Source: Deltaproteobacteria bacterium (GTDB taxonomy: Bacteria; Desulfobacterota; Binatia; HRBIN30; JACQVA1). Taken from it: a stretch of DNA of 64,000 nucleotides. Positions 1 to 64,000 of the stretch are shown here, one piece after another; the stretch's first letter is position 1, and the number at the start of each line of letters is the position of its first letter. The notes beneath the pieces are model-generated. The model searched no databases. It was not told the DNA's origin and was given only the letters and a program-made list of their open reading frames with translations. Location of the stretch: the NCBI GenBank assembly GCA_016178705.1, contig JACOST010000009.1, positions 1 to 64,000 on the forward strand. Reading direction: 5' to 3'. The position numbers and the translations under genes are program-made.

Positions 1-45
1 GATGAACTTGTCCTGCTTCAGGTTGTACGGTTTGTACCGCGCCAT
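1..45 (-). CDS. IS1182-type transposase, N-terminal fragment (continues beyond window)
   Basis: Reading leftward from the ATG at 43-45 gives 15 residues, MARYKPYNLKQDKFI, against MARYKPYNLKQDKMI in the intact transposase at 30791-32356, so one substitution in 15. The rest lies outside the window and it is unknown whether the gene is intact. Confidence 0.85.
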   Translation of the reverse strand, partial: MARYKPYNLKQDKFI

Positions 46-140
46 CCGCCCCGCCCCATCCCCTCAGCCGCCTCCGCATCGAGACGCTGCTCGGTAACAC
101 TGATTCTACAGGACGTGCGGAGTTTTTCTACAGCCTCAAC
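1..140 (-). mobile_element. Terminal fragment of an IS1182-type insertion sequence, cut by window edge
   Basis: Bases 1-137 match the right end of the complete IS at 30654-32448 almost base for base, including the transposase start region and the terminal inverted repeat, which here reads GTTTTTCTACAGCCTC against GTTTTTCTACAAGCTC in the full copy. Only the 5' end of the element lies inside the window; the rest runs off the left edge. It has the same orientation as the full copy. The bases just outside the end are AAC, as at the complete copy. Confidence 0.9.
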
Positions 141-484
141 GTTTCCCGGTAAAAGACCTCGGACTTCGCGAGATCCTTCACACGGATGGCTACTTCGTAA
201 AGACCGCGAATCGGCAACATGTGATCCTACCCTTCCTCCGGATTATGAATTCCGATCAAGTTGCGTTGATGTCGAGGCCGTCGAACACCAAAGCTCACCT
301 GCCGGGGCCGGTTTCGAAGCCCGTGCCACGTGGAGCGCCTTGTTCGGTCCGCCCCAGTTTCCTCGTCATGCTCACGCACTTCGTGTTTGCGGCAACCCGA
401 CGCGGCAATCTTCGTCGGACAATCGCGGAGCAGATCGGTGCTCCCCTAGTTTGGAGAACCGACCCATTTGCGCATCTCGAAACG
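141..484. other. Intergenic stretch without a recognisable gene
   Basis: About 340 bases lie between the IS end and the HNH gene. A plus-strand frame from about 143 stays open for roughly 110 codons and part of its composition looks protein-like, but it has no convincing start or ribosome site and resembles no family I know. It may be the tail of a gene truncated by the IS. No terminator or repeat was seen. Confidence 0.4.
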
Positions 485-1060
485 CTAAGATGAACTTGCT
501 TCACCCCCGGGCACGGGACCACCCATTGCTTGGCGGAGTCGCGTCCGATCGCCTTGCTTCCACGCCTCAATCAACTGGCCACCCTTGTCGCTGACATTCA
601 CCGTATACGTGACGATCTGCCAATTGTTGTTCGATTTCTGATCGACCGACGCCAGCCCGGCTGCGATCAATCTTCCGAAGTGAAGCAGCCCATCGCCGGA
701 AACTACCAGGAAGTCCTTCTTGCAGGATTCGAGAAAGAGCAGCCGGTCAATCGCTTCGACATCGAATGCTCGCGTAATCGCAACCAACATCGCCTTATAC
801 ACGTAAATCGACTCCTGCGTTATCGTGCCGCGGTGGTACAGGGCATGGTCAGTGGGACACAGTGCGATGAGATTAGACGGATCGTCGTTTCCCCCCGCTG
901 ACACCTCCCAGATGTGGTGCATGTCCAGCGCGAGGATGTTGCGGCAGGTGGGAACGGCGCACCGGTACCCTGACTCGGTTAGCACAATCAACCGAGTCTT
1001 GAGCGGCAGATTGTCCCGCTCGCGGGGCCTGGACTTGGACTTGGTGGTCTTCTTGACCAT
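485..1060 (-). CDS. HNH endonuclease-domain protein, last gene of the winged-helix operon
   Basis: 191 residues. The HNH core spans about residues 30-80: Cys34 and Cys39 pair with Cys68 and His72 as a zinc ribbon, and Asp46-x-His48-His49, Asn63 and His72 form the nuclease motif. This is the usual signature of a metal-dependent DNA nuclease. The N-terminus is basic (KKTTKSKSRPRER), suitable for nucleic-acid contact. Residues 81-191 have no recognised domain. It starts 27 bases after the stop of the preceding small gene on the same strand, so it is probably the distal gene of that operon. The nuclease family assignment is firm; its target and role are unknown. Confidence 0.85.
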   Translation of the reverse strand: MVKKTTKSKSRPRERDNLPLKTRLIVLTESGYRCAVPTCRNILALDMHHIWEVSAGGNDDPSNLIALCPTDHALYHRGTITQESIYVYKAMLVAITRAFDVEAIDRLLFLESCKKDFLVVSGDGLLHFGRLIAAGLASVDQKSNNNWQIVTYTVNVSDKGGQLIEAWKQGDRTRLRQAMGGPVPGGEASSS

Positions 1061-1087
1061 GGCTGCTGGCTCAGCGTTTCGGAGGGA

Positions 1088-1486
1088 TCACTTGCCGTCG
1101 AGGAGAATCGTCTTGATTATTGATTTCGGCAGTCGTCGAAAGAGATTGCTCCATTCAAACAAGATTGTTCCATCCTCCTCAATCTTCTGACGCAATAGGT
1201 CAGCCTCACGCAACGGCTTGAGGTGGTAGTCAAGAGCCGGCCCACTATTGAAGTTGAAGTGCGCCTGGAGATGCGACCGAGTTCGGGGCGTCTCGCACTC
1301 CCTCATGATCTTTTTCGCGTCTTTCGTCTTCAGATGCGCCTCAACATACTTCTTCACTTCGGGCGCATTTGAGATGGCTTCGATCGTCTCAATCGCGTTC
1401 AGGCGGTCTTTGATCGCCACCAACTCGTCCTGTAGCGATTGGGAAGAGACCTCTACGCTGTCCTTCTTGGATCGTCTATCACTCAC
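1088..1486 (-). CDS. Small winged-helix-like protein (fourth of a tandem set)
   Basis: 132 residues. The GTG start at 1486 overlaps the stop of the upstream gene (GTGA) and is preceded by a strong GGGAGG ribosome site, so translational coupling is likely. The N-terminal 50 residues are charged and helical, possibly a coiled coil. The C-terminal part (helix of KKIMRECETP, then a helix, then EADLLRQKI and EDGTILFEW) looks like a winged helix with a terminal beta hairpin. It is the most divergent of the four small proteins. No named family is recognised; a DNA-binding role is inferred from the predicted fold only. Confidence 0.65.
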   Translation of the reverse strand: MSDRRSKKDSVEVSSQSLQDELVAIKDRLNAIETIEAISNAPEVKKYVEAHLKTKDAKKIMRECETPRTRSHLQAHFNFNSGPALDYHLKPLREADLLRQKIEEDGTILFEWSNLFRRLPKSIIKTILLDGK

Positions 1487-1821
1487 CCCTTGCCTCCCGC
1501 CTTCGGATCGCCTTCGGGAATCAGGCCGAAGTCGTTCAGATCGAAGAGTCGAACGCGTCTTTTTTCGGCGTTCGCCTCCATCAGTCCCATAGCTACGCAG
1601 CGAGCCGTGAGCGCCACGACGGCGTTTGGACTCATCTTGCACGCGGTACGGACTTGCTCAACCGACACGGTGCCGTCAAACATCTGGTAGGCAGCTCGTG
1701 ACTTCACATCAGGCAACGCTTCTTCGAGCATCGCCTGAACTGGTCGGTACGCTGCCACGCGTATCCAGTTGCGAATGTCCGTCAGAACGGCGAGGAGCTC
1801 ATCGTCACCTTGGTTTTGCAT
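1483..1821 (-). CDS. Small winged-helix-like protein (third of a tandem set)
   Basis: 112 residues from an ATG at 1821 that lies inside the 3' end of the upstream gene, a 17-base overlap. It has the same layout as the two upstream proteins: an N-terminal helix of about 45 residues, then AYQMFDGTVSVEQVRTA, a recognition-like helix, and a final wing ending in RVRLFDLNDFGL. The motif MFDGT aligns with LMDGSR in the neighbours. I infer a distant paralogue with a MarR-like helix-turn-helix. The function is unknown. The heavy overlap with both neighbours argues for one transcript. Confidence 0.65.
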   Translation of the reverse strand: MQNQGDDELLAVLTDIRNWIRVAAYRPVQAMLEEALPDVKSRAAYQMFDGTVSVEQVRTACKMSPNAVVALTARCVAMGLMEANAEKRRVRLFDLNDFGLIPEGDPKAGGKG

Positions 1822-2149
1822 TGGCGTTGAAGAAGTTCGAGGGAATGGAAATTGCCAGCTTCGGCTCCTTCTTTCCGTCCGCAAGCAGCCCAGCGCTTTC
1901 CAGTTTCCCGACCAGGGTGCTCAAATCGCCCTGGTTCACAGACGTCTGCCCGACAATCTGCTTTTGCGTGCGGCTCCCGTCCATCAGGAACACGGACTGC
2001 TGCTTCTTGGAACTGGAGCCCACGATCTTCCGCAACTCGTCACGGAGCTTGGCATCGCGCTGAGCGATGGCGGGTTCGGCCAGAAGCTCAAGCAGCTTCC
2101 GCATGTGACGTACTTCTTCGAGTAGGAGTCGAGCGTGTTCGTCATTCAT
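1805..2149 (-). CDS. Small winged-helix-like protein B, paralogue of neighbour A
   Basis: 114 residues. The start chosen is the ATG at 2149, overlapping the upstream stop by 8 bases. An ATG 18 bases further upstream is possible. It aligns over nearly its full length with the next upstream protein; by eye about half the residues are identical, with shared blocks AEPA-x-AQRD, LMDGSR-x-Q, QG-x-LS-x-LV and a C-terminal PSNFF. The pattern of helix, helix-turn-helix and wing suggests a MarR-like winged helix. No membrane segment or enzyme motif is present. The specific family is not recognised. Confidence 0.7.
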   Translation of the reverse strand: MNDEHARLLLEEVRHMRKLLELLAEPAIAQRDAKLRDELRKIVGSSSKKQQSVFLMDGSRTQKQIVGQTSVNQGDLSTLVGKLESAGLLADGKKEPKLAISIPSNFFNANAKPR

Positions 2150-2471
2150 CTGCGTCGTCCCGATCAAAAAAGTTGGAGGGAACCTTCACCACGAGCTTGG
2201 GGTGCTTCTCGTCGGCGGAAATGAGTTGCGCGGTCGCGAGGGCCTTCACGAGTCTGCTGAGACCTCCCTGGTCTATCCCTGACTCCTTCACGATCGCAGA
2301 TTGAGCGCGCGAGCCATCCATCAGCCGCACCGCCCTGGCCTTCTTAGCACTTCGGCCAACAACAGTACGCAAGGACGACCTCAGTTTCACGTCGCGTTGC
2401 GCGAGCGCGGGCTCGGCCATCACCTGCAGCAGGTCGCGAATCTCGCTTAGCAACTCAATATCTCTGGACAT
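2142..2471 (-). CDS. Small winged-helix-like protein A, first gene of the tandem operon
   Basis: 109 residues, tandem paralogue of protein B. The conserved core is AEPALAQRDVKLR, then RLMDGSRAQ, then IDQGGLSRLVKAL (a helix-turn-helix-like segment), then KLVVKVPSNFF. The gene leads a chain of five genes with overlaps of 8, 17 and 4 bases and a final 27-base gap, a strong sign of a single functional unit. The caspase-like gene ends 166 bases upstream on the same strand, so one transcript including it is possible but not shown. Confidence 0.7.
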   Translation of the reverse strand: MSRDIELLSEIRDLLQVMAEPALAQRDVKLRSSLRTVVGRSAKKARAVRLMDGSRAQSAIVKESGIDQGGLSRLVKALATAQLISADEKHPKLVVKVPSNFFDRDDADE

Positions 2472-2579
2472 CCCTAGGCCACCCTCTCAACATTAGTATG
2501 AGACAAACAGAATTTGCCAGTTTAGGCAGACGGATTCAAAGGAATGCTCGCCGCCGCCGAACGTCGTGCGCTTGGGCCG

Positions 2580-2597
2580 CGCGCGTCTCAACGCGCG
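2580..2597. other. GC hairpin between the caspase-like gene and the winged-helix operon
   Basis: A 7-bp perfect stem (CGCGCGT/ACGCGCG) with a CTCA loop lies about 40 bases past the caspase-like stop. There is no T-tract, so it is at best a weak or factor-assisted terminator. Confidence 0.3.
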
Positions 2598-2637
2598 TCG
2601 GTCTCCAAGCGCTGGTTAGCCCATGCTACCGTGCACT

Positions 2638-3990
2638 TCATCGCCCAACCAAAGTCAATGTGAACGAACTGTCTCCCCACCTCATTGGGTGCTGAGTATC
2701 CTCAGTCAGCTCTCTAACTCTGACTTGGATGAAGTGGACTAGCTCATCGACTGACACCGTCCCGTCTCCGTCGATGTCCGCCGCGCCCAATAGGCCATCA
2801 ATCAGAGCGCGTGCAAAGGCACTCCCGCCCCAGCGAGCGGATTCGAAGGCCAACTGGTCTCGTCCCGTAGCGGTCAGTAGTACGAAACCTTGTCTTTCGG
2901 CAATGACCTGTGCATCTACTCCTCCCGGGCTTATCCCTCTGTGGGAAATATCCCCCAGCGCCCCTGCGTAGCAGGCATCGGCTACAAGTAGAATTTGTCG
3001 AGCATTTAGTCGGCGGATTCGATCCGCAAAGACATGCATATCGATGGAGGTCGTCGGTATCGACTCGGGATCAGAGTCCGACGCGAGAAAGTAGGCGGTG
3101 TTCGATAGCGAAACACCGCTGGCGCTGAGAAACACCCACACCTGGTCGTCGACAGACACCTCTCGTTCAAGCTCTGCCAGTTCGTCGAGGATCGCGCTGC
3201 GGGTGGCATCCGCTAGAAACCGAACAGACGCGTTTTGGTCGCGTCCAATCGCAGCTATCTCGCGCGCTGATGATACTGAGGAATTCAAGTGGGGAAAGGA
3301 GACGTAGCGATCGATTCCAATTGACAGGACGATCTTGTGCAGGGCCTGCCCGTTGGATGGTCGCGGAAGTGGACGTGCAACGGCGGTCGTTGAAATTGGA
3401 CTGTTCGGCTTAGGCGGCGCCTGAACCAACTCTACGAGCGCAGGCTGCACGCTAGAAAGGTCCGGGAAGTTGGCAATGCTGAGATAGGCAATTCCAGTTC
3501 GCTTGTTGGAAATTCGCAGATGAACGAAACTTGGCGGGATGAAGATCCCCCACAGCACCGTTTCGGTTTTCGTGTCACCTAGGATTGTGTCGGCATCGGA
3601 TGGCGTTGCTACCGTTTGTTGCATCGCGGCAGCAACAGCTCCGGGCCGGGATACCTTCGAAACATCGTAAAGAGTCTCAAGCAAATGGTCCTGAACATGA
3701 TTGCCATCATCTCCCTTGAATTTGGCAACGAGGATCTGACAGTCTTGGCCGCCCCGTAGACGGAGCAACCAAAATTGTCCCCCGTAGTAGACAGTGTCGG
3801 CGGCTACGACCGCTACTACAACAAACCAGAACTGACGAGCACGCAGGGCCGGGCCATAGGACTTCGAATCGCCCAGCTCGCGGATCAGCCAAGCACTCCC
3901 AGCTATGACGGTGGCACCAATGAGAATAGGGAGGGGCAGGCGTGTGAGGATGTCGTCGATGGCCTTCATTCCCGGTTTCTTTTGCTGCAT
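2638..3990 (-). CDS. Membrane-anchored caspase-like (peptidase C14) protein with altered catalytic His
   Basis: About 450 residues from the ATG at 3990; an ATG at 3969 is an alternative. Two hydrophobic segments near the N-terminus (around LPILIGATVIAG and FWFVVVAVVAAD) should anchor it. The C-terminal half is a caspase fold: KIVLSIGIDRY opens it, LLVADACYAG carries the Cys340 position (codon 2971-2973), and AADIDGDGTVSVDEL matches the end region common in bacterial caspases. Where the family has Ser-Gly-His-Gly this protein has Ser-Ala-Ser-Gly, with Ser encoded at 3118-3120 in place of the catalytic His. It may therefore be a pseudo-protease or use another residue. Its place beside the winged-helix/HNH operon suggests a stress or defence role, which is inference. 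Confidence 0.8.
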   Translation of the reverse strand: MQQKKPGMKAIDDILTRLPLPILIGATVIAGSAWLIRELGDSKSYGPALRARQFWFVVVAVVAADTVYYGGQFWLLRLRGGQDCQILVAKFKGDDGNHVQDHLLETLYDVSKVSRPGAVAAAMQQTVATPSDADTILGDTKTETVLWGIFIPPSFVHLRISNKRTGIAYLSIANFPDLSSVQPALVELVQAPPKPNSPISTTAVARPLPRPSNGQALHKIVLSIGIDRYVSFPHLNSSVSSAREIAAIGRDQNASVRFLADATRSAILDELAELEREVSVDDQVWVFLSASGVSLSNTAYFLASDSDPESIPTTSIDMHVFADRIRRLNARQILLVADACYAGALGDISHRGISPGGVDAQVIAERQGFVLLTATGRDQLAFESARWGGSAFARALIDGLLGAADIDGDGTVSVDELVHFIQVRVRELTEDTQHPMRWGDSSFTLTLVGR

Positions 3991-4289
3991 GTAGCCCGGA
4001 GCGACAAGAAGGCTCGCCCTGATCCGGCTAACTACAATTGGGCTGCCGAACGTTGTCGGCAAGGGCCGAAAGACTGCACGGCCTAACATGCCGGCTCATG
4101 AGCGTCGTGATAGCCTAGAACTCCGCGTGGGTACAACGGCTTGAATGACGAGTGCTGAGATGAGGTCACGCTGTGTTAGTCCGCGCGACTTGGCAGCCTA
4201 ACGTACCAATCAGGGCGATCGGCGACACCGGCTCACGTCGCGCCGCGCTCTGAGGTTGTTCGAGCTAATCGCGCAGTGTCGGCGTGGCA

Positions 4290-6947
4290 CTACGGCGCTG
4301 GCGCGAATGCGGCGAGTTGCAGCACCCAGGTGCCGCTGGTGAGCGGCGCGGTGGCGGTGTAGTTACCGGCCGATGCCGCGATGGTGTCTTCCACGAGGTC
4401 GCCGTCGGGGGTGGTGATGACGCGGCTGGTATACCCCGCTCCCGGCGCACTGAACGTGGCGCCGGTCATGCCGGCCACGAACAGCAGCGCGTTGGACGCC
4501 GCGGCGAGCGGGCCGGTGCTGGCGCTGCTCCCGACTCCGGTGGCCGATATGCCGGCCACGAACGGTGCGCTCTGGCGCAAGCCCGCGTATTCGGTGATGC
4601 GCAGATCGACGAAGACCGCGGCTTGGTCGAAGTGCACTGTCACCTGATTGCTGCCTGGCGATGCCGCTTGGATGTTGGCCGCGTAGTAGATCGCCTGGCT
4701 CATGCCGTTGCCACGGAACGTCGCCAGCGCTGGCTGGTACACGTTGCCGGCGCTGTCGCTCACCGACGTGATGCTCGCGGTCGTGTCGTTCCAACCGATG
4801 GCCAGAATGTTGGTGTCGCCCACCGTCTGCGCGCTCGCGTAGGTCGTGCTCACCACACTCTGCGGCGATTGCGGTGCGGCGTAGTTCTGCTGCACGAAGG
4901 TCGGACCGGGGCCCACCGTCGTCACGTTGAGCGCCGCCGATGGCGCCGACACGTTGTTGGCGTAATCGAAGGCGACCACCGTATAGGCGTACGCCGTCAG
5001 CGCCGTGAGCCCCGTGTCGGTCGCCGTGGTCGCCGCCATGGTGCGGATCAACACGCCGTCACGATAGAGCTGATAGCCCGCCACCGCCACGTTGTCGGTG
5101 GACGCCGTCCACGTGATCGTGATCTGCGTGTCAGTCACCCCCGAGGCCGACACGCCGCTGGGCACCGACGGCGCTTGGTTGTCTGGTGGCACCGCTGTGG
5201 CTTCGAGCACCAGCACCCAATCGCCATCGCCATCGCTGTTGGCGCCCGGCGGTGTGAAGGGCCGCGCGCCACTGTTGGCCAATGGCGAGCCGGCAATCGA
5301 ACTGAACGTCCCGTTGCTCGGGTCGTACCACGACGCGTAGGCCGGGGCGCCGAGCGTCGCCATGTTCACCGTGATGGTGCGACTCGTCGGCAGATACGCC
5401 ATCACCAACGCACCGTCGGGCGTGCGCGCCGCCGTCAGGTAGTCATTGGTGCCGAGCGCGCCACTGTCGGCAAACGTCCCGTAGCCCGCGGTCACCACGG
5501 TGTGGGACTGATCGGGAATCAGGTTGAACCACTGCCGCGACTCGAACAGGAATTTGACGTAGCGCATCTGCAACGAGCCCGGCGTATCGAGGTTGCTCTG
5601 CCAGCCGCTGCTGAACGGCCAGGTGTAGCGGTTGCCGTAGAGCTGGCCGGCGGCGCCGCTGAGCAGACTCCAGTACGCCTGCCGGCGCAGGATCTCGGGC
5701 GTGCCCTCGTCGGCGGCGTTGTGTTCGAACTCGTAGTTCGCTTCCACCAAGAACGTCGGCAGCGCGTTGGCGCGGTTGTAGTCGGCCAGCACCTGCGCGT
5801 AGGTCGGATAGTAGGTGTACGACGCGTTGAGCTGAATCAGCGGCGCCCAACTCGCGTCATCGAGCGAGCCGCTGACGAGATAGTCCAACTCCACGGTGTG
5901 AATGTGGCGGTCGTCGGTGTCGTGGATGCCGCGCGCCACCGCCTGCACCACCGCGTCGTCGCCGGGCGACTGCCAGCTTTGGAAATCGTTGCCGCTCATC
6001 CAGATGATGTTGTCGACGCTGCGGTAACGCGTGCCGAGGTAGCGCCCGTAGGTGCGCGCCTTGGTAACGCCGTTGGCATTCAGGACACTGAGGTAGCTGC
6101 CGGTCTCGGCGGGATCGAGCAGCACGGTAAGGCCATGCTGCGCCGCCAGCGTGAGCATGTGATCGACGCGGGTGAAGAAGGCGTCGTTGGGCGTGGCGAG
6201 ATCGTTGGGCGTGGTAAACGGCACGATACCGTCGTAGGTGCTGCCGTCGGCGCGCCCTCCCGTGTAGGTGGCGCACAGCAGGTTGACCCAGACCACATTG
6301 AACCCCGCGGCTTGGCGGTCGGCGAAAAACGCGTCGGCCTCGGCCTCGGAGAGATTGACCGTCAACGCCTGCGGCGAATCCCCGGTGAGCAACACCGGCA
6401 CGTTGTTCTGATCCACCAAGTACCGCCCGTTCGGGCTCACCTTCAACGGATAGGCGGTGTTCGTGTTCGGCGGTGGGTTGCCCGGCGTGCGTGTCGCTGT
6501 TGGCGTACGTGTTGGCGTTGACGTGCGCGTCCCCGTCCGCGTCGCGGTCGGCCGCAGCGTGGCGGTCGGCGTCCGCGTGCGAGTGCGCGTACGAGTAGGA
6601 GTCGCCGTGCGGGTCGCGGTACTCGTCGCCGTTGGCGTCGGCGTACGAGTGGGACGCCGCGTATGCGTCGCCGTGGGCGTCGGAGTGGACGTGCGGGTCA
6701 CCGTTGGCGTCCGCGTGCGAGTCACCGTTCGCGTCGGCGTCCTCGTCGTGGTCCGTGTTCGCGTCCGCGTTGCTGTCGAGCGCCGAGTAGGTGTGCGCGT
6801 TGGCGTGGGAGCTGCGAGGGCACCCACCGCGTGCAGGCAAATGAGAAGAAGCGCAGCCCACAACGCGCGGGTAACGATGACCTGCCAGACGCGAGCACTG
6901 CGGGAACCGCGGGCATTGCGAGCATGAATTGATGAGCGCGCATTCAT
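4290..6947 (-). CDS. Secreted multidomain glycoside hydrolase-like protein (DUF4038/GH140-like, FN3)
   Basis: 885 residues. In order: a signal peptide ending near Ala-Leu-Ala-Ala at 46; a Thr/Pro/Arg-rich linker, residues 47-155; a TIM-barrel domain of the DUF4038 (apiosidase/GH140-like) type from about 165 to 460, starting with LKVSPNGRYLVDQNNVPVLL; a beta domain of the putative collagen-binding type often paired with DUF4038 (about 465-590); one fibronectin type III domain (about 600-690); and an unassigned C-terminal beta-rich domain of about 190 residues. Asp in WMSGND and Glu in FLVEANYEFE are plausible catalytic acids, by analogy. Likely role: extracellular polysaccharide breakdown; a possible substrate of the T2SS nearby. 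Substrate unknown. Confidence 0.75.
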   Translation of the reverse strand: MNARSSIHARNARGSRSARVWQVIVTRALWAALLLICLHAVGALAAPTPTRTPTRRSTATRTRTRTTTRTPTRTVTRTRTPTVTRTSTPTPTATHTRRPTRTPTPTATSTATRTATPTRTRTRTRTPTATLRPTATRTGTRTSTPTRTPTATRTPGNPPPNTNTAYPLKVSPNGRYLVDQNNVPVLLTGDSPQALTVNLSEAEADAFFADRQAAGFNVVWVNLLCATYTGGRADGSTYDGIVPFTTPNDLATPNDAFFTRVDHMLTLAAQHGLTVLLDPAETGSYLSVLNANGVTKARTYGRYLGTRYRSVDNIIWMSGNDFQSWQSPGDDAVVQAVARGIHDTDDRHIHTVELDYLVSGSLDDASWAPLIQLNASYTYYPTYAQVLADYNRANALPTFLVEANYEFEHNAADEGTPEILRRQAYWSLLSGAAGQLYGNRYTWPFSSGWQSNLDTPGSLQMRYVKFLFESRQWFNLIPDQSHTVVTAGYGTFADSGALGTNDYLTAARTPDGALVMAYLPTSRTITVNMATLGAPAYASWYDPSNGTFSSIAGSPLANSGARPFTPPGANSDGDGDWVLVLEATAVPPDNQAPSVPSGVSASGVTDTQITITWTASTDNVAVAGYQLYRDGVLIRTMAATTATDTGLTALTAYAYTVVAFDYANNVSAPSAALNVTTVGPGPTFVQQNYAAPQSPQSVVSTTYASAQTVGDTNILAIGWNDTTASITSVSDSAGNVYQPALATFRGNGMSQAIYYAANIQAASPGSNQVTVHFDQAAVFVDLRITEYAGLRQSAPFVAGISATGVGSSASTGPLAAASNALLFVAGMTGATFSAPGAGYTSRVITTPDGDLVEDTIAASAGNYTATAPLTSGTWVLQLAAFAPAP
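6483..6809 (-). repeat. Low-complexity tract coding a Thr-Pro-Arg linker
   Basis: About 109 codons encode almost only Thr, Pro, Arg, Ala, Ser and Val in imperfect two- and four-residue units such as TRTP and TPTA. It separates the signal peptide from the catalytic domain. Such linkers are usually extended and often O-glycosylated in secreted enzymes, but the high Arg content is unusual. Confidence 0.9.
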
Positions 6948-7144
6948 TGTGCAAACCTAGGCTACCCCGACATCGCAGAGTGTCAACGGGATATTTTCAC
7001 TGAGCGACGACCACGCACGCCTTGATGTTTTGACATGCGCCTCCTACAGCGAGTATCGGCTGCGTGAGCTGGCACAAGGCGCGCGCCGCAACGCGCCAGC
7101 AATCACGCGGTCGGCTCGTCAGACGCAGAGCCGTGGAGGAGCGC

Positions 7145-7936
7145 ATGACGGATTGTCCGGTGAAAGTCGGCAGCATGCTGTTTACGATGGTGGATCCGCA
7201 CCGGGGCTACGAGGTCGCCTACAATCGCTGGTACGAGCGCGACCATTTTTACGCCGGATGCCTTGTGGGTCCTTGGCTGTTCGCGGGACGGCGATGGGTG
7301 GCGCCGCGCATCCTCAAAGATCTGCGCTTCCCCGAGCCGAGTTCGTTTGCGGCGCCGTCAGTGGCGGCGGGCTCGTACGTTGCGACCTATTGGATACATG
7401 CCGACCACCACGATGAGCACCACGAGTGGGCGATCAATCAGGTGCGCTGGCTCTACCGCAACGGCCGTGGCTTTCCGCAACGCACGCACGTTCACACGCT
7501 GCTCTACACCTACGATTGGACCCACTATCGCGACAGCGACCCGGTCCCGGTCGAGCTGTCGCTCGATCATCACTTCCCGGGGATGGTTTCAATCGCAATC
7601 GAACGCGAGCCCGGCGTCAAGCAGGACGATCTCGACCGCTGGCTGCGAGAGTCGTACCTGCCGCACATGCTGGCCGATTCTCGGATCGCGTCGTGTTCCA
7701 CCTGGTCGCCGATTCCACAGGCCAACACCCCACCGATGGACATTCCGCGCGTGGAGCGCACCGACCGGCTCGACCTGCAGCTGTACTTCCTCGACAGCGA
7801 GCCACAGCAGACATGGAGCCGATTCCAGAAATTCGGGAAGGCCCTGGCGGCAACCGGGCTTGGTCAGGTCGTGTTTGCTTCCCCCTGGCTGCCCACCGTT
7901 GTCGGTACGGATACCTACACTGATCAGCTCTGGTAG
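7145..7936 (+). CDS. Conserved hypothetical protein, possible dimeric alpha-beta barrel
   Basis: 263 residues from the ATG at 7145, chosen because GGAGGAG lies just upstream. It contains YNRWYERDHFYAG near the N-terminus, which resembles the start of EthD/dimeric alpha-beta-barrel proteins, and a second similar unit around DDLDRWLRESYLPHML, so it may be a two-copy ferredoxin-like fold. No catalytic motif is evident. It stands alone on its strand, divergent from the glycosidase. Function not recognised. Confidence 0.65.
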   Translation: MTDCPVKVGSMLFTMVDPHRGYEVAYNRWYERDHFYAGCLVGPWLFAGRRWVAPRILKDLRFPEPSSFAAPSVAAGSYVATYWIHADHHDEHHEWAINQVRWLYRNGRGFPQRTHVHTLLYTYDWTHYRDSDPVPVELSLDHHFPGMVSIAIEREPGVKQDDLDRWLRESYLPHMLADSRIASCSTWSPIPQANTPPMDIPRVERTDRLDLQLYFLDSEPQQTWSRFQKFGKALAATGLGQVVFASPWLPTVVGTDTYTDQLW

Positions 7937-8169
7937 ATTGGCGAGACGGTCGTGTCGGCGCAAGCAACGAGACCGCGTCCGCATTGCCGACCCGGCGCGG
8001 TAGCGATCGCTTGCTTCCCGGCACCTTCGAAACGTTGTCGCCGAAGCAAGGCGCGTGCTACGCTGCGAAGCATCGTGACATCCCGCCGTGGAAGCTGAAG
8101 GCCATAGCGCGTCGCACCCGGTAGCGCGCGGCTGACCACGAATTGCTCTTCGGGGAGGTCCTCATTGGA

Positions 8170-8568
8170 ATGATTCACCACATCGGCGTCTTCGCTTCAG
8201 ACCTTGGCGCGAGTCGGCGATTCTTCACGCAGGCTCTGGCACCGCTGGGTGTGGTTGCCCAGTACGAAACGGATCAGGTTGCGGAATTCTGGCGGCTCGA
8301 CACCGATGCACCGTCGTTGTCCCTCGGGCGGACAACGGGAGAAGTGACTCGTGGCCTGCACCTGGCCTTCGAGGCCGCTGATCGCAATACCGTTGACGCG
8401 TTCTTCGCTGCAGCGATTGCCGCCGGAGGCCGAGAACGGCATGCCCCGAGGCATTGGCCTCACTACCGAGCGTACTGCGCCTTCGTCAGCGACCCAGACG
8501 GCAACAACATCGAGGCCGTCCACAAGGAGACCTCACGGCGAAGGCCTGGCGCACGAGCAGCGGAGTGA
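8170..8568 (+). CDS. VOC-family (glyoxalase/dioxygenase-like) protein
   Basis: 132 residues. It begins MIHHIGVFASDL with the first metal-ligand His and ends with SDPDGNNIEAVH, where Glu is the usual last metal ligand; the spacing fits a single vicinal-oxygen-chelate unit acting as a dimer. The start at 8170 is chosen over 8143 because the domain begins there and GGGGAGG lies upstream. It overlaps the next gene by GTGA and is probably co-translated with it. The substrate cannot be told from sequence. Confidence 0.8.
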   Translation: MIHHIGVFASDLGASRRFFTQALAPLGVVAQYETDQVAEFWRLDTDAPSLSLGRTTGEVTRGLHLAFEAADRNTVDAFFAAAIAAGGRERHAPRHWPHYRAYCAFVSDPDGNNIEAVHKETSRRRPGARAAE

Positions 8569-9242
8569 ACGAGCTTTCGAAAAAATCCCTAACGGGGTTG
8601 ATCAAACTACAGGTTGGCCTTGCTCTGTTGCTCTTCCTGCCGGCTTGGTCGCTGCACTTTTGGCAGGCGTGGATCTACTGGATGCTCTTCGGTATCTCCG
8701 TCCTGATGATCACGCTGTATTTTCTGAAGCATGACCCCGGTCTGGTTAATCGTCGACTCGATGCCGGTCCGGGGGCCGAGCATGAGAAGATCCAGAAGAT
8801 CATTCAAGCCATCGCCAGTGTCCTGGTGTGCGCCCTCATCATTGTTCCAGGGTTCGATCATCGGTTTCATTGGTCAGCGGTGCCGACAGCCATCGTTCTG
8901 TCTGCCGACGTGATGGTCGCGCTCGGGCTTCTGATGGTCTTCTTCGTGTTCAGAGCGAACAGTTACGCGGCGAGTGTCGTGAAAGTCGAGGCGAGCCAGC
9001 CGGTGATAGAGACGGGGCCATATCGGCTCGTTCGCCACCCGATGTATGCGGGCGGCCTGCTGGCGCTCTTGGCCACGCCGTTGGCGTTGGGATCGCCGTG
9101 GGGACTGCTCGTTGGCATCGCGCTCTGCGGCGTCATCGTCGCTCGGCTTCTGGATGAAGAGCGGTTTCTGTCCGCACACCTCCCGGGCTACGACGCGTAT
9201 TGCCGGAAGGTTCGGTATCGTCTGGTGCCGATGGTCTGGTAA
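8565..9242 (+). CDS. Isoprenylcysteine carboxyl methyltransferase-like membrane protein
   Basis: 225 residues from a GTG at 8565 that overlaps the VOC stop (GTGA). Four to five membrane segments lead to the family signature: ETGPYRLVRHPMYAGGLL followed by a helix and LLDEERFLSAHLPGYDAYCRKVRYRLVP. This is the SAM-binding region of the ICMT/phospholipid methyltransferase superfamily. Bacterial members methylate lipids or small molecules; the exact substrate is unknown. Confidence 0.8.
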   Translation: MNELSKKSLTGLIKLQVGLALLLFLPAWSLHFWQAWIYWMLFGISVLMITLYFLKHDPGLVNRRLDAGPGAEHEKIQKIIQAIASVLVCALIIVPGFDHRFHWSAVPTAIVLSADVMVALGLLMVFFVFRANSYAASVVKVEASQPVIETGPYRLVRHPMYAGGLLALLATPLALGSPWGLLVGIALCGVIVARLLDEERFLSAHLPGYDAYCRKVRYRLVPMVW

Positions 9243-9266
9243 ACTTCCGAGCGAGCGGAGGAGATC

Positions 9267-9683
9267 ATGCTGACAGGAAGATGCCTCTGCGGCGATGTGC
9301 GGTTCGAACTGCACGGGAAGCTCGGCCCGCTGGCGTATTGCCACTGTTCGATGTGTCAGCGCGCCAGTGGCTCCGCCTTCGCCGCCAACGCGGCGATCCG
9401 ATCGCAATACCTGAAGTGGGTATCCGGACGAGAATCAATCCGCGAGTACGAATCCTCGCCGGGCAAGTTCCGCGCGTTCTGTTCGAGGTGCGGCTCGCCG
9501 ATCTTCAGCCGGCGTGTCGACGAACCAGACTCGTTCCGGATTCGCTTGGGCATGCTCGACGGTGACCCCGAGCGCAGACCACTGGCTCACTTCTGGGTGT
9601 CATCCAAAGCGCCGTGGTTCGAGATTCGCGACGAGCTTCCACAATACCAAGAAGACTCCGTCACCAACCCAGGGCCGCAATAG
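9267..9683 (+). CDS. GFA/CENP-V family zinc protein
   Basis: 138 residues. The zinc ligands are evident: CLCGDVRF at the start, CHCSMC in the centre and CSRCGSP later, the complete GFA fold pattern. Members include glutathione-dependent formaldehyde-activating enzyme, but most are uncharacterised carbon-sulfur lyase-like proteins. It starts 24 bases after the methyltransferase with a GGAGG ribosome site, so it is probably in the same transcript. Confidence 0.85.
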   Translation: MLTGRCLCGDVRFELHGKLGPLAYCHCSMCQRASGSAFAANAAIRSQYLKWVSGRESIREYESSPGKFRAFCSRCGSPIFSRRVDEPDSFRIRLGMLDGDPERRPLAHFWVSSKAPWFEIRDELPQYQEDSVTNPGPQ

Positions 9684-9709
9684 GGCTCCAGCATTGCGAG
9701 GCAACGCTC

Positions 9710-9979
9710 ATGTGTAGAAACATCAAAACGCTCTTCAACTTCGAACCGCCGGTTACGGACGAAGAGATCCGCGCGGCTTCCTTGCAGTTCGTGCGAAAGG
9801 TGAGCGGCTTCAACAAGCCATCGAAGGCAAACGAAGCGGCCTTCCTCACCGCGGTCGATGCGGTCGCCAAAGTCTCGGGTCGCCTACTCACGGCTCTCGA
9901 AACCAACGCCGCCCCAAGGAACCGCGCAGAAGAAGCGGCCAAAGCACACCTGCGCGCCGCACAGAGATTCTCGACGTGA
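9710..9979 (+). CDS. DUF2277 family protein
   Basis: 89 residues. It begins MCRNIKTLFNFEPPVTDEEI and continues with QFVRKVSGFNKPSKANEAAF, the typical start of the small all-helical DUF2277 family of unknown function. The start at 9710 matches the family start and has GAGG upstream. It ends 25 bases before the convergent end of the T2SS operon. Confidence 0.85.
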   Translation: MCRNIKTLFNFEPPVTDEEIRAASLQFVRKVSGFNKPSKANEAAFLTAVDAVAKVSGRLLTALETNAAPRNRAEEAAKAHLRAAQRFST

Positions 9980-10003
9980 GTACCGAAGACGCGGCTCGCG
10001 CGA

Positions 10004-10945
10004 CTAGCGGATTTGCGGCGCGCCGAGAGTGCCGCTGATCGTGATGGGTGCGTCGGGACGCGCGCCGGGGGCCCGCGGGATCAGCAGGAGCGCGCCTTTG
10101 ATCGCGTCGGGCGTCGCCGCGCTGGGTTCGAGCGTCACGCGCAGATTCAATTGACTGCTGGCCGCCGGATCGCGCAACACGATGCTGCCGCTGAGCGACC
10201 CGTTCAGTTGATCGCCGACGAGGCGGAACTCTTGGATTTCGAGTCGATCGCCCTTCACGCTCAGCTTGCCCTTGGCCTGTGCGAACTGGAGATCAGGAAT
10301 CTTGAAGCCTTTGATCTTGCCGCCGAGCAAACCGGGACGATTGACGAGAATCTCACCGCTCACTTGCGTCGCGCGTCGATCCGCGCTCGGAACCTGCACG
10401 GTGAAATTTCCCGATACTTGGCCGGTGATCTGGCCTTCGTCGATCTGCGACATCAATGGGCGATAGCGACCGAGTTCCAACTTGGACAGTTCGACCTGCC
10501 CCGAGCCGCCGGCGCCCGCCATCGTCCATTGACCCGTTACGGTACCGCCATAGAGTTCGCCCTGCCACGACACGCCGGTAAATTGGCCGCGCATCAGGCC
10601 CTTCAGCTCCGGCAGCACGTCGAGCGTCGAGCACTCCAACCACGACACGTCCTCGCCAGCGACGGTCTGCGACACGCGAACGCCGCGCAGCTCGTAGCCG
10701 TGATGCCAGGCGAAGCGCGCCGACTTGAAGTCGACCTGCAGTGGGCTCAGATCGACGTTGCTCATCACCCGCCGCACCACGATGTCGTGTGGAAAATTGA
10801 CGATCAGCCCGACGAGAAACACGACGAGGGTGAAGCCGGCATAGAGCAGCACGGTGCGGCTCACCAGCCCGCCCAGCCACTCGAACGAAATCCGCGGCCG
10901 CGCCGACAGGCGCGGCAGGCGTAACCGAATCCGCGGTAGACGCAT
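10004..10945 (-). CDS. gspN: T2SS protein GspN (delta-type)
   Basis: 313 residues with a basic cytoplasmic N-terminus, one membrane segment (VLLYAGFTLVVFLVGLIV) and a large periplasmic beta-rich domain. Repeated AsmA-like strands such as GQITGQVSGNF and NGSLSGSIVL are seen. This matches the GspN type that closes T2SS operons in delta-lineage bacteria, an inner-membrane accessory subunit. It begins 3 bases after gspM and is the last gene of the operon. Confidence 0.85.
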   Translation of the reverse strand: MRLPRIRLRLPRLSARPRISFEWLGGLVSRTVLLYAGFTLVVFLVGLIVNFPHDIVVRRVMSNVDLSPLQVDFKSARFAWHHGYELRGVRVSQTVAGEDVSWLECSTLDVLPELKGLMRGQFTGVSWQGELYGGTVTGQWTMAGAGGSGQVELSKLELGRYRPLMSQIDEGQITGQVSGNFTVQVPSADRRATQVSGEILVNRPGLLGGKIKGFKIPDLQFAQAKGKLSVKGDRLEIQEFRLVGDQLNGSLSGSIVLRDPAASSQLNLRVTLEPSAATPDAIKGALLLIPRAPGARPDAPITISGTLGAPQIR

Positions 10946-10948
10946 CGG

Positions 10949-11566
10949 CTACGCTCCCGGTGCCGGCGCCGCAGCGGGCGCGGCTCCGGGCGCCGCTGCT
11001 GGCGCCGCAGTGCGGGGCTTGAGCAGCGACACGGTCGCGACGATGTCGAAGCTGCGCGGATCGTTGTAACGCTTCTTCACTTGCAATCGCGAGACATGCA
11101 GCGGGGGGTCACCCTTCTCGATCTTGTAGAGCATGGCCACCAACTGATCGAGGGCCACGCCGGTCAGCTTAATCTCCACCGACTGCTCCTGGTACTCGTC
11201 GGTGAGGTTCTTGTCGGTCGGGTTCATCGACTGGATTTTCTCACGCGCCACCGTCGCCGCCACCGCGCTCTGCAGGTTGGCGAAGAGCGAGAAATTCGGA
11301 TCGGTGCGCACGACAACCGATTGATTGGCCTCGATCTGGCGCAGCAAATCGAGATAGTGCGCGCGCTGCGCTTGCATCTCGTTGAGATCCTTCTCGCGCG
11401 CGACGATGCGCTTCTCCAAGCGCTCGCGGCCGGCGACCAGTGGATCCCAGACGAAACTGTAGAGCGAGATCAGCAGCACCGAGCCGACCGCGGCACCGAG
11501 CAGCAGCCGCTCGCGCGGCGACAGCCGCTGATAGAAATTGAACACCTCGCGCGGATCGAACGCCAT
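10949..11566 (-). CDS. gspM: T2SS inner-membrane protein GspM
   Basis: 205 residues: short cytoplasmic tail with FYQRLSPRERLLL, a membrane segment, a coiled-coil stretch (about 50-90) and a ferredoxin-like periplasmic domain with VEIKLTGVALDQLVAMLYKIE. The C-terminus is Ala/Pro-rich. GspM pairs with GspL to hold the assembly ATPase at the membrane. Its start directly abuts the gspL stop. Confidence 0.9.
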   Translation of the reverse strand: MAFDPREVFNFYQRLSPRERLLLGAAVGSVLLISLYSFVWDPLVAGRERLEKRIVAREKDLNEMQAQRAHYLDLLRQIEANQSVVVRTDPNFSLFANLQSAVAATVAREKIQSMNPTDKNLTDEYQEQSVEIKLTGVALDQLVAMLYKIEKGDPPLHVSRLQVKKRYNDPRSFDIVATVSLLKPRTAAPAAAPGAAPAAAPAPGA

Positions 11567-13093
11567 CTACTCTCCCAGGTGCGTGTCTTTGGTCATGATC
11601 AGAATCAAGCGAAAGCTCACGTCCTTGCCGTCAGCGGACGCTTTCACATCTTTCACCTGGACATCCTTGAAGTACGGCACCGCCACCAATTGCTGCTTGA
11701 TGGTGTCGACCGTTTCGAAAGAGTCGGTGCGGCCGCGGATGCGCACGGCCTCCGGGTCGTACGCGTACTCGTCGATATCGAGCTTCGCCTTGTCGGTGAG
11801 AGCGGCACTGATGGCGCGCGCGATGTCGATGGCGGCGGCGCCCGACAACGAGACGATGCCGCCCAACAGTTGCAGCTTCTGCTCCGCCTTGTCGACCTCG
11901 CTCTTGAACTGCGCGATCTCGTTGACTGGCCGCTCGTCGGGCAGCGTGTTGACGAACACTTTGCGGATCTGCCCGTCAATCGCGGTCAAGCGGCTGAGTT
12001 GGAACTGATACGCGGCAAACAAATCGGCGATCGTCATCACCAGCAGTACGCCCACCAAGATCGCGACGCGGCCGAACGCGCGCCGCACTTCCTGTTGCCC
12101 ACGATGATAGGCGAACTCGTCGCGGCGGAAGTTGAGCCCGAGCGTGTTGGCGGGCGCCACTTCTCGCAAGGCGACACCCAGCGGCGCGGCGCAGGTCGGC
12201 AGCAGCGCTTGATCCGTCGGCGTCATCATGCGCAGCGGAATGCGATCGAGGCGACGCAGCTCGAAGCCGAGCTGGCGTTCCAACACCGGCGCGGAATGAT
12301 CGAGCCACGCCGGTGAACCGGCGACGTAGCACGGGAGCCGATCGTCCAGCGGCGCGCCGTTGATCACCATCAGGCTCCAGCGCAACTCGACCGCGAGCGC
12401 GCGGGCGGCGCTGTCGTCGGGCGGAGCATCCGTCAACACCGCGCCCTCGGCGAGCGCATGGCCATTGGCGGCGCCGTTGGTCGCCGGCGCGCCGTGTCCA
12501 ACCGCCAATGTGCGCAAGCCCACCAGCTGCTGATTGCGGTAGAGCGCGACATGAACGCTGTTCGCGTTGCACTCGACGAATGCGAAGGTCGCCGGCAGGT
12601 CGGCGCTCAACACGCGCAGCACGTTGAGCCCGGACATCGAAGCAAGGTCGACGACCTTGGGATCGATGCCGGCGCTGCGCAGCATCGCCAGGTGCGCTTC
12701 CAGATCGGTCTTCTGCACCATCGCCGCCAACACTGTCGTGCCCGAGCGATCGCGGTGCAGCACGGAGTAATCGACGATCACTTCGTCGAGACCGAATGGC
12801 ACCTGGGTTTCGAGTTCAAACGGGATCGTCTGATTGAGCCGCTTGCGATCACGGAACGGCAGGAAGAACACGCGATGCGAGACCAGCCCGCCCGGCAGGG
12901 TCGACACCACGGTCTCGCCCGCGAGTTGGTGGCGATCGAGGAAGCGCCGCACTTGCTCGCCAGTGGCGCCGCCGTCGGGGGTGAGCGCTTCGTGGTACAG
13001 GCCGGCGATGCGATAGTCGCGAAAGCTGGTTTCCAGCACCGCGGCCTTGACCTCGGTCTCCTCGACATCCAGAGCTAGAATTCGTTGCGGCAT
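11567..13093 (-). CDS. gspL: T2SS inner-membrane platform protein GspL
   Basis: 508 residues. The cytoplasmic part (about 1-340) is actin-like, related to PilM, starting ILALDVEETEVKAAVLE. It is followed by one membrane segment (VAILVGVLLVMTIADLFAAY), a coiled coil and a periplasmic ferredoxin-like domain (PilN-like) ending in FRLILIMTKD. It links GspE to the pseudopilus machinery. It starts 23 bases after gspK. Confidence 0.92.
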   Translation of the reverse strand: MPQRILALDVEETEVKAAVLETSFRDYRIAGLYHEALTPDGGATGEQVRRFLDRHQLAGETVVSTLPGGLVSHRVFFLPFRDRKRLNQTIPFELETQVPFGLDEVIVDYSVLHRDRSGTTVLAAMVQKTDLEAHLAMLRSAGIDPKVVDLASMSGLNVLRVLSADLPATFAFVECNANSVHVALYRNQQLVGLRTLAVGHGAPATNGAANGHALAEGAVLTDAPPDDSAARALAVELRWSLMVINGAPLDDRLPCYVAGSPAWLDHSAPVLERQLGFELRRLDRIPLRMMTPTDQALLPTCAAPLGVALREVAPANTLGLNFRRDEFAYHRGQQEVRRAFGRVAILVGVLLVMTIADLFAAYQFQLSRLTAIDGQIRKVFVNTLPDERPVNEIAQFKSEVDKAEQKLQLLGGIVSLSGAAAIDIARAISAALTDKAKLDIDEYAYDPEAVRIRGRTDSFETVDTIKQQLVAVPYFKDVQVKDVKASADGKDVSFRLILIMTKDTHLGE

Positions 13094-13116
13094 GGCCGCT
13101 CAGTCCTTGTCCTTCC

Positions 13117-14223
13117 TCATCGGTCAAGCGGCGCTGCGCCCCGCTCCTCCTCCGTTGCGTGCGCAAACAACTCCGCGCCCCCCCTCTTCTGCCAATCAAG
13201 CGGGGTCAAAGTCCAGCGCGGCGTACCCGGCGGAGCATTCGGCGGCACGTTGGGACGTGGCCGGCGCTGCACCAACGCGACCACGGTTTGCCCGACGCCA
13301 CCGTGGCGCTGCCCGGTGGGGTCCGCGCTCACCATCGCGCTGGCGAAGACGCGGAAGTACGAACTGCGTGTGCCGAACAGCTTGATCATGATTGGTTCGT
13401 TGGGGACGTTCTTGAGCAAGGTCTTCAGCTCCGCCTCCTCGATCGGTTTCTCCGCCCCTTGGCGGTCCACGATATCTTGGATCGCTTGCTGGTCGTTGAG
13501 CACCGCAGTCAGCACTTCGACGGGCGCCGTGTTGATGTTGATCTTGCCGCCATCGTTGCCGGCACCAACGACCGGAAGCGCGGTCAGCCACTTAGAGAGC
13601 TTGGTCAGCTTGGCGGACGGAATGCCGAAGGTCGCACCAAAGTCTTCCAGTGAACGGAAGTCTTCGACGGGCGGGGGTGGTTGCTTGCTGCCCGGCACCG
13701 GGGCCGGAGACTTCCCCCAATAGTCGACCAGATCATCGACGATGCCGACCCGAACTTCTTGCGCTTCAAAAAGTCGGCGCAACGCGTCGCGCAAGAATGC
13801 TTCAGCCGTTAGGGGGGATGCGCCGGCGGCTGGAGTCTTTGACGCCGGTGGTGTGGCTGGGGGAGCGGCTCCCGGGATGACGCGCGGCCCCCGGGTGCGA
13901 TTGATGTTGATCTTGCCCGACTCGTCGATCACCTGCACCTTCAAGCGCTCGTCGGGATCGAGCGTGATGACGCCGGCGATGTCGGGATTGGCCCAGTCTT
14001 CGAAGTACCAATCGGCCTGCGGTTTGTCGGTGTCGCGCGCCAGCACCGCTTCGCCGAGATTGATGCCTGAGCGCGCCAGCATCGACGCCTGCATCGCGCT
14101 CAGCGAGTTGCGCACGAGCCGCTGGTCCACTCCGACCGAGAAGGTGAACTCCACCACTGTGATGGTCAGCAACGCCACCACCAGCATGGTGACGATCAGC
14201 GCGATGCCGCGTTCGCTTCTCAT
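13117..14223 (-). CDS. gspK: T2SS minor pseudopilin GspK
   Basis: 368 residues. The start at 14223 overlaps the gspJ stop by one base (TAATG). It has a prepilin-like N-terminus RSERGIALIVTMLVVALLT with Gly as the cleavage residue, then the large GspK insertion with a Pro-rich segment (PPATPPASKTPAAG) and the family motif GKININTAPVEVLTAVL (helix-hairpin-helix-like). GspK caps the pseudopilus tip together with GspI and GspJ. Confidence 0.92.
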   Translation of the reverse strand: MRSERGIALIVTMLVVALLTITVVEFTFSVGVDQRLVRNSLSAMQASMLARSGINLGEAVLARDTDKPQADWYFEDWANPDIAGVITLDPDERLKVQVIDESGKININRTRGPRVIPGAAPPATPPASKTPAAGASPLTAEAFLRDALRRLFEAQEVRVGIVDDLVDYWGKSPAPVPGSKQPPPPVEDFRSLEDFGATFGIPSAKLTKLSKWLTALPVVGAGNDGGKININTAPVEVLTAVLNDQQAIQDIVDRQGAEKPIEEAELKTLLKNVPNEPIMIKLFGTRSSYFRVFASAMVSADPTGQRHGGVGQTVVALVQRRPRPNVPPNAPPGTPRWTLTPLDWQKRGGAELFAHATEEERGAAPLDR

Positions 14224-14966
14224 TAGCGCGGCGTCGGCGTCGGCAAGCTGCCGAGCGATAGCACGAGATCGACGATCGTGGAGAAGTCGTGCGCGTTGCC
14301 GTTGCCGTCGATGAGTGTGAGACCGATATCGACGGCGAGCGGGAGCACGTTCAAGTGCGCGGGCTCGGTGGAATCCCACACCTCGACCCACTCGGCGGTC
14401 TTGGGATCGAGATAGTGGAAACTCAGGCCGATGACGCAGAAACGCTGCTCGTTGCAGTCGGTCTCGTCGAAGAGATAGGCCGACGTCCGTTTCGGGGTCG
14501 GCGGGGCATCTTCGGGGGCTTGGGACTCGTCGAAATCGGCATTCGAAACCAGCGGCACCTCGTCACGACGCACCGTGAACAGCTTGTCGCTGTTGGTGAG
14601 CGGCGCCAACGAGTACGTGATGGTCGAGCGGCCGCTACGCGGCGCCGTTTGTTGAAAGCCGCTGTGCGTGCGCACGCTGAACTGGATCGCGTCCTCCGGT
14701 TGTCGCCCGCCGCGATCGAGGCCGCGGAACGACACGTCGGAGTGCGGGTTCGGGGGCAACGCCGCTTCGAGGTCGTCGGCCATCTTGAGCACCGCGGAGC
14801 GTCCGGCCGCGTACAACTCGCCGCGGGCCTCGGCGTACTCCTTGGAAGCCAAGGTGCGCGACAACGCGCCGTAGACGGTGAGCATGATGATCCCGAGGAT
14901 CGTCATCGCCACCAGCACTTCGAGCAGCGTGAAGCCCGGCTCAGCTCTCGGGTTCACGATGGACAT
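14223..14966 (-). CDS. gspJ: T2SS minor pseudopilin GspJ
   Basis: 247 residues from the ATG at 14966, which overlaps the gspI end by 26 bases. The prepilin site is EPGFTLLEVLVAMTILGIIM with a short leader. The C-terminal globular domain includes GLSFHYLDPKTAEWVEVWDS, typical of GspJ. Longer upstream in-frame starts exist but would give an unusually long leader. Confidence 0.9.
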   Translation of the reverse strand: MSIVNPRAEPGFTLLEVLVAMTILGIIMLTVYGALSRTLASKEYAEARGELYAAGRSAVLKMADDLEAALPPNPHSDVSFRGLDRGGRQPEDAIQFSVRTHSGFQQTAPRSGRSTITYSLAPLTNSDKLFTVRRDEVPLVSNADFDESQAPEDAPPTPKRTSAYLFDETDCNEQRFCVIGLSFHYLDPKTAEWVEVWDSTEPAHLNVLPLAVDIGLTLIDGNGNAHDFSTIVDLVLSLGSLPTPTPR

Positions 14967-15459
14967 AGTAGAGCAGATCGGCGTGATGGCGTTCGTCCCA
15001 CAACACGCGCAGGCGCACCTGGCGCAGTTCATCGAAGGACGTGTGGCTGATTTCGAGTTCGTAACGAAAGCCGGGATAGCCGTCGAAGTTGCCGCTGACG
15101 TTGCCGTAATCCGAGAACTCGGTTTGCAACTCCACCTGCGCGACCAACTGGCGCATCAGCAAGGTCGCGGTGGAGAGATTCTGATCGTTGCCCACGAGCA
15201 CCAAGTTGCGGTTGTGGAGGCCGAGCAGCGCGGGGAACGCCACCGCGATGACCACGATGGCTACCAGCACCTCGATCAGCGTGAAACCGGCGCTGCTTCT
15301 ACGAACCCGTTGAAAAACCCCGCATGCTTCGAGACGCGCCTGTCGGCGCTCCTCAGCATGAGCGGTCCTCCGCTTCTGCCACAAGGTTTTCCCGCTCGCC
15401 CTGAGGAGGCGCGAAGCGCCGTCTCGAAGGGCGCTGCGTCTATTGCTCGAAGACGACAT
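14941..15459 (-). CDS. gspI: T2SS minor pseudopilin GspI with anomalous repeat-derived leader
   Basis: 172 residues if translated from the ATG at 15459, which overlaps the gspH stop. The mature pseudopilin starts at SSAGFTLIEVLVAIVVIAVA and the remainder is a normal GspI domain. The roughly 55 residues before the cleavage Gly are encoded almost wholly by a dispersed palindromic element (15327-15429), whereas GspI leaders are normally short. No in-frame ATG lies nearer to the cleavage site; a TTG around 15380 is possible. The real start is uncertain. Confidence 0.85.
   Translation of the reverse strand: MSSSSNRRSALRDGASRLLRASGKTLWQKRRTAHAEERRQARLEACGVFQRVRRSSAGFTLIEVLVAIVVIAVAFPALLGLHNRNLVLVGNDQNLSTATLLMRQLVAQVELQTEFSDYGNVSGNFDGYPGFRYELEISHTSFDELRQVRLRVLWDERHHADLLYYVHREPES
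15327..15429. repeat. Dispersed palindromic element (copy 1), inside gspI 5' region
   Basis: The arms begin CTTCGAGACG and end CGTCTCGAAG, with inner CTCCTCAG/CTGAGGAG and GAGCGG/CCGCTC blocks, and can fold into a long imperfect hairpin. A second copy with the same outer and inner blocks lies at 41647-41764. Such elements are normally intergenic; here it sits between the gspH stop and the gspI core. Confidence 0.85.
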
Positions 15460-16021
15460 CGGAGTAGCCGGGGTCCAAGTTGAGGCGGCCGGTGAGCGGA
15501 TTGACCCACAGCGTATACGTCTCGCTGCCGTCGTCGAGATGAATCACCGTGGTATCCACGGTCCCGTCCGGATAGAAATTGGTGACGAACTGGCCCTCCT
15601 GCTGCTTGCCGACGCTCTCGGGCAATACGATATCGCTGATGCCGATGGGTGAGGTGAGCGTCACACTGCGCGCCAGCGGCCCGAGATCTTCGAGATCATC
15701 GGCGGTGCCGAGGCCCGCCTCACCGGTGGGATCGCCGACCGTTACCCAGTAGCGCTCGCGGCCCAGGTCGTAGCGCAACTGATAGATCTGGCCATTGAGG
15801 ATGGCTTCGCTGCGCAGAAAGCGGAACGTGTTGGTCAGCTGGCGCGCCTCGCGCTTCAGCTCGGCGCCGCTGGCGCTGCGCAGGCGCGGCACCGCCAGGG
15901 CCACCATGATCGCGATGATGAGCAGGACCAGGGAGATTTCGATGAGGGTGAAGCCGGCGGGGTGCGCGTGCCGCGCCCGCGCGCGTGCATCAGTTGATGG
16001 TCCGGCTGTCGATGTCGGCAT
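15440..16021 (-). CDS. gspH: T2SS minor pseudopilin GspH
   Basis: 193 residues from the ATG at 16021, giving a 23-residue leader before HPAGFTLIEISLVLLIIAIM and a 32-base overlap with gspG. The globular domain includes ELKREARQLTNTFRFLRSEAIL and a C-terminal LWVNPLTGRLNL, as expected for GspH. An ATG at 16084 would overlap gspG by 95 bases and is less likely. GspH joins the pseudopilus at the tip complex. Confidence 0.88.
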   Translation of the reverse strand: MPTSTAGPSTDARARARHAHPAGFTLIEISLVLLIIAIMVALAVPRLRSASGAELKREARQLTNTFRFLRSEAILNGQIYQLRYDLGRERYWVTVGDPTGEAGLGTADDLEDLGPLARSVTLTSPIGISDIVLPESVGKQQEGQFVTNFYPDGTVDTTVIHLDDGSETYTLWVNPLTGRLNLDPGYSDVVFEQ

Positions 16022-16415
16022 TCTTGCCTTCGCCGCCCTCCTGGCCGTCGGCGCCGTATGACTTGATGATGATATTCTGGCCATCGCTGAAGTACACGTA
16101 TTTGTTGTCCCATGGATCGACGGGAATCTTATCGAGGTAGCCTTCGGAGTTGTACTTGCGGCAGGCGGCGCCGCCGCCTTTGGAGACCAGCGACTCCAAG
16201 CCTTGCCCGGTGCTGGGGTAGAAGCCGCAATCCAGTTTGAACAAGTGGAGCGCTTCCTCGATGCCTTTGACGTCGGCCTTCGCCTTGACGATGCGCGCGT
16301 CGTCGGTGCGGCCGATGATCTTGGGGCCGACCAAGGCGACCAGCAGCCCGAGAATGAAGACCACCACCATGATCTCGATCAGCGTGAACCCGGTCTGGCC
16401 TTGCAGGCGCTTCAT
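15990..16415 (-). CDS. gspG: T2SS major pseudopilin GspG
   Basis: 141 residues from the ATG at 16415. The cleavage site is QTGFTLIEIMVVVFILGLLV with an 8-residue leader. The body has the classic GspG motifs LFKLDCGFYPSTGQGL and IPVDPWDNKYVY, and the C-terminal calcium-binding loop region with SYGADGQEGG. A GGAAGGA ribosome site lies about 11 bases upstream. It forms the pseudopilus shaft. Confidence 0.95.
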   Translation of the reverse strand: MKRLQGQTGFTLIEIMVVVFILGLLVALVGPKIIGRTDDARIVKAKADVKGIEEALHLFKLDCGFYPSTGQGLESLVSKGGGAACRKYNSEGYLDKIPVDPWDNKYVYFSDGQNIIIKSYGADGQEGGEGKNADIDSRTIN

Positions 16416-16493
16416 TGCCAACTTGATCCTTCCTTGGCGATCCCTCGTGAGAATCTTCGTGCGTGCGGAGGGTAACACCCGCATCCGCGTAGT

Positions 16494-17744
16494 TCAACGA
16501 ACCAACTGTTGCAGTTCAAAAATGGGCACGAGAATCGCCATCACGATGAATAAGACGATGCCACCCATGAAAATAATCATCACCGGTTCGAGAATACTGG
16601 TGAGCGCGTTCACCGACGCGTCGACTTCGTTGTCGTAGGCATCAGCAGCGCGCGACAGCATCTCCTCCAGTTCGCCGCTCTTCTCGCCGACCGCGATCAT
16701 GTGCAGCACGAGCGGCGGGAACAGGCCGCTCTTGCGCAGCGGCGGCTCGATGCTCTGCCCTTCGCGGATACTGTTGCGACCGTTCTCGATGGCTTCGGCC
16801 AACACCGTGTTCCCCACCACGTTCTTCACGATGTCGAGCGACGGTAGGAGCGCGATGCCGCTGTTCAACAGCGTCGAAAGCGTGCGCGAAAAGCGCGCCA
16901 GCGCCACCTTCTTCAGCATTTTGCCGAAGTAGGGGACACGCAACACGTAGCCGTCGAAGCGCAAGCGGCCCGCCGGCGTGCGAATCGACACCCGGATGGC
17001 CATCACAATCGCGATCGCTGCGCCGACGATCAGCCACCAGTACTGCTGGAGGAAGCCGCTGATCCTGAGCAGGATGGTTGTCATCAGCGGCAGCGCTTGC
17101 TTGTTCTCGTCGAAGATCTTGGTGATGCGCGGCACCACGTAGGAGAGCAGGAACAGCAGTACCGAGCTGCTCACCAAACCCATCGCCACCGGATAGGTCA
17201 GCGCGCTGCGTACCTTGTTGCGCAGTTGCGCGGCCTTCTCGGTGTATTCGGCCAGGCGCAGCAGCACGATGTCGAGCGCGCCGCTGGCTTCGCCGGCGCG
17301 CACCATGTTGACGTAGAGGTCGGAGAACAGTTTCGGATGCTCCTTCATCGCGTCGGCGAGCGCGCGCCCTTCCACCACCTGTCCGCGCACCTGCGAGAGC
17401 GTGCGCTTGATGGGCGCGTTGTCGATCTGTTCGATCAAGGCGCTGAGACAGTCCACCAGCGGCAACCCGGCGCCGACCAGGGTCGAGAGCTGCCGGGTCA
17501 TCAGCGCCACGTCTTGCGGGGTGATGCGCTCGAAGAGCTGGCCGATGTTGACTTGGAAACGCGCGCCGGGCGTGGCCGCCTTCTCCTCCGCGGCCTGGCG
17601 GCCGGTACGGTCTTCGCTCAGGTCGGTGGGAAAGACGCCGCTCTTGCGCAACTTCAGCCGCGCCCCCTTCGGGCTGTCGGCGTCGACGATGCCGTTGACC
17701 GCCTTGCCCTCGGTGGTGAGGCCTTTGTACGCGTAGACTGGCAT
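16494..17744 (-). CDS. gspF: T2SS inner-membrane platform protein GspF
   Basis: 416 residues, normal family length. It begins MPVYAYKGLTTEGKAVNG, then has two homologous T2SSF domains (about 75-195 and 280-400) with three membrane helices. The motifs LSTLVGAGLPLVDCL and LSTLLNSGIALLPSL show the internal duplication. GspF is the polytopic core of the assembly platform. A 58-base gap separates it from gspE and a 78-base gap from gspG. Confidence 0.95.
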   Translation of the reverse strand: MPVYAYKGLTTEGKAVNGIVDADSPKGARLKLRKSGVFPTDLSEDRTGRQAAEEKAATPGARFQVNIGQLFERITPQDVALMTRQLSTLVGAGLPLVDCLSALIEQIDNAPIKRTLSQVRGQVVEGRALADAMKEHPKLFSDLYVNMVRAGEASGALDIVLLRLAEYTEKAAQLRNKVRSALTYPVAMGLVSSSVLLFLLSYVVPRITKIFDENKQALPLMTTILLRISGFLQQYWWLIVGAAIAIVMAIRVSIRTPAGRLRFDGYVLRVPYFGKMLKKVALARFSRTLSTLLNSGIALLPSLDIVKNVVGNTVLAEAIENGRNSIREGQSIEPPLRKSGLFPPLVLHMIAVGEKSGELEEMLSRAADAYDNEVDASVNALTSILEPVMIIFMGGIVLFIVMAILVPIFELQQLVR

Positions 17745-17802
17745 GCTTGGACACTACCGACGCTGCGCGCCGGCCGACATTCGATCGCCGTGTGGCGGAA
17801 CC

Positions 17803-19509
17803 TTACACCAAGTCTTCTTGCGTAACACGCAGGATCTCTTCGATGCTGGTGAAGCCGGCCAACACCTTGTCGGCGCCGTCATGGCGCAAGGTATCCATGC
17901 CTTTGCCGGTGGCTTCGCGGCGGATAGTGGCCGCGTCGGCGTTCTTCATGATCAGGTTGCGGATCTCGTCATCGACCACCAGCAACTCGTGAATGCCGGT
18001 GCGGCCGCGATATGCGGTCTGCTTGCAACTGGCGCATCCCGGGCCGACGCGATACACGGTGCGTCCGCTCACACGATCCGCACGCACGCCCAACTCGCGC
18101 AGCTCCTCCACCGACGGCGTGTACGGCACACGACAATCGGGGCACAAGCGGCGGACCAATCGTTGGGCCATGACGGCGACCACCGACGAGGACACCAGAA
18201 ACGGTTCGATGCCCATGTCGAGCAAGCGCGTCACCGCGCCAAACGAGTCGTTGGTGTGCAGCGTCGAGAACACCAAGTGCCCGGTGAGTGCGGCTTGGAT
18301 GGCGATCTCCGCGGTTTCAACGTCGCGAATTTCGCCGACCATGATCACGTCGGGATCCTGGCGCAGGATCGAACGCAAGCCGTTGGCGAAGGTCAGCTCG
18401 ATCTTCGGATTCACCTGAATCTGACCAACGCCGTGCAACTGGTACTCGATCGGATCTTCGATCGTAATGATGTTCTTGTCGGTCGTGTTGATCTTCGAGA
18501 GCGCGGCATAGAGCGTGGTGGTCTTCCCGCTCCCAGTGGGTCCGGTGACCAGCACGATGCCGTGGCTCTGCTTGATCAGTTTCTCGACCAGTTCGTGTTT
18601 GTGCCCGGTGAGTCCGAGCTCCTCGAGGTGCAGCACGGTCGTGGTGCGGTCGAGCAAGCGCATCACCACGCGCTCGCCGAAGGCGGTGGGCACGATCGAC
18701 ACGCGGATGTCGACGTCCTTCCCGGCGAGACGGATGCGGATGCGCCCGTCTTGCGGCAAACGTTTCTCGGCGATGTTGAGGCCGGCCATGATCTTCACGC
18801 GCGAGATGATGATCGGCTGAAAGCGCTTCGGCGGCGAGAGGATGTCGTAGAGCACGCCGTCGATGCGGAAGCGCACCGCGAGATCGCGCTCGAACGGCTC
18901 GATGTGAATGTCGCTGGCGCGATCCTTCACCGCCTGAAACAAGAGCGAGTTGACCAATCGAATGATGGGCGCTTCGTCGTCGGCTTCGAGGAGATCTTTG
19001 GTTTCGAACTCGCTGGCGGCGAGATCGAGCCGCTCCTCGTCGAGGCCTTCGAGCAGATCGGACGCCGTCCCTGATGCCTGATCGTAGGCCCGGTTGATCG
19101 CGGCTTCGACGATCGGCGCCGGCGCCACCAACACTCGGATCGGGCGGCGCAGCAACAACCGCAGATCATCGATGGGGCCGAAGTTGGACGGGTCCGCGGT
19201 GGCGACGGTCACCACGTCGCCGTCGGCGCCGATGGGCAGCAGCTGGTAGCGCTTGGCAAAGTTGATCGGCAACGCGCCGATCAGCCCGAGCGGATGCGCG
19301 TCCTCGGGCAGCCGCTCAACGAAGGGCAGGCCGTAGTGTTCGGCGAGGGCGTGCGCCCACGTCCGGCTATCGATCGCGCCCATCTCCTGCAGCACGTCGC
19401 CGAGATCGCGGCCGTCGCGCAGACGCTCGCGCGCCTTGTCGAGTGTGGCCTCCGAGACCCCGCCGTGCTCGACGAGAAACGCTTCGAGCGATCGTGCTGC
19501 CACTGCCAT
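17803..19509 (-). CDS. gspE: T2SS assembly ATPase GspE
   Basis: 568 residues from the ATG at 19509, five bases past the gspD stop and preceded by GAAGGTG. N-terminal GspE N-domains are followed by the ATPase: Walker A GPTGSGKTTT, Asp box IEDPIEYQLHGV, Walker B region DPDVIMVGEIRD and His box. The tetracysteine zinc knob is present as CPDC and CASC with about 30 residues between. It powers pseudopilus assembly. Confidence 0.95.
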   Translation of the reverse strand: MAVAARSLEAFLVEHGGVSEATLDKARERLRDGRDLGDVLQEMGAIDSRTWAHALAEHYGLPFVERLPEDAHPLGLIGALPINFAKRYQLLPIGADGDVVTVATADPSNFGPIDDLRLLLRRPIRVLVAPAPIVEAAINRAYDQASGTASDLLEGLDEERLDLAASEFETKDLLEADDEAPIIRLVNSLLFQAVKDRASDIHIEPFERDLAVRFRIDGVLYDILSPPKRFQPIIISRVKIMAGLNIAEKRLPQDGRIRIRLAGKDVDIRVSIVPTAFGERVVMRLLDRTTTVLHLEELGLTGHKHELVEKLIKQSHGIVLVTGPTGSGKTTTLYAALSKINTTDKNIITIEDPIEYQLHGVGQIQVNPKIELTFANGLRSILRQDPDVIMVGEIRDVETAEIAIQAALTGHLVFSTLHTNDSFGAVTRLLDMGIEPFLVSSSVVAVMAQRLVRRLCPDCRVPYTPSVEELRELGVRADRVSGRTVYRVGPGCASCKQTAYRGRTGIHELLVVDDEIRNLIMKNADAATIRREATGKGMDTLRHDGADKVLAGFTSIEEILRVTQEDLV

Positions 19510-19514
19510 GCGCT

Positions 19515-22313
19515 CTAGTTCACCTTCGTCCACGCGTGGACGTTGCGCGCCGACGCATCGGTCGCGATGTCACGCCAGTGTAGCAGTTCGCGCGGCTCAC
19601 CGCCCACCGGCAATCCCTCAGGATACACCGCCATCGCCTGCTCTCGGGTGCTGAAGGTATCGAGGCAATGGTACAGGGCGCTGTAGGTGTCGCTCTCGAA
19701 CCGGACATCTCTACCGTGCACGAACAGTGAACGCAGTTCCGATTCGGCCGGCACGGCGACGGCGAGCAGGCCGTTGGGAGCCGCCAGAATCGGAGGTGGT
19801 TGACCCTGCTCCGAGAAGCTCGCCAACAAAACGTAGCGCACCGGCGCGGGCGGCGGCAGGCTGCTCGCCTCGCTGGCACCGGCATCGGGTGGAGGAGGCG
19901 GAGCCGACTGCTTCTTCTCGCCCCCTTCGGCTGGCGCCGGCAGCGTGTCCCACCCAGGCGTGTCGAGCATATCGGAGCGCTTGTTCGGAATGTGCTGCTC
20001 CTCCATGAACGCCTTGATCCGATCGCGCTGCTGCAACGATTCTTTGCGCTGATCGGCTTCATTGCGCACGATGTGCGGAGTCAGGAAGATGATCAAGTTG
20101 ACCTTCTCACGCATTGACGACGTGTTGCGCAGCAGGTTGCCGAGCACCGGGATGTTGCTGACGAACGGAATGCCGCTGCGTCGCTGCGTGATGTCGTCCG
20201 AGATCAGACCGCCGATAACGATGGTCTGATTGTCACGCGAGACCACCGTGGTACTGGCGGACCGGATAGTGGTGGTGGGGCCGACGGTGAGCGTCTCCGC
20301 CTGCGAGGTTGGAATGATTGCCGAGACTTCTTCGAAGATGTCGAGGCGAACTGTGCCGCCTTCGGAGATCTGCGGCGTGAAGCGCAGCGTAATACCGACG
20401 TCACGCCGCTCTACCGTCGCGAACTGGTTGCTGAGGTTAGTCTCGCTGGTTGAACGGCTCGCGACGAACGGCACGTTCTGGCCGACGACGATTTCGGCCT
20501 CTTGGTTGTCGGTGGTCAAGAGATTGGGTGCGGAGAGCACGTTGACGTCGTCGTCGCTCTGCAGTGCCGTAAACAGTGCTTGCTGCGCTGGCACGACCGT
20601 GCCGTTGGGAAGCCGCACGGTCTGATTGCTCACTGCGGCCAGCAGCAGCCCCTGGATACTGCCCGGATTGGCCGCGAACTGATTGAGATTGTCGCTGAGA
20701 TTGGTCCGACCGATGCCGATGCCTGAACTTCCTAACGCGGTGCCACCCTGGAAATCAAAACCAAGGCTGCGCGCTTTTTCGAGTCGCACTTCGAGAATGA
20801 TTGCCTCGATGTAAACCTGGCGGCGGCGCACGTCGAGTTTTTCGATGACCTCTTTGATCGTCTCGTAATCTTGCGGCGAGGCGTTGATGATGACCGAGTT
20901 GGTTTGCGGATCAGCGGTCATGCGGATGGCTTCAACTTGCTGTCCGCCAATCGCTGCCCCAAACGGTTGCCCTGACACGAGGGGTGTTCCGCCTAAAGCA
21001 CCGGCTTGTCCCGCGGGAAAGAGACTGTTGCCGCCACCTAGACCGCCCAAGCGGGCGCCGCCCAAGCCACCGCCGCCCAGCCCGCCACCACCGAATCCCC
21101 CACCCAAGCCACCGCCGCCCAAGCCGCCGCCACCGAATCCACCTCCACCGCCGCCAAGACCACCGCCACGGCCGCCGCGGCTGCCGACGCCGCCCAGGCC
21201 GCCGCGCCCACCCCTTCCACTACTGAGGCCAGCCGCCGCCAAGCCGCCGCCGCCGTTCACCATCGTGGACAGCACTTGCAGCAACTCAACGGCGTTGGCG
21301 TACTTGAGGTAGTAGACATGAATCCGGCTGTTGCCGAGTGGCAGCGGCACGTCGAGGCGCGCCACGATATCTTTGATGCGGCGCATTTCGAGCACGCCGG
21401 CCAGAACGATCAGCGAATTGGTGCGTTCGTCGGGAATGATCTTGAACGCGCGCCCGGGCGCGCCGCCGGACACCGATGCTTGTCCCCCGCCACCAGCCCG
21501 CGCGGCGCGGCCCGCGGCCGGTGCCGGCACGGGTGCCGGGGCTGCGGGATTTTGGCCGGCCTGCTGCCCCTCGTCCAACACTTGGGCGAGCGTCTGGGCG
21601 ATGTCGGTGGCGAACGCATAGTTGAGCCGCAGCACTTCGATGCCGCGTTCCTGCCCTTCCACATCGAGTTCGGCGAGAATTTTGATCAGGCGAGCTGTCT
21701 GCGCCGCGGTGTCGATCAGAATCAGCGTGTTCGTCGGCGAGTACGCGGTCAGCAATCCGTCGGGCGAGACCAGCGGTTGCAGGATCGCCACCATGTTGTT
21801 GGCATCTACGTGCGTGAGCGGAACCAGCCGCGTGATGAACTCATCACTCGGCGACACGCCGCCTTTTGGGACGATGGTCCGCAGCGTCGAGCTCTTCGCG
21901 TCCTTGGTCGGCACGATTTTGATCACCGACCCGCTCGGCACGGTGGTGAAGCCCTTCACTTGCAGCACAGATTGAAAAACGAGATAGGCTTCGTCGACGG
22001 AGATTTTGGCGGGCGAGATGATAGTGATCTTGCCCTTCACCTTTTCGTCGACGATGAAATTCTTGTGAGTGATCTCGCTGATGAACTTCACCAGGACGCC
22101 GAGGTCGACGTCCTGGAAATCCATCTGGATGTTGCGGCCGTCATCGGCGGCCTGGTCGTCGTCCGCTTCGGCTGGTTCGGCTTCGGCGGGTGCGGCCGGC
22201 GCAGGTGGCGGGACGGCAGGTTTGGCTGGCTGGGCCGCGGCCAGCGGGGCCAGGCTGCACCACAAGCCCATCACGATGGCCAGCAGGGTGACGGGGCGAC
22301 GCAATCGCGGCAT
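19515..22313 (-). CDS. gspD: T2SS outer-membrane secretin GspD with Gly-rich insert and C-terminal extension
   Basis: 932 residues from the ATG at 22313, which has AGGAG five bases upstream; an in-frame ATG at 22325 is an alternative. It has a signal peptide; N0 domain from about residue 60 (NIQMDFQDVDLGVLVKFISE); N1 and N2 domains; an N3 domain interrupted by a Gly-rich stretch of about 75 residues; then the secretin core with VGQNVPFVASR and IPVLGNLLRN. After the core a Pro-rich linker leads to an unusual C-terminal domain of about 100 residues. The protein is longer than the usual 650-750. Confidence 0.93.
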   Translation of the reverse strand: MPRLRRPVTLLAIVMGLWCSLAPLAAAQPAKPAVPPPAPAAPAEAEPAEADDDQAADDGRNIQMDFQDVDLGVLVKFISEITHKNFIVDEKVKGKITIISPAKISVDEAYLVFQSVLQVKGFTTVPSGSVIKIVPTKDAKSSTLRTIVPKGGVSPSDEFITRLVPLTHVDANNMVAILQPLVSPDGLLTAYSPTNTLILIDTAAQTARLIKILAELDVEGQERGIEVLRLNYAFATDIAQTLAQVLDEGQQAGQNPAAPAPVPAPAAGRAARAGGGGQASVSGGAPGRAFKIIPDERTNSLIVLAGVLEMRRIKDIVARLDVPLPLGNSRIHVYYLKYANAVELLQVLSTMVNGGGGLAAAGLSSGRGGRGGLGGVGSRGGRGGGLGGGGGGFGGGGLGGGGLGGGFGGGGLGGGGLGGARLGGLGGGNSLFPAGQAGALGGTPLVSGQPFGAAIGGQQVEAIRMTADPQTNSVIINASPQDYETIKEVIEKLDVRRRQVYIEAIILEVRLEKARSLGFDFQGGTALGSSGIGIGRTNLSDNLNQFAANPGSIQGLLLAAVSNQTVRLPNGTVVPAQQALFTALQSDDDVNVLSAPNLLTTDNQEAEIVVGQNVPFVASRSTSETNLSNQFATVERRDVGITLRFTPQISEGGTVRLDIFEEVSAIIPTSQAETLTVGPTTTIRSASTTVVSRDNQTIVIGGLISDDITQRRSGIPFVSNIPVLGNLLRNTSSMREKVNLIIFLTPHIVRNEADQRKESLQQRDRIKAFMEEQHIPNKRSDMLDTPGWDTLPAPAEGGEKKQSAPPPPPDAGASEASSLPPPAPVRYVLLASFSEQGQPPPILAAPNGLLAVAVPAESELRSLFVHGRDVRFESDTYSALYHCLDTFSTREQAMAVYPEGLPVGGEPRELLHWRDIATDASARNVHAWTKVN
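21040..21262 (-). repeat. Low-complexity tract coding the Gly-rich insert of GspD
   Basis: Codons for Gly with scattered Leu, Phe and Arg in units such as GGGLGGGG. It lies between the first helix (ELLQVLSTMVNGG) and second strand (RMTADPQTNSVII) of the N3 domain. GC-rich and repetitive, it is prone to length variation. Confidence 0.9.
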
Positions 22314-22332
22314 AGCTCCTCGCATCTTCGGT

Positions 22333-23208
22333 CTAGGGAATCCGGTAGCCCAGAGTGATCGATTGCTTGTTGCGCAGCGCCTGCACCGTGAGTTCGTGCA
22401 CATCGCGCAATTCGGTCAGCATCGCCATCGCGCGGCTGGGATCCGACAGCTCCTGGCCGTTGATGCTCTGGATGATGTCGCCGTTTTTCAGACCGATCTT
22501 GTCGAACAGACTATCCTGACGGATCGCGAACAGGCGGAACCCGGTGGCCTTGCCACCTTCGAAGTGCGGCACCGCCCTGACTTGCGTGAACAGCTGGCTC
22601 ATGTTCTCCAGCGCGCCGTCGACTTCACTGCGATCGATGACGTACTGATTCTCGCCCACCAGTTGGATATGTTCGTCACCCGGCTTGGTAACGGCGGCGG
22701 GCGCCGCGCCCGTCGCTGCGGTCATTCCCGGCGGTCGCTTGGCATCCGCCTGCAACTCGAGGATCTCATCCTTGCCGTCGCGGTTGAGCACGACCTTGTC
22801 CCACTCGACGCTGACCACTTTGGCAAGACCCTGCACCGTGTCGCCGATCTTGTAGAGTTGCTGCTGGTGCGTTCCGAGGTCCTCGATCACGCACGACGAG
22901 CTACCGTGTTTGTGAATGGCGACACCCCACAGCCGGACTTTCAACTCCGTCTTGGGCGGCGGACCCGCGGGCTTCTCGGGCTCGGGCTTGGTTGAGTTGA
23001 AAATGTCGCGCGTGGTGATGAGTGCGTAGTGCGCGCTGGCTTTGCGCCCCTCCTTCGCCATGGGCGGGGGCGGCTCGGTGAGGTGCACGGTCGGCGGCGG
23101 CACCAGTTTGGCGGCGATGGCGGTCCCGACCACGGACGAACTCACATAGGCGATGGCGGCCAGCAGCACTAGATTGGCCACAACAAGGTATCGAGGTGAG
23201 ATCGTCAT
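22333..23208 (-). CDS. gspC: T2SS inner-membrane protein GspC
   Basis: 291 residues: one membrane segment (LVVANLVLLAAIAYVSSSVV), the HR domain (LRLWGVAIHKHGSSSCVIED type, about 95-165) and a C-terminal PDZ domain with FRLFAIRQDSLFDKIGLKNGD. GspC joins the inner-membrane platform to the secretin and helps choose substrates. It is the first gene of the operon. The gspD start lies 19 bases past its stop. Confidence 0.93.
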   Translation of the reverse strand: MTISPRYLVVANLVLLAAIAYVSSSVVGTAIAAKLVPPPTVHLTEPPPPMAKEGRKASAHYALITTRDIFNSTKPEPEKPAGPPPKTELKVRLWGVAIHKHGSSSCVIEDLGTHQQQLYKIGDTVQGLAKVVSVEWDKVVLNRDGKDEILELQADAKRPPGMTAATGAAPAAVTKPGDEHIQLVGENQYVIDRSEVDGALENMSQLFTQVRAVPHFEGGKATGFRLFAIRQDSLFDKIGLKNGDIIQSINGQELSDPSRAMAMLTELRDVHELTVQALRNKQSITLGYRIP

Positions 23209-23226
23209 CGCTTAGAATGCCGCGTC

Positions 23227-23256
23227 TGTATAGGCCGAACCGTGCGTCTAATTCAA
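23227..23256 (-). promoter_or_regulatory. Candidate sigma70 promoter of the T2SS operon
   Basis: On the minus strand TTGAAT (23251-23256) and TATACA (23227-23232) are 18 bases apart, 18 bases before the gspC ATG. Both hexamers are good matches. No operator-like repeat was seen. Confidence 0.5.
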
Positions 23257-23284
23257 GCAAGTGCCGCTGCGGCGCAACGCGGCC

Positions 23285-23313
23285 TTGACACTGGAAAATC
23301 GCCCGGCTACGGT
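23285..23313 (+). promoter_or_regulatory. Candidate sigma70 promoter for the Fe-S assembly gene
   Basis: TTGACA (23285-23290) is followed after 17 bases by TACGGT (23308-23313). The -35 is perfect and the -10 weaker. It is divergent from the T2SS promoter and leaves a leader of about 50 bases. Confidence 0.5.
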
Positions 23314-23371
23314 CTCTGAGACGAACGAAGTTCTCGGATTGTTCACCGGAGTGCAAGCGAGGCAGTCACAA

Positions 23372-23764
23372 ATGGAACACGAAGCCCACCACAGCCACAC
23401 TTCTGATGAGTTCGCGACCGCGCCGGGAGCGGAGGCGGTGGTCACGCTCACCGAGAAAGCTGTCGAGATGGCGAAAGAGGCGCGCGCGCGCGAAGGGCTG
23501 GGCGACGACTCCGGCCTGCGGGTCGGCGTCATTGGAGGCGGCTGTTCTGGATTTCAGTACTCGCTCGGCTTCGAGCCGGCGCCGAAGGCCGACGATCAAG
23601 TGATCGAGCAAGGCGGAATTCGACTGTTCGTCGACTCGATGAGCGTGCAATACCTCAAGGGCATCACCATCGACTACGTCAGCGGACTGCACGGCGCGGG
23701 TTTCAAGTTTCTCAACCCCAACGCCACTCGCACCTGTGGGTGCGGCTCGTCGTTCTCAGCGTAA
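23372..23764 (+). CDS. IscA/ErpA-type iron-sulfur cluster assembly protein
   Basis: 130 residues from the ATG at 23372. After a His-rich N-terminus (MEHEAHHSHTSDE) comes the HesB-type domain: VTLTEKAVEMAKEA, then the three cluster-binding cysteines in VIGGGCSGFQY and the C-terminal TCGCGSSF. It is an A-type carrier that hands Fe-S clusters to client proteins. The short His/Glu-rich N-terminal tail is an oddity. The protein ends 8 bases before the convergent clpA stop. Confidence 0.92.
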   Translation: MEHEAHHSHTSDEFATAPGAEAVVTLTEKAVEMAKEARAREGLGDDSGLRVGVIGGGCSGFQYSLGFEPAPKADDQVIEQGGIRLFVDSMSVQYLKGITIDYVSGLHGAGFKFLNPNATRTCGCGSSFSA

Positions 23765-23772
23765 GCTCACCC

Positions 23773-26040
<2,268 letters not shown>

Positions 26041-26096
26041 CGGCCTGCCCTTCCTCTCCGCATTCGTCTAAGCCTCTTCTCAACGGCCGCCTACGG

Positions 26097-26414
26097 CTAA
26101 GCCTCTTCCATCGTACACTGCAGCGGATACTCGTGCGCTTTGGCGAGCCCGAGCACCTCGGCGACTTTGGTCTCGGCCACTTCGAATGTGTAGATGCCAC
26201 AGACACCGATGCCACGGCGGTGGACGTGCAGCATAATCTGCGTCGCCTCCGTCAGCGCCTTGTGAAACACGGCCTCCAGCACCTGCACCACGAATTCCAT
26301 TGTGGTGTAGTCGTCGTTGTGCAGCAGCACCTTGTAGAGCTTGGGCTCCTCGACCTTCTTCTCGGTCTCGGTGATGACTGCGTAATCGGACTCGGGTGCG
26401 CCCTGCTTGCTCAT
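26097..26414 (-). CDS. clpS: ClpS adaptor protein
   Basis: 105 residues. The N-degron pocket motif is clear: [18 protein letters not shown], then [19 protein letters not shown]. ClpS hands N-end-rule substrates to ClpA. Family length and order are normal. Confidence 0.97.
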
Positions 26415-26530
26415 GCCGCTCCAAATGTAGTGCGGCGGTCCGTCCGGAGCAAGTCAGGGCCGGCGATCAGGTTCCGGTTCGACCGCCACAAGGACGTGGC
26501 AAGCAGCTATCGTCCGCTACTCTGGGCTGG

Positions 26531-27922
26531 CTACGCGCCAGCAACCCAGTTGCCGTGAAAGCCGTACGGCACGCGGCGCGGGATCTGCACACGCGCGATC
26601 GGCTCGGCACCGACATTCTGCGCGTCGAGGATGACAAACTCGCTGCGCTTGTGCGCCGCGTCGTAGACAAAGGTCAGCAAGTACCCTCCGTCCTCCGCCC
26701 CGGACGCGCGCTTGGGCACAAACACCGCTTCGCCGCAGCCGTTGCCGGGACCGAAGTCGTGCGTGTCTTGGCGCCCGCTCTGCCGATCGTACTTATACAC
26801 AGCGGTGAACTCCGGCGTCGCACTCATGTGCGCCCCGGCACCGGCCATGTATCCGAAACGATGCGGCAAGCCGACGCGCGCATCGGCCACCCGCGGGAAG
26901 TCGGCGACGCGATCGTCGAGCGGTTCGGACTTCACACCGCCGCCTTTCAGATCAATCGTCCAGCGATGCAGACGCGGATTCACTTCGGGACCTTGCGCCT
27001 GCTGCTGCGCGGCCGGATCCATGAACACCAGCTTGCCGAACCGAGCGACTTCGAGCACGAGTGTGTCGCCGTCGCCGAACGCGTTCATCGGATGGAACAC
27101 ATAGCTGGCGTCGGTGCTGTACCACTTCACGTCGGCGTTGCCGCCGTTGCGCGGCATGACGCCGATGCGTGTCCCGCGGTCGGGCTCCCAACTGAACGGC
27201 GACCCGGTCGCGGCGATGTTCTCGATGCTGAACACCAGGGGGCAGAGAATGAAGATGACGTGATCCCGCGTAGTGACGAAGTCGTGAATCATCGACGGCC
27301 AAGCGATGTCGATCTCCTCGCTGCGCACCAACCGTCCGTCTTTGTCGGCGACGTGGTACGTCAGGTACGGCGGAAACGGCGCGTAGCCGAAGAAGAGCAT
27401 CTCGCCGGTCTCCGGGTCCATCTTCGGGTGCGCGGTCATCGCGGTCTTGAGCTTGCCGTCGAAATCAAATTCACCGAGCGTGGCGAGCGAGCCGAGCTGC
27501 AATTGCGTCGGCAGTGCCCCCTCCATCAACGCCAGCAGCCTGCGAGCGTGCACGACGATGTTGGTGTTGCCGGTGTTCTTGAACTTCGGCGCCTCGGTCA
27601 TCTCTTTGCCGATGTCGAGAATGCCGCCGTACAGTGCGCGGCCGGCCGCCTGCTCTTCGCCGAGACCTTGGCTCTGCACGTAGCGGTTGCGATAGCTCGC
27701 CTGACCGTCACGTAGCGCGACGGCGTGGATCATGCCGTCGCCGTCGAACCAATGGTAGCGCCCCTTGGGCTCAAAGGCTGGATTCGATCCGTTTCGGTAG
27801 TAGGTGCCGTTCAACTCGCGCGGAATTTCGCCGATCACGCGCAGCTGATCAAAATCGTCCTCGCTACGTATCGGGCCGAAGTTGCCCTGGAGAAATGGAT
27901 TCGTTTCACTCTCACGCCCCAT
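26531..27922 (-). CDS. Carotenoid oxygenase (RPE65/CCD family)
   Basis: 463 residues from the ATG at 27922, preceded by GGAGG. The family features are present: HWFDGDGMIHAVAL, and the metal-ligand histidines in TAHPKMDPETGEM, MIHDFVTTRDH, FHPMNAFG and the C-terminal YGFHGNW. It is a non-haem iron dioxygenase cleaving carotenoid or stilbene double bonds. The start lies 10 bases inside the end of the upstream TetR gene, so the two are an operon and the TetR protein very probably regulates it. Confidence 0.92.
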   Translation of the reverse strand: MGRESETNPFLQGNFGPIRSEDDFDQLRVIGEIPRELNGTYYRNGSNPAFEPKGRYHWFDGDGMIHAVALRDGQASYRNRYVQSQGLGEEQAAGRALYGGILDIGKEMTEAPKFKNTGNTNIVVHARRLLALMEGALPTQLQLGSLATLGEFDFDGKLKTAMTAHPKMDPETGEMLFFGYAPFPPYLTYHVADKDGRLVRSEEIDIAWPSMIHDFVTTRDHVIFILCPLVFSIENIAATGSPFSWEPDRGTRIGVMPRNGGNADVKWYSTDASYVFHPMNAFGDGDTLVLEVARFGKLVFMDPAAQQQAQGPEVNPRLHRWTIDLKGGGVKSEPLDDRVADFPRVADARVGLPHRFGYMAGAGAHMSATPEFTAVYKYDRQSGRQDTHDFGPGNGCGEAVFVPKRASGAEDGGYLLTFVYDAAHKRSEFVILDAQNVGAEPIARVQIPRRVPYGFHGNWVAGA

Positions 27923-28607
27923 GATGGACCTCCTTTTGGTCTCGCTTTCCTCGTCCGCCCCCTCTCCCTCTGGGAGAGGGCTGGGGTGAGGGCACCGTCG
28001 TCCCGCGACCCCTCTTGCCATTCACAGTAGTCAGCCGCTCGATGAGCGCGTCGCGCACGAGGGCGACGGCCGCATCACCCGGGTGCCCAAAGCCGGCGGC
28101 GAGCAGCGACGTGACGCCGTGCACCGCGCTCCAATACGCAAACGCCGCCTCGTCCACCGGCGCCCGCAAGCGATCCGCCGCATCGACCGCCGCTATCGCC
28201 GAGCGCAGCTTGTTGTACGACGCCATGCCGGCCGCCGTCGGCCGCGCATGCGCCGGCTGGAACATCAATCGGTAGTGACTCGGATGGGCGACGCCGTACT
28301 CGACGTAGCGATCGAACCCGACTCGCAACACTTCGACCGGGTCCGCCGGCACCCGTCGCCGCGCCATCGTCCGATCGAACTCGACGAAGCAGTCGCTGAT
28401 GACCCGATCGATCAGCGCCTGCTTGTCTCCGAAGTGATGATAGACGGTCGGCGGCGTCACCGCCGCGCGCAGGCAAATTTCACGGATCGACACCGCGTCC
28501 TCGCCGCCCTGCGCGAGCAGCTGTTCGACGACTTTGAGAATCCGTCGGCGAGTGATCTCCGCCGCTCGATCCCGTCGCACGCTACGCACTGCAACTGCTG
28601 CAATCAT
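27912..28607 (-). CDS. TetR-family transcriptional regulator
   Basis: 231 residues. The DNA-binding domain covers about 17-65 with ISIREICLRAAVTPPTVYHHFGDKQALID-type sequence, helix-turn-helix clear. The ligand domain ends near residue 200; the last 35 residues (PSPQPSPRGRG and following) are encoded by a dispersed GC hairpin element and are probably not functional. The ATG at 28607 lies 11 bases from a perfect palindrome that is likely its own operator. Probably it represses itself and the carotenoid oxygenase. Confidence 0.9.
   Translation of the reverse strand: MIAAVAVRSVRRDRAAEITRRRILKVVEQLLAQGGEDAVSIREICLRAAVTPPTVYHHFGDKQALIDRVISDCFVEFDRTMARRRVPADPVEVLRVGFDRYVEYGVAHPSHYRLMFQPAHARPTAAGMASYNKLRSAIAAVDAADRLRAPVDEAAFAYWSAVHGVTSLLAAGFGHPGDAAVALVRDALIERLTTVNGKRGRGTTVPSPQPSPRGRGGGRGKRDQKEVHHGA
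27960..27980. repeat. Dispersed hairpin element inside the tetR 3' end
   Basis: A perfect 9-bp stem CCCTCTCCC/GGGAGAGGG with a 3-base loop, followed by CTGGGGTGAGGG. This is a widespread short repeat in environmental genomes. In the minus-strand transcript it lies 38 bases before the oxygenase start. Confidence 0.8.
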
Positions 28608-28617
28608 TTCGAGCGGA

Positions 28618-28640
28618 CTACTATAGCGTCGCTATAGTAG
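28618..28640. promoter_or_regulatory. Perfect 23-bp palindromic operator in the tetR promoter
   Basis: The half-site is CTACTATAGCG, one central base, then its exact reverse complement. On the minus strand TTGACT (28641-28646) and TATAGT (28620-28625) could be the -35 and -10, 15 bases apart, with the palindrome filling the spacer. Repressor binding there would block the polymerase. The predicted transcript leader before the ATG at 28607 is only a few bases. Confidence 0.75.
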
Positions 28641-28646
28641 AGTCAA

Positions 28647-29055
28647 GATGGGGGTGCGCCGCCATTCGATGCGAAAGTCTCGATCTTCGGTAGCCGCAGG
28701 CTTCAGCCTGCGCCGTATCACCGCACCAGCCTTCGTAGTGACAACGAAGGGACGCACCCTGGAGGGTGCGGCTACGGGGTGAGCAGAGGACTAGCCTCAA
28801 AGCGAAAATGAACGCACCACAGAGGCACCGAGAACACAGAGACGTGACACAGAGAATCGGGCCTGGACGTCTTTCACGGACGTCATCCGATGATGCTAGT
28901 CGCCGGCGACCTGACAGCTCGGACATCCTTGTCCCCCTGGGCTCTCTGTGCTCTCGGTGGTGAGATCTCTTTCTGGATCGAGGTTAGCTGTCTCTTGGTC
29001 AGGCGAGGATGTGCTCCATTCGTTCCTGATCCGTCAAACATGGTATGCGTTGGTC
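28647..29055. other. Intergenic region rich in short dispersed repeats
   Basis: About 400 bases without a gene. It holds GC-rich inverted words (GTAGCCGCAGGCTTCAGCCT near 28690 and GCACCCTGGAGGGTGCGGC near 28755) and two inverted ACCACAGAG...CACAGAG-type segments near 28815 and 28937, all typical of repeat families between genes. No RNA gene recognised. Confidence 0.6.
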
Positions 29056-29826
29056 ATGGCGCTTGCCCGCGATGCCTCGGTCAACGACGTGCTCCGCGGC
29101 CTCGAAGCCGACGGTTACGCGATCATCGAGAGTCTGATCGATCCACAAGATGCGCGACGCATCCGTGCTGAACTCGCGCAGGTGTTGGCAGCGACTCCGC
29201 AAGGGCGCAATTCCTTCGAAGGTTTTGGAACGCGCCGCGTGTACGCGTTGTTCGCGAAGACACGAACGTTCGATGCGCCGGCCATCCATCCGCTGGTGCT
29301 CGGCGTCCTCGACCGCGTGCTCGGGCACTATCAATTCAGCGCGCCGGTCGCGATCGAGGTTGGGCCGGGCGAGGCCGCGCAAGCGCTGCATCGCGACGAC
29401 GGCGTCTACCCGCTGCCGCAGCCGCATGCCGATGTGGTGGTCAACACGATGTGGGCACTCGACGACTTCACCGCGGCCAACGGGGCGACGCGTTTGGTCC
29501 CGGGCAGTCATCACGGGCACGAGCGACGGCCCGACGAAAGTACGCCAACGATCGCAGCGGAGATGTCGGCTGGGTCGATGATGTTCTACGTCGGCAGCGT
29601 GTGGCACGGCGGCGGCGCCAACACCACCGAGCGTCCGCGATTGGGCGTCATCCTCGAATACGTTGCGTCGTGGCTGCGGCCGCAAGAGAATCACATTCTT
29701 GCCGTTCCGCGCGAGATCGCACGCACCCTGCCCGAGCGCTTGCAGGAGCTGCTCGGCTACAACATCCATCCGCCGTTCCTCGGCTACGTCGACGGCCGCC
29801 ACCCGCGGCGGACGCTCGATGCCTGA
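29056..29826 (+). CDS. Phytanoyl-CoA dioxygenase (PhyH) family protein
   Basis: 256 residues from the ATG at 29056. The 2-oxoglutarate/Fe(II) facial triad is visible: His and Asp in ALHRDDGVYPLP and the distal His in GSVWHGGGAN, with Arg in TTERPRLGV as the cosubstrate ligand. The substrate is not predictable. It ends with LGYVDGRHPRRTL, common in PhyH proteins. An upstream in-frame start at 28948 is not supported by the family start. Confidence 0.88.
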   Translation: MALARDASVNDVLRGLEADGYAIIESLIDPQDARRIRAELAQVLAATPQGRNSFEGFGTRRVYALFAKTRTFDAPAIHPLVLGVLDRVLGHYQFSAPVAIEVGPGEAAQALHRDDGVYPLPQPHADVVVNTMWALDDFTAANGATRLVPGSHHGHERRPDESTPTIAAEMSAGSMMFYVGSVWHGGGANTTERPRLGVILEYVASWLRPQENHILAVPREIARTLPERLQELLGYNIHPPFLGYVDGRHPRRTLDA

Positions 29827-29902
29827 ACCTGTCGTGTTGCCTGCGGCCGGCAGGCTTCTGAGGCAGTGCCCCCTGAGGACACCAAGGCCTATTCATCAAA
29901 CC

Positions 29903-30607
29903 TTGCCTGGACTACCGAATTGGTCGGTACACTCAATTCATAAGCGCAGTGTTGCTGCCATCGTAGCCGCGGCGTGTTCGCTGCTCGCGCAAGGATGTGC
30001 AGTTCTCTTCTCAACCGACTATTACACGCCCTTGCCACCAGCGATGTCGAAGCAACCCGACTCCACGGCACGCACGTGCTACCAGGCGACGGTTTCAGAT
30101 GATGGCCCAATCGCGGTGCTCTCCCGCGACGACATTTCGATCCGAGTTTACCCTCGCCGAGGAGAGTTCATCTGGACGGCCGGGCCTCGCTTCCCGTTTC
30201 CGCTCCCGGTGATCCCCGCGATATTCTGGAACGGCGAGAGCGATCTCTGGCACGAACCATTTCCGGTGATGCTCGAACTCCAGGCTCACGAAAACGGAAC
30301 GGTGATCGATCCCCACAAGGTGACGCTCCGGCTACCTCGCGATGCAGTCGGACGGCCTCCTTCCGTCGAGATCGAAAATCACCTCGGCTTGCTTTTTTGT
30401 CAGCCGTTCGGCCAGGAGGAATTGGAGATCTCAACAGGCGAATACACGAAGATCCTGCTCTGGTATCATATCTCCGGTGAGTTTGCTCCAAAGACCTTGC
30501 AGCTCGAAATCGACGGCCTCCGCCGCGGTGCGGCAGCACTACCCCCATCGATACTAGAGCTTCGGCTCGTCAGCGATTGGATAGTCTGTCGCTCGCCCTA
30601 CCTGTGA
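29903..30607 (+). CDS. Hypothetical lipoprotein
   Basis: 234 residues if started at the TTG at 29903; an ATG at 29819 overlapping the PhyH end would add 28 residues. The N-terminus HKRSVAAIVAAACSLLAQGC is a lipoprotein signal with Cys as the lipidation site. The mature part is beta-rich (ISIRVYPRRGEFIWT, VIDPHKVTLRLPRD, LELRLVSDWI). No family recognised. It probably sits in the outer membrane facing the periplasm. The IS lies 46 bases beyond its stop. Confidence 0.6.
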   Translation: MPGLPNWSVHSIHKRSVAAIVAAACSLLAQGCAVLFSTDYYTPLPPAMSKQPDSTARTCYQATVSDDGPIAVLSRDDISIRVYPRRGEFIWTAGPRFPFPLPVIPAIFWNGESDLWHEPFPVMLELQAHENGTVIDPHKVTLRLPRDAVGRPPSVEIENHLGLLFCQPFGQEELEISTGEYTKILLWYHISGEFAPKTLQLEIDGLRRGAAALPPSILELRLVSDWIVCRSPYL

Positions 30608-30653
30608 GCTGACGCCTCCGCCTCCAGGCAGACAGGTGCGCGGTGCAGCTAAC

Positions 30654-32448
30654 GAGCTTGTAGAAAAACCCGGTGGCGGTTGGCAAATGCTTTCCCTGGC
30701 GATCGTGGCAGCACGGATCTCATCCGACGGTCAGCTCGGCTCGCCCGGCGAGGGCTGAACCAGCGCGCCGCTTTGTCGGCTGCGCGGCCTTCATGCCGCG
30801 GCGTAGTGCGCGATCTTCTCGATGTTGTGCACCAGCGTGAAGAGCTTCCACTGCGCGTCCACCTTCTTATGCCCACGCAACGTGAAGCGCCGCATGCCCT
30901 TGTTCTGGAGGTTGCCGAACACCGGTTCCACCGTGGCGATCCGGCGGCCGTAGATCAATCGGCCCAGCGGGCTGTCGATCTTGCGCTTCATCGCCTCGAT
31001 CGCGGGCGGCGGCGCCGGTGGCGCTCGGCGTGCTCCCGGCACGCGCTCTTTGAAGAACACCACCTGACGTTGCGCGGTGCGCTCCGGGTGGCGCAAACAC
31101 TGGCGGCGCAGCTCACAGGGGCCGCACGCGCGCTTCGGCGCCTTGAAGTGGGCGCCACGATAGCCCCCCGTGACGATGTCGACGCCGCTGCGGTAGAGCT
31201 TCTGCCCCGCTGGGCAGATGCAGGTTTGCTTGCTCTCATCGTAGACAAAGTCGGCGGGCGTGAACCACTTGTGCTCCACCGCTCCACTGCGGCGGCGCTG
31301 CTCTTTGCGGTGCCGCTCCTTGTACCGGCCCGCATTCGCAAAGGCCGGGTCCCGCCGCCGCATCTCCCGATCGGCCACATACGCATCCACGTCGCTGTGC
31401 ACGATGTACTCCATACTCTTGGCGCTGTGGTAGCCGCTGTCGGCCGTCAGCGTGGCCTGCACAAACACATCCTGGGTACGCCCGATCGCCGCGAAGGTCT
31501 CCCGTGTCGCCTGGACCATCGGTTCGAGCAGGTGGTTCTCTTGCCCCTCGCCGAGCGCCTCGGCATGCACCACGATCTGGTGGCGGTCGTCGACCATCGC
31601 GACCCCATTGTACCCCTGGATCACGCCGTGCGTGGTCGCCATCTTCGCACTGTCCGGATCGGTGATGTTGCTCTTCCGTTCGTTGCCGCTTGGACCGATG
31701 TTCTTCTTCGCGCTCAAGAGAAACGTCTTGATCTTCTGGATCTTTGTCCGGTAGGTCGCCAGCTTCTTCTCGTCCTGTTCCGCCACCGGTCCGTGCTGCT
31801 CGCGTTCATCGCGGTCGCGATGGCGGCGCACGATCTCTTGCGCCGCTTTCTCCATCTTCTGCTGCCGCTCGCGCAGCTCCTCGTGCGTCCCACTCCATTG
31901 CTTGGAGGCATTCGAGGGCAGCTTGCACCCGTCGACCGCGAAGTGCTCCTTGCCGAGCAGCCCGAGCTCCTCGCAGTACAGCAGCACGTCGCGGAACAGC
32001 TGCACGATCTCCTGCTCCAGCTCACTCACAAACCCCGCGATCGTCGTGAAGTGGGGCCGCGTGTCCGCCGATAGCGCCATGAACACGACGTTGCGGCGGC
32101 AGGCTTCCTCCAGCTTGCGGTTCGATACCATGCCCTTCGAGTACCCGTACAGCACGATCTTGAGCAGCACCTTCGGATCGTAGGCCAGGCGCCCGGTGTC
32201 GTCGTTGCGGTAGCGCGCCGCGAACACCGTCAGATCCAGGTGCGCCTCGACGATCTCGTTAAGCGCGTACTCGAACGAGCCCGCCACGATCTGATCCGCG
32301 TAGCTCAGCGGGATCATCTTGTCCTGCTTCAGGTTGTACGGCTTGTACCGCGCCATCCGCCCCTCCCCATCCCCTCAGCCGTCTCCGCATCGAGACGCTG
32401 CTCGGTAACACTGATTCTACAGGACGTGCGGAGTTTTTCTACAAGCTC
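30654..32448 (-). mobile_element. Complete IS1182-type insertion sequence
   Basis: About 1.8 kb bounded by inverted repeats GAGCTTGTAGAAAAAC (30654-30669) and GTTTTTCTACAAGCTC (32433-32448). It carries one intact transposase. AAC flanks both ends, which may be a 3-base target duplication or a shared preference, because the partial copy at the left edge also has AAC outside its end. About 120 bases of noncoding DNA lie between the left end and the transposase stop. Confidence 0.92.
30791..32356 (-). CDS. IS1182-family transposase, intact
   Basis: 521 residues. The N-terminal DUF772-type domain has GRLAYDPKVLLKIVLYGYSKGM and TRPHFTTIAGF. The DDE catalytic domain has the first Asp in EHFAVDGCKLPSNASKQWSG, the second in TADSGYHSAKS and a Glu near EPVFGNLQNKGM. 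A Cys-rich segment (CGPCELRRQC) precedes the end. No frameshift or stop, so the element may still move. Encoded inside the complete IS. Confidence 0.93.
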   Translation of the reverse strand: MARYKPYNLKQDKMIPLSYADQIVAGSFEYALNEIVEAHLDLTVFAARYRNDDTGRLAYDPKVLLKIVLYGYSKGMVSNRKLEEACRRNVVFMALSADTRPHFTTIAGFVSELEQEIVQLFRDVLLYCEELGLLGKEHFAVDGCKLPSNASKQWSGTHEELRERQQKMEKAAQEIVRRHRDRDEREQHGPVAEQDEKKLATYRTKIQKIKTFLLSAKKNIGPSGNERKSNITDPDSAKMATTHGVIQGYNGVAMVDDRHQIVVHAEALGEGQENHLLEPMVQATRETFAAIGRTQDVFVQATLTADSGYHSAKSMEYIVHSDVDAYVADREMRRRDPAFANAGRYKERHRKEQRRRSGAVEHKWFTPADFVYDESKQTCICPAGQKLYRSGVDIVTGGYRGAHFKAPKRACGPCELRRQCLRHPERTAQRQVVFFKERVPGARRAPPAPPPAIEAMKRKIDSPLGRLIYGRRIATVEPVFGNLQNKGMRRFTLRGHKKVDAQWKLFTLVHNIEKIAHYAAA

Positions 32449-32486
32449 AACACCTCGCGCTCGTTGTCACCGTGGCAGCCCCCGCT

Positions 32487-32514
32487 CCACACCAATAGCG
32501 AGCGCAGCATGACG
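32487..32514 (-). pseudogene. Possible remnant of an FAD monooxygenase 3' end
   Basis: These 28 bases match 37733-37760, inside the FAD oxidoreductase gene, at 25 positions; both read on the minus strand as LRSLLVW-type sequence. The neighbouring bases are weaker and the frame is not open. It may be the relic of a paralogue beside the IS. Confidence 0.35.
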
Positions 32515-32576
32515 CCACCACGCCGCCGTCCTCGAAGAGACGCAACGGGTTCATCTCATCGCCGCATTTGGGCCTA

Positions 32577-32604
32577 TTGACTGACCTAGTCGGTCATGTA
32601 TAAA
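32577..32604 (+). promoter_or_regulatory. Promoter with embedded TetR operator, near-leaderless start
   Basis: TTGACT (32577-32582) and TATAAA (32599-32604) are 16 bases apart. An imperfect palindrome TGACTGACC-TAGTCGGTCA overlaps the -35 and spacer (32578-32596), a form common for TetR operators. The ATG of the regulator at 32612 is 7 bases past the -10, so transcription should begin at or next to the start codon. Confidence 0.7.
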
Positions 32605-32611
32605 GCCCGCC

Positions 32612-33316
32612 ATGGCTCGCACGATTCCCGCCGACCGTTTTCAGCAACTCATCGACTGCGCCACGCAGGTGTTCATCGAACAGGGATACGCTCGCACGCA
32701 GATGGCCGATGTCGCCAACGCGATGGGCATCGCTAAAGGGACATTGTATCTCTACGTCGAAAGCAAGGATGCGCTCTTCGATCTGGTCGTGCGCTCGGCC
32801 GACGCAGAGCATCCCATTGCGACACCACCAACGCTCCCGGTCCGCACACCGAAACCCGGCAGGACCGTCCAGCACGTGCGCACACGTTTGGCGGAACAGG
32901 CACCAGTGCCGGCGCTCGTTGCGGCGCTCGTGCGCCAACGCGTCGCCAATCCACGCGCGGAACTCACCCAGATCATTCGCGAGATCTACGGCACGATCAG
33001 CCGTAACCGGCGCGGCATCAAACTGATGGACCGGTCGGCGCAGTTCCACCCCGAACTCGCCAGCTTGTGGTTCGCGGGAGCACGCGGCGCGCTCATCGAG
33101 GGGCTCTCGAACTACCTGGGGAATCGGATTCGCAAGAAGCTGTTCCGCCCGGTTCCCGATGTTGCCGTCGCGGCACGCGTCATCATGGAAACGATCGTGA
33201 CGTGGGCCGTTCACCGTCACTGGGACCCGTCCCCCCAAGTGATCGACGATCAAGTCGCTGAGGACACGGTGGTCCAATTCATTGTCGGCGGCTTGATGAA
33301 GGAGGCACGATCATGA
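32612..33316 (+). CDS. TetR-family transcriptional regulator
   Basis: 234 residues. The helix-turn-helix region is TQMADVANAMGIAKGTLYLYVESKDALFD (about 28-57). The C-terminal domain is of the AcrR type with no ligand motif readable. There is no ribosome site upstream, in line with a leaderless message. Its stop overlaps the next start (ATGA), so it is co-transcribed with and probably represses the acyltransferase gene. Confidence 0.92.
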   Translation: MARTIPADRFQQLIDCATQVFIEQGYARTQMADVANAMGIAKGTLYLYVESKDALFDLVVRSADAEHPIATPPTLPVRTPKPGRTVQHVRTRLAEQAPVPALVAALVRQRVANPRAELTQIIREIYGTISRNRRGIKLMDRSAQFHPELASLWFAGARGALIEGLSNYLGNRIRKKLFRPVPDVAVAARVIMETIVTWAVHRHWDPSPQVIDDQVAEDTVVQFIVGGLMKEARS

Positions 33317-34992
33317 TTCCGGGCTCATCGACGACCGATGCGACGCGTCGCTACGACATCGACTGGCTGCGCGTCTTCGCCACGTACCTACTCTTCGTCT
33401 TCCATGTCGCGATGGTCTTCAACCCCGCGCCCTTCTACCACATCCGCAACGCCGACCTTTCGTTCGGCATGCTGGTGCTGAGCGGCTTCATCAGCCTGTG
33501 GCACATGCCGCTCTTCTTCCTCTTGGCAGGCTGGTCCGCGTGTTCCTCCCTGCAGGCGCGGGGCCGCCGAGACTTTCTCAAAGAACGGATCTTCAAATTG
33601 TGGATTCCCTTGGTCATGGGCTGCGCGCTCGTCTGCCCACCGATCAAGTACCTAGAACTCCGCAGCGGCCTCGATTTGAACTACGCCGGATTGCGCGTCA
33701 GTCCCGCTCTCGAAGCCGGATTCAAGCTCGTCATTCCAGGCAGCCTCCCTGTCGCGGCCCCATTCGACGAGACCTTTCGCACCTTCCTGCCCAGCTTCTT
33801 CACACACCTCAGTCGATTCAGTTGGTCGCATCTCTGGTTCATCGCCTACTTATTCACGTTCACCGTGCTCTACCAGCCGCTGCTCGGCTGGCTCATGCGA
33901 CTGCGACCACTGTCGCCGAACACACGTGTGTCCTCGGCATGGGTTTACCTACCCACGCTCCCGTTGGCATTGATCCAGTTGACCCTTCGCGAGCGCTGGC
34001 CCGGAATCCAAAACCTCTTCGACGACTGGGCGAATATCGCCTACTACAGCACCTACCTGTTCGCGGGATTTTTGCTGGCACGCTTCCCAGAATTTGAAGC
34101 GGCCGCATACCAGGAACGTACGCGTGCACTGACTCTCGGTATCGCCACCGTGCTGGTGTTGCTGGTTGCGGTCCTCGGCGTCTTCAGCTCGCCCACCATT
34201 CTCCTGGCAGGCTCCGCGATTGCCGGGTGGTGCTTCATCGTGGCGTTGCTCGGTTTCGCGAATCGCTATCTCGCGCGCACCAGCACGATACTCCCCTACC
34301 TCACCGAGTCCGCCTTCCCAGTGTACATCCTCCATCAACCCGCGATTGTCCTCATCGGATACGGGCTCATCCAGCTTTCGCTTGGCATCGCCGCCAAGTT
34401 CACGCTGCTTCTGATCGCCGCGGTCGTCGCCACACTCGGCGTCTATCACCTCGTGGTGCGCCGCTTCGCCATGACTCGGTTTCTGCTCGGCATGAAGCCG
34501 AAGGCGAGGTACGCGCACCTTCGCGCACTCGCCCCGACGACTGCTGTTCTCATCGTCGGCGTCATCTTCGGCTTGCTATTCAGCCATCCGGCGCGAGCCG
34601 AAACCCCAATGGGCCTCTGGTATGCGGAAGGAGGCGCGGCGCAGGTCGAGGTCACCGCCTGCGGCGAGGGCCTTTGCGGTCGCGTGGTGTGGCTGCGCTC
34701 ACCGTTCGACGAAGACGGCTGCGAGCAGCGCGACAATCGTAATCCGGACCCGGCGCTGCGCGACCGGCCGCTCGTCGGCATCCAGATTCTCGCGGGACTC
34801 GAAGCGATTGATGCTCGGGCCTGGAGTGGCGGCACGATCTACGACCCGGCGAGCGGCAATACCTACCGCTGCAGCTTGCAACTCGATGGAGAGAACCGTC
34901 TCCGCCTCCGCGGCTACATCGGCGTGCCCCTGCTCGGCCGCACCACTACGTGGATTCGAGCCGGAATGGAAAACCAGATGTGCAAGCGCTGA
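33313..34992 (+). CDS. Acyltransferase-3 membrane protein fused to a DUF2147 domain
   Basis: 559 residues. Residues 1-395 are a typical acyltransferase-3 (OafA/OpgC-like) membrane domain starting RRYDIDWLRVFATYLLFVFHVAMVF, with the conserved His after about 10 membrane helices' first segment, and SAFPVYILHQPAIV near the end. Residues 400-425 form a last membrane helix ending in an Ala-x-Ala site (HPARAETP). Residues 430-555 match DUF2147: GLWYAEGGA, LCGRVVWLRSP, NPDPALRDRPLVGIQIL, GGTIYDPASGNTY. DUF2147 is normally a separate small exported protein, so this is a fusion placing it in the periplasm. No frameshift is seen. Confidence 0.88.
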   Translation: MIPGSSTTDATRRYDIDWLRVFATYLLFVFHVAMVFNPAPFYHIRNADLSFGMLVLSGFISLWHMPLFFLLAGWSACSSLQARGRRDFLKERIFKLWIPLVMGCALVCPPIKYLELRSGLDLNYAGLRVSPALEAGFKLVIPGSLPVAAPFDETFRTFLPSFFTHLSRFSWSHLWFIAYLFTFTVLYQPLLGWLMRLRPLSPNTRVSSAWVYLPTLPLALIQLTLRERWPGIQNLFDDWANIAYYSTYLFAGFLLARFPEFEAAAYQERTRALTLGIATVLVLLVAVLGVFSSPTILLAGSAIAGWCFIVALLGFANRYLARTSTILPYLTESAFPVYILHQPAIVLIGYGLIQLSLGIAAKFTLLLIAAVVATLGVYHLVVRRFAMTRFLLGMKPKARYAHLRALAPTTAVLIVGVIFGLLFSHPARAETPMGLWYAEGGAAQVEVTACGEGLCGRVVWLRSPFDEDGCEQRDNRNPDPALRDRPLVGIQILAGLEAIDARAWSGGTIYDPASGNTYRCSLQLDGENRLRLRGYIGVPLLGRTTTWIRAGMENQMCKR

Positions 34993-35025
34993 GGCTCATC
35001 GCCAGAACACGACAGGAGCACTGAC

Positions 35026-35229
35026 ATGAAAGTTCGCTACTTCTATCCCCTCATCGGCTTCGTGGTCCCGACGCTCGTCATCGGCTACGGGATCGTGATC
35101 CCGCGCAGTTGTATCGCCGGGCTCAACGATCTCACGATCGGCTTCGCCAGCAGCGTGATCGGCGCGTGCGCGACCTACTACTTCGGCGTGCGCGCCGTTT
35201 CCCACGATCTCAATCCCGGCGGTTCGTGA
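35026..35229 (+). CDS. Small membrane protein
   Basis: 67 residues with a good ribosome site (AGGAG, 8 bases before the ATG). Two predicted membrane segments (YPLIGFVVPTLVIGYGIVIP and LTIGFASSVIGACATYYFGV). Unknown function; 33 bases after the acyltransferase, probably the same transcript. Confidence 0.65.
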   Translation: MKVRYFYPLIGFVVPTLVIGYGIVIPRSCIAGLNDLTIGFASSVIGACATYYFGVRAVSHDLNPGGS

Positions 35230-35287
35230 CCAACTCGTCGGCCGCCGGTTCGGCGGAGCGATGATAGACTTGATGGAGGTACCGCCA

Positions 35288-35914
35288 ATGCGACGCCCTG
35301 AATTCATCGCGCGTCAAAGTCGGTGCCCGACGGGGCTCTTGGGTCGATTCATCGCCCGCATCATGGCGGCCGAGACGGCGGAAGCCAACGTAGAGCTGCT
35401 GTCGCTGCTGAATCCGCAGCCGACCGATCACCTCCTCGAAATCGGTTTCGGGCACGGCCGCACAATCGAGCGCGCGGCGGCGCAGGTGCCGCACGGGATC
35501 GTTGCCGGCGTGGATCTCTCCGAAGAGATGGTCCGCATGGCCACTCACCACCTTCGTCACTTGATTCGCGAGCAGCGCGTCGACCTGCAGCTCGGCGACA
35601 GCGCCCACCTGCAGTACCCCGACGGTCGCTTCGACCGAGCCTACTCGTTGCACACGCTGTACTTCTGGCCCGATCCACAGCAGCACCTGCGCGAGATCTA
35701 CCGGGTTCTCAAACCGGGGGGACGCTTCGTGATCGGCTTCGGGCCACGCGATGACGAGAAGGCGAGCGCGAGCTTCCCCGCGACGGTCTATCGGTTCTAC
35801 ACCAGCGATGAGGTACGTGATCTGCTCGATCAAGTCGGTTTCCGAGACATCGACATGATCCCGCGTTCGATCTCATCGCGTACCATCGTCTTTGCTATCG
35901 CCCACCGGCGCTAG
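35288..35914 (+). CDS. SAM-dependent class I methyltransferase
   Basis: 208 residues from the ATG at 35288, which has GGAGG 8 bases upstream. Motif I is LLEIGFGHGRTIE, followed by GVDLSEEMVRMA, the acceptor loop RAYSLHTLYFWPD and EIYRVLKPGGRFVIGF, which is the UbiE/Methyltransf_11 pattern. The acceptor cannot be told. It follows the small membrane protein on the same strand. Confidence 0.87.
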   Translation: MRRPEFIARQSRCPTGLLGRFIARIMAAETAEANVELLSLLNPQPTDHLLEIGFGHGRTIERAAAQVPHGIVAGVDLSEEMVRMATHHLRHLIREQRVDLQLGDSAHLQYPDGRFDRAYSLHTLYFWPDPQQHLREIYRVLKPGGRFVIGFGPRDDEKASASFPATVYRFYTSDEVRDLLDQVGFRDIDMIPRSISSRTIVFAIAHRR

Positions 35915-35973
35915 CGGTGGATTCGCCGCCGACCTGATGGCCGCACCTTCGCCACCATGGTACAGCGGGACGC

Positions 35974-36765
35974 ATGCTCACTATCTTCGACGATGTCTTC
36001 AGCCCGTACGCACGCAAGGTACGCATTGCGCTGTACGAAAAGGATATCCCGTTCGAGCGGGTGCGCGCACTCCACGGCGACTGCAACCGGACCGACTTCG
36101 TGGACGTGAACCCGCGCGCCGAAGTGCCTGCGTTGCTCGATGGTGACTTCGCACTCTACGACTCGACGGTGATCTGCGAGTACATCGAGGATCGCTACCC
36201 TGCCCCACCGCTGTACCCGCACGACGCACAAACGCGTGCGAAGTGTCGACTCATCGAGGACCTCGCTGACACTCAACTCGACGCCGCCACCTATGCGGTC
36301 GCGATCATCGAGCTCGGCCGCAGCGAGGTTCACGAAGCGATGCACGTTGCCGCCGGCCGCGACATGCAGCGGCTCTACGATGAACTCGAACGGCACCTCG
36401 GGACGGCGCCGTTTTTCTGTGAGGCCTATTCGCTCGCCGATATCGCCGTCGTGCCCCATGTCATGGCGGCAACGTTCCTCGGCTTCGGCCTCGATCCCGC
36501 TCGGCACCCTGGCCTCGCGCGCTGGCTTGACCGCGTGCAAGAGCGTCCGGCACTGCTGCGGGATAATGCGGACGTGCTGGCGACGCTCCAGCGCTTGCAA
36601 GAGGAGAAGCGCCCGGCGTTTGATCCCTACCGAGTCCAGTGGCGAAGCGATCGCCTCGAATGGGTCATCAAGAACGGCTTTGCCGCCTGGTTCATCGAGG
36701 AGATGAAAGCCGGCCGCGTATTCTTCCCGCTGTCGGTCAGCCCTGAGTCCGCCGCGCCGCGATAG
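35974..36765 (+). CDS. Glutathione S-transferase family protein
   Basis: 263 residues. The thioredoxin-like domain has SPYARKVRIAL and the cis-Pro loop NPRAEVPALLDGDFALYDSTVICEYIEDRY. The helical C-terminal domain contains PFFCEAYSLADIAVVPHV. The C-terminal extension of about 60 residues (RPAFDPYRVQWRSDRLEW) is longer than usual. Glutathione chemistry is inferred from the family. Confidence 0.88.
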   Translation: MLTIFDDVFSPYARKVRIALYEKDIPFERVRALHGDCNRTDFVDVNPRAEVPALLDGDFALYDSTVICEYIEDRYPAPPLYPHDAQTRAKCRLIEDLADTQLDAATYAVAIIELGRSEVHEAMHVAAGRDMQRLYDELERHLGTAPFFCEAYSLADIAVVPHVMAATFLGFGLDPARHPGLARWLDRVQERPALLRDNADVLATLQRLQEEKRPAFDPYRVQWRSDRLEWVIKNGFAAWFIEEMKAGRVFFPLSVSPESAAPR

Positions 36766-36787
36766 GAAGCCGGCGCACGGCGTCCCC

Positions 36788-37564
36788 TCAATCGCGAACG
36801 CCGACGAATGGCATCGCGAGGGCGGTTCGCAGCGGCAGCGCTTGCTGCTGTCCGGGCAAGCCGACCTCGATTTGAAGCGCGGACGAACTCTCGCCGTAGG
36901 TGCCGAGAAGCCGGTCCCACACCGTGAAAATCGTACCGAAGTTACTGTCCAGTTCCGGCCGGCGCCGCATGTGATGACGTCGATGGAGCGCCGGCGTCAC
37001 AAGCAAGCGCGCCAACCATCGCTCCAGCCCTGGGTGGAAATTGATGTTTCCGTGCTCGATGAGATTGGCAACTGTGAAGAGGACCTCGAACATCACCACC
37101 GCCACGATCGGCGCTCCCAGCAGTACGATTGCGGTCAGCCGCAGCGGAAGAGACAGCAGCAACTCGCCTGGGTGAAATCGTACCCCGGTCGACACCGTGA
37201 AGCTGAGATCGGAGTGGTGGACACGGTGGAATCGCCAGAGAACCGCGACGCGATGGTTGGCCCGGTGCCAAAGGTACGAAACCGAGTCGAGCCCGACAAT
37301 CGTCATGGGTAGCGCGAACCAAGGAGGCACATCCCATACGTGCAGGATTCCTAGGTGATGCACAGCCGCCCACCGGCTGATCGTGCAGGCGCACGCACCG
37401 CACACCCCTCCCAACACCGCGAGGTTAATGCCCCACAAAACAAGGTTGACGCGGTAGCTCCCGCGCATTGGCGCATGCGGCAGCCGCCGCTGCAGCGCGA
37501 ACGCAAACGCCACCGCGAGAGCGAACGCCACCGCGCGAATGATTTGGAATTGCCCCTCCGTCAT
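36788..37564 (-). CDS. Sterol desaturase/fatty acid hydroxylase family membrane protein
   Basis: 258 residues from the ATG at 37564; an upstream ATG at 37627 is also open. The di-iron histidine boxes are complete: LWHRANH, FHRVHH and the distal LHRRHHMRR, with HGNINFHP between. Four hydrophobic stretches indicate a membrane enzyme. The likely reaction is hydroxylation or desaturation of a lipid. It ends 22 bases before the convergent GST stop. Confidence 0.88.
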   Translation of the reverse strand: MTEGQFQIIRAVAFALAVAFAFALQRRLPHAPMRGSYRVNLVLWGINLAVLGGVCGACACTISRWAAVHHLGILHVWDVPPWFALPMTIVGLDSVSYLWHRANHRVAVLWRFHRVHHSDLSFTVSTGVRFHPGELLLSLPLRLTAIVLLGAPIVAVVMFEVLFTVANLIEHGNINFHPGLERWLARLLVTPALHRRHHMRRRPELDSNFGTIFTVWDRLLGTYGESSSALQIEVGLPGQQQALPLRTALAMPFVGVRD

Positions 37565-37642
37565 CTCAGCGCACTCAAGGACAATAGGGGCACCAGTCGC
37601 GAAGCCATCAACAAAGCCACCGGTCACCCGCGAGTCGCTATA

Positions 37643-39148
37643 TCACGCCGCCGCCTCAATCCGCGCCATCGTCTCTTCTTGCAGCGGCGGAGGCGGTAGG
37701 GCGTAGCGGCTTCGAAAACGCTTACCGCGGAGCCACACCAACAGCGAACGCAGCACGACGTCGCGACGCCCGAACGCCTGCTCTGGCGTCTCGAACATGT
37801 TCATCATCCGAATGAAGGCGCGGAACACCACCGGGTCGCAACGCGTCGCCACGGCGATGCCGTCTTCGAAGAAGCGCGTCTGCAGCCGCCCCTTCAACGT
37901 GCGCGGCTGACGTCCCTCGGCTTTGCGCACGGCTTCGCGGTCGGCGAGGATCGACGCGCGATAGAACGGCTCGATTTCGGCGCGTGAAATCTCGTCCAGC
38001 ATCACTGCGCCGGCCGCGAGATCGTGCGGATGCGCGTCGAGCGCCTGCCCGAGAAACTCCGCGTGCATGAACCCCTGCGCACACCCGCGCCCGTACAGCG
38101 GGTTCGTGCAGTACGCGGCATCACCGAGGACGAAGAAGCCGACGGCAACGGGTCCCTGCGCATCGACGAAGCGACGCAGCCGATTGATCAACCCGCCCAT
38201 CGCCTGCACCGGATGATTCAACTCGTTGATCGGCTCCGCGACGTTCGGTGCCACCCAGGGCACAAGTCCGGGAATGTGACGAACCATTTCGTCGAAGGCA
38301 CCCGGCTGCGCCAACACCTTCATGCGGGGGAACGCCAGCGGCGCCGCCAAGGTGATCGAGAACGTACGATCGTCCGCGGGGAACACGGCGTATTTCACCC
38401 AATTGAAATCGGCGGCGGTCGGATGCGGCCCACCCGGTCGCGGCTCCACCGCTCCGGGCACGAAACGGTAGAAGCGCGTGTAGTAGACCACGCCGGATGA
38501 TTCGCTTTCTTCGAACGGCGCGCGCGCGCCGATCGCCGCCAGCCATTCGAGCGCATGCGACGTGCGTCCGCTGGCATCAACGACGATGTCGCCGCGCAGC
38601 TCGCCCGCAACACCGTCGCTAACGTAGCGTACCCCCGACACCACCGGCGCTGTCGCGCCGGGCGCGGCGATCAGCTCGCGCACGGTCGTGTTCGGCATCA
38701 CCGTTACCCCACCGCGCTCGAGCACGTAGCGGCGCGTGACCCACTCGAAGGTTGTGCGGCGACAGCCGAGTGCGACCAGGTCCTCATCGCCAGGCTCGGG
38801 CTGCAATCCGCGCAGCGTTGGCGGTGGGTTGTCCATCATGCGCAGCTCGCGCGCGCCGGCCGCGAGCAACGCAGCGAGCAAATCCGGATAGTGTTGGCGC
38901 AACAACGTGCGCAGTCGTCCGAGGAACGCGTGCGAGTGACGCACCTGCGTAGCGCCCTTGCGTTCCCATGCGGCAAAGGCGTCGCTGGCCGTCGCCACCT
39001 CCGGCTGCGGGTCACGTTCGAGCAAGCTGACGCGGGCACCGCGCGCACTCAGCATCAGCGCCGTCGCCAGTCCGGTAATGCCGCTGCCAACCACGATCGC
39101 GTGGCGACCGGTGAGCGTGTGACTTCCTAGTTCTCGTGTTTCACTCAT
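37643..39148 (-). CDS. FAD-dependent oxidoreductase (monooxygenase-like)
   Basis: 501 residues. The dinucleotide fold starts AIVVGSGITGLATALMLSARGARVSLLERD, and the second FAD motif is GFFVLGDAAYCTNPLYGRGCAQGFMHAE, with DASGRTSHALEWLA between. This is the PHBH/geranylgeranyl-reductase-like class of flavoproteins, which includes hydroxylases. The substrate is unknown. The gene is 79 bases from the desaturase-like gene on the same strand and may share its transcript. Confidence 0.85.
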   Translation of the reverse strand: MSETRELGSHTLTGRHAIVVGSGITGLATALMLSARGARVSLLERDPQPEVATASDAFAAWERKGATQVRHSHAFLGRLRTLLRQHYPDLLAALLAAGARELRMMDNPPPTLRGLQPEPGDEDLVALGCRRTTFEWVTRRYVLERGGVTVMPNTTVRELIAAPGATAPVVSGVRYVSDGVAGELRGDIVVDASGRTSHALEWLAAIGARAPFEESESSGVVYYTRFYRFVPGAVEPRPGGPHPTAADFNWVKYAVFPADDRTFSITLAAPLAFPRMKVLAQPGAFDEMVRHIPGLVPWVAPNVAEPINELNHPVQAMGGLINRLRRFVDAQGPVAVGFFVLGDAAYCTNPLYGRGCAQGFMHAEFLGQALDAHPHDLAAGAVMLDEISRAEIEPFYRASILADREAVRKAEGRQPRTLKGRLQTRFFEDGIAVATRCDPVVFRAFIRMMNMFETPEQAFGRRDVVLRSLLVWLRGKRFRSRYALPPPPLQEETMARIEAAA

Positions 39149-39503
39149 GCGTTCAGGCCAACCCCTCGCATGTAATTCACAGCCACGCGGCGGAGTAAAG
39201 CAGGTTCCGCGGCAATTGGTGTCTCAGTTTGAGATTGGCACTGCGGCCTACTTGCTAGTGTCGTGTCTCGCAATAGGCGATCTTTTCTGAGGCGTAGGGG
39301 CGATGCATGCATCGCCCTCCGTGTTTCTTCGTCGTGGTGGACACGTCGATTCGCGGGCGACGCATGCGTCGCCCCTACAGGGAACCGGGAGTGCTTCGTC
39401 ACTCGTTCCTCGCGATGACAACTTCCGTTGCGCTCAAACTAAGATACTACCCCCCAGCAATCTCGCTTTCCCGGCGGCCATTGCCGCGCTATGGATGGCC
39501 GGC
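39149..39503. other. Intergenic region with paired palindromic repeats
   Basis: About 355 bases between divergent genes. The only structured part is the repeat pair at 39294-39317 and 39355-39378, each arm itself a palindrome. The 5' end of the kinase open frame overlaps this region but its protein does not match the family there. No promoter could be assigned with confidence. Confidence 0.6.
39294..39378. repeat. Inverted pair of GTAGGGGCGA palindromes
   Basis: Left arm 39294-39317 and right arm 39355-39378 are inverted copies. Each holds its own palindrome, GGCGATGCATGCATCGCC in one and GGCGACGCATGCGTCGCC in the other. The two differences between the arms are compensatory within each palindrome. 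Confidence 0.85.
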
Positions 39504-40970
39504 ATGAACGCGACTGTCTTGGCGATCGACGCGGGGACCACCGGGGTGCGCGCCCTGCTCTTCAACGATCAGAGTGAGCTGCTTGGCTCGGCCTATCGCG
39601 AAGTGCTGCCAAGCTATCCGCAACCCGGACTCGTCGAGCACGATCCTGAGCAAATTTGGCGAGCGGTGGAAACCGTGGTCGCCGACGCGCTCAACCGGGC
39701 CGGCAGCGCCGCGGTCGCCGCGTTGGCCGCCGTCGGCGTGGCCAACCAGCGTGCAACCACGGTGGTGTGGGAACGCGGCAGCGGCCGGCCGGTGAGCCCG
39801 GCGATCGTGTGGCAGGACGGACGCACGGCAGCGCGCGTCAACGAACTCCTCGACCACGGCATCTACACCAACACCATGGCCTCGGCGACCAAGCTCGAAT
39901 GGATTCTCCAGCACACCCCAGACGGTTTCACCTGGGCCGATGACGGCGAGTTATGTTTCGGCACCATTGATACATGGCTGGTGTGGAAGCTGAGCGGCGG
40001 GCGCGCGCACGTCACCGATCACTCCAACGCGTCGTGCACCGGCCTCTACGACTTTGCGCTGGGCGGCTGGGATGCGAGCGTGCTCTCCGCGTTGCAGATC
40101 CCTGCGCGCATGTTGCCGCGCATCGGCTATTCCAGTGAAGAGTTCGCACGCACGAAAGGGACGCTGCTTCCGGCCGCGGTCGCGATCGCCGGCATCGCCG
40201 GCGACCAGCAGGCGGCGATGTTCGGCGAGCTGAACACCGAGCCGGGCAGCGTGAAGATCACCTACGGCACGTCGGCCATGGCCGACATTCACGTCGGCGA
40301 TTTCCCCGTGCTGTCGCAACGCGGCGCCTATCCGCTCGTGCTCGCCAGCCGCGCGGCGGGCCAACGTCCGTACTGCCTCGAAGGCACGGCCATCACCGCG
40401 GGGGCCGCTGTGCAATGGTTGCGCGACGGGCTCGGCATCATCGCCGACTTGGCCGACAGCGGCCCATTGGCGGCGAGCGTGCCCGACTGCGCCGGCGTGT
40501 GGGCCGTGCCGGCGTTCCAAGGACTCGGGACACCGTACATGGATCCGAACGCCCGCGCGGTTATCGGCGGACTCTCGCGCGGCAGCACGCGCGCCCACAT
40601 CGTCCGCGCGGTGCTCGAAGGCATTGCCTTTCGCAGCCGCGAGGTATTGGAGACCCTGCTCGAAGACGCCGCTACGCCGATGCCCGACGTACTACGCGTC
40701 GACGGCGGCGCGGCCGCGAATGATTTCTTGCTGCAGGCGCTGGCCAACACCCTCGGTATTGCGGTCGAGCGTCCGCACGTCGTGCAAGCGACAGGGCTGG
40801 GCGCCGCCTACCTCGCAGGCCTCGCCGTCGGCGTGTGGAAGAACGTCGATGAGTTGCGCAACCGTTGGCGCTCGGGTGGCCGTTTCGAACCAAGCCTGAG
40901 CACCGACGAACGCGAAGGTAGATTCCAGGCGTGGAAGAAGGCGATCGCCGCCGCGCGCCTCACAATGTGA
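39504..40970 (+). CDS. FGGY-family kinase, glycerol kinase homologue with altered pocket
   Basis: 488 residues from the ATG at 39504. The fold and length match glycerol kinase: LAIDAGTTGVRALLF, GTIDTWLVWKLSGGRAHVTDHSNAS, AGIAGDQQAAMFGEL with the catalytic Asp, CLEGTAITAGAAVQWL and LRVDGGAAANDFLLQ. In E. coli GlpK the sequence NQRETT holds Arg83 and Glu84, which bind glycerol; here it is NQRATT, so Arg is kept and Glu is Ala84. The region of GlpK Tyr135 also differs. The true substrate may not be glycerol. Its stop overlaps the nitroreductase stop by 11 bases, convergent. Confidence 0.88.
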   Translation: MNATVLAIDAGTTGVRALLFNDQSELLGSAYREVLPSYPQPGLVEHDPEQIWRAVETVVADALNRAGSAAVAALAAVGVANQRATTVVWERGSGRPVSPAIVWQDGRTAARVNELLDHGIYTNTMASATKLEWILQHTPDGFTWADDGELCFGTIDTWLVWKLSGGRAHVTDHSNASCTGLYDFALGGWDASVLSALQIPARMLPRIGYSSEEFARTKGTLLPAAVAIAGIAGDQQAAMFGELNTEPGSVKITYGTSAMADIHVGDFPVLSQRGAYPLVLASRAAGQRPYCLEGTAITAGAAVQWLRDGLGIIADLADSGPLAASVPDCAGVWAVPAFQGLGTPYMDPNARAVIGGLSRGSTRAHIVRAVLEGIAFRSREVLETLLEDAATPMPDVLRVDGGAAANDFLLQALANTLGIAVERPHVVQATGLGAAYLAGLAVGVWKNVDELRNRWRSGGRFEPSLSTDEREGRFQAWKKAIAAARLTM

Positions 40971-41598
40971 GCGGCTCACCCCAGCGATCGAGATACGTCA
41001 CTTCGGCGGCTGCGCGTCGCACGACCGGACCGAACTTGTCGCGCGCGTACCCGAGCGGAATCATCACCGTCGTTACCACGTGATCGGGAATCGCGAGGAG
41101 CTCCCGCACCTCGGCATCGGCGAAACGCAAGATCGTGGTCAGACAGCCACCGATGCCGTGGGCGCGCGCTGCCAGGAGCAGGTTCTGCACCGCGGGCAAG
41201 ATCGACGCGTAGAGCGTGGTCGGGTCGCGCGTCTCGCCGCGCTCGTCGAAGATCATCGGATAGCGGTGTTTGTCCACGCACGGAAAGAGCAGCACCGGCG
41301 CCTCATCGAGATGCTCAGCGAGATGGCGTGCCCCGCGCATCATGCGCTGCTGTTGCGGATTCAGGGCGCGGTACACCTTCTCCGCCAGCGCGAAGCGCGC
41401 GAGATAGAGATCGCGCAGCGAGCGCTTGAGCCCAGCATCGCACACGACGAGGAAACCCCACGGCTGGCTATTGCTACCGCTCGAGGCCCACGTGGCAGCG
41501 GTGATGATCTCCGTCAGCACGTCAGCGGGAATCGGGCGCGACTCGAACCGTCGGATCGTCCGCATCGTTCGCATCGCTTCAAACAGGTCGATGGCCAT
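40960..41598 (-). CDS. Nitroreductase family protein
   Basis: 212 residues. The FMN signature is RTIRRFESRPIPADVL followed by ATWASSGSNSQPWGFLVV. The later part has ARAHGIGGCLTTIL and PLGYARDKFGPV, usual for these flavoproteins. It reduces nitroaromatics, quinones or other acceptors; the true substrate is unknown. A stand-alone gene, convergent with the kinase. Confidence 0.9.
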   Translation of the reverse strand: MAIDLFEAMRTMRTIRRFESRPIPADVLTEIITAATWASSGSNSQPWGFLVVCDAGLKRSLRDLYLARFALAEKVYRALNPQQQRMMRGARHLAEHLDEAPVLLFPCVDKHRYPMIFDERGETRDPTTLYASILPAVQNLLLAARAHGIGGCLTTILRFADAEVRELLAIPDHVVTTVMIPLGYARDKFGPVVRRAAAEVTYLDRWGEPLTL

Positions 41599-41646
41599 GA
41601 TGATTCTTTCTCCTCAGGACCTTGTCCCCTCTTATCGAGGCACGTC

Positions 41647-41764
41647 CTTCGAGACGCCGCCACAAAGACGGCGGCTCCTCAGGACGAACGGTTCTGTTGT
41701 TGTCTTCAAAGAACATTTCCGCTCGCCCTGAGGAGGCCCCATCTTTTTCGGGGCCGTCTCGAAG
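41647..41764. repeat. Dispersed palindromic element (copy 2), intergenic
   Basis: Arms starting CTTCGAGACG and ending CGTCTCGAAG, with inner CTCCTCAGGACGAACGG and CCGCTCGCCCTGAGGAG blocks and two short local hairpins (GCCGCC...GGCGGC and GGCCCC...GGGGCC). Same family as 15327-15429. It fills the 250-base gap between the nitroreductase and the peptidase gene. Confidence 0.85.
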
Positions 41765-41846
41765 GGCCGTCCCCCCTGTTTGTCGACACTCTCTCTCGGC
41801 TACCGATGGTGATAGGCGCTCACGCAACATCACCAACGCGGCTGCG

Positions 41847-43241
41847 CTACGGCGCCGTGGTGAGCGCCGTCACCAGCCGCGAGAGAAATTCCTGGCCCTC
41901 GTAGAATTGTTTCACTCCGACGCGTTCGTCTTTGCCGTGCGCGCGCACGTCGTCCATATCGACGAAGATGCCCGACACACCGTAGGCGTTGATGCCGGCG
42001 CTGCGAAAGTAGCGCGAGTCACTCGCGCCGGTGCTCATCGTCGGGATCACCGGCACTCCCGGCCACATCGACTCGGTGATGCGCTCGACGACCGCGATCA
42101 ACGCCGGGTCGACCGGGGAAGCCGGGCCAGCGCTGGCAGGCTCCGTTTCCGTGATGCCGATCTGATCGTCGGCCAGCACGCCAATCAACGTCTGCCGAAC
42201 CTCATCCATGCTGTGACCGGGAAGCACCCGGCAGTTGATGTTGGCGCGCGCCGTCTGCGGCAGCGCGTTGTCGGCATGGCCACCTTCGAGCCGCGTCGCG
42301 ACGCAGGTCGTGCGCATGAGGGCATTGTAGGAGGGCGTCTCCGAGAGGCGCGCGATTGCTTGGGTGTCGGGAGGATCTTGAAGGAGCGCGAGCATGTCGG
42401 TAGTCGTCTGCCCCGACTCGGTCTTTGCGCTGCGCTCGAAGTAAGCGCGCGTGACGTCGTTGAGTTCGACCGGAAACTCGAACTTCTCCAATCGCCCCAA
42501 CCCGGCGGCCAGCCGGTAAATCGCGTTGTCCTTCGTCGGCAGGGAACTATGGCCACCTTTGTTCTTCACCTCGAGCAGGAAGTTGGTGTAGGTTTTCTCA
42601 CTCGCTTGTACGCCGTTGAGCAGATACGTGCCGCTGCGCATACGGCCACCGCCGCCTTCGTTGAGCACCATCTCGGCATCGACGAGGTCGCGATGGTTCT
42701 TGAGCAACCAATCGACGCCGTTGTCGGGGCCGCCCTCTTCATCCGCGGTGAGCACCAAGATGACATCGCGATCCGGCTTTCCGCCCGCCTGCTTCATCCG
42801 CAGCATGATTTCGACGAAGATCGCCGCCATGGCCTTATCGTCGAGCGAGCCGCGAGCGTAGAAGAACCCATCCTGTTCGAGCAGCTTGAACGGATCGACA
42901 CTCCAATCGCTGCGCTTGGCTTCCACGACATCAAGGTGCGCGAGCAGCAACAACGGCCGCTTGGCGTCGCTGCCGTGCAGTCGCGCGACGAGGTTGCCGC
43001 GATTCGGTTTCGGCCCGAGGATCTGCACATCCTTCGCCGCGAATCCCGCCGCCCGCAGCCGTTTCGCCACCGTCTTCGCAGCAGTGGTCGTGCTGCCGGT
43101 CGAATGCGTCGTGTCGATCTCGATCAACTCCTGGTAGATGTCGCGTACGCGCTTCTGCTGTGGCGACAGCGGGAGTTCACTCGCGTAGGCTGAGAGCGAG
43201 AAAACGGTGAATAGGGCGACGGCAATCGGTGTTGTGCGCAT
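41847..43241 (-). CDS. Exported M20-family metallopeptidase
   Basis: 464 residues from the ATG at 43241, giving a clean signal peptide (RTTPIAVALFTVFSLSAYA). The catalytic ligands are visible: His and Asp in LLLAHLDVVEA, the bridging Asp in YARGSLDDKAM, Glu pair in LTADEEGGPDNG, and a distal ligand near HGKDERV. A dimerisation lid (about 215-340) is present. Similar to M20 carboxypeptidase/deacylase proteins; likely periplasmic. Confidence 0.9.
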   Translation of the reverse strand: MRTTPIAVALFTVFSLSAYASELPLSPQQKRVRDIYQELIEIDTTHSTGSTTTAAKTVAKRLRAAGFAAKDVQILGPKPNRGNLVARLHGSDAKRPLLLLAHLDVVEAKRSDWSVDPFKLLEQDGFFYARGSLDDKAMAAIFVEIMLRMKQAGGKPDRDVILVLTADEEGGPDNGVDWLLKNHRDLVDAEMVLNEGGGGRMRSGTYLLNGVQASEKTYTNFLLEVKNKGGHSSLPTKDNAIYRLAAGLGRLEKFEFPVELNDVTRAYFERSAKTESGQTTTDMLALLQDPPDTQAIARLSETPSYNALMRTTCVATRLEGGHADNALPQTARANINCRVLPGHSMDEVRQTLIGVLADDQIGITETEPASAGPASPVDPALIAVVERITESMWPGVPVIPTMSTGASDSRYFRSAGINAYGVSGIFVDMDDVRAHGKDERVGVKQFYEGQEFLSRLVTALTTAP

Positions 43242-43260
43242 GGCCGCGGACTGTATCAAA

Positions 43261-43298
43261 GGTGGTGCGCAGCTTACCAGGTGGTGCGCAGCTTACCA
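43261..43298. repeat. Two perfect tandem copies of a 19-base unit
   Basis: GGTGGTGCGCAGCTTACCA occurs at 43261-43279 and again at 43280-43298 with no mismatch, just upstream of the peptidase start. A recent slippage duplication is the simplest explanation. Confidence 0.95.
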
Positions 43299-43423
43299 GC
43301 CTTGATGCGTCAGAAGATGACCTGGCCGCAGACGCGGAAACGCCGAGAGGAGGAATGAGCGAGAAATCGCGAGGAGATCTCCAAGCTTCATTGTCGATGA
43401 ACACCGTGATGCGCCGACGTCCA

Positions 43424-43777
43424 TCACTTGAAGTCCTGAAGCCAGACGAGCTGGTTGTGAATCTCAGCTTCCGACTTCCGGCCCAGGCAGCGCAACGTCC
43501 GCCGAAGCAACTCACGTAAGGGCACGTGATCGCAGACCAGGATGCCGTAGTGAGTCCCTCCCTTCGCACGGTACGCGCGGTCGATGACCACGAAGTCGCG
43601 GATGTTGTGCGTGAGAAACGCGCGCCGCTGCTTGACGGCGAAGGCGAGTTGCTCTGGATCGCTCAGTCCGCCTCGCTTCAGTTCGACGACATGCTGCGCA
43701 TCGAAGTCCCGCCGCCGCAGCGTTTCCGAGAGCAACAGATGAACATCTTCGTCGATGAGCAGGCGGATCGCCGCCAT
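43424..43777 (-). CDS. DUF5615 PIN-like protein, putative toxin partner
   Basis: 117 residues. It starts MAAIRLLIDEDVHLLLSETLR, has the family block SDPEQLAFAVKQRRAFLTHNIRDF and an acidic end region. Asp and Glu at 9-11, Asp of LSDPEQ and Asp of NIRDF resemble the PIN ribonuclease acidic cluster. Paired with a DUF433 gene it forms a toxin-antitoxin-like unit, as known for VapBC45-type modules. The two genes overlap by one base. Confidence 0.8.
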   Translation of the reverse strand: MAAIRLLIDEDVHLLLSETLRRRDFDAQHVVELKRGGLSDPEQLAFAVKQRRAFLTHNIRDFVVIDRAYRAKGGTHYGILVCDHVPLRELLRRTLRCLGRKSEAEIHNQLVWLQDFK

Positions 43778-44061
43778 CAGCGGCCCAACTGGGCACGCAC
43801 GGCATCCTCCGTATTCGCCGCCAGATCCCGATCGATGTCGCTCTGGTTGTCGTAGTAGTAAGACAGCGCGTCATACACTTGCGCAAGGCTGAGATGGTGG
43901 AACTCCGCGATCAGCTCCTCGGGTGTCATGCCCTGGCGCAAGACGTAGTGCACGACGGAACGAACCGGAAATTTTGTTCCGGCGATCACCGGACTTCCTC
44001 CGCAACAATCCTTCCGGCTCGTAATGTGGGGGTGCTGTACTTTGAGCGCAGATCTGGGCAT
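43777..44061 (-). CDS. DUF433 protein, putative antitoxin partner
   Basis: 94 residues from the ATG at 44061, which has GAGGAA about 9 bases upstream; starts at 44067 and 44220 are alternatives. The DUF433 core is HITSRKDCCGGSPVIAGTKFPVRSVVHYVLRQGMTPEELIAEFHHLSLAQVYDAL in pieces, a helix-turn-helix-like fold. DUF433 genes commonly precede DUF5615 PIN-like genes and are thought to act as their antitoxins. The C-terminus (NTEDAVRAQLGR) is charged and could be the toxin-binding tail. Confidence 0.8.
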   Translation of the reverse strand: MPRSALKVQHPHITSRKDCCGGSPVIAGTKFPVRSVVHYVLRQGMTPEELIAEFHHLSLAQVYDALSYYYDNQSDIDRDLAANTEDAVRAQLGR

Positions 44062-44225
44062 CGGCATCATTTCCTCGAATCCGTCTTCCTGTTCCGCCGC
44101 TTCCGATTCCGGCCAGAGGGAGCCTACGGCCGCCGCATCGCCGCAGTCAAGCACCGGTTTAGTTAGGACCGGTTGATCCAGTTCTTCATCGCAACTAGGA
44201 ATGGTACCCGAGGAGGACAACAGCG

Positions 44226-45140
44226 ATGCCCGAGTTGCTTAAGATCACCAGCGGACTGCAATTTCCTGAAGGGCCGATTGCAATGCCCGATGGCAGCGTG
44301 CTGCTGGTCGAGATCAGACGCGGCACTTTGTCGCGGGTGACGCCGGACGGGAAGATCACCGTCATCGCCAACTGCGGCGGCGGACCAAACGGTGCGGCGA
44401 TCGGACCCGACGGTAAGGTCTACATCTGCAACAACGGCGGCTTCGAATGGCACGACATCGGTGGCCTGACGTTTCCCGGCAATCAGCCATCCGACTACGG
44501 CGGCGGCCGCATCCAGCGGGTCGATCTCGCGACCGGCACGGTCGAGGATGTCTACACCGAGTGCGACGGTCATCCGTTGTGCGGGCCGAATGACATCGTC
44601 TTCGATGCCGCGGGTGGATTCTGGTTCACCGATCACGGCAAATTGCGCGAACGTGATCGCGATCGCACGGGGATCTTTTACGCGACGCCCGATGGCTCGC
44701 TGATTCGCGAAATGATCTTCCCGCTCGATGCGCCCAACGGCATCGGCTTGTCTCCCGACGGCTCGCGCTTATACGCCGCCGAGACCCACACCGGCCGCGT
44801 CTGGGTATGGGACCTCGCGGCGCCGGGACAAATTGCCGGCGGGATGTCGTTCGGTCCCGGTGGCGGCTCGCTGCTTGCCGGTTTGCCCGGATTTCAACTA
44901 TTCGATTCGCTCGCCGTCGACAGCGCCGGCAACGTGTGCGTGGCGACATTGGTGAACGGCGGCATCACGGTGATCTCACCCGACGGCAGCGCGATCGAGC
45001 ACATCGCCACCGGCGATCCATTGACCACCAACATTTGCTTCGGCGGGTCCGATTTACGCACCGCCTACATCACGCTGTCGAGCAGCGGACGGCTGGTGTC
45101 GATGCAATGGCCGCGGCCGGGGCTGAAGTTGAATTGGTGA
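44226..45140 (+). CDS. SMP-30/gluconolactonase/LRE family protein
   Basis: 304 residues with a GAGGAGG ribosome site. The six-bladed propeller pattern carries the metal ligands: Glu in FPEGPIAMPDG, Asn in CGPNDIVFDAAGGFWFTDHG and Asn/Asp in LDAPNGIGLSPDGSRLYAAET. The family hydrolyses lactones of sugars. It is divergent from the DUF433 gene and convergent with the cyclase gene. Confidence 0.9.
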   Translation: MPELLKITSGLQFPEGPIAMPDGSVLLVEIRRGTLSRVTPDGKITVIANCGGGPNGAAIGPDGKVYICNNGGFEWHDIGGLTFPGNQPSDYGGGRIQRVDLATGTVEDVYTECDGHPLCGPNDIVFDAAGGFWFTDHGKLRERDRDRTGIFYATPDGSLIREMIFPLDAPNGIGLSPDGSRLYAAETHTGRVWVWDLAAPGQIAGGMSFGPGGGSLLAGLPGFQLFDSLAVDSAGNVCVATLVNGGITVISPDGSAIEHIATGDPLTTNICFGGSDLRTAYITLSSSGRLVSMQWPRPGLKLNW

Positions 45141-45146
45141 GCCGTG

Positions 45147-45251
45147 AAATCGTGATTCGTGAATCGTGAATCGTCGGACTCCAAGAGGTGTGTCCCGCAC
45201 AATCACGACTCACGACTCACGCTTCACGAGTCACGATCTCACGACCTCCAC
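45147..45251. repeat. TCACGA-type short repeats forming an inverted pair
   Basis: Left part has CGTGATTCGTGAATCGTGAA-type words; right part has CACGACTCACGACTCACG-type words on the opposite strand sense, so the region can fold. It lies between two convergent genes and may end both transcripts. Related words occur at 48590-48650 and 63943-63980. Confidence 0.7.
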
Positions 45252-45260
45252 GCCTCGTCG

Positions 45261-48200
45261 TCAGCCTTCGATCTCGGCCGCGAGCGCCGCGACCGGTGCG
45301 GGCACGTGCTCGACGCCGGCTTCGGCGAGGCGGCGGCGGATGCGTTCGAGCACCTCGCGCGCCTGCGCCTTCTTGCCCTGATGGGCGAGCAGCCGGCCCT
45401 CGCACAGATCGATCAGGCCATGCATGCCGCGCAGGTTCCTCTCGTTCGCCTCGGCGCGCAGTCGTTCGATCAGCCGGCGCGCCTTGCGCGCGGCGAAGAG
45501 TGCCTGTGTGAAGACGAACCACGGGTTGCGGATGAGGGCTCCCAACGGTGGCGTGATGTCCCGGCGCGCGGCGTAGACGTAGACGACCAGGACGAAGGTC
45601 TCGGTGGTATGCACCGCCGGCTCCCAACCATGCTCACCGAAGCTCCGAATCGAGTCGAACACGCCACGCATGCCGCTCGACAAATGACCAGATAAGAGAT
45701 CGACGGACGCCCGGACGGTCTTTGCCGCTTGACCAAACCAGTAGTTCTCGTTCTCCTGCAGATACGGGAGCACATCGTCGATCAAGCGGCCTGCTTCCTC
45801 GAAGTGCAGATCGGTTACCAACGCGAGCGCCCGAAACACCGCGTTGAAGGTACGGTACGTCGGATCCTTCGCCGCGTCCATCCCCATCTGGGCGACCGCG
45901 GCGGCGCGCTCGAAGTCGAGGTTCAAGAGCCAGTAGAAGGACAGCTCGCACTGCCCGACCGACTCGGCGCGGCTGTTCCCGCTGGCACGACCGAAATCGA
46001 CGAGTTCCTCCGCGATGCCCCGCGCCCGGCACATCTGCCCCGAGTGGTTGAGTGCGAACGTGAGCCCGGCGTGGCCGTTGAAGTGAGGGTACGGGGCGTT
46101 GCGTTTCTCTTCTTCGCTCTGATCGAGCGACTCCGCGGAGCGAATGACATCACCGACCCGCCCGAGAAAGAGTAGCGTGTGCGTGTGCCAGGCCACCGCG
46201 TGTGCGACCGCGTCCCGGGCACCCGCGGATCGACCCACTTCGAGCGCGCGCTCGATGCTCTTGAGCGCGCCGCGTAGATCGCCGTGGAAGGTTTGGACGT
46301 TGCCCAACCAACCCAAATACAGGGAGAGCACCGCCGGATCGCCGCAGCGCTCGGCGTCCTCAACATGCTTCTCCACCAGCCGCAGCCATTCGCGGATCGT
46401 GCCGAGGTAGTAGTGTACCTGCGACCACGCGACGATCAGCTCCGCGAGCACGCGGCTCTCCTCCGGACTGCGTTCGCGCTCCGCAATGAGCGCGTAGGCC
46501 TCGCGGAAGTGGCTCGTAGCCTCGGCGAGCGCATAGCGAGCGATGCACTTCCGGCCCGCCTCGCCCAAGTAGTAGATCGCCTTGTCGGTGACACCGCCGC
46601 GCAAGAAATGGTACGCCAGGGTCTCCAAGAACTCCGGGATGCGTTCGGCGAGCACGCCCTCCATGGCATAGGCTACGCGCTCGTGCAGCTTCTGCCGTTC
46701 GGACTTGAGCAGGCCGTCGTAGGAAACCTCCTGCGTCAGCGCGTGCTTGAAGATGTATTCGAGATTTGGCTCAGGACTGTGCGCGCGAATCAGATCGACG
46801 GCCTCAAGGTGCTCGAGGCTGGGAGCGAGCTGGTCGGCCTGCTGCGTGACCTGGGCGACGACGGAGTAGAGGAACTCGCGACCGACGACGGCGGCTTCGC
46901 GCAGCACGCGCTTGCGCGGCTCGTCGAGACGGTCGATGCGGGCAGCGATGACACCGCGCACAGTCGCCGGCACGGCCGCTTCCGCGAGCGGACGGGCCAG
47001 TGTCCAGTCACCATTGGCGCGCGTCAGCACGTGCGTCTCGATCAGCGAGTTGACGACCTCCTCGACATAGAATGGGTTGCCATCGGAGCGCTCGCCAATG
47101 AAGGTCCGCAACGCCGCGGGCGGCTCCGCCTTGAGCAGCGAAGCCAGCAGCTCGCCAGTCTGTCGCGATGACAGCTCGCGCAGCTCGAGCACCTGCGTGC
47201 CGGCGCCCGGCGTGTAGCCTGGGCGGTAGTTGCCGACGAGTAGCACGGGAATGCGCAGGTCTTCGGTCAACCCGCGCAGGAGGATCACGGTGGAAGCGTC
47301 GGCCCAATGTAGATCCTGCAGGCAGACCACCGTGGGCGCTCGCTGGGCCAGCGCGGCCAGCAGCCGCCGGACGGCATGGAGCAGTCGCTCCTGGAAGACC
47401 TCCCGGTCGATCACGAAACCGTCCGCTTGCTCCTGCTGAAACAGGTGCAGGATCAGGGGCAGGACTTCGCCGGTAGCGTCAACGAGACCCACGACACCGA
47501 CCTCAAGCTTGGTGCGAACCTGCGCGGGGCGGTCGGTCTCCTCGATCGCCCAACTACGGCTCAGCAAATCGATGATCGGCGCGTAGGGAATGTTCTGCGC
47601 GTAGGGATAGGCGCGGCCCTCCAGCCACTGCACGTCGTCGCCGACCTTCGCGCGGAACTCCTCGACGAGTCGTGTCTTGCCCGTGCCCGCATCGCCGCGT
47701 ATCCCGAACGCGGACGGCCTCCCGTCGCGCATTTGCTCGGCGGCGCCCAGCAGCGCACCGAGCTCGGTCTGGCGACCGACGAAGGCCCCGCGGAAGTGGC
47801 TCGCTTGGGTGGCGCGCGATGCGGTGCCGAGCACGCGCGCCACGACGACGGGTTCCGCCTTGCCCTTGAACTCACGCGCGCCGAGCTCCTCCAGCTCGCA
47901 GGCGCGCGCGACCAGGCGCCGCGTCTCGGGACCGACCCAGATCTCGCCACTCGGCGCGGCGTTCATGAGTCGTGAGGCGAGGTTGATCGTGTCGCCGAGC
48001 GGCCCGGCCGTGCCTTGACCAAATTGAAGCTCACCCGTCAGGACCAGGCCCGTGTTGATGCCGCTGTGCAGCGCGATCGCTGTTCCGGAGCGTGCTTCCA
48101 CTGCTGGCGACATCGCGCGCACGACCTCGTGCAGCTCGAGCGCCGCGCGCACGGCACGCACGGGGTCGTCCTCGTGCGCGACCGGCACGCCGAAGAGCGC

Positions 48201-48512
48201 CATGACGGCATCGCCGATGAACTTGTCGATGTGGCCGTCGTAGCGGCCGATGATCTCGGCGGCCTGACTGAAGATACCCGCCATGATCTCGCGGATCTCC
48301 TCGGGATCGAGGCGCTCCGACAGTGCCGTGTAGCCGCTCAGGTCGGAGAACAGGACGGTGACCTGCTTGCGTTCGGCGTCGGCTGCCGCACGCGCCGCCG
48401 GTGTCGCCCCGGGTGTCGCACCGAGATTGGCGCCGCACCGGCTGCAGAAGCGCGCCTCGACGCCGTTGTCGGCTCCGCACGCCTCACAGTGTCCGCTTTC
48501 TCCGAGTTGCAC
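45261..48512 (-). CDS. Zinc-ribbon adenylate cyclase-ATPase-TPR signalling protein
   Basis: 1083 residues. A zinc ribbon (Cys9, Cys12, Cys23, Cys26) is followed by a class III cyclase domain, about 48-230, with metal Asp57 (FSDLSGYT) and Asp101 (KFIGDAVMALFG), Lys97, and LGDTINLASRL with Asn177 and Arg181 for the transition state. Asp174 suggests ATP rather than GTP. Then an AAA/STAND-like ATPase with GDAGTGKT at 273-280, and TPR-like helices to the end. It likely senses a signal and makes cAMP. The full catalytic set is present. Confidence 0.9.
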   Translation of the reverse strand: MQLGESGHCEACGADNGVEARFCSRCGANLGATPGATPAARAAADAERKQVTVLFSDLSGYTALSERLDPEEIREIMAGIFSQAAEIIGRYDGHIDKFIGDAVMALFGVPVAHEDDPVRAVRAALELHEVVRAMSPAVEARSGTAIALHSGINTGLVLTGELQFGQGTAGPLGDTINLASRLMNAAPSGEIWVGPETRRLVARACELEELGAREFKGKAEPVVVARVLGTASRATQASHFRGAFVGRQTELGALLGAAEQMRDGRPSAFGIRGDAGTGKTRLVEEFRAKVGDDVQWLEGRAYPYAQNIPYAPIIDLLSRSWAIEETDRPAQVRTKLEVGVVGLVDATGEVLPLILHLFQQEQADGFVIDREVFQERLLHAVRRLLAALAQRAPTVVCLQDLHWADASTVILLRGLTEDLRIPVLLVGNYRPGYTPGAGTQVLELRELSSRQTGELLASLLKAEPPAALRTFIGERSDGNPFYVEEVVNSLIETHVLTRANGDWTLARPLAEAAVPATVRGVIAARIDRLDEPRKRVLREAAVVGREFLYSVVAQVTQQADQLAPSLEHLEAVDLIRAHSPEPNLEYIFKHALTQEVSYDGLLKSERQKLHERVAYAMEGVLAERIPEFLETLAYHFLRGGVTDKAIYYLGEAGRKCIARYALAEATSHFREAYALIAERERSPEESRVLAELIVAWSQVHYYLGTIREWLRLVEKHVEDAERCGDPAVLSLYLGWLGNVQTFHGDLRGALKSIERALEVGRSAGARDAVAHAVAWHTHTLLFLGRVGDVIRSAESLDQSEEEKRNAPYPHFNGHAGLTFALNHSGQMCRARGIAEELVDFGRASGNSRAESVGQCELSFYWLLNLDFERAAAVAQMGMDAAKDPTYRTFNAVFRALALVTDLHFEEAGRLIDDVLPYLQENENYWFGQAAKTVRASVDLLSGHLSSGMRGVFDSIRSFGEHGWEPAVHTTETFVLVVYVYAARRDITPPLGALIRNPWFVFTQALFAARKARRLIERLRAEANERNLRGMHGLIDLCEGRLLAHQGKKAQAREVLERIRRRLAEAGVEHVPAPVAALAAEIEG

Positions 48513-48589
48513 GTGGGCACTTTAGGACAACACGCGAGTCAAAGGCCAACGACCGATCCCGCACGATCGCCAAGGTGCGGCGCACTGAC

Positions 48590-48650
48590 GTGCTCGTGTT
48601 CGTCACTCGTGCTCGTAAACGACGAACACGAGTCACGAGCACGAGTCACG
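48590..48650. repeat. Inverted CTCGTGTTCGT/ACGAACACGAG repeat
   Basis: CTCGTGTTCGTCACTCGTGC and its near reverse complement lie a few bases apart and can form a long hairpin. The right flank (CGAGTCACGATCTCACG, then CCTCCACG) matches the 45220-45255 region closely. Confidence 0.8.
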
Positions 48651-48653
48651 ATC

Positions 48654-49685
48654 TCACGTCCTCCACGGCTCCACCAGAATCTTGGCGTGGGTGTCGGGTT
48701 TGGCCAGCGTGTCAAATGCGCCCGGGACGCCGTCGACACCGACGCGGCCGGTGATCATCGGCGCCACGTCGATGCGGCCATCGGCGATCGCTTGCAGCGT
48801 CTGCGCGAATTCCTCCGGCGTGTAGCCGAGCACGAATTGCAGATTGAGTTCCTTGTTGATGCCGAGCATCGGCTTGATGAGGTCATCCTCCATACATACG
48901 CCGGCAACGACGATGCGCGCACCGAGTGGTGCTTCGCGCATCACCTGATGCAACAGACCCGGGATGCCGACGCACTCGAAGATGACCGCGGGGCGCATGT
49001 TCGCCGCTTCGTTGAAAGCATCGATGGCGCGCCGCTCGGCGGGGTTGACGACCACGTGCGCACCCATGCGCTCGGCCAGCGCGCGGCGCAGGGGCGAGAA
49101 GTCCGCCGCGACGATCGGTTCGACCCCTCGCAGCTTGAGCGCCGCGATCACCGCCAACCCCACCGGGCCGCAGCCGATCACCAACGGCGCATCATGGCTC
49201 TCCATGCGCGCCTTGTTCACCGCGTGGACTCCGACCGCCATCGGTTCGGTGAGCGCCGCGTGCTCGGTCGCCAGGCCGTTGGGCACGGCCAGCACCATCG
49301 CCGACGACAACGTCATCAACTCTCCGTAACCGCCCGGCGCTTCGTTCGAGTAGCCGACGCCTTCCATGCGGCCGCCGCGGAACAGGATCGGCATCGACAC
49401 CACACGATCGCCCGCGCGCACCGCGCCGCCGGTGTTGGGTCCGTAGTCGACCACCTCGGCGCAGAACTCGTGCCCCATGACGATGTCGCGCGTGATGTCG
49501 AGCACGAATAGCGCGCCGGTCTCGCGGGCGATCTCGACCATCTTGTCGGCGTGCTTGAGCGCATGCAGGTCGGAGCCGCAGATACCGCAGGCCAGTGTCT
49601 TGACCAGCACCTCTCCTTCCTGCGGTTCCGGATCTGGAACGTGGTCCACCACCAGCTTCGAATTGCGCATCACCGCGGCACGCAT
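48654..49685 (-). CDS. Zinc-dependent MDR alcohol/sugar dehydrogenase
   Basis: 343 residues. The catalytic zinc site is CGICGSDLH with Cys, and His/Glu in MGHEF. The NAD(P) motif is VIGCGPVGLAVIAALKLRG. The four-cysteine structural zinc loop is absent; in its place is a stretch (VVSMPILFRGGRMEGVGYSNE). A ribosome site AAGGAG precedes the ATG. Substrate unknown. Confidence 0.88.
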   Translation of the reverse strand: MRAAVMRNSKLVVDHVPDPEPQEGEVLVKTLACGICGSDLHALKHADKMVEIARETGALFVLDITRDIVMGHEFCAEVVDYGPNTGGAVRAGDRVVSMPILFRGGRMEGVGYSNEAPGGYGELMTLSSAMVLAVPNGLATEHAALTEPMAVGVHAVNKARMESHDAPLVIGCGPVGLAVIAALKLRGVEPIVAADFSPLRRALAERMGAHVVVNPAERRAIDAFNEAANMRPAVIFECVGIPGLLHQVMREAPLGARIVVAGVCMEDDLIKPMLGINKELNLQFVLGYTPEEFAQTLQAIADGRIDVAPMITGRVGVDGVPGAFDTLAKPDTHAKILVEPWRT

Positions 49686-49821
49686 CGGCGAGTCTCCTTT
49701 CGATCGGCAACCCTACTCGTCGCTTGTGCCACAACTCGATCCGCTCTGCGAGCTGGCGAGCACCGGCACTCTTTCCCATAGGTGTCGCAATGCAGTATGA
49801 GAGGGCATAGGGCAGCCACGC

Positions 49822-51564
49822 ATGAGGGTCTTGGTCGTAGAGGACGATGCGGCGACGCGGGCGGTGATCGAGAAAATCCTGCGCGCGCGCGGCCATGAGG
49901 TCACGGCGTTCGCCGACGCCGAGAGCGCATGGGCCGTCTATCAGGGCGACACCTATCCGCTCGTCCTGATGGACTGGCTGTTACCCGGTATGGACGGGTT
50001 GCAACTGTGCCGGCAGATGCGGGCGACGCCCTTCGGTGACCACAGCATCATCGTGGTGTGCACGACGCGCGATCAGCCCGACGACTTGCACGCCGTGCTC
50101 GCCGCCGGGGCGGATGACTATCTGACCAAACCGGTCGATGTCCGCCGCCTCAACGTGCGGCTGAGCATCGCCGAGCGTCAGGTGGAGAATCTCAGCGAGC
50201 GCAAACGCGCCGAGGCGCAGATCACCGCGGTGCTGGCGCAACTCGAACACAGCCGCGACGACCTGCTGTCGATCCTCAACGCGCTACGCGTCGGTAGCGC
50301 CATTGCCGAACGCGATGGCTCGCTCAGTTTTCTCAGCGAGTCCGCCCGCCGACTACTCGCCGACGGCGACGCCGGCAACCTGGCGCTGCCATGGGAGCGG
50401 AGCCTGCCGTTCTCCGCGCATGATGCGGCCGAGTTGAGAGCGATGGCCGCGCGCGCGCCGGCGCACCGTACGAAGGTACCGGTGTGCATCGAAACCGGCG
50501 CGCGCCGGCGCTGCTTTCTGGACGTTGAGGTCGTCGACGATCCGCGCGATCCGCAGCGCAAGATTTTCTTTCTCTACGACGTGTCCGAAGTCCACGACCT
50601 GCGCCGCTTGCTCGACGAGAAGGCGCAGTTCCGCGACCTCGTCGGCAAGAGCACGCCGATGGTGCAGATGTACCAACTCATCCGTGACCTGGCGCGGGTG
50701 GACAGCACGGTGTTGATCGAGGGCGAGACCGGGACTGGCAAGGAGTTGGTGGCCCGCGCGATCCACTACTCCAGCCATCGCGCCGAGAAGCCCTTCATCG
50801 CGGTGAATTCGGCCGGCCTCACCGACTCGCTGCTCGCCAGTCAGCTCTTCGGCCACAAGCGTGGCGCCTTCACCGGCGCGTTCGAGGATCACAAGGGCGT
50901 GTTCGAGGCGGCCGAGGGCGGGACCATCTTCCTCGACGAAATCGGTGACGTGCCGCTCAACGTGCAGACGAGTTTGCTGCGCGTGCTGCAGGAGCGCGAG
51001 ATCACGCGACTGGGTGAGTCGAAGCCGCGCAAGGTCGACGTGCGCGTCCTCGCCGCCACCCACCACAACCTGAGCGCCGAAGCCGCCGCCGGGGACTTCC
51101 GGCCCGATTTGCTCTACCGCATCCGCGTTGCCCGCGTGCATCCGCCGTCATTGCGCGAGCGACGCGAAGATATTCCGCTGCTGGTCGGCTCGTTCCTCGG
51201 GCAAGTCGGTGCAGCCACCGGTAAACCGGTCGAGCAGGTCAGCGCCGCCGCGATGCACGAGTTGATGCAGTACGCATGGCCCGGCAACGTGCGCGAATTG
51301 CGCAGCGCGATTGAATTCGCCGTCATCCGCTGTCAAACATCCGTCATCGACGTAACCGACCTGCCTCCCGAGTTGACGCAGCCGCCAGTCCCGCAAATCG
51401 CCGCGGCCGGCTTTGGAGTGATCCCTGAAATCGACGAGCGCGAGCGCTTGCTCACGGCGATCCAGAGCGCCAAGGGCAATCGTACCGAAGCCGCTCGCCT
51501 GCTGGGAATCAGTCGCGCGACCCTTTACCGCCGGCTCTCGGAACTCCAGGTCGATCCCAAGTAG
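49822..51564 (+). CDS. Sigma54-dependent response regulator (NtrC-like)
   Basis: 580 residues. The receiver (1-115) has phospho-acceptor Asp51 (VLMDWLLPGMDG) and Lys103 (YLTKPVD). A PAS-like domain is about 140-260. The AAA+ domain has GETGTGKE, GAFTGAF (intact sigma54-contact loop) and GGTIFLDEIGD. A Fis-type helix-turn-helix closes the protein (NRTEAARLLGISRATLYRRL). It activates sigma54 polymerase. The near-perfect sigma54 promoter and palindrome that follow are plausible targets. Confidence 0.95.
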   Translation: MRVLVVEDDAATRAVIEKILRARGHEVTAFADAESAWAVYQGDTYPLVLMDWLLPGMDGLQLCRQMRATPFGDHSIIVVCTTRDQPDDLHAVLAAGADDYLTKPVDVRRLNVRLSIAERQVENLSERKRAEAQITAVLAQLEHSRDDLLSILNALRVGSAIAERDGSLSFLSESARRLLADGDAGNLALPWERSLPFSAHDAAELRAMAARAPAHRTKVPVCIETGARRRCFLDVEVVDDPRDPQRKIFFLYDVSEVHDLRRLLDEKAQFRDLVGKSTPMVQMYQLIRDLARVDSTVLIEGETGTGKELVARAIHYSSHRAEKPFIAVNSAGLTDSLLASQLFGHKRGAFTGAFEDHKGVFEAAEGGTIFLDEIGDVPLNVQTSLLRVLQEREITRLGESKPRKVDVRVLAATHHNLSAEAAAGDFRPDLLYRIRVARVHPPSLRERREDIPLLVGSFLGQVGAATGKPVEQVSAAAMHELMQYAWPGNVRELRSAIEFAVIRCQTSVIDVTDLPPELTQPPVPQIAAAGFGVIPEIDERERLLTAIQSAKGNRTEAARLLGISRATLYRRLSELQVDPK

Positions 51565-51568
51565 CCCG

Positions 51569-51618
51569 TGTCTCGCCCGAGACATGCTGAGACGTTGCTG
51601 ATGCGCAGCGGCGAGACA
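51569..51618. promoter_or_regulatory. Candidate enhancer site for the sigma54 regulator
   Basis: TGTCTCG-CC-CGAGACA is a perfect inverted repeat (51569-51584). Related half-sites TGAGACG (51588-51594) and CGAGACA (51612-51618) follow. The palindrome lies about 130 bases before the -24 element, a normal distance for an activator of this class. Confidence 0.55.
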
Positions 51619-51710
51619 GCCGGTATCGGCAACCCCCTTGCTCTTCCAAAAAGGCATTGAGAAAAGGGGGCTGAGGCGTTCCGATCCCCGACGCGATTGT
51701 CCCGACCCAT

Positions 51711-51725
51711 TGGCACGGAGCATGC
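51711..51725 (+). promoter_or_regulatory. Sigma54 (-24/-12) promoter
   Basis: TGGCACGGAGCATGC matches the consensus TGGCACG-N4-TTGC at every specified base except one (A for T before TGC), and the GG to GC spacing is the required 10 bases. Transcription would begin near 51737, with a leader of about 180 bases to the first kinase gene. Confidence 0.75.
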
Positions 51726-51919
51726 GCTCGCAAGCATCGGAGTAGGATTTGTGACCGAAGAGCTGCCGCCCGCGTTCGTGCTTCGTTTGCCCCCCCCCTC
51801 CGCCGACAAGCACGGACGCGGGCGCGCTGATCCGGGGCTAAGGGTTCCCGCCGGCATGACGAGACCGTCTTCACCATTACCCTCATCGACGCCCTTGCGA
51901 ACGCCATCGCGATGATCCG

Positions 51920-54154
<2,235 letters not shown>

Positions 54155-54230
54155 CCCGCACGCAACGCCACCGCCGCCGCCCTATCATCCACGGGCAGCC
54201 CACGGAACGCTCCTGTGATAGAGAGAGGCT

Positions 54231-57200
54231 GTGGGTTACGGCAACTCAACGCTGACGGCCGGGCACGAACATTCCGGCTCCGACATCGAGATCACCGTCC
54301 TACTGGCCCGGCGTGTCCGCATCGGCCTGGGGATCATATTACTGTCAAACGCGCTCTTCGCGCTCGCTGATCTGCTCCTGGCAACCAGCCGTCCGGGCGC
54401 GTTGCTGATCCTCAAGTTGATCCAGGCGAGTGCGGTGCTCGCCGCCTTCACGGTCGTGCGCCTGCGCCCAACACAGCGCGCCTGGATCGTCGCGAGCACG
54501 TTGGCGGCGCTGGCCGTCATCTCGACCGCCACGGCGGTTTCGGGGGTGCTCACCGCCGACGTCGTCACCACCTCTATTCTGTGCCTCGCACTCACGTTGG
54601 GAGCCGCAACATTGTTGCCCTGGGGAGTGGTCCCGCAACTCGTCGCCGCCGGCGGCGCGGCGCTGGCGATGCTGTTGAATCTCGTTCTGGTGACCGGCAG
54701 CTTTGCCGACGTGTTCAGTTATCCCGCCGTCGGCGTCGCGGTGACGTTGGGCGTGTCGGTGTACGTGTCAGCGGCGTTCGCCCGCGAGCGCGCGGTGACG
54801 CAGCGCGCGGCACTTGAGCGCCAGGGCGCCGAAGCCGCACTGCGGGAGAGCGAGGAGCGCTATCGCGACTTGTTTGAGAACGCCAGCGATCTGGTCCAAA
54901 GCATCGGCCCCGACGGGCGCTTGCTATACGTCAACAAGGCGTGGCGCGACGGGCTCGGGTACAGCGACGCCGAGTGTCGCACGCTGTCGATCTTCGACGT
55001 GATTCACCCCGACTACCACGCGCGCTGTCGCGCGCTGTGCGAGCAAACCGAACGTGGAGACCGCCTGCGCATGGAGGTCGTCTTGGTCGCGAAGGACGGG
55101 CGCGACATCCTCACCGAGGGCACCGCGAGCTGCAAATTCGTCGACGGAAAGCCCGCCTTCACTCGCTGTATTCTGCGTGACATCACGGCGCGCAAACACA
55201 GCGAGCGGGAGCGCGACCGTTTCTTCGACTTGTCGAGTGACCTGATGGTGACTGGCGGTCTCGACGGCCGCGCCCGGCGGCTCAATCCCGCCTGGGAGCG
55301 AACACTAGGCTTTTCGCTCGCAGAGATGTTCGCCACCACGTTGCTCGACTTCGTCCATCCCGACGACCGCGAAGCAACCGGCGCGGCCATGCAGGCGGCG
55401 AGCAGCAGCGGGCAAGCCGCGTTCGAGAATCGCTTGCGGTGCCGCGACGGCACCTACCGGTGGATCCAGTGGAAGGCGGCGATCATCGCCGACGAAGCGG
55501 TTTTCTACGCCACCGGCCGCGACATCACCGCGCGCCAAGCCGCGGAAGGCGCGCTGCGCGAGAGCGAAGAGCGGCTGCGCGCGATGCTGCAGAACTCCAC
55601 CGACATGATCGCCGTGACCGGCCTCGACGGCACCTTCCAGTACGTCAGCCCCTCGGTCGAACGCTTGCTGGGCTACCGCCCGGAAGACCTCGTGAGCACA
55701 CAAGGCTTCGCCTTTATCCACCCGGATGACCGGGAACGCCTGCTCAACGCCTTTGTGCAAGGATTGCAGGACGGTGGCATCGGCGGCCCTTTCGAATATC
55801 GCGCGCGCAGCGCGAGCGGCGAATGGGTCTACCTCGAATCGATGGGCAGCAACCTGTTCGACAACCCCGCGATCAAGGGATTCGTCTCGAACAGCCGAAT
55901 CATCACCGACCGCAAGCGGGCGCAAGACGCCCTCCGCCAAAACGAGGAACTCTACCGCACGGTGGCGCACCACTTTCCCAATGGCTTGGTTGCCCTGTTC
56001 GATCAGGATCTGCGCTACACGATGGCGGAAGGCGAGGCACTCGCAACTACCGGCTTGTCGAAGCAGGCGATGGAAGGTCACACCATCTGGGAAGTCTTCC
56101 CGCCCGACATTTGCGCGTTGATCGAAGCCCCCTGCCGCGCCGCGCTCAACGGCGGCGCATCGACCTTCGAAGCGACGTTGGCGGGCCGCATCTACACGGT
56201 CCACACACTGCCGGTTCGCGACGAGACCGGCGCCGTCGTGTGCGGCATGGCGATGAGCCAGGATATCACCGACATGAAGCATGCGGCCGAAAATCTCCGC
56301 CACGCCAAAGAAGCGGCCGAGGCGGCCGACCGCGCCAAGTCGGCGTTCCTTGCCACCATGAGTCACGAGATCCGCACGCCAATGAACGGCGTCATCGGCA
56401 TGACCAGCCTGCTGCTCGACACGCCGCTCAATGACGACCAGCGCGAATACGCCGACGCGATTCGCGTCTCCGGCGACGCGTTGCTAACGATCATCGACGA
56501 CATCCTCGACTTTTCGAAGATCGAGGCCGGCAAGCTCGAATTGGAAGAGGTCGACTTCAACCTGCGCGAGCTGGTCGAGGATGTCACCGACCTGTTTGCC
56601 GAAGCCGCGCAGCGCAAGGGGCTGGAACTAGTGTCGTTGGTGTATCACGACGTGCCCACCGCGGTGCGCGGCGATCCCGGACGCCTGCGCCAGATCCTCA
56701 CCAACTTGATCAGCAACGCCATCAAGTTCAGCGAACGCGGCGAAGTGGTGGTGCGCGCCAAACGCGTTGAGGAGAGCGCCACCAATACTGCGATCGGGTT
56801 TGTGGTCAGCGACAGCGGCATCGGCATCGCTGCGGATGCGCAAGGACGGCTGTTCCGTCCGTTCTCGCAAGCCGACAGCTCGACCACCCGCAAGTATGGC
56901 GGCACCGGGCTGGGGTTGGCGATCTGCAAGCAGCTCAGCGAGCTGATGGGTGGCAGCATCGGCGTCGAAAGCGAGCCGGGGCGCGGCAGCAGTTTCTGGT
57001 GCACCGTGCGTCTCAACAAACAAGCCGATGCAGCGACCGCCGTCGTGCCGGCGCCGCGCACCGAGCTGCAAGGTCGCCGCGTCCTCGTCGTCGATGACAA
57101 CGCCACCAGCCGCGCGGTGCTGCACCGCCAGTTGTCAGGCTGGGGGATATTCACCCGCACCGTCGAGAACGCTGCCGACACGCTGGCGCTACTGCGCAGC

Positions 57201-58265
57201 GCCGGTGACAACCACGTTCCGTTCGACGTGGCCATTGTTGATGATCCGCTGCAAGGCTGCGATGCGCTCGACCTCGCCCGCACCATCAGGGCCGAACTCG
57301 GCAACGGCACGCTCGGGCTCGTGCTACGCACCACTCGGCGCGGCGCGCTCGAAGCTGCTCGGCAAGCCGGATTCAACGCCTGCGTGATCAAACCCACGCG
57401 CCAAGCGCAGCTCTACGAGTGTCTCGTATCGATCGGGGCGATGAATCCGGCTGCCCCCACCGTTGCGGCGGCGCAGCCCGTGGTCTCCGCACAGACCGCG
57501 GCCGCGACAACGCGCGCGCGCATCCTGGTCGCCGAAGACAACGTGGTCAACCAACGCGTCGCCGTGCGACTGCTCGAACGCCTCGGCTATCGCGCCGACG
57601 TCGCGGCCAACGGTCACGAGGCATTCGATGCGCTGGGACGCATTCCGTACGCTGCGGTGCTGATGGATTGCCAGATGCCCGAGCTCGACGGCTTCGAGGC
57701 CACCGCGGCGATCCGCGCGCGCGAGGGCGGCACTCAACGGGTCCCGATCATCGCCATGACGGCGAGCGCGCTGAAGGGCGACCGCGAGCGTTGCTTAGCG
57801 GCAGGTATGGATGACTACATCGCTAAGCCCATTCAGCCCGACGATCTCGACGCGGCGTTGCAGCGCTGGCTGCGCCCGCGCCCGGCCAGCGTTCCTCTTG
57901 GTCGCCCCGCGGTCGCTCTCGCGATGCCAATCGATCGATCAGCGTTGCTTGCGCGCCTCGACGGCGACACCGCTCTCTTGAAGGAAATGACCGCGCTGTT
58001 TCTCGGCGACTGCCCGCGGCTGCTGTCCGATCTGCAAGCGGCCGTCGTCAGTGGTGTCGCGCCGCGCATCGAGCGGGCCGCGCACGCGCTCAAAGGCGCG
58101 GTGGCCAACTTCGACGCCAAAGCCGCCTACGACGTTGCGTTGCGGCTTGAACGTCTCGCCCGCGCCGGCGATCTGACGCAAGCCGAGGCGCTGTGCGCGG
58201 CCCTCGACGCCGAATTGAATCGGTTGCAACCGGCTCTCGCAGCGCTGACGCAATCGGATCGGTAA
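54231..58265 (+). CDS. Hybrid histidine kinase (MASE-like, 4 PAS, HisKA, HATPase, 2 REC, HPt)
   Basis: 1344 residues from a GTG with GAGAGAGG upstream. The first 185 residues hold several membrane helices, then four PAS domains (about 205-330, 335-455, 460-585, 590-705), HisKA with His712 (SHEIRTPMN), HATPase, a first receiver with the Asp region VAIVDDPLQGCDAL (about 1003) that lacks the usual Met-Pro, a second complete receiver with Asp1146 (LMDCQMPELDG), and an HPt domain with His1285 (AAHALKGAV). It is a full internal phosphorelay and a clear paralogue of the preceding kinase, 76 bases away. Confidence 0.93.
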   Translation: MGYGNSTLTAGHEHSGSDIEITVLLARRVRIGLGIILLSNALFALADLLLATSRPGALLILKLIQASAVLAAFTVVRLRPTQRAWIVASTLAALAVISTATAVSGVLTADVVTTSILCLALTLGAATLLPWGVVPQLVAAGGAALAMLLNLVLVTGSFADVFSYPAVGVAVTLGVSVYVSAAFARERAVTQRAALERQGAEAALRESEERYRDLFENASDLVQSIGPDGRLLYVNKAWRDGLGYSDAECRTLSIFDVIHPDYHARCRALCEQTERGDRLRMEVVLVAKDGRDILTEGTASCKFVDGKPAFTRCILRDITARKHSERERDRFFDLSSDLMVTGGLDGRARRLNPAWERTLGFSLAEMFATTLLDFVHPDDREATGAAMQAASSSGQAAFENRLRCRDGTYRWIQWKAAIIADEAVFYATGRDITARQAAEGALRESEERLRAMLQNSTDMIAVTGLDGTFQYVSPSVERLLGYRPEDLVSTQGFAFIHPDDRERLLNAFVQGLQDGGIGGPFEYRARSASGEWVYLESMGSNLFDNPAIKGFVSNSRIITDRKRAQDALRQNEELYRTVAHHFPNGLVALFDQDLRYTMAEGEALATTGLSKQAMEGHTIWEVFPPDICALIEAPCRAALNGGASTFEATLAGRIYTVHTLPVRDETGAVVCGMAMSQDITDMKHAAENLRHAKEAAEAADRAKSAFLATMSHEIRTPMNGVIGMTSLLLDTPLNDDQREYADAIRVSGDALLTIIDDILDFSKIEAGKLELEEVDFNLRELVEDVTDLFAEAAQRKGLELVSLVYHDVPTAVRGDPGRLRQILTNLISNAIKFSERGEVVVRAKRVEESATNTAIGFVVSDSGIGIAADAQGRLFRPFSQADSSTTRKYGGTGLGLAICKQLSELMGGSIGVESEPGRGSSFWCTVRLNKQADAATAVVPAPRTELQGRRVLVVDDNATSRAVLHRQLSGWGIFTRTVENAADTLALLRSAGDNHVPFDVAIVDDPLQGCDALDLARTIRAELGNGTLGLVLRTTRRGALEAARQAGFNACVIKPTRQAQLYECLVSIGAMNPAAPTVAAAQPVVSAQTAAATTRARILVAEDNVVNQRVAVRLLERLGYRADVAANGHEAFDALGRIPYAAVLMDCQMPELDGFEATAAIRAREGGTQRVPIIAMTASALKGDRERCLAAGMDDYIAKPIQPDDLDAALQRWLRPRPASVPLGRPAVALAMPIDRSALLARLDGDTALLKEMTALFLGDCPRLLSDLQAAVVSGVAPRIERAAHALKGAVANFDAKAAYDVALRLERLARAGDLTQAEALCAALDAELNRLQPALAALTQSDR

Positions 58266-58279
58266 GCGCGCCGCGCCGC

Positions 58280-58906
58280 TCAGTCGAGCGTGACTTCTCT
58301 CAGATACGCCGCCAGCTCCGCCGCGCTTGGCACCAGCGGTTCAGTCGTACCACCGGCCATGTTGTGGACGCATTGGCCGCTGTTCAACGGGGTCGCCGCG
58401 CTCGTTCCCTGTGTTGATCGCACGGTAACGGCGCCCTCGAGATCGCAGATCGCATCGAGGTCGGTGTCGCCCCACAGCACGGTGCCACGCACGCCGGCAA
58501 CCGCTGTGGGGGTTTGGATCTCGTAGTCGGTCGGCCCGCGGAAGAATTTGGCGATCGCGATCTGGAACCGCCCGGCGAGGACCCGCAATCGTGCCGTGCG
58601 CGCGGCAGGTTCGATCCGCATTCGCTCGATCACGACCCGACTCTTTGGACCGATGGCGAGCACGGAATCATCACTGAGCAACAGCTTCACCTTGGCGTGC
58701 TCATCCGTCTCAACCGCGTCACCAGCGTTCAGACCATCACCGCGCTTGAGCGGCTCACGCTTCTCGGCGCGCATCACGGTCGGTGATCCGTTGACGGTGA
58801 CAACCTGAGCGATATCGCTAGCGGCAGCGGACGGGACCCACTTGATCAACAAGATCGCCACAACGATCGTCACCAACCCAACACCGTTCCCTGAAAATGC
58901 GCGCAT
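58280..58906 (-). CDS. Exported FecR-domain protein
   Basis: 208 residues with a signal peptide (GLVTIVVAILLIKWVPSAAAS). The FecR domain is at about 50-150: GDAVETDEHAKVKLLLSDDSVLAIGPKSRVVIERM and TPTAVAGVRGTVL. FecR domains sense or transmit envelope signals; here there is no sigma-factor partner next door. It is convergent with the second kinase. Confidence 0.85.
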   Translation of the reverse strand: MRAFSGNGVGLVTIVVAILLIKWVPSAAASDIAQVVTVNGSPTVMRAEKREPLKRGDGLNAGDAVETDEHAKVKLLLSDDSVLAIGPKSRVVIERMRIEPAARTARLRVLAGRFQIAIAKFFRGPTDYEIQTPTAVAGVRGTVLWGDTDLDAICDLEGAVTVRSTQGTSAATPLNSGQCVHNMAGGTTEPLVPSAAELAAYLREVTLD

Positions 58907-59087
58907 ACTCGACCCTCCTGGTTCCGTCTATCTGACAACCACGAATCATGACAAGGCTGCATCGGCAACGTGGCCCATGGTGACCGGTGTAGGGATGCAG
59001 CCCTCGTTTGCTCGTTTCGAGGCGGGCGTGTTAAGCATCACCCAGTCGATTTGCAGTTCAGCACGGTCGCCAGAGAGGAGGGCGCCG

Positions 59088-62051
59088 ATGAGACGATCAG
59101 TCGTTGCATACGTGCTCGGTATGGCGGTGCTGTGCACCACCGGACGCGTCTGGGGAAACGACGGGCAGCTCGATCGCAGCTTCGGTGCGTCTTACAATCA
59201 TTCACCCAAGCTTCCGCTTCAATTCGCCGCGGCCCTGGCCCTACAACCCGATGGCAAACTCGTCATCGCCGGCTCAAGCGCGAACGGGAGCCGCTACGAT
59301 CTAGCGTTGGTGCGCTGCAATTCAGACGGCAGCCTGGATCCCACTTTTGGCACGAACGGCCTCGCCAAGGCACCGCTGGGCAGCACCCGCTACGTCGCGC
59401 GTGGCCTCGTGTTGCAATCCGATGGCAAGTTGGTCGTCGGCGGCACAACTGACGGCGTCACGAATGCCGACTTCGCGCTCGCACGCTTCAACGCGGACGG
59501 CAGTCTCGATTCGACCTTTGGCGGCACCGGGGTCGTGACCACCGCGATCGGCGCGGCCGACGATGCACTCAACAGTCTCGTCGTGCAATCCGACGGTAAA
59601 CTCGTCGCGGCCGGCACCGTGTTCGGTGCCAGTCGATCAGACTTTGGACTCGCTCGCTACGCCGCCGACGGTGCGCTCGACGCCACGTTTGGGAATGCAG
59701 GCATAGTAACGACGAGTGTCGGGACCGATTTCGCGGCGCTCAGTTCGCTGGCGCTCCAATCTGACGGACGTGTTGTCGCTGCGGGCTGGGCCGGCATTGT
59801 GCAAAACGGCACCCTGCGAGCCACCTTCGCACTCGCGCGCTACAACGCAGACGGTGGTCTTGACGCCGCCTTCGGCAACGGCGGGCAAGGGCTGGCTCCG
59901 GTCGGATCGGTAAACTCTGCTGCGAACGCTCTCGTCGTGCAACCCGATGGCAAGCTCGTGGCGGCGGGCTTTGACGGCGTGGGTTTCACGCTCGCGCGCT
60001 ACGACACCGCAGGGAGCTTGGACCCGACCTTTGGCAATGGCGGGAGCGCCACGGCGGGAGGCGGCAGCGGCGCAACGTCGTTGGCGCTCCAGGCCGATGG
60101 CAAGTTGATAACCGCCGGGCTTGTCGAAACTGCAGCCGGTTTCGCTATTCGCTTCGTACGCCACAGCAGCGATGGAATCGTCGACGGCGGCTTCGGTAAC
60201 GGTGGAGTTGCGACCGTCCCGCTGCTCGATTCTTTCTCCGACACACACACCGGCGTCCTCGTGCAGCCAGATGGCAAGCCCGTGGCAGTCGAGATGGACA
60301 ACGTCGTCCGCTGCAATGCGAATGGGACGCCGGACAACACCTTCGGAATCGCGGGTACAGTGCGGGTTCCAATCGGCTTCAGTTCGCTCGCCTTTGCAGT
60401 CGTCGCCCAACCTGACAATCGGCTCGTGGTCGCCGGCATATCCTATGCCGATCACTCCTCTGCGGGTGCCGCCGATGCCATTGCTCTTGCTCGTTTCGAG
60501 GTCGATGGCACTCTCGATGCCACGTTCGGGAACGCTGGTGTCGTGACCACCGTCATCGGCACCGGCGCCTCGGCCAACGCCTTGGTGCGCCAACCGGATG
60601 GGAAACTGACGGTCGCGGGCAGCTCGGGTAGCACCGGCGTCTTCACACTTGTCCGCTACAATGCGGCCGGGGGGCTCGATAGCAGTTTCGGTACGAGCGG
60701 GATCGTGACTACGTCAATCGGCCAGGCGTCCCACGCCACCGCGCTCGTCATCCATCCCAGTGGCAAACTCACCTGCGCTGGGTACACCGAGCATGCCGAC
60801 GGAGCGGACTTTGCCGTCTCGCGCTACAACCCTGACGGCAGCCTCGATCCCACCTTCGGCACTGGGGGGATAGTGACGACGCCGATCGGCGCAGGCTACA
60901 CGTATGGATCCGCTCTCGCGCGACAATCCGATGGCAAGGTGATCGTGGCTGGAGCTTCATTCGATCCCAATTTCGAAAGTTCGATGCTCGCGCTGGCGCG
61001 CTACACGACCGATGGTAGCCTCGACACGACCTTTGGCGATGGTGGTATCGTCACTACCTCGATTACTGGCATGGACGCGGCGAGCGCACTCGTTCTGCAA
61101 CCAGACGGCAAGCTGGTCGTTGTGGGCTACTCGTCGGTCGGGGAGACGAGCTACACGGAAGTCGTCCGTTACGACCCGCAGGGCCTGCTCGACGCCACCT
61201 TCGGCAACGGCGGTGTCGTGACCACTTTGATCGAGGAGAGCAGCGGCGCCGCCGCAGTTGCGTTGGACCCGGACGGCCGGATTGTCGTGGCTGGCAACGC
61301 CTGGGACGGGAGCAGTTCGCTGTTTGCACTCGCGCGCTATGACGTCAACGGCGGTCTCGACTCCACTTTCGGCGATGCCGGGGTTGTCACGACACGGATT
61401 GCCGGGAGCAATCTGAGCGGCAGTACGAACGATGCTTTCTCGTTGATCCGAATGCCGGACGGCAAACTGGTAACCGCAGGCGCCTCGGCGCGTCCCTACA
61501 GTCGCTTCGCGATCGCGCTGGCGCGTTACGAGGGCTCTCTGGCTGGCAATCTCATTCCCGGGCGAGGTGCCGCGACCGGCGAGTGCCTTACCGAATGGAT
61601 GGTGTTGAATACTCGCAACCCACCGACGCGCGACCGTAGCGGTCGGATCGTCGGCGCGCAGACTTGCATCGACAACGATCCGTCGTGCGACTTCGATGGT
61701 GGAACGTTGGGCAGTTGTACGTTCAACGTGTCGGTGTGTGCCCGCGTAGCCGATCCGTCGCTTCCGAAGTGCGCACCATCCGCATTGGCAAGCTATGATG
61801 TGTTGTTGCCATCAACGCGTGAAGCGCAGCGGCGAGCGGGCGCGGCCACCCTGCGCACCGCGCTGTCGCGGGCCGCGGCGAGCGTGATGACTAACGACAA
61901 CAGCCGATGCTCGCACCTAATCGACGTGGTCGTTCCGCTCGGCATCACGCAGACCGGATTCCGCCTCGGACGACAGGTGCTCATGAGCCGCGCGAAAGCG
62001 GGCACGAACATCAGCGACCTCGATCTGATCACGTTTACGTGCAAGCCCTGA
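59088..62051 (+). CDS. Secreted 14-repeat delta-60 protein with Cys-rich tail
   Basis: 987 residues from the ATG at 59088, which has GAGAGGAGGG upstream. After a signal peptide (residues 1-20) come 14 consecutive repeats of 49-61 residues with a core of LD-x-TFG, then IGTVTT-like, QPDGKLVVAG and FALARYN. These are delta-60 repeats, which form beta-propeller-like blades. After residue 820 comes a tail of about 165 residues with Cys pairs (ECLTEW, TCIDNDPSCDFDGG, GSCTFNVSVC). Surface or secreted, possibly by the T2SS; the role is unknown. Repeats 7 and 8 are the most degenerate. Confidence 0.88.
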   Translation: MRRSVVAYVLGMAVLCTTGRVWGNDGQLDRSFGASYNHSPKLPLQFAAALALQPDGKLVIAGSSANGSRYDLALVRCNSDGSLDPTFGTNGLAKAPLGSTRYVARGLVLQSDGKLVVGGTTDGVTNADFALARFNADGSLDSTFGGTGVVTTAIGAADDALNSLVVQSDGKLVAAGTVFGASRSDFGLARYAADGALDATFGNAGIVTTSVGTDFAALSSLALQSDGRVVAAGWAGIVQNGTLRATFALARYNADGGLDAAFGNGGQGLAPVGSVNSAANALVVQPDGKLVAAGFDGVGFTLARYDTAGSLDPTFGNGGSATAGGGSGATSLALQADGKLITAGLVETAAGFAIRFVRHSSDGIVDGGFGNGGVATVPLLDSFSDTHTGVLVQPDGKPVAVEMDNVVRCNANGTPDNTFGIAGTVRVPIGFSSLAFAVVAQPDNRLVVAGISYADHSSAGAADAIALARFEVDGTLDATFGNAGVVTTVIGTGASANALVRQPDGKLTVAGSSGSTGVFTLVRYNAAGGLDSSFGTSGIVTTSIGQASHATALVIHPSGKLTCAGYTEHADGADFAVSRYNPDGSLDPTFGTGGIVTTPIGAGYTYGSALARQSDGKVIVAGASFDPNFESSMLALARYTTDGSLDTTFGDGGIVTTSITGMDAASALVLQPDGKLVVVGYSSVGETSYTEVVRYDPQGLLDATFGNGGVVTTLIEESSGAAAVALDPDGRIVVAGNAWDGSSSLFALARYDVNGGLDSTFGDAGVVTTRIAGSNLSGSTNDAFSLIRMPDGKLVTAGASARPYSRFAIALARYEGSLAGNLIPGRGAATGECLTEWMVLNTRNPPTRDRSGRIVGAQTCIDNDPSCDFDGGTLGSCTFNVSVCARVADPSLPKCAPSALASYDVLLPSTREAQRRAGAATLRTALSRAAASVMTNDNSRCSHLIDVVVPLGITQTGFRLGRQVLMSRAKAGTNISDLDLITFTCKP

Positions 62052-62102
62052 AGGCGACCGTATCACTCTTCCTGGTAAAGCGACCGGCCAGCGCTCGGTC
62101 AC

Positions 62103-62795
62103 TCACACGCGATCGGCCTGCGTCAGCGCATCGACCCGACTAAAATACGTTGCGAGCGCCGGACGTCGTTGCAAGACTTGCTTGCCGATGGTCGAGTCGC
62201 CGATGCACTCGGCTTGGCAGCAGATGGCGATGTCGGCCAGCGTGAGGGTGTTGCCGACGACGAAGCCGGTTGCGCGCTGGAGATCTTCGATCGCGCCGAA
62301 CAAGCGGTCAACGTCCTCGGCCAGTTGCGCCGCCGACTTGCGTCCGATGCCTTGCGTCGTAGTGGTCGATTTGAACATCTCGCGCAGCATCGGCGCCATC
62401 GCCTCGACCATTTCCTTCGGCGCATCGCCGAGCAGCTTGCCGACGTTGGCCGCGAAGTCTTGCTCGCCAAAGCGGGTCGTCATCTCGTAGAAGTAGAGCG
62501 ACTCGTCGGCCCAGTCTTCGAGCGCGAGCACCAGCGCGCGCTGCGCCGGATCGGACGGAATCAGCGCCGGCCTCGGATAGCGCCGCTCCAATTCCAGTGC
62601 AATGTTGGTCGAGTCGGCGATGACCGTACCGTCAATCTCGATGAACGGCAGCTTGCCGGTGGAATTCTTCTCGCGAATCGACCCGACCTCGGCGAGCGGC
62701 CACTCGCGAATCGCGAACGAGATCTGCTTGTACCGCAACACGCGGCGGATCTTGTCGCAGTACGGCGACACAGCGAATTGCGAAAGTGTGATCAT
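62103..62795 (-). CDS. Glutathione S-transferase family protein
   Basis: 230 residues. It starts MITLSQFAVSPYCDKIRRVL, with a SPYC motif (Ser or Cys catalysis), and has TGKLPFIEIDGTVIADSTNIALELERRYP. The C-terminal helical domain includes NTLTLADIAICCQAECIG. It lies 21 bases after the phosphotransferase gene and is very likely in its operon. Confidence 0.88.
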   Translation of the reverse strand: MITLSQFAVSPYCDKIRRVLRYKQISFAIREWPLAEVGSIREKNSTGKLPFIEIDGTVIADSTNIALELERRYPRPALIPSDPAQRALVLALEDWADESLYFYEMTTRFGEQDFAANVGKLLGDAPKEMVEAMAPMLREMFKSTTTTQGIGRKSAAQLAEDVDRLFGAIEDLQRATGFVVGNTLTLADIAICCQAECIGDSTIGKQVLQRRPALATYFSRVDALTQADRV

Positions 62796-62816
62796 CCAAT
62801 GCGTCCCTTCTGCCCT

Positions 62817-63905
62817 CTACCTACTGCCTACTGCTTCTTGCTTCGACTTCACGAACAACGCTTCCGCTCCCTGTTCGAAGAGGGCGAAGCGTGGGTCCTT
62901 GGTTTGACCAAGATGGTAGCGGTGGTAGATCTGCTGCAGCACCACCGCCATCTTGAACAGTCCGAAGACGTAGTAATACGGTAGCGTGCTAACATCGACG
63001 CCGCGCCGCTGGCCGTAGCGTGCCACCGCTTCACCACGAGTCATGAAGCCGGGCACCATCGAGGGCATGGTCACCTGTCCCGAGTCGGGGAGTCCGTCGC
63101 CGGCTTCGAGCCACGCGGTGAGCAACGTGCCGAGATCGGCGAGCGGATCGCCGAGCGTGCACATGTCCCAATCGAACACCGCCTCGCACTCGGGCGAGTT
63201 GGACTTGAGCATCATGTTGTCGAGGCGCCAGTCGTTGTGCAGGAGCGTCGCCAGCGGCGATGCCGGCAAGTGCTCGTTCAACCAGCGACACATCTCGTCG
63301 GCCACCGGCATCTCTCTGGTTTTCGCACGCTGATAGCGCGCCATCCAGCCATCGATCTGACGGCGCATGAATCCCTCGGGTTTGCCGATCGTGTCCAAGC
63401 CGACCGCACGCGGATCGACCTGATGCAGGTCGGCCAGTGTGTCGATGATGACCTCACTGATGCGCCGATTGATCGCCGCGTCCTTGCCGCTGCCAAACGC
63501 GGCCGGAATGCTGCGCCGCACGACAATGCCGTGGCGGCGCTCCATCACAAAAAACGGCGCGCCGATGATCGCCGGATCTTCGCAGTACACATACGCCCGC
63601 GGGGCGAGGGGATACTCCTTATAGAGCACGGACAGCGCACGGTACTCGCGCCCCATGTCGTGCGCTCCGGGGGCGACCGGACCGATCGGTGGCCGCCGCA
63701 GCACGTACTCAACCTCGCCGTAGCGCAGGCAGTAGGTCAGGTTCGCGTGCCCGCCGGCGAACTGGATCACTTCCAACGATCGGTCGGAGTGGGGCAGCTT
63801 GCCTCTCAGATACTCCGCCAGACGCGCGTGATCGAAATCTTCGCCGTCACGAATCGCGATCGTCTCGGGCGGATCGGCAGGTTGGGTCTGCTTGTTGGCT
63901 TCCAT
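62817..63905 (-). CDS. APH/ACAD10-type phosphotransferase family protein
   Basis: 362 residues. Kinase-like motifs: catalytic loop LLHNDWRLDNMML and metal site VFDWDMCTLGDP. The N-terminal lobe has QFAGGHANLTYCLRYGEVEYVLRRPP. In actinobacteria and proteobacteria such proteins sit near acyl-CoA dehydrogenase and fatty acid genes, so it may phosphorylate hydroxyacyl compounds. It is followed by the GST. Confidence 0.88.
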   Translation of the reverse strand: MEANKQTQPADPPETIAIRDGEDFDHARLAEYLRGKLPHSDRSLEVIQFAGGHANLTYCLRYGEVEYVLRRPPIGPVAPGAHDMGREYRALSVLYKEYPLAPRAYVYCEDPAIIGAPFFVMERRHGIVVRRSIPAAFGSGKDAAINRRISEVIIDTLADLHQVDPRAVGLDTIGKPEGFMRRQIDGWMARYQRAKTREMPVADEMCRWLNEHLPASPLATLLHNDWRLDNMMLKSNSPECEAVFDWDMCTLGDPLADLGTLLTAWLEAGDGLPDSGQVTMPSMVPGFMTRGEAVARYGQRRGVDVSTLPYYYVFGLFKMAVVLQQIYHRYHLGQTKDPRFALFEQGAEALFVKSKQEAVGSR

Positions 63906-63942
63906 GGCGTCTCAGTGCTGGGCCCGCCCTACGGTCTCCTAG

Positions 63943-63991
63943 TCCACTCCCGATTCACGATTCACCACTCACGATTCACGCCTCACGCCCC
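63943..63991. repeat. TCACGA-type short repeats at the right edge
   Basis: Words such as CCGATTCACGATTCACC and CTCACGATTCACGCCTCACG resemble the repeats at 45147-45251 and 48590-48650. Intergenic; nothing else was seen to the window end. Confidence 0.6.
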
Positions 63992-64000
63992 TTCATCGCA

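Follow-up and report, generated by a model that had tools for sequence, protein, structure and literature searches.

A unit of five genes, designated A to E, is encoded near one end of the window, which is the 64,000-nucleotide stretch of DNA analyzed here (contig JACOST010000009.1 of a Deltaproteobacteria bacterium). Comparisons of its proteins indicate that the unit moves horizontally between distant bacteria, and its best explanation, with a probability of about 0.45, is a multi-subunit, ATP-independent DNA endonuclease that would be a split counterpart of the single-chain, modification-dependent (type IV) restriction enzymes with a winged helix (wH) and an HNH domain. The parts are of known kinds; for the arrangement no match was found, and no published description of the unit was found among open-licence papers. 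The five genes are as follows.

Gene A, 2142..2471, minus strand: 109 aa, ATG start; small MarR-like protein of winged-helix type whose N-terminal segment looks helical
Gene B, 1805..2149, minus strand: 114 aa, ATG start; paralogue of A, as judged by sequence
Gene C, 1483..1821, minus strand: 112 aa, ATG start; predicted winged helix, with an ArsR/SmtB-type repressor as the best aligned chain
Gene D, 1088..1486, minus strand: 132 aa, GTG start; HTH_20-type helix-turn-helix, below cut-off
Gene E, 485..1060, minus strand: 191 aa; HNH nuclease by family match, with a C-terminal domain of its own

Genes A and B overlap by 8 bases, B and C by 17, and C and D by 4, and 27 bases separate D from E; these overlaps and the gap are as the first-pass annotation gave them, and all five ORFs are on the minus strand. 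A to E are real genes, because their homologues at the loci L013 and L014 keep the order and similar overlaps, and because, of the 27 gene comparisons, the 19 with a computable dS show dN/dS values no higher than about 0.16 (dS was saturated in the other 8; overlapping frames were handled together with the rest of the genes). The window starts at base 1 of its contig, and only 484 bases are therefore readable downstream of E. At about 128–220 on the minus strand of this part, a remnant of a glyoxalase/VOC-like frame was seen by eye, and it soon meets a stop. No RNA families were found in positions 1–8000 of the window.

Short A/B motifs were used to scan 84,980 species-level genomes for homologous loci. 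A motif was present in 143 stretches, and four were confirmed: the window and three further loci, L012, L013, and L014, the three being a lower bound since the scan needs exact motifs. L012 and L013 are titled as Planctomycetota and L014 as Gemmatimonadetes (Gemmatimonadota). L013 and L014 carry the complete A–E set in an order identical to that of the window. At L013 the overlaps measure 8, 17, and 4 bases, and D and E are 30 bases apart; at L014 the overlaps measure 11, 20, and 4 bases, and the D–E gap is 19 bases. L012 stops inside B, while a contig edge of the same genome (L025) holds the end of B, then C, D, and E. The first-pass annotation asked whether homologues ever occur together or with HNH genes, and they do: B, C, D, and E are present in all four genomes with A, the window's included, though the query was A/B alone. 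The similar overlaps across loci suggest subunits made in a fixed ratio.

The proteins of the window are 74–89% identical to those of the Planctomycetota genome G430 (four genes, B left out), 61–83% to those of the Planctomycetota genome G431, and 64–70% to those of the genome G432; B of L012, which runs into the contig end, was excluded from alignments and identity counts. RpoB of the window's genome is 51, 53, and 54% identical to that of G430, G431, and G432, respectively (1,058–1,126 aligned residues), and the higher identity of the A–E proteins points to horizontal movement of the unit. In addition, the copies in the window are nearer to those of G430 than the copies of G431 are (A 74 vs. 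65%, C 75 vs. 74%, D 82 vs. 73%, and E 89 vs. 84%), against an RpoB identity of 62% between G430 and G431, which shows horizontal transfer of the unit. In the comparisons with the window, dN is 0.08–0.32, and dS, computable in 12 of 14, is 0.69–2.28. Wherever dS is computable, the values indicate purifying selection on A–E.

A and B are 47–48% identical, and this similarity identifies them as paralogues. MarR_2 matches eight of nine A/B-type proteins (two of the nine come from the distant locus L024, described below), with a best E-value of 1.3e-5; the cut-off was given for the first A/B-type member only, which falls below it. HTH_20 matches all four D proteins and scores 26.5 bits at best, where the cut-off is 27. 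For C, no HTH family was matched. The AlphaFold2 model of C, built from three sequences, has a mean pLDDT of 82.5 (the highest of five models, the lowest having 53.6) and includes helices at residues 54–61 and 65–77 and strands at 81–83 and 89–91, that is, a helix-turn-helix followed by a beta wing. The best aligned chain was the repressor CzrA (1r1u; Z 8.8, rmsd 3.7, 86 residues), in a fold search where unrelated proteins often reach a best Z of 7–8, and the rows listed were mostly winged-helix regulators. Such a search is evidence of a common fold only and leaves room for families missing from its list. Foldseek with the same model returned nothing at or below an E-value of 0.001, and methyltransferase and MarR chains headed its list. 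On the model, C is predicted to be a winged helix. The first-pass annotation had named four winged-helix proteins; to the below-cut-off matches of A, B, and D, the model adds a prediction for C. By eye, SPNAVVAL is the recognition helix of C, a hydrophobic stretch with no basic residue; C may for that reason be a protein-protein part, so that not every subunit would touch DNA. Profile comparison gave no support to the grouping of A/B, C, and D into a single family (hhalign probabilities of 2.3, 0.1, and 0.1% with shallow alignments); a relationship is shown for A with B only.

E, described as an HNH nuclease from its pattern, passes Pfam PF01844 (HNH) with 32.3 bits against a cut-off of 21.4 (E-value 1.1e-7). 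His49, Asn63, and His72 as well as the cysteines at 34, 39, and 68 are invariant in all seven E-type proteins. Position 71 is Asp in the window copy only and Cys in the six others, where it is likely a zinc ligand. The solved chains nearest to the HNH part are McrA-type restriction enzymes, 5zmm (1.9e-4) and 6ghc (1.2e-3), which we take to be ScoMcrA and EcoKMcrA. Compared with these enzymes, E has no other matched domain, and its operon encodes small separate proteins. The C-terminal domain of E matches no wHTH family in any of the seven members, and the AlphaFold2 model of E is poor (mean pLDDT of 44). By eye, and as an impression only, this domain has the look of a winged helix with a "KG..L" stretch at its end.

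A profile of E matched 23 of 292 genomes at 1e-4, and the match reached past model position 100 only in the window's genome, G231, and G117. Stand-alone E-like genes were found in three places: L015, on a plasmid of Streptomyces nigrescens, L059, and L060. Their HNH proteins of about 170–185 aa are 29–33% identical to E over both the HNH and the C-terminal parts, and profiles of A/B, C, and D found nothing on the DNA fetched around them (the L060 contig has 3,662 bases). This type of nuclease thus need not always have such partners.

The fixed order with overlapping genes, the co-transfer, and the joint constraint suggest that the five proteins are subunits of one machine; complex formation, DNA reading, and a restriction role are what we infer for A–E. 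In this endonuclease, A, B, C, and D would be different winged-helix subunits that jointly read DNA or restrain E, A and B would probably pair through their similar N-terminal segments, and E would supply the HNH active site and cut DNA. Because no methyltransferase was seen to accompany the unit, host DNA would be spared by the reading of a mark or feature absent from the host, or by inhibition. A methyltransferase was identified at L014 only, within a type III pair, and none was noticed elsewhere in the ORF lists read and in a family search on some neighbours. Several observations count against the split endonuclease: the hydrophobic recognition helix of C, the stand-alone E-like genes, the Asp at position 71 of the window's E, the poor model of E, the profile comparison of A/B, C, and D, and defence-type neighbours that vary from locus to locus.

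Several known enzymes resemble this arrangement in part. According to PMC11037411, winged-helix domains within a single chain direct HNH or PD-(D/E)XK nucleases to methylated DNA, and stand-alone winged-helix nucleases are argued to be likely readers of modified DNA, toxicity being the consequence otherwise. That reasoning can be extended to A–E, for which inhibition by A–D would serve equally well. SruGXI and HhiV4I, from the same paper, combine a winged helix with HNH as A–E do, and a section heading of that paper speaks of rare methyltransferase neighbours. These two are one chain with the winged helix before HNH, whereas in A–E the HNH domain lies at residues 43–77 of E, first in the chain, and the four small winged-helix-type proteins are encoded by separate genes. 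As described in PMC10853773, several winged helices jointly read DNA in DndG, SspB, and the recognition domain of FokI. These triple-wHTH readers resemble the proposed A–E assembly in that several winged helices read for a nuclease, but they are tandem domains in one chain, whereas A–E are separate genes with no ATPase. The orphan HNH proteins of L015, L059, and L060 are E-like in both parts, with no A–D genes in the fetched flanks.

A distant locus suggests that the nuclease of such a unit can be exchanged. L024 is a 3,416-base contig in the genome G375 with six tandem genes at 35–2537, whose products are five small winged-helix-type proteins (104–120 aa with the starts used) and one protein of 273 aa. 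It entered the analysis through a weak A match (17.2 bits, E-value 0.0073), no better than those of frames judged unrelated (up to 21.3 bits), and was retained for its gene context. The C profile scores 33.6 bits with protein 4, against 10.8 bits for the best of 5,000 shuffles and 21.3 bits for the strongest hit beyond the unit among 298 genomes, and a good case can be made from these scores that protein 4 is a relative of C. The A/B profile scores 27.4 bits with protein 1 and 20.0 bits with protein 6 (best shuffle, 10.5). This A/B likeness is suggestive only, because shuffles miss a general winged-helix likeness and because protein 1 also matches the D profile (13.0 bits) and the C profile (11.9 bits); protein 1 passes HTH_29 (28.6 vs. 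28.1) as well. No clear counterpart of D was found in L024.

No family matches the 273-aa protein above cut-off, and among 297 genomes it found two other proteins at an E-value of 0.001. One of them is 24% identical (E-value 2e-8 in a single comparison), and the aligned stretch, recognized by eye, is one that we take to be PD-(D/E)XK-like, which makes the protein a putative nuclease. A match to KEOPS Pcc1 chains (4.9e-7) is probably due to chance. Searches for the 273-aa protein in plasmids and IMG/VR, and for the C-like protein in plasmids and phages, returned nothing. The contig may be foreign or a contaminant, because its GC content is 0.427 compared with 0.572 for the rpoB stretch of the same genome. 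Together with the window, L024 would outline a class of DNA-targeting systems in which the reader consists of separate small winged-helix proteins and the nuclease is exchangeable (HNH in A–E, PD-(D/E)XK-like in L024), amounting to a protein-only multi-subunit guide with paralogues assembled combinatorially. Such a class is improbable, slightly the more so as the likeness of two L024 proteins to A/B is not told apart from what winged helices share in general.

The main rival to the split endonuclease, unlikely in itself, is an HNH DNase toxin silenced by winged-helix repressors or inhibitors. A–D would autoregulate the operon or bind E, and stress or phage attack would free E. In its favour are the matches of A and B to MarR_2 and of D to HTH_20, the stand-alone E-like HNH genes, and, at L012, a HipA-type gene and a small HTH gene upstream of A on the other strand. 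Against it, the 200 bases upstream of A in the four loci held no shared word (10–16 bases, few mismatches) and no common palindrome. It would also be unusual for one small gene to have four different repressors, and subunits made in fixed proportion would account for the constant order and overlapping frames at least equally well. Promoter and terminator patterns were not above the level of shuffles.

Other neighbours are of defence type as well. Downstream of E at L014, the region 7358–13400 encodes a methyltransferase of type III (922 bits) along with a helicase-like restriction partner (31 bits), and type III restriction-modification genes adjoin the unit at this one of the four loci. A 401-aa protein from the same region matches a type II restriction family weakly. 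In the window, a caspase-like gene lies upstream of A on the same strand (2638–4089, minus strand; NCBIfam "caspase, EACC1-associated type", 63.8 bits, cut-off 140). Its protein has an EF-hand match below threshold and, by eye, a DACYAG cysteine motif, with FLSASG instead of a clear HG histidine motif, and is perhaps an inactive caspase relative. It was considered as a sixth member and rejected, having no counterpart in L012, L013, L014, L024, or L025 (best E-value 0.95). In the first-pass annotation the unit was suggested to be a regulated DNA-degrading one, for instance a defence module, and of this the analysis supports the conserved co-occurrence of the genes. Because the defence-type neighbours differ between loci, they lend a defence role weak support. 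With PADLOC-DB 2.0.0, partial or weak matches were obtained for A, D, and E and none for B and C, and no component of a known or candidate defence system was matched over most of its length. The first-pass annotation could match no known system, which holds for the libraries searched.

It is improbable that the unit is instead a module of a mobile element, in which HNH homing or nicking and accessory DNA-binding proteins would serve the element's own transfer. The clear horizontal transfer is consistent with such a module, as are the GC content of A–E (0.52–0.59 vs. 0.64 for the window beyond base 4100) and the resemblance of the HNH domain of E to IscB and phage HNH enzymes. At L013, 24-base inverted repeats (7313–7336 and 10419–10442, 92% complementary) lie outside the unit on both sides, but they are taken for chance because they are GC-rich, sit inside neighbouring reading frames, and have no counterpart in L014 or the window. 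In the three stretches searched, the unit is not bordered by direct repeats of at least 16 bases, and reading the ORF lists by eye revealed no integrase or transposase next to the complete units.

Searches of mobile DNA also speak against this module. Plasmids (72,556 records; queries A, C, and E), phages (50,697 records; queries A and E), and IMG/VR (alignments of A/B, C, D, and E) yielded no member of the unit, and carriage of the unit by phages or plasmids was rejected on these searches. The phage and plasmid searches gave only HNH relatives of E, in six plasmid and five phage records, one of which (L015) covers both parts of E. Among genomes, A matched 6 of 145 at 0.01 and 3 of 297 from the phylum, the window's genome being included both times; C matched 1 of 7, which was G431 itself, and 2 of 298, one of which was G432 itself; and C together with the L024 protein gave 6 matches in 317 genomes and 3 in 294. 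In many of the genomes searched, the scoring covered only some of the first-look candidates. Matches outside the known loci and G375 had E-values from 6.5e-4 to 0.0086. The weak matches of the two A searches and of the C search in 298 genomes were judged unrelated by eye on the three longest frames each.

A set of transcription or nucleoid regulators, with the HNH protein in a repair or non-nuclease role, is the least probable reading, since the presence of only small DNA-binding-type proteins and the change of the zinc site in the window copy of E are set against HNH residues invariant in every E-type protein and against the identity of E, which exceeds that of every other gene compared whichever of the three other genomes is set beside the window (B not compared with G430).

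If the small proteins of the split endonuclease are indeed its reader, the unit would represent a restriction-like enzyme in which recognition is split over four subunits, without an ATPase or a methyltransferase in the unit. This would raise the question of how several small readers set the specificity and how the host is spared.
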